Of a DNA stretch of 12,962 bases, positions 1 to 12,962 are shown one piece after another. The stretch lies in NCBI GenBank assembly GCA_025782575.1, contig JALGYY010000031.1, positions 1 to 12,962 of the forward strand, in the 5' to 3' direction. Position numbers and translations under genes: made by a program. The stretch is from a bacterium. GTDB lineage: Bacteria; Orphanbacterota; Orphanbacteria; Orphanbacterales; Orphanbacteraceae. The stretch's first letter is position 1, and the number at the start of each line of letters is the position of its first letter. The notes beneath the pieces are model-generated. The model saw nothing but the letters and a program-made list of their open reading frames with translations, made no database searches and had not been told where the DNA came from.

Positions 1-588
1 CTTGCTCGTGCCGATGAATGAGGTAGTATCCCCCTTAATGTAATTCATATAAACTACAGTAACGACTGTATCAGGAATCCAGTTTTCACTGCCCTGATCC
101 CAATCAACTGTCAGGTTCGGGCAAGGAAAGTCGACGACAAAGCAGGCGAATGCATCGCAAATAATTGGGTTTTCATGGAAGTGCCTCGCGGGGGGGGCTT
201 TTATTCGTGTGCTTGAGCTGCACGTCCAGGCCCAAACCGGACTGGTTCTGACTTGTCCGCTATTTACGCCAATGACAGACACTTCGAACCATGCTTCGAG
301 AGTCCCCCGGTATTTCTTAAAAGGAATCTCGTCCTCGCCCGTCGCGGTAAACCAGACAAAATCATAAGCACCCTGCACGAGCAGGCTATCGCCCATATAC
401 ACTCGATAGCCTCGCGCCGGCCATGTTTTCATTGTGGGATCTTCAAAAAGAGCAAAATAGGCCGAATCCTCAGGTGAAATCCAAGCCCGAATCTCAGGCT
501 GTACGATTTTCCCAAACTGAGTACTGGCGATCGCTGAGTGAAAGCTGGTGGCGATTGCAAGAGTGAGAATGAACAGTAGAGTGCGCAT
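1..588 (-). CDS. Secreted protein of unknown function, C-terminus beyond left edge
   Basis: The minus strand is open from an ATG at 588 to the window edge: 196 codons with no stop, so the gene is partial at its 3' end. The N-terminus (MRTLLFILTLAIATSFHSAIA) is a classical signal peptide with likely cleavage after residue 21, so the protein is exported. The mature part is rich in aromatic residues and beta-formers, with cysteines near residues 123, 144, 149 and 156. It contains a stretch reading VDFPCPNLTVDWDQGSENW. I do not recognise a family. A GAGGAG Shine-Dalgarno lies 7 bases before the ATG. The gene starts 26 bases after the stop of the 188-residue secreted protein gene on the same strand, so the two are probably cotranscribed. 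A run of eight G (190-197, plus strand) lies inside the gene; the frame stays open and protein-like on both sides of it. Confidence 0.85.
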   Translation of the reverse strand, partial: MRTLLFILTLAIATSFHSAIASTQFGKIVQPEIRAWISPEDSAYFALFEDPTMKTWPARGYRVYMGDSLLVQGAYDFVWFTATGEDEIPFKKYRGTLEAWFEVSVIGVNSGQVRTSPVWAWTCSSSTRIKAPPARHFHENPIICDAFACFVVDFPCPNLTVDWDQGSENWIPDTVVTVVYMNYIKGDTTSFIGTSK

Positions 589-614
589 CGGGGAACTCCT
601 CGTGTGAAATCCGG

Positions 615-1181
615 TTAGCGGAACAGCTGTTTTACCTTACTCCAGGAACTGTCATGCGCATGAACCCCCTGCTTCACACGAGAAGAAAAGGGGAGATTGC
701 CATTAGGGCAAGTCTTAAGAATGCTAGCTATAACCGTACCACCGTAAATGTCAGACCCGTCAACGACAACGTAATAGGTGCGATTGGGTTCGAGACAAAC
801 TTCGATGGTTTCGACGCGATTAAATCCAGAGCACGACTTGGCGACACAATCGTTCTTGTCGCACGATCCGAGGAGCATGAGGTCAATATCAGCTACGTGG
901 CCGGGATCCGGACCCGTGAGTAAAATCCTCACTTGCACGCCTAAGCCGGGCGGAGTCGTAAGAGAGTAGACCACATCCCCCCCACCGCCACTACAAGAAC
1001 ATCCGTAGAACAGGACGTTGTCCGGAAAGTTCATCGGATTTCCGCCTCGACTGGGTCCATTCAGGACAAGTGGAGTAGCGTAACTACAGTCAAGCTCGCC
1101 TGCCAATGCTGGGCTAGGGAAGAGTAAGCCGCAAAGTACCAGAAAGCTTGTGAACGTCATCGCTCCAATCCTCACGATCAT
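615..1181 (-). CDS. Secreted PPC-like domain protein with short SWxxVKxLFR tail
   Basis: This is a 188-residue exported protein. The signal peptide covers about residues 8-27 (FLVLCGLLFPSPALA, cleavage before GEL). The mature part looks like a bacterial pre-peptidase C-terminal (PPC) type beta-sandwich: DVVYSL at 69-74, DIDLMLLGSC at 98-107, then the strand pair ETIEVCLEPNRTYYVVVDG at about 124-142. Several cysteines (32, 61, 63, 107, 112, 117, 129, 158) suggest disulfides. The protein ends in the tail SSWSKVKQLFR, which resembles the tail of the beta-helix protein at 11067-12284. A GGAGGTG ribosome site (1187-1193) lies 5 bases before ATG 1181, which supports that start; an ATG at 1160 is also possible. 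A decayed paralog lies directly upstream on the same strand. The family call rests on pattern only; the exported status is firm. Confidence 0.87.
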   Translation of the reverse strand: MIVRIGAMTFTSFLVLCGLLFPSPALAGELDCSYATPLVLNGPSRGGNPMNFPDNVLFYGCSCSGGGGDVVYSLTTPPGLGVQVRILLTGPDPGHVADIDLMLLGSCDKNDCVAKSCSGFNRVETIEVCLEPNRTYYVVVDGSDIYGGTVIASILKTCPNGNLPFSSRVKQGVHAHDSSWSKVKQLFR

Positions 1182-1186
1182 GGGAA

Positions 1187-1193
1187 CACCTCC
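1187..1193 (-). promoter_or_regulatory. Strong ribosome binding site GGAGGTG
   Basis: This is a near-consensus Shine-Dalgarno sequence, 5 bases upstream of the ATG at 1181. It decides that start over the in-frame ATG at 1160. Confidence 0.75.
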
Positions 1194-1209
1194 TCAAGTC
1201 ATAACCAGG

Positions 1210-1477
1210 TTACTGAAACAGCTATTCCGCTTCGCTCCATGCGGCTCCAGAGCTACTGGGATCACATCGACATTGCTTCAAAGTCACCCATACCCTAAGT
1301 GTAGGATCATGCCCGGACTCTTCCACGGACCCTCGGGTTGACTCGGCCATTCACAAGAATCGGCTTAGCGTAATTCTGATTTAGGTCACTGGCCAATGTC
1401 GGGAAAGGGCTGAGGAGCCCACAGAAGAGCAGCGCAATAGGAAATGCTACTACCCCTGTCTCCACGTACACGGTCAT
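1210..1477 (-). pseudogene. Decayed paralog of the 188-residue PPC-like secreted protein
   Basis: An ATG at 1477 opens a 56-codon frame that ends at TGA 1307-1309. Residues 15-44 (LLFCGLLSPFPTLASDLNQN, then YAKPILVNG) match the intact neighbour's LVLCGLLFPSPALAGELDCSYATPLVLNG almost position by position, so a signal peptide and the start of the mature protein are preserved. The PPC core is then missing. The other end of the gene reappears at 1257-1210 as SSSGAAWSEAE-stop-LFQ-stop, matching the neighbour's SSWSKVKQLFR-stop. The internal TAG sits where the neighbour has CAG, a simple C-to-T nonsense change. The bases after the terminal stop also match (TAACCTGGTT here, TAACCGGATT there). I read this as a tandem duplicate that lost its middle and then decayed. 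A short expressed peptide from 1477 cannot be excluded. Confidence 0.72.
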
Positions 1478-1893
1478 CGCCCTGTTTCCTGGACGAACGA
1501 TTAGGAAGCGTCGTTAGGTGGAGCCGCGCGGTCAGGTCGGCGGATGAGTAGGCTTGGAGTTAGGCAACATGACTACCGGCACGGGGTCCTCGGCGCAAAC
1601 TTTCGCTCATTCCAAGTTCCTAGCCTGGGGAAATCAATAAATACTTCTCGACAGCGACTATATCTCGGTTCTGGTGGACTGGCACTTCACCTATCAAATG
1701 TTCGATTCGCCACGAGGCATAGCGTCAATTCGCGGATGTCATCACCGAAACGCCCTCCCTCTCGTTCCTGCGAATGCATCCATATGAATCCAGCCGCAAG
1801 GGAAGTAGAAGCGATCAAAGGGCGGCATCGCTGATGTTGTGTGGCAATCTCTGAAATAGTTCGCACTCAACCGTACTTAGCCAACGCAACGAT
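1478..1893. other. Gene-free stretch between secreted-protein cluster and recombinase
   Basis: About 416 bases without a convincing gene on either strand. A 96-codon plus-strand frame at 1544-1834 has no ribosome site and an unremarkable composition, and I consider it chance. This is where the left boundary of the mobile block should lie. I looked for a direct repeat shared with the right side of the block (9230-9520) and found none by eye. I also saw no rho-independent terminator after the recombinase stop. Confidence 0.5.
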
Positions 1894-2730
1894 TTAGATG
1901 CGATCCACAATATGCAAGTACCGACACGTCACCAAAACGCTCGAATGCCCGAGCAGGTCCCTCACGTGATGCAGCGGCGTACCATTTTCCAGTGTGAGTG
2001 TAGCGGCGGTGTGGCGTAGGGCATGGGCGTTCACCCGCTCGATTCCAGATCGCTCACAGTTCTTCCGCAGGATGTAGTTGATCCCGGCCACGGTGAGGCG
2101 GTTGCCAGTGGTGGAAGTGAAAAACGGCGCGTCAGATGCAACGCCTCGACACACCCGCTTGTGAGCCCGCAGCGCATTGGCAGCATCCCCGGTCAGCGGC
2201 ACGAGCCTGAGCTTCCGCCCCTTGCCGTTCACCCGCAGCAGCACCCTGTGCGAGTGCCAGTTCACATCCCCCCAGTCGAGCCCACAAACTTCGCCGACCC
2301 TAAGTCCGCCGACTCCCATGCAGGTGAGTAGGGCGAGATCACGCCGCCCGATGTGGGAACGCCCGTCCGGTGCGCGGAGGAGTTTGCGTAGCTGGCGAGC
2401 TGTCAGGAACTTGGGCGCGAAACCGCCGGTGCCCTTCGGGGCCTTGAAGCCACGCGTCACATCCACAGGCAGGATCCCTTGCTCCTGCGCAGATCGTAGG
2501 AACGACGCAACCACTGTCGCGCGCCAACGAACCGTCGTAGGCGATAGCCCCCGCTCCCGCAGGTTCGCCACGTAACGCTCACACGTCCCCACACAGGGGG
2601 GATCATCGCCCAGCCAGGCCAGGAACCGGGTTAGCTCGCGCTCGTAGGCCACCTTTGTGGAAGCAGCGTCACAGCGCAGGAGAAAGAGCGGCAGTGCGTC
2701 CAGTAGTTGTGGATCTTGTACAGTAGTCAT
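1894..2730 (-). CDS. Tyrosine recombinase (phage integrase / XerC-D type)
   Basis: This is a site-specific recombinase of the tyrosine (lambda Int/XerD) family, which cuts and rejoins DNA through a 3'-phosphotyrosine. With numbering from the GTG at 2754, the N-terminal SAM-like core-binding domain spans about 22-103 and the catalytic domain about 115-286. The full catalytic set is visible: R152 in GGLRVGEV, K178 in NGKGRK, H244 and R247 in HALRH, H270 in LLGHSS, and nucleophile Y279 in CRYLH. The enzyme therefore looks active. I prefer the ATG at 2730 (278 residues) because GGAGG lies 5 bases before it, whereas the GTG at 2754 has no such site. The length fits Xer-like integrases, and there is no insert typical of integron integrases. 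It lies at the edge of the phage-derived block and is divergent from the HEPN gene, so it is the likely mobilising enzyme of the block. Confidence 0.94.
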   Translation of the reverse strand: MTTVQDPQLLDALPLFLLRCDAASTKVAYERELTRFLAWLGDDPPCVGTCERYVANLRERGLSPTTVRWRATVVASFLRSAQEQGILPVDVTRGFKAPKGTGGFAPKFLTARQLRKLLRAPDGRSHIGRRDLALLTCMGVGGLRVGEVCGLDWGDVNWHSHRVLLRVNGKGRKLRLVPLTGDAANALRAHKRVCRGVASDAPFFTSTTGNRLTVAGINYILRKNCERSGIERVNAHALRHTAATLTLENGTPLHHVRDLLGHSSVLVTCRYLHIVDRI

Positions 2731-2735
2731 GTGCG

Positions 2736-2740
2736 CCTCC
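2736..2740 (-). promoter_or_regulatory. Ribosome binding site GGAGG that fixes the recombinase start
   Basis: GGAGG is 5 bases from the ATG at 2730. The longer GTG start at 2754 would place this site inside the coding region, so the shorter protein is preferred. Confidence 0.65.
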
Positions 2741-2774
2741 AGGTTTGGGTTCACACATGAATGGCTTCAAGTCA

Positions 2775-2796
2775 GAGAAACAGCAAGTGGTTTCTC
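2775..2796. repeat. Perfect 7-bp inverted repeat near the recombinase start
   Basis: GAGAAAC, an 8-base loop AGCAAGTG, then GTTTCTC. It lies 45-66 bases upstream of the recombinase ATG, where an operator, an excisionase/integrase arm site or an mRNA leader hairpin would be expected. No T-run follows it, so it is not a rho-independent terminator. Confidence 0.5.
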
Positions 2797-2973
2797 CGTC
2801 TCGCGGGACAAGAGATCGGAGGGCCTTAGTGGCCTGCTCCCCACTTCCTTATACAGTTCACCGGGGGCCGGAGACTTGATTCGCGATGGGCAACAGCCTT
2901 ATGCGCACAATCTGTTCCAGATGGCTTGTTGTTGGCATGTGAATGTGATTGCACTATTATTGGGGAGTCTAAT

Positions 2974-2990
2974 CTTGGCGATCAGCCAAG
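2974..2990. repeat. Perfect 6-bp inverted repeat with GATC in the spacer, upstream of HEPN gene
   Basis: CTTGGC-GATCA-GCCAAG is an operator-like palindrome about 80 bases before the preferred HEPN start. The spacer holds a GATC tetranucleotide, the common target of D12-class adenine methylases such as the one encoded in this block. The specificity of that methylase is not known from sequence. Confidence 0.45.
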
Positions 2991-3069
2991 CAATGTGGCC
3001 GGGCGAGACGAGCAAACCAGTCTAGACGCCGGGGAAGCTGAGTCGCCCAATCCTATATGCGAGGGGCTT

Positions 3070-4476
3070 ATGATAAGCCGTGAAATTACTCATCGGATCC
3101 GAGGGCGAATCAAGAATCTATCGCCTGATCACAGCGCGAACCTCGTCGTCAGATTTGATCGTTTCGATCCCTCCTCTTTAGATTGTGATTTGACCGTTAA
3201 CTCGAAGAGCCATCTATTCGGAGAGCTTAATTCCCTGTTTGGGCGCGATTGCTTCACAACACTTGAAATCGAAAACCTGGACGATCCGGGATTTCCGATT
3301 GGAATCGTTGCTATAACATCGTTCTCTCAACAGCTTCTGCACGACCACTTGACGCTTTCTCCCTCTGAAGTTCGATTGGGATTTGATCCCCCAACTTCAG
3401 ACCAAGATTCCTCGTTCTTTGTCGCCGTGGAGCTGACGCCCAGCAGGATACTCGGAAGCCCAAGTGCGCGCGAGTATTCTAGTACTGGAGCAATCACCGT
3501 CAGCCCGCCTCAATCAGGCGACGTTATGTTTGAAACGAAATTTGGGACATGGAGGATAATTGAGTCATTCGATTTTCTCGATTCTTCCATGGCCAAGAAG
3601 GACATCACAAACGTTGTGCAAGGAACTACGGTCCGTGGCGAGATAACTGTCCCCAAAGGCGCTACCATGTCCGATGTTCACGATTCGGTTGCAGAGAACA
3701 TATATTCTCTATGCTTGCTGATCGGTTTCTGCTATCGACGTCCAGTCCGAGCCTATGACTATCAGTACAGACCAAAGGTAAGGACAGAATCTACACGGCA
3801 CATCGCCCGAGTCAGAATTCGAACTGAGCCTTATGAGAACAGAGATAGAGATTTGGGACTTATCGAGTATCCAGGTCTCTCTAGTGGTGGCTTGGATCAG
3901 CTGCTCCGCTCCTACAGAGAACACCCGAAACGAGATATCATAAGGCGAGTAATGACTTATCTGTCAGCATCCGCAGCTAGCCCTTTGCTGGAAGAGTCCT
4001 TTTTCCTTTCCGTGTCCTCCCTTGACTTGCTCGTTGGGGCTCTAGATAAATCCCAGAATCATCAAATTGATCGCGCATTGTGGGAGGAACTCCTTCCGAT
4101 GCTCCAAGAAAGCTTGCACACTTTCTGCCAAGACAGGAAGCTTGATGAGCTTGAGAAAATCGTTGCAAAGCGCCTTCCTAAGCTGCGGCATGATCCGCTC
4201 GCTAGCCGGATTTGTCGGCATGCGTCTGCAACCGAAATCGAAACCAATGACCTCTGGCCAAGTCTTGGGTTTAAAGCCGGCATTGAGAGAACTATTTCAG
4301 CTCGCAATGATCTCTTTCACGCTGCCAAGGTTTCTAATCCTGGCGCAATGTACGGGGATCGCCATCGGATCGCCACACTGGTTGAGCGGTTGTTATTGCA
4401 CGAGTTGACCTTTCCGAGCGACCGGCTTAACTACCACAAAGACAGAGAATTGAACCACATAAACACTAGACCCTAG
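3070..4476 (+). CDS. HEPN-domain protein, putative antiphage ribonuclease (ApeA-like layout)
   Basis: This is a 468-residue protein from ATG 3070; GAGGGG lies 3-8 bases upstream. The frame is open from ATG 2926, but that extension is unlike protein. The first ~225 residues are beta-rich and of no family I know. The remainder is helical and ends in a HEPN-type signature: SARNDLFHAA, with R412, N413, D414 and H417 forming the R-N/D-X-H (RX4H) ribonuclease motif, followed by the helix RIATLVERLLLHEL. A beta-rich N-terminal half plus a C-terminal HEPN domain is the layout of ApeA-type abortive-infection proteins, so RNA cleavage on phage infection is my inference; the family is not proven. Composition is AT-richer than its neighbours (25 of 60 GC at 3541-3600 against 35 of 60 at 5881-5940), suggesting separate acquisition. 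It converges with the terminase gene, and the stops share CTAG at 4473-4476. Confidence 0.85.
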   Translation: MISREITHRIRGRIKNLSPDHSANLVVRFDRFDPSSLDCDLTVNSKSHLFGELNSLFGRDCFTTLEIENLDDPGFPIGIVAITSFSQQLLHDHLTLSPSEVRLGFDPPTSDQDSSFFVAVELTPSRILGSPSAREYSSTGAITVSPPQSGDVMFETKFGTWRIIESFDFLDSSMAKKDITNVVQGTTVRGEITVPKGATMSDVHDSVAENIYSLCLLIGFCYRRPVRAYDYQYRPKVRTESTRHIARVRIRTEPYENRDRDLGLIEYPGLSSGGLDQLLRSYREHPKRDIIRRVMTYLSASAASPLLEESFFLSVSSLDLLVGALDKSQNHQIDRALWEELLPMLQESLHTFCQDRKLDELEKIVAKRLPKLRHDPLASRICRHASATEIETNDLWPSLGFKAGIERTISARNDLFHAAKVSNPGAMYGDRHRIATLVERLLLHELTFPSDRLNYHKDRELNHINTRP

Positions 4477-5885
4477 TACATCCCCGGCGGCATATACGCC
4501 CTCGCCTTACTCGCAGCCACAGCGATGGCATCGGCATAGTCGTCATGCGCATGCGCCCGGGTCGGATGCCCCACACGGGACTGCCCACCAGGCAGGAGTT
4601 CTAGCTCTAGGCTTCGCAGCTCTTTGAGCGACACCTCGTGATCAAGCAATTCGATACGCCCGTCCAAGATCATACTGCGAAGCGTGCCGTACATGTCAGC
4701 CTTGGACGATGCGGTGAAGGTTACCTCCCTGAAGCGGATCCCCTCGCTTGCGAACGCCTGCCGGATTGGCTCCGACCCAAACTGATCTCCGTACACGGTG
4801 TGGATGTGGTAGCGCTCTAGCTGCGCTTTGATCTGAGGGATCACCGTTCCCAGCCGGACAGGGTTCTGCTTGCTCCCCTTCCACCCAGCCAGGTGGTTCA
4901 CGACCAAGATGCCTCGCTCCGAATCCTTGTGGGCGATGGCGAAGGTGAACCGGTCCCCTTTGAACGCGGCGTCGATTGCAGCCCGATACATGTAGCAGCC
5001 ATCGATCGGCGGCACCTCGGTCCGGCCTCCCACCACACAGGCTTCGATAGCATCCGCAGGGAGGAACGCGCTCACAGCCTCGGCGAACTCAGCCCCGTAC
5101 TCGCGCTTGTAGTTGTCCGGATCCCTTCGCTTCTCACTCTTTAGGAACTGCTCGGGGACCGCCGGGTTCATGAGGGCTGTAGGTGCGTGCCAGACCAGCA
5201 CGTCCTTGTCCTTCTTCCGGTTTCGCCAGAGATCCCAGAGCACACCGCTCATCGCATAGGGGCTGGATGCGAGGACGAGTTTGGCGTTTGGGAACGTCGC
5301 CATGGCGGGGCGCACGGCACGCAGCACTTCGGCATCAGGGTTAGCGTATCCATCCTCCGTCCACCAGAAAGCAATCTCATCACAGATACAGCAGACGACG
5401 GACAGCCCACGGATTGCTCGGAACGACGCAGGGTAGATGGCAATGGTGATTCCGTTGTTCAGATCAATCTCATTCGCCCTGGTTCCAACAACATGGGAGG
5501 AGAGGATGGGGCTTCGCCTGATCTTCCCCTCGATGTAGCCGCGGACGACCTGGGCCTGCCGCATGTTCTGGGCGAGTAGGAGGACAACGCCACGCTCACC
5601 AGGAGATAGCTTGTGCTTTCGGAAGAAGGCTTCGTAGAGAGCCACATTCGCCGCAATCTTGTCTGACTTCCCAGCCCTACGACCACAGATGAAGGCGGCC
5701 TCCCTATGCTCGCGCGGCTTCCGGGGAGGGTGACCAAGGCACCGGCGGGTGATGTTCTCCAAGTTGCTCAGGATCGGAAGACCGTAGAGGGTCCGAAGCG
5801 CCGCTTCCTGTGCAGGAGAGATGTCATCCCCCACAATGTTCGGATCTCGGATTGCGTCAATGATGCTAATCTTTGCTTTCGCCAT
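4473..5885 (-). CDS. terL: Phage terminase large subunit (ATPase-nuclease)
   Basis: This is the DNA-packaging motor, which translocates phage DNA into the procapsid and cuts it. Numbering is from the GTG at 5888 (471 residues). The ATPase domain has Walker A GRRAGKS at 69-75, Walker B VVCCICDE at 164-171 (D170, E171) and the coupling motif ASSP at 207-210. The nuclease domain, of the RNase H-like Terminase_6C type, shows D306 in AAIDAAFKGD, D368 in VYGDQFGS, and D449/D450 in HAHDDYADA. All key residues are present and the length is normal, so the enzyme looks intact. ATG 5885 is the better start, with GAGGG 5 bases before it. The gene overlaps the upstream Cys-rich gene by 20 bases. The expected downstream partners (portal, protease, capsid) are absent; instead its stop shares bases with the convergent HEPN gene. 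Confidence 0.95.
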   Translation of the reverse strand: MAKAKISIIDAIRDPNIVGDDISPAQEAALRTLYGLPILSNLENITRRCLGHPPRKPREHREAAFICGRRAGKSDKIAANVALYEAFFRKHKLSPGERGVVLLLAQNMRQAQVVRGYIEGKIRRSPILSSHVVGTRANEIDLNNGITIAIYPASFRAIRGLSVVCCICDEIAFWWTEDGYANPDAEVLRAVRPAMATFPNAKLVLASSPYAMSGVLWDLWRNRKKDKDVLVWHAPTALMNPAVPEQFLKSEKRRDPDNYKREYGAEFAEAVSAFLPADAIEACVVGGRTEVPPIDGCYMYRAAIDAAFKGDRFTFAIAHKDSERGILVVNHLAGWKGSKQNPVRLGTVIPQIKAQLERYHIHTVYGDQFGSEPIRQAFASEGIRFREVTFTASSKADMYGTLRSMILDGRIELLDHEVSLKELRSLELELLPGGQSRVGHPTRAHAHDDYADAIAVAASKARAYMPPGMY

Positions 5886-6489
5886 CACTGCCCTCCCTCT
5901 CCTGAGATCGAACCTCGAGATACTTGTCCAGTGTCGGCACCTTCGGTTTCTCTGCCTTCCGATCGGCGATCCCCTGGCGGAACTCCGCGAACGAACGGCT
6001 GAGCGCGTTCTCCAACGAGATCATGCGCTCACCCACATTTCGGATCTTCCCTTGTCGAATATCGATGTAGCCGGCCACCTTGAGATAATTCTCAGATTGG
6101 AACACTCTCGATCGGTGCCGCACGATCTGCTCGATCTTCGCCCGGTCACTGGCGGTCGGTCCCTCGCCTGTGGCATCCCGGATCTCACCGATCAGCTCTT
6201 CGGCCCAATTGATTTGTCGCTCTGTGAGGATGGGGCAGATACGATTCTTCCGGCCCTCGGGGCAGGCGAGATTGTGGCGGGGATTCTTCTTTTTCACAGC
6301 GTAGAGCGGGCAAACCGAGCAGGATAGCGATGTCGGAATCTCAATCACATCGTTGCAGTGGAAGCCGTGCGTCACCCCGGTCCGGCCGAGAGGTTTGACG
6401 CCCTTCGGTGCTCGGACGATCACTTCCCCGGGTAGGGGCTTGAGCAGTGGGACTGGATTGAGTTCGATCTCGTCCGCTTTCTCGTCCAC
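5866..6489 (-). CDS. Cys-rich phage protein in the terminase small-subunit position
   Basis: This is a 207-residue protein starting at GTG 6489 with only a weak GGCGGG site. It overlaps terL by 20 bases, so the two are translated together, and its place directly upstream of terL suggests a small terminase subunit or packaging cofactor. I do not recognise the family. A compact cysteine cluster is visible: C57-x2-C60-x15-C76-x8-C85, with a further C45. This is suitable for zinc or an Fe-S centre. The segment between C60 and C76 is basic (AVKKKNPRH). Residues ~88-175 are helical (WAEELIGEIRDA; RAKIEQIVRHRSRVF; ENALSRSFAEF), compatible with DNA binding and oligomerisation. The frame stays open for 52 more codons upstream (to 6645) without any ATG, GTG or TTG. 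The coding call is firm; the function is inferred from position. Confidence 0.83.
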   Translation of the reverse strand: MDEKADEIELNPVPLLKPLPGEVIVRAPKGVKPLGRTGVTHGFHCNDVIEIPTSLSCSVCPLYAVKKKNPRHNLACPEGRKNRICPILTERQINWAEELIGEIRDATGEGPTASDRAKIEQIVRHRSRVFQSENYLKVAGYIDIRQGKIRNVGERMISLENALSRSFAEFRQGIADRKAEKPKVPTLDKYLEVRSQEREGSDGESKD

Positions 6490-6986
6490 CGAATTCCCGC
6501 CTTTCTCGCTGGGATCGCCCCGATCACTCTGATTATGGGGCCAGAAAGCGCTCGTTTCGCGGCTGACCGGCTGTTGGCCCGGATCCCATAGGTTCTTGCA
6601 ACACGCTGCGGCTGTGTCGCTTACGTGGCCAAACCGGGTGGCCTGTTAGGGCAGGATCTCCATCCACAGCTGTCGAGGTCGTCCCCGATTGGCCCGCGTA
6701 AGGGGCGTTTGTGCCAGGAGTTAGCCGTTCATACGTGCCGCAATGCTAAGGATTTGCCTACCCCGCAATCCAACCCCAGGATGGGTCGTTCCAGAGAAAC
6801 CATAATTTTCTCGTAGCGACAACAATAACAACGCCTTGCGGCGGCCAGCGTCGGCCGACTTCGGCGAGGCCAGCCCCTCGATTAGCCGCCACATTGGCAG
6901 GAAAGGGAGATGCCAGAGGTTCGATCCGATCCCCCGCCCTCACTCAGCACGTTTGCTTTCCATTATATGGCCCACATTTTCCACCC
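6490..6986. other. 497-base gap inside the packaging operon; possible cos/pac region
   Basis: No convincing gene is seen on either strand. A minus-strand GTG frame (6758-6943) and a plus-strand frame (6625-6816) lack ribosome sites and known motifs. The gap separates parB-like and terS-like genes that are otherwise in one tight minus-strand series. It contains a perfect 10-base palindrome, GTCGGCCGAC, at 6850-6859 within a GGCC-rich stretch (GGCC also at 6843 and 6868). Packaging initiation sites of tailed phages often lie beside the small-terminase gene, so a cos or pac function is possible but unproven. It may also hold the promoter for the terS-like and terL pair. Confidence 0.4.
6850..6859. 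repeat. Perfect 10-base palindrome GTCGGCCGAC in the packaging gap
   Basis: The palindrome is self-complementary over all ten bases and flanked by further GGCC words. It may be a protein-binding site, for example for the ParB-like protein or the small terminase. A chance palindrome in GC-rich DNA is also plausible. Confidence 0.35.
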
Positions 6987-7622
6987 TCACTGGACAGATT
7001 CCAGGTAGCAGGTTGCCAGCAACGTCGCCCCCCTTGCCCGCCGGTCCTTCGCCTCACCCACATGGGCCATCGCCCTTTCCATCGCCTCGTCGAAAACCTT
7101 CTTCTGCTCAGGATCGAGAACGAGCGTCACGATGTTCGGGGCCTGGCGATCGTGAGCGGTGGCTTCATCCTCCAGCGCGTCTTCGAAACCTTCGGGCAGC
7201 TGCATGAGCGAGAGCGTGTCCTGAATGTCCCGCTTCTCATATGGAAGCAGCGCCACCATGTCCTCGATCGGCATGTCCTGGTTCAGATCGTTCAGCAGCT
7301 GGGAGAGCAGCGATGGCACCGTGTCGCCGGAGAGGGAGTTCAGGTTGACAGAGAGGATCTTGGCGCGCCGGTCATCGAGATCGACGATCACACAGGGGAC
7401 CGCCTTGAACCCCAACTCATCACGACATACACGCCACCTGTGTTCTCCGCCCAAAAGTTCATATTCTCCCTCAATCGACGGGTGCGGGCGGACAACCAGA
7501 GGTTGCACGAGTCCCTCCCGCTCGATGTAGCGTTTGAGCTTCTGCCGCATCGCGTCGGACATGCGGTTTACGTTCCAAAAATTGGCGTGGATCTGGTCCA
7601 CTGGGATCTGTTCAACCTTCAT
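6987..7622 (-). CDS. ParB-like nuclease/CTP-switch domain protein (phage type)
   Basis: This is a 211-residue protein from ATG 7622. The N-terminal ~100 residues form a ParB/sulfiredoxin-type fold: VEQIPVDQIHANFWN at the start, GLVQPLVVRPHP, then LLGGEHRWRVCRDEL, corresponding to the ParB box-II motif G-E-R/H-R-x-R/W. The fold is followed by VPCVIVDLDDRRAKILSVNLN. The rest is helical and acidic and lacks the centromere-binding helix-turn-helix of chromosomal ParB, so this is the short phage/mobile-element class, not a segregation protein. Some members of that class act as nucleases or guide DNA modification. It is coupled to the upstream methylase: the methylase TGA and this ATG share one base (TGATG), and the ribosome site (GGGAGG) lies within the methylase's last codons. 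A joint role with the methylase in modifying or marking element DNA is inference. Confidence 0.92.
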   Translation of the reverse strand: MKVEQIPVDQIHANFWNVNRMSDAMRQKLKRYIEREGLVQPLVVRPHPSIEGEYELLGGEHRWRVCRDELGFKAVPCVIVDLDDRRAKILSVNLNSLSGDTVPSLLSQLLNDLNQDMPIEDMVALLPYEKRDIQDTLSLMQLPEGFEDALEDEATAHDRQAPNIVTLVLDPEQKKVFDEAMERAMAHVGEAKDRRARGATLLATCYLESVQ

Positions 7623-8644
7623 CACTTCTCCCTCCCCACAACCAAGAGCTCACGATTCTTCTGACGACTCTCCACGCTGGCCAGACCAGTACAATGAACA
7701 TGGTGGATCTCCTCGCCGGTGACGTTGGGGCGGTGCTTTCGCACAAGGTCGATCAGCCCATTTAGATCGATCGCCTTATTGCCGTACGAAATGATCCACA
7801 GCGGGATGTGGGCAGCTGCCTCGAACAACTTTGGCAGTATCTTCTCTGGCGATTCAGTCGAGAACGGGTTCGGACTTACATCCACAGGGGCACCGGTCAG
7901 TAGCTCGTCAAGTGGCCGGCTGGATCGTTCGTAAGATTGTGTGCTCGCATACGGAGGATCAAAGTACGCCACGTCTCCCTCTACACCGGCCAGAAACTCA
8001 AACACGTCACCCTGATGCACCGAGTTCTCCTGCCCATTCGCAAACACCCCGCGGTTGATCGACTCTCGAATCTTGTTCGCCAGGCCGATCGGGTGGTAGG
8101 GGATCTTCCGAGCGAATACGTCTTTCACGTAGTTGGGGTTCATCGCTTCGTAGTCGCCATCTTCCATCTGGTGGATGATTGTCTTGGCACCCCAGTTCCC
8201 CATAGGGCGGAGACCCAGGGCATACTTCACAACCAGCAGGAATGCCAACCACCGCTTCGGACCTTCCAGCTTCCTCGCATTCGCCAGTGCAGCATCCAGG
8301 AACCTCGCGTGTCTCGTGGGGAATACATCGGGGGCCAGACACTTCTCGGCATACCCCGGACCTTCCGTCCACATGAAGAGGCGCACCAGGTCGTCGTACT
8401 CCAGCGTGTACCGGTCGTTCTCAATCAGCGCCCGGCCAACAATCACGGACCGTTCAGCCACATCGTTGCACCGCACCTGGTAGCCGCGGGCTTTGGCGTA
8501 AAGCGATACTGAACCGCCACCGAGGAATGCATCGATGAATACCGGTGCTTCGCTTGGGGACGGGACATGGCGGAAGATGCTGGCGAGTAACCGACGTTTC
8601 CCGCCGAAGTACGCTGGCAGCGCTTGGAAGATCCGAAGAGCCAT
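7622..8644 (-). CDS. D12-class DNA adenine methyltransferase (Dam-like)
   Basis: This is a 340-residue N6-adenine methyltransferase of the D12 (Dam) class, using S-adenosylmethionine. It shows motif X YFGGK at 12-16, the SAM-binding motif I DAFLGGGSVSLYA at 38-50, an NDV (60-62) following the second strand, the catalytic motif IV DPPY at 229-232 (YFDPPYASTQSY), and the C-terminal family hallmark SRQKNRELLVVG at 326-337. All are intact, so it should be active. The target is not readable from sequence; GATC is the common target of the class. The insert between motif I and motif IV, the usual recognition region, is long and distinctive (MGNWGAKTIIHQMEDGDYEAMNPNYV region). No paired restriction endonuclease is encoded nearby, so an orphan, anti-restriction or regulatory role fits. 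It heads the minus-strand series and is divergent from the lipoprotein gene, so the operon promoter lies within 8645-8698. Confidence 0.95.
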   Translation of the reverse strand: MALRIFQALPAYFGGKRRLLASIFRHVPSPSEAPVFIDAFLGGGSVSLYAKARGYQVRCNDVAERSVIVGRALIENDRYTLEYDDLVRLFMWTEGPGYAEKCLAPDVFPTRHARFLDAALANARKLEGPKRWLAFLLVVKYALGLRPMGNWGAKTIIHQMEDGDYEAMNPNYVKDVFARKIPYHPIGLANKIRESINRGVFANGQENSVHQGDVFEFLAGVEGDVAYFDPPYASTQSYERSSRPLDELLTGAPVDVSPNPFSTESPEKILPKLFEAAAHIPLWIISYGNKAIDLNGLIDLVRKHRPNVTGEEIHHVHCTGLASVESRQKNRELLVVGREK

Positions 8645-8698
8645 TAGAACCGCCCCCGGGAACCCAATATCACTCCCGACTGTGATAGATTTGTCATC
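8645..8698. promoter_or_regulatory. Short divergent promoter region between methylase operon and lipoprotein gene
   Basis: Fifty-four bases separate the two divergent starts. On the minus strand, ATGACA (8692-8697) is a passable -35 element, followed about 18 bases later by a weak -10 (GTGATA/TGATAT). No strong Shine-Dalgarno is visible for either gene. Part of the control region may lie inside the lipoprotein gene. Confidence 0.3.
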
Positions 8699-9229
8699 AT
8701 GTCGTACGCAATGCGGTCCATCCTATTTGCCTCGCTTGCCTTTTTCGTGGTGAGCAGCTGCGGTTACACAGTGCTTAAACCGCTTCCCCGTGTTGAATCC
8801 CCCGTACCGGTGCCCGAGGAGACCACAGCGCCGGAGCCCCCTGCACCGCCATTGACCTTCGACTACGGAACGAGGAACATCGGTTTCTCGATCTTGTTCG
8901 ACGAGGATGTCTATGCAACAGGGGACACGGTTTGGATACGGCTGATTAACCTGGGCGCCGAGATCCTGTCCATCTCCGGATTCACGATTCCAAGAATCAC
9001 AGTCGATCAGCAGGTCGGCAGGGAGTGGAGGGGGTATCTTTTGCCATGGTCCCCTGGCCTCCCCCCTATGAAGCGAGAGTTTCTCTGGCATGGCGACTAC
9101 GTCCAGACGTCTTGCGTCATCAGAGACGCTGGCGTTTACCGAGTTCGTACGAACTTCACACGGGGGGGGCAACCGCCTGACACGGAAGCCATCTCCCAGC
9201 ACTTCATTGTCACTGACCCGGAGCCCTAG
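8699..9229 (+). CDS. Putative lipoprotein with Ig-like domain
   Basis: This is a 176-residue protein with a lipoprotein signal: MRSILFASLAFFVVSSC, lipobox VSSC, C21 being the lipidated residue when counted from ATG 8699. The in-frame ATG at 8711 gives a more typical signal peptide; neither start has a clear ribosome site. After C21 comes a Pro-rich linker (PRVESPVPVPEETTAPEPPAPP, ~30-52), then a beta-sandwich: DEDVYATGDTVWIRLINLG at ~68-86 and a closing RDAGVYRVRTNF strand near 142-153. This arrangement resembles Ig-like BsuPI-type domains. It is likely anchored to the inner or outer membrane, facing the periplasm or cell exterior. A long minus-strand frame covers the same bases but lacks a signal or motif and is treated as a shadow. 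It is the only exported protein inside the phage-derived block, so it may be a lysogenic-conversion cargo gene or a host gene at the boundary. Confidence 0.8.
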   Translation: MSYAMRSILFASLAFFVVSSCGYTVLKPLPRVESPVPVPEETTAPEPPAPPLTFDYGTRNIGFSILFDEDVYATGDTVWIRLINLGAEILSISGFTIPRITVDQQVGREWRGYLLPWSPGLPPMKREFLWHGDYVQTSCVIRDAGVYRVRTNFTRGGQPPDTEAISQHFIVTDPEP

Positions 9230-9239
9230 TACCTTCGCC

Positions 9240-9476
9240 CTAGGCATTCGTCTTACCGGTCAGTTGCAGCTTTCCTAGGATCGCATTCTCAATGAGCCTC
9301 GCGGCATCCTTCGAGATCGGATTCCAGTGATGATGGGAGACCCCTCCGGCTGATTTCCCGGCAGGATAGGTCAGAAACAGAACGCCATCCTTCCCTCGGC
9401 GAACGGCGATATTGTTCAGGTAGAAAGCTCCGAAGAGTACGCACGAAGCAAAGCCAACAAGTCCATCTGTATGTCT
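9240..9476 (-). pseudogene. 5'-truncated SpoVG-like gene
   Basis: The minus strand is open for 78 codons between a TGA at 9477-9479 and the TAG at 9240-9242, with no ATG, GTG or TTG near its upstream end. The translation reads DGLVGFASCVLFGAFYLNNI, continues with AVRRGKDGVLFLTYPAG, and ends with HHHWNPISKDAARLIENAIL. The layout matches SpoVG-family proteins: strand, 'short hydrophobic-x-V/I-x-x-G-x-x-G-L-F' hairpin, a Pro-containing strand, the H-P-I turn and a C-terminal helix ending I-x-x-A-(I/V)-L. About 12-15 N-terminal residues and the start codon are missing. SpoVG proteins are small nucleic-acid-binding regulators, and versions occur on phages and conjugative elements. The family call is by eye. 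A start in an unrecognised codon cannot be ruled out, but truncation is the simplest reading. Confidence 0.65.
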
Positions 9477-9479
9477 TCA

Positions 9480-9520
9480 GCCAAAATGGGACAGTTTCTC
9501 CTGAGAGCTAAAGGACACTT
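9480..9520. other. Junction sequence with CTGTCCC-type motif
   Basis: On the minus strand this reads GTGTCC, then GGAGAAACTGTCCCATTTTG next to the break in the SpoVG-like gene. Ends of some transposable elements (IS481/IS21-like) carry TGTC- or CTGTCCC-type words, so this could be a leftover element end. No transposase and no matching inverted end were found, so it is only a suggestion. Confidence 0.25.
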
Positions 9521-9617
9521 ACCGCCACATCCCCTTCACAGCCCCCCAGCTCGTCTGCTCCACTGCAGTAGTCGCACCGCACCCCGCGTCGAGCGCGCCG
9601 ATCCTGCCACAGGCAGC
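9519..9617 (-). pseudogene. Orphan 3' tail of a beta-helix protein gene (33 codons)
   Basis: This minus-strand segment encodes CGRIGALDAGCGATTAVEQT, then SWGAVKGMWR-stop (TAA 9519-9521). It matches the last codons of the intact beta-helix gene (CGLIGALDVGCGATTAVEHT, then SWGAVKGMWR). By direct count, 9521-9617 aligns without gaps to 11069-11165 with 15 differences in 97 bases (about 85% identity), including 31 identical bases at the start. Homology begins 2 bases after the stop codon of the FlgD-domain gene and in a different frame. There is no start or signal peptide, so this is a remnant of a second beta-helix gene, fused by recombination to the end of the FlgD-domain gene. Confidence 0.78.
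9521..9617. repeat. 97-base direct repeat, copy 1 (copy 2 at 11069-11165)
   Basis: The first 31 bases are identical to 11069-11099; overall identity is 82 of 97 by my count. The copies are 1548 bases apart in the same orientation and flank the FlgD-domain gene, so recombination between them could delete or duplicate that gene. Confidence 0.85.
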
Positions 9618-9618
9618 A

Positions 9619-10974
9619 CTACCGCAACAACACCATCTTCCTAGTCGCCGTGAATTCCCCGGCGTCGAGGCGGGCGAAGTAGATGCCGGATTTAACCGCT
9701 TGGCCTGACTCATCTTTGCCATCCCACAAGTGAGCGAGTTCTCCAGCCTCCAAGTACTCATCCACAAGGGCAGCCACTAAACGACCGGTCACATCGTAGA
9801 TGGCGAGCCTGACTTCCGCCTCCTGTGGTAGATCGAATCGAATCATAGTCACTGGATTGAAAGGATTGGGCGCGTTTTGGAGTTGGGATTTCGACTCGTC
9901 GACTATCACCTTGATCTGACCATTCGGAGTTGAAGTTGGAATACCCTCGGTTGTGCATGCGAACGACATGGTGCCTTGCTCAACAGTATCCCCATCAAAC
10001 CCAACTACAAAATCTACTTCAAAGACACCTCCGGCCACAAGAGTGCAAACCTCAACCGGCAAACAAATCGAAACTGACATTAGGGGAGTTGAATTAGTAT
10101 CCGGTGAAGGCGCAGGTACAGACGGATAGAACCACCATGCCTCGCGCTCAAACTTTGTGCTAAGGGTATCCCCATTAATTCTTGACCACATACTTGGCAT
10201 AATTAGTGGCCATGAAACCGGATCAGGATCGTGAATGCTTGAACCTCCGAAGAAGGCAGAGCTATCGGGTGGTCCAATTACCTTCGAATAGATCGGCTCC
10301 GAGAGATAAAGAAAATTAAAAACATCTGGGCCGAGATTCGCAAGTGAAAATGAGTGATGGAAGCACTTCCTACATGATTCTAGTTGCATCGAGGACTTTG
10401 GAAGTGGATCAACCGTGCCCTGCACATTTGCCACAAGAAGAGCTGTTGGGTTGGGAACTCCTCCGGCGTTGAATACATGAAACCTCAATTCATTGATTCC
10501 GGGTACAAATCCATTGGCTATCGTGAACGGATGCAGGTCTTGATAACCCCAACGATCAGTACTGTCACCCGTCCAAGTATCATTTAGGTAGATCCTACCT
10601 TCGTTGTCTGAGGACCACTCGCCGGAGATGGCAGCAGTAGTGTGATCATAGCTTGTCAGATCAAAGGCTATTGTGTAGTCGTAGTACCCGTCTTCGGCCA
10701 AAATGTTGCCGTCATCTGGGCCTATCCATTTTGACCCTACTGGCTCTATGACCCAAGCCGAATTTACCCCCGGCAGTACCTCAAGAGCACCTGGGTCTGG
10801 ACCTGTCATGGAGTAATGCTGTTCTAGGGTATTTCCGGATAATACTTGTCCTGAGTCGTCGACTCCTGAGCTGAAAAGATTCGCAATAGACTCTGCATTC
10901 GCCCCGGTAGCATACAAGCCAAGCGCGAGTAAGTAGATGGGGAGTCGTGGCGCACGAACTACTATTCTGAGCAT
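9619..10974 (-). CDS. Secreted beta-sandwich protein with FlgD-like C-terminal sorting domain
   Basis: This is a 451-residue exported protein from ATG 10974. GGAG lies 7 bases upstream; the frame is open to 11013, but the extra 13 residues are Arg-rich and unlikely. The signal peptide is residues 1-27 (LPIYLLALGLYATGANA, cleavage before ES). Residues ~30-190 form a lectin-like beta-sandwich of the kind seen in exported proteins of environmental bacteria: SAWVIEPVGSKWIGP, YYDYTIAFDL, ISGEWSSDNEGRIYLND, FTIANGFVPGINELRFHVFN. Residues ~205-350 are a second beta-rich region with cysteines. Residues 367-451 are a FlgD-Ig-like/type IX-style C-terminal module starting NAPNPFNPVTMIRFDLP, with YDVTGRLV, WDGKDESGQAVKSGIYFARL and the end TRKMVLLR. 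This module directs or anchors proteins at the cell surface in FCB-group bacteria. The gene follows the beta-helix gene by 92 bases on the same strand. The ligand is unknown. Confidence 0.9.
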   Translation of the reverse strand: MLRIVVRAPRLPIYLLALGLYATGANAESIANLFSSGVDDSGQVLSGNTLEQHYSMTGPDPGALEVLPGVNSAWVIEPVGSKWIGPDDGNILAEDGYYDYTIAFDLTSYDHTTAAISGEWSSDNEGRIYLNDTWTGDSTDRWGYQDLHPFTIANGFVPGINELRFHVFNAGGVPNPTALLVANVQGTVDPLPKSSMQLESCRKCFHHSFSLANLGPDVFNFLYLSEPIYSKVIGPPDSSAFFGGSSIHDPDPVSWPLIMPSMWSRINGDTLSTKFEREAWWFYPSVPAPSPDTNSTPLMSVSICLPVEVCTLVAGGVFEVDFVVGFDGDTVEQGTMSFACTTEGIPTSTPNGQIKVIVDESKSQLQNAPNPFNPVTMIRFDLPQEAEVRLAIYDVTGRLVAALVDEYLEAGELAHLWDGKDESGQAVKSGIYFARLDAGEFTATRKMVLLR

Positions 10975-11066
10975 TGGTCGTCTCCAGCGTACGGTTCGAG
11001 AGTTTCTGGGCACCTATATTTCAAAACGAGTGATCCCTTCCGGAATTGCTCCCTGTAGCAAAGCCC

Positions 11067-12284
11067 TCACCGCCACATCCCCTTCACAGCCCCCCAGCTG
11101 GTGTGCTCAACCGCAGTCGTTGCCCCGCAGCCCACGTCAAGCGCTCCGATCAGTCCACAGGCTGCGCCATCGGGGTGGTTGCCCGGTGCACAGGGGGAGT
11201 TGGCGTGGAGGGTGAAGTCGCCGGTTGACGCATCGCAGAAGAAGGGATCGGCGGAGAAGTCGTTTGTAGATGCCCCTGTCCCTGAGTAGTTTCCATCACT
11301 ATTCTGCCAGAAATTATTGCAGCTCATCGTAAGTGAACCGGAAAGATACTGAAGGCCATATCCGGTGTTCTCTGCGACAATATTATTGTGAAATTGAAGA
11401 GAGGGATTCGGGGCTCCCTTAACCAAGACGACTCGTACACCTGAGTTTCCCCAAAAAGTATTTCCGGTCATGGTAACATTTGCGGATTCGACCACCTCGC
11501 AAGTCGCCCCCTCTGCGGTATTGTTGATTATGAGGTTGTTCTCGAACGTCACAGTCGAGAGATTTGCTTGCAGCGCGCTACTTGCACCTCCCCAGTTATC
11601 CTCAATCGTGTTTCCGGTAATGACAGCGGATGAGCTCACGTAGACGAAAATCGCTCCACCATATGTGGCAGAGTTCTGGCGGAAGATGTTGTCTTCTATC
11701 AAGGTGCTGCCACCCTGGTAGCAGATGATTCCTCCACCATTCCCATTCGGAACAGAGTTGTCGGCGAGAGTGCAGGCCCGGATGGTCGGAGATGAGTTGG
11801 AGTAGGATGCGACGCCGCCCCCGCTGTGACCTTCGTTTTGGTCAATGATGCAGTCCTCGATAAGCGGGGAAGAGCCACTAAAGCAGAGGATTCCGGCTCC
11901 AATTTGACGGAAGCCATCTGCATCGCCTCCCGTAATTCTAAGGGAGGAAATCGTGGTAGCACTCGTGACCCCCTGACAGTAGATGACACGCCCGCTTCCC
12001 TGAGCATCCAGTACAACGAACTCTGGTTCGCTTTCGCCGACCAGGCAAACTCCGGACTTCATAACGATCATCGAGTTGCCGTAAGTGCCTGTATTGATCA
12101 TTGGCTCTTGGTAGGTTCCTGATGCCACAAGAACGGTATCTCCAGCAGACGCTGAGTCGATCCCCGCCTGAATTGTTGGGGCGTCACCAGTCCCATCAGG
12201 CAAGATGTGCCAGGTGGTGGCGTGTGCAGTAGGAGTAAAGAATTGAACCGAGAGTAGAATCGCAAAGACAAGAGAAGCGCGCAT
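11067..12284 (-). CDS. Secreted right-handed parallel beta-helix protein with SWxxVKxMWR tail
   Basis: This is a 405-residue exported protein from ATG 12284; GGAG lies 6 bases upstream, and the GTG four codons earlier lacks support. The signal peptide is residues 1-22 (SLVFAILLSVQFFTPTAHA). Residues 23-58 carry the family entry motif (TWHILPDGTGDAPTIQAGID, then GDTVLVASGTY). From ~90 to ~330 there are about ten turns of a right-handed beta-helix (PbH1-type), with repeats such as IEDCIIDQNEGHSGGG, IRACTLADNS and IEDNIFRQNSATYGGA. The Asn/Cys ladders are typical of pectate-lyase-like folds. No catalytic set is recognisable, so polysaccharide binding or a surface role is as likely as an enzyme. 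The end reads SPCAPGNHPDG, then CGLIGALDVGCG, then the tail TSWGAVKGMWR instead of a FlgD-like module. The 3' end is repeated as an orphan at 9519-9617. Confidence 0.93.
   Translation of the reverse strand: MRASLVFAILLSVQFFTPTAHATTWHILPDGTGDAPTIQAGIDSASAGDTVLVASGTYQEPMINTGTYGNSMIVMKSGVCLVGESEPEFVVLDAQGSGRVIYCQGVTSATTISSLRITGGDADGFRQIGAGILCFSGSSPLIEDCIIDQNEGHSGGGVASYSNSSPTIRACTLADNSVPNGNGGGIICYQGGSTLIEDNIFRQNSATYGGAIFVYVSSSAVITGNTIEDNWGGASSALQANLSTVTFENNLIINNTAEGATCEVVESANVTMTGNTFWGNSGVRVVLVKGAPNPSLQFHNNIVAENTGYGLQYLSGSLTMSCNNFWQNSDGNYSGTGASTNDFSADPFFCDASTGDFTLHANSPCAPGNHPDGAACGLIGALDVGCGATTAVEHTSWGAVKGMWR
11069..11165. repeat. 97-base direct repeat, copy 2 (inside beta-helix gene)
   Basis: The partner of 9521-9617; see that entry for identity. 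This copy is the functional 3' end of the beta-helix gene. Confidence 0.85.
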
Positions 12285-12435
12285 TGGCAGCTCCACAGCT
12301 AAAGAATCACTCGATGCCGGGGGATTTCTTGAAGTCTAACACGGCGCGGGTGCTAGGGGAAGGTGGGAGTGTGGGGATTGTGTTGGAGACATGCACGCCC
12401 AGGCTCGACACCATCGCCCGCAACACAAGAGCCTC

Positions 12436-12465
12436 TTGAGTCTACGCACATCAGTGAATTAAACT
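12436..12465 (+). promoter_or_regulatory. Possible sigma-70-type promoter for the membrane-anchored protein
   Basis: TTGAGT at 12436-12441 and TAAACT at 12460-12465 are separated by 18 bases, each matching 4 of 6 consensus positions. They lie 18 bases upstream of the ATG at 12483. Consensus use in this lineage is not known, so confidence is low. Confidence 0.3.
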
Positions 12466-12482
12466 GTCTCCTAGGGGAAGTG

Positions 12483-12854
12483 ATGGTCATACTAATTCTC
12501 ATATTACTGATATTCATTGTTGTAGCCGGTGTTCTTCTGTTTGGAACGGGTAGCCGAAAGATACGTACTCGTCGCAAACAAGGCTCCGCACGGAGGGATC
12601 TCCCACCGTACCCGAATCATGTTGTCCCAGGACCCTTTGGTGATTGGATTCTCAATCCGGGCAGCACCTTTCCACTTTCGGTCTATGGCGTATCAGAGGC
12701 TGACGCCCAGCAAACCCGAAACGCATTGGAGAGGGAGGACGAAAAGGCGCTCAACTCAATTCTTGCTCGACTGCAGATCCGATGCAGAGAAATCGATCAA
12801 TATATCTTTCAGTTCCGACCTAAGTATCGCAAGGCACTCGGGAGACTGGTGTAG
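12483..12854 (+). CDS. Small membrane-anchored protein of unknown function
   Basis: This is a 123-residue protein from ATG 12483; AGGGG lies 5 bases upstream. The frame is open from 12363, but the added 40 residues would bury the membrane segment behind a soluble leader and have no ribosome site. Residues 1-20 (MVILILILLIFIVVAGVLLF) form one transmembrane helix, followed by a positive cluster (RKIRTRRK), which places the C-terminal domain in the cytoplasm. Residues ~35-123 are soluble: a Pro-rich stretch (DLPPYPNHVVPGPFGDW), a beta-like stretch (GSTFPLSVYGV), and helices (EADAQQTRNALEREDEKALNSIL; CREIDQYIFQF). I do not recognise the family. The frame continues in protein-like fashion after its TAG (12852-12854) for 21 more codons, so the natural C-terminus may have been longer. 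It is divergent from the beta-helix gene. Confidence 0.75.
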   Translation: MVILILILLIFIVVAGVLLFGTGSRKIRTRRKQGSARRDLPPYPNHVVPGPFGDWILNPGSTFPLSVYGVSEADAQQTRNALEREDEKALNSILARLQIRCREIDQYIFQFRPKYRKALGRLV

Positions 12855-12934
12855 CGGTTCAGCGAACGTGAGACAGAGTCAAGAGAAGAGTTAAAGGACA
12901 TATCCGAGTACTATAAATAGGAAAGGAGAAGTCC

Positions 12935-12962
12935 ATGCATGAGAGTCCTGGTCCAGAAAAGG
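12935..12962 (+). CDS. Start of a further gene, cut by the right edge
   Basis: ATG at 12935 follows AGGAG (12924-12928) with 6 bases of spacing, a good ribosome site. Only MHESPGPEK is visible, so nothing can be said of its function. It lies 80 bases after the stop of the membrane-anchored protein gene on the same strand and is probably in the same transcript. Confidence 0.55.

Follow-up and report, generated by a model that had tools for sequence, protein, structure and literature searches.

The C-terminal signals of the type IX secretion system (T9SS), of type A (Por_Secre_tail/FlgD_ig) or type B (CHU_C), are Ig-like domains of about 60-100 residues that sit on diverse Sec-exported proteins. 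Shorter tags are used by the PEP-CTERM/exosortase, MYXO-CTERM/myxosortase and GlyGly-CTERM/rhombosortase systems, where a signature motif followed by a transmembrane helix and a basic tail is found on dozens of unrelated exported proteins per genome. LPXTG/sortase signals are likewise C-terminal sorting tags and follow an LPXTG-helix-basic-tail layout, and the beta-signal read by BAM is an amphipathic last strand that ends in F or W within a beta-barrel. Choice-of-anchor domains, by their NCBI naming, are paired with different C-terminal anchors in different bacteria. PorD, a T9SS component, is periplasmic in F. johnsoniae, where it belongs to the extended translocon and is bound by SprE, and its deletion had no detectable effect (PMC10994853). 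In P. gingivalis PorD binds PorW and aids secretion (PMC8754138).

Here we describe a tail with a consensus of about 16-17 residues, [PT]-x-x-T-E-x-x-[ST]-W-G-x-[VI]-K-x-[LM]-[FYW]-R at the C-terminus, that appears to act like a C-terminal sorting signal and falls outside all named families tested. In several little-known bacterial phyla, dozens of exported proteins that are unrelated to one another carry this one C-terminal tag, judged from sequence. Like the T9SS signals it is C-terminal and found on diverse Sec-exported proteins, in genomes with SprA and PorU and beside genes that themselves carry a T9SS C-terminal domain (CTD), but it is only about 16 residues long and predicted to be helical. 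Among 87 carriers none matches PF18962 or PF13585 and in a single one (L096) the tail is preceded by a FlgD_ig-like domain, so that the carriers, missing the Ig-like CTD, are not canonical T9SS cargo. With the PEP-, MYXO- and GlyGly-CTERM proteins they share a short tag, its many unrelated hosts per genome and overlapping choice-of-anchor domains, whereas the tail has no transmembrane helix and its conserved block is the extreme C-terminus. Indeed, only 3 of the 87 carrier ends rise above a lenient hydropathy cut-off, none of them with PEP, which bears out an earlier note on this DNA, according to which the tail lacks the hydrophobic helix of LPXTG or PEP-CTERM signals. As either the membrane helix or the motif is missing, the carriers are not PEP-, MYXO-, GlyGly-CTERM or LPXTG proteins. 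Unlike the BAM signal the tails end in R, and where the fold of a carrier can be recognised it is that of beta-helix, Fn3, PPC, LTD and similar proteins, not of barrels. The closest likeness to PorA-type or PorD-linked T9SS accessory proteins is a gene for a fibronectin-III (Fn3) domain with the tail, which lies beside porD and a PorV/PorQ-family gene; it differs in that the Fn3 protein has no match to any known T9SS component model and that PorD is undetectable in the tail-rich phyla. None of the NCBIfam or Pfam families matched in scans of 24 and 87 carriers covers the tail or models a sorting tail, and our literature searches found no description of it, in line with the same note, which knew of no named family.

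Tail copies in the window and in other genomes

The window, as we call the whole 12,962-nt stretch analysed, holds four copies of the tail, all on the minus strand. A PPC-like exported protein of 188 aa (615-1181) ends in SSWSKVKQLFR, and these 11 residues with the stop codon (615-650) were found by pattern match and by direct reading. Its paralogues on contigs C18, C39 and C42 of the same genome keep the tail; its predicted structure, with a pLDDT of 39 and three close homologues, was not counted as evidence. Next to it lies a decayed PPC-like paralogue (1210-1477; 45% over residues 3-42) with a damaged tail, AAWSEAE-stop-LFQ-stop, at about 1210-1245. The start of contig C18 is a 1.6 kb copy of the flanking segment, 90% identical and with the identical broken tail, showing that the tail was broken before this segment was duplicated. 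An exported right-handed beta-helix protein (11067 to 12284 or 12296; PF13229, E 1e-22) ends in TSWGAVKGMWR, its tail at 11067-11102 again being both matched and read directly. The same tail closes an orphan fragment (9519-9617, tail at 9519-9554) that reads SAACGRIGALDAGCGATTAVEQTSWGAVKGMWR up to its stop codon and is left over from the 3' end of another beta-helix gene; this fragment and the beta-helix gene are paralogous ends. Between them, 53 bp downstream of the beta-helix gene and on the same strand, is a FlgD_ig/Por_Secre_tail protein with a T9SS-type CTD (9619-11013; PF13860, E 1e-7; PF18962, a weak E of 4e-5) that ends in KMVLLR and lacks the short tail. The four copies, each ending its reading frame, and the tail-less FlgD-domain protein with a surface-sorting module of its own are thus as the earlier note had described them. 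One refinement is that, since the two beta-helix copies are paralogous and the decayed copy is related to that of the PPC-like protein, the window alone provides two independent carriers.

To survey the 4.88 Mb genome of the window we used the pattern W..[VIM]K.[LMVIF][FYW..]R followed by a stop codon, written as degenerate DNA, with the reversed pattern as control. This gave 47 matches against 1 for the control. Without the stop codon there were 52 against 2, and as only five places were added the motif is a property of protein C-termini. Three of these five are tails extended by one or two residues (WGKIKSLFRDE, WGGIKGLFRE and WGGIKSLFRSR, each before a stop) and the remaining two are unrelated to the tail. 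Two of the 47 matches are read-through copies, with TGG replacing the stop codon, in a duplicated fused lipoprotein on contig C24 that looks like the product of a fusion between a gene with a tail and the gene next to it. Orphan tail fragments are present in the genome, and no tail was found in a background of 400 kb.

All 7 species examined in the phylum of the window carry 21-64 tails, with no match to the reversed pattern in the six other than our own. In a second phylum at least one tail was found in 78 of 80 genomes (range 1-32). The reversed-pattern controls in this genome and in others rule out chance or composition as the source of the tail. A GC-rich version of the pattern was also run on named genomes, giving a lower bound on the taxonomic range: the matches listed were mostly from metagenome-assembled genomes (MAGs) of Candidatus Eisenbacteria, Krumholzibacteriota, Gemmatimonadota and Latescibacterota, and included two clear chance matches, a DnaJ-like protein and a membrane acyltransferase-like protein. 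Eisenbacteria and Krumholzibacteria bins are those in which the earlier note had proposed to look for the tail.

Carriers, export and codon usage

Carriers were clustered into families after removal of their last 18 residues (E<1e-3). The 41 carriers of at least 90 aa from the genome of the window fall into 18 unrelated families, and 173 carriers drawn from many genomes form 67, which rules out the origin of the tail from one common parent and agrees with the proposal that it sits on unrelated folds. After weighting by family, the consensus reaches past the positions searched, with T/V/S at -16, A/P/S at -15, T at -14, E at -13 (58%) and S or T at -10 (83%). Recognisable domains include the right-handed beta-helix, LTD, CHRD, PPC, laminin-G and a pullulanase X25-like domain, and some carriers match the NCBI choice-of-anchor E, V and X domains.

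By a crude and lenient heuristic rule, 39 of 45 carriers have a signal-peptide-like N-terminus compared with 38% of 304 background ORFs, so the predicted enrichment on exported proteins is present. Among the six that fail the rule, four are short remnants, one is a shortened copy and one is an ORF that extends far at its 5' end; essentially all intact carriers thus appear to have signal peptides. Codon usage in the tail varies, with six arginine codons, both lysine codons and all three stop codons in use. Such free variation indicates selection at the protein level and rules out a DNA or RNA element overlapping the stop codon.

The single-copy protein and a probable link to type IX secretion

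Outside the tail-rich phyla, two genomes had a single tail, in each case on a small exported protein that has one Fn3 domain. When a profile of this protein was run against 39 genomes of a Zixibacteria-like phylum, 38 had a full-length copy and the one without it is 56% complete, and WG[SG][IL]K[AS][MLI]FR with a stop codon occurs exactly once in 36 of the 39, the other two copies lying outside this pattern. In 20 aligned members the last ten columns have a mean pairwise identity of 91% against 38% for the mature domain and form the most conserved ten-column window of the protein. The predicted structure shows a beta-sandwich (pLDDT about 95) and a separate, less certain tail helix at residues 128-135 (pLDDT 65-68). 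We looked for the Fn3 protein in the tail-rich phyla and did not find it. Of the 22 single-copy loci examined, 12 have a porD gene (cluster 2), and in those with both genes called porD directly precedes the Fn3 gene on the same strand; in one locus (L171) PorD matches NF052317 (E 1e-25) and PF16119 (E 4e-25). A PorV/PorQ-family gene often follows beyond porD, close to the Fn3 gene in many loci. Given that PorD was searched for and not detectable in the tail-rich phyla, it is ruled out as a universal reader of the tail unless it has diverged.

SprA was found in 9 of the 9 tail genomes first tested and in 0 of 7 genomes without a real tail. The search in the second phylum, which could have spoken against a link to T9SS, found SprA in 78 of 80 genomes and in all 46 complete ones; every tail-bearing genome tested has SprA except two that are incomplete, and the PorU sortase was also found in tail-bearing genomes. 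This co-occurrence is correlational and confounded with phylogeny, and in two genomes (G046 and G118) T9SS is present and tails are absent. In the genome of the window a gene for a FlgD-type T9SS CTD neighbours 8 of 27 tail genes compared with 30 of 649 other genes (p=5e-5), and in other genomes 21 of 128 compared with 37 of 560 (p=1e-3), an adjacency that may merely mirror the clustering of genes for surface proteins.

The earlier note had also suggested a co-occurring protease or transpeptidase. None recurs among the clustered neighbours of about 100 tail loci and 22 single-copy loci, and T9SS is the most likely co-occurring machinery. Nor did we find a candidate-reader gene that recurs beside multi-copy tail genes. 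GroEL, near six tail loci, was set aside as these come mostly from one synteny group. As a separate observation, PorU paralogues are a weak lead for a tail-specific sortase: a beta-helix tail gene lies about 5 kb from one, in synteny across three genera and with other genes in between.

Possible readings of the tail

On balance we think it probable that the tail is a C-terminal sorting signal of Sec-exported envelope proteins, most likely read by a component of T9SS, the candidate reader that we favour. Enrichment on proteins with predicted signal peptides and the range of unrelated carriers support the earlier suggestion of a sorting, anchoring or processing signal. Carriers would leave the cytoplasm by their signal peptide, and the flexible tail, predicted to form a short helix apart from the folded domain, would be recognised in the periplasm by an envelope machinery, most probably a T9SS component, so that T9SS would bring the carrier to the outer membrane or through it. 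Within the Zixibacteria-like phylum the signal would serve the one dedicated Fn3 protein at its porD/porV-type locus, and in the Eisenbacteria-labelled and Krumholzibacteria-like phyla it would have spread to tens of unrelated surface-type proteins. A bolder reading, plausible though less likely than not, is that the tail is a third class of T9SS signal, a minimal peptide replacing the Ig-like CTD, which would have begun on the single-copy Fn3 protein of the porD locus and later passed to dozens of unrelated surface proteins of other phyla.

Could the tail act on its own? The W, V, L and F are spaced for one face of a helix, together with K and R, and a helix is predicted for the tail of the Fn3 protein and, at low confidence, of the 615-1181 protein, with no membrane-spanning segment. 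An amphipathic helix of this kind could bind membranes and so hold exported proteins at the inner membrane, or at the outer membrane on its inner side, without a dedicated reader. We regard this as unlikely: the helical moment is unexceptional (0.52 against 0.36 ± 0.14 for shuffles) and about equal to the strand moment, the near-invariant W, G, K, F and R with the upstream T/E/S preferences exceed the needs of membrane binding, and the links to T9SS would be left unexplained. It is also rather improbable that the tail is a docking peptide tethering accessory proteins to T9SS or another envelope complex, as opposed to an export signal of cargo. The nearly universal single-copy carrier beside porD does resemble a machine part more than cargo, but elsewhere a genome has tens of unrelated surface-type carriers, unlike the parts of a machine.

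A short tail at the extreme C-terminus behind a flexible linker might also mark proteins for recognition by a protease or quality-control system of the periplasm. However, tail-specific proteases favour nonpolar C-terminal ends and the terminal arginine is charged, and conservation on dozens of unrelated carriers as well as on a nearly universal single-copy protein makes such a tag very hard to credit. Tandem paralogy of some carriers (C21:223729-226221) and the orphan tail fragments are what one would expect if the tail were passive, a product of common descent or recombination of gene ends or of a DNA or RNA element over the stop codon. That reading is already contradicted by the 67 unrelated families, by the free use of synonymous codons and by the peak of conservation at the end of the Fn3 family, and we give it almost no weight.

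The tail provides a sequence handle on proteins sent to a common envelope address in uncultured phyla, and annotators could use it to label hundreds of orphan proteins as targeted. How T9SS recognises its cargo is still poorly understood. If T9SS reads the tail, a signal of about 16 residues in place of a domain of 60-100 residues would make cargo recognition testable with short peptides. If T9SS is not the reader, the tail would point to another undescribed route of sorting to the outer membrane.

Tail genes at contig ends and in tandem

The first 1.6 kb of the window (positions 1-1621) are 90% identical to the start of another contig of the same genome, C18, and this common segment contains both the PPC-like tail gene (615-1181, minus strand) and its decayed neighbour (1210-1477, minus strand). 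At the ends of contigs C6, C16, C22 and C39 several tail genes are likewise found within about 1.5 kb. Because several tail genes lie near contig ends, it is probable that repeats of these genes have broken the assembly.

A tandem array of five related genes sharing an 'ELDLDG..GNGPD' motif was seen at locus L045 (G000:C21:223729-226221), each of the five ending in the tail. The array belongs to the largest tail family of the genome, with 15 members, of which the one tested gave no Pfam match.

Mobile-element genes in the window

The tail genes of the window are separated by mobile-element genes (1894-8644) that include a phage integrase (1894-2754), a terminase RNaseH-like protein (4473-5888), ParB_N (6987-7625) and a D12 adenine methyltransferase (7622-8644). 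This block is probably a prophage remnant.

Tail carriers and a syntenic PorU-like paralogue

At locus L044 (G000:C24:26044-27806) lipoprotein genes are duplicated and fused in frame, leaving a tail internal, between two domains of the fused protein, with TGG in place of the stop codon. A 150-aa protein (L096:1310-1762) has a FlgD_ig-like domain ahead of its short tail and is the only one among the carriers found to combine them. Three genera of the window's phylum (loci L277, L279 and L282) show conserved synteny between a beta-helix tail gene and a PorU-like paralogue of about 1400 aa, with other genes intervening.
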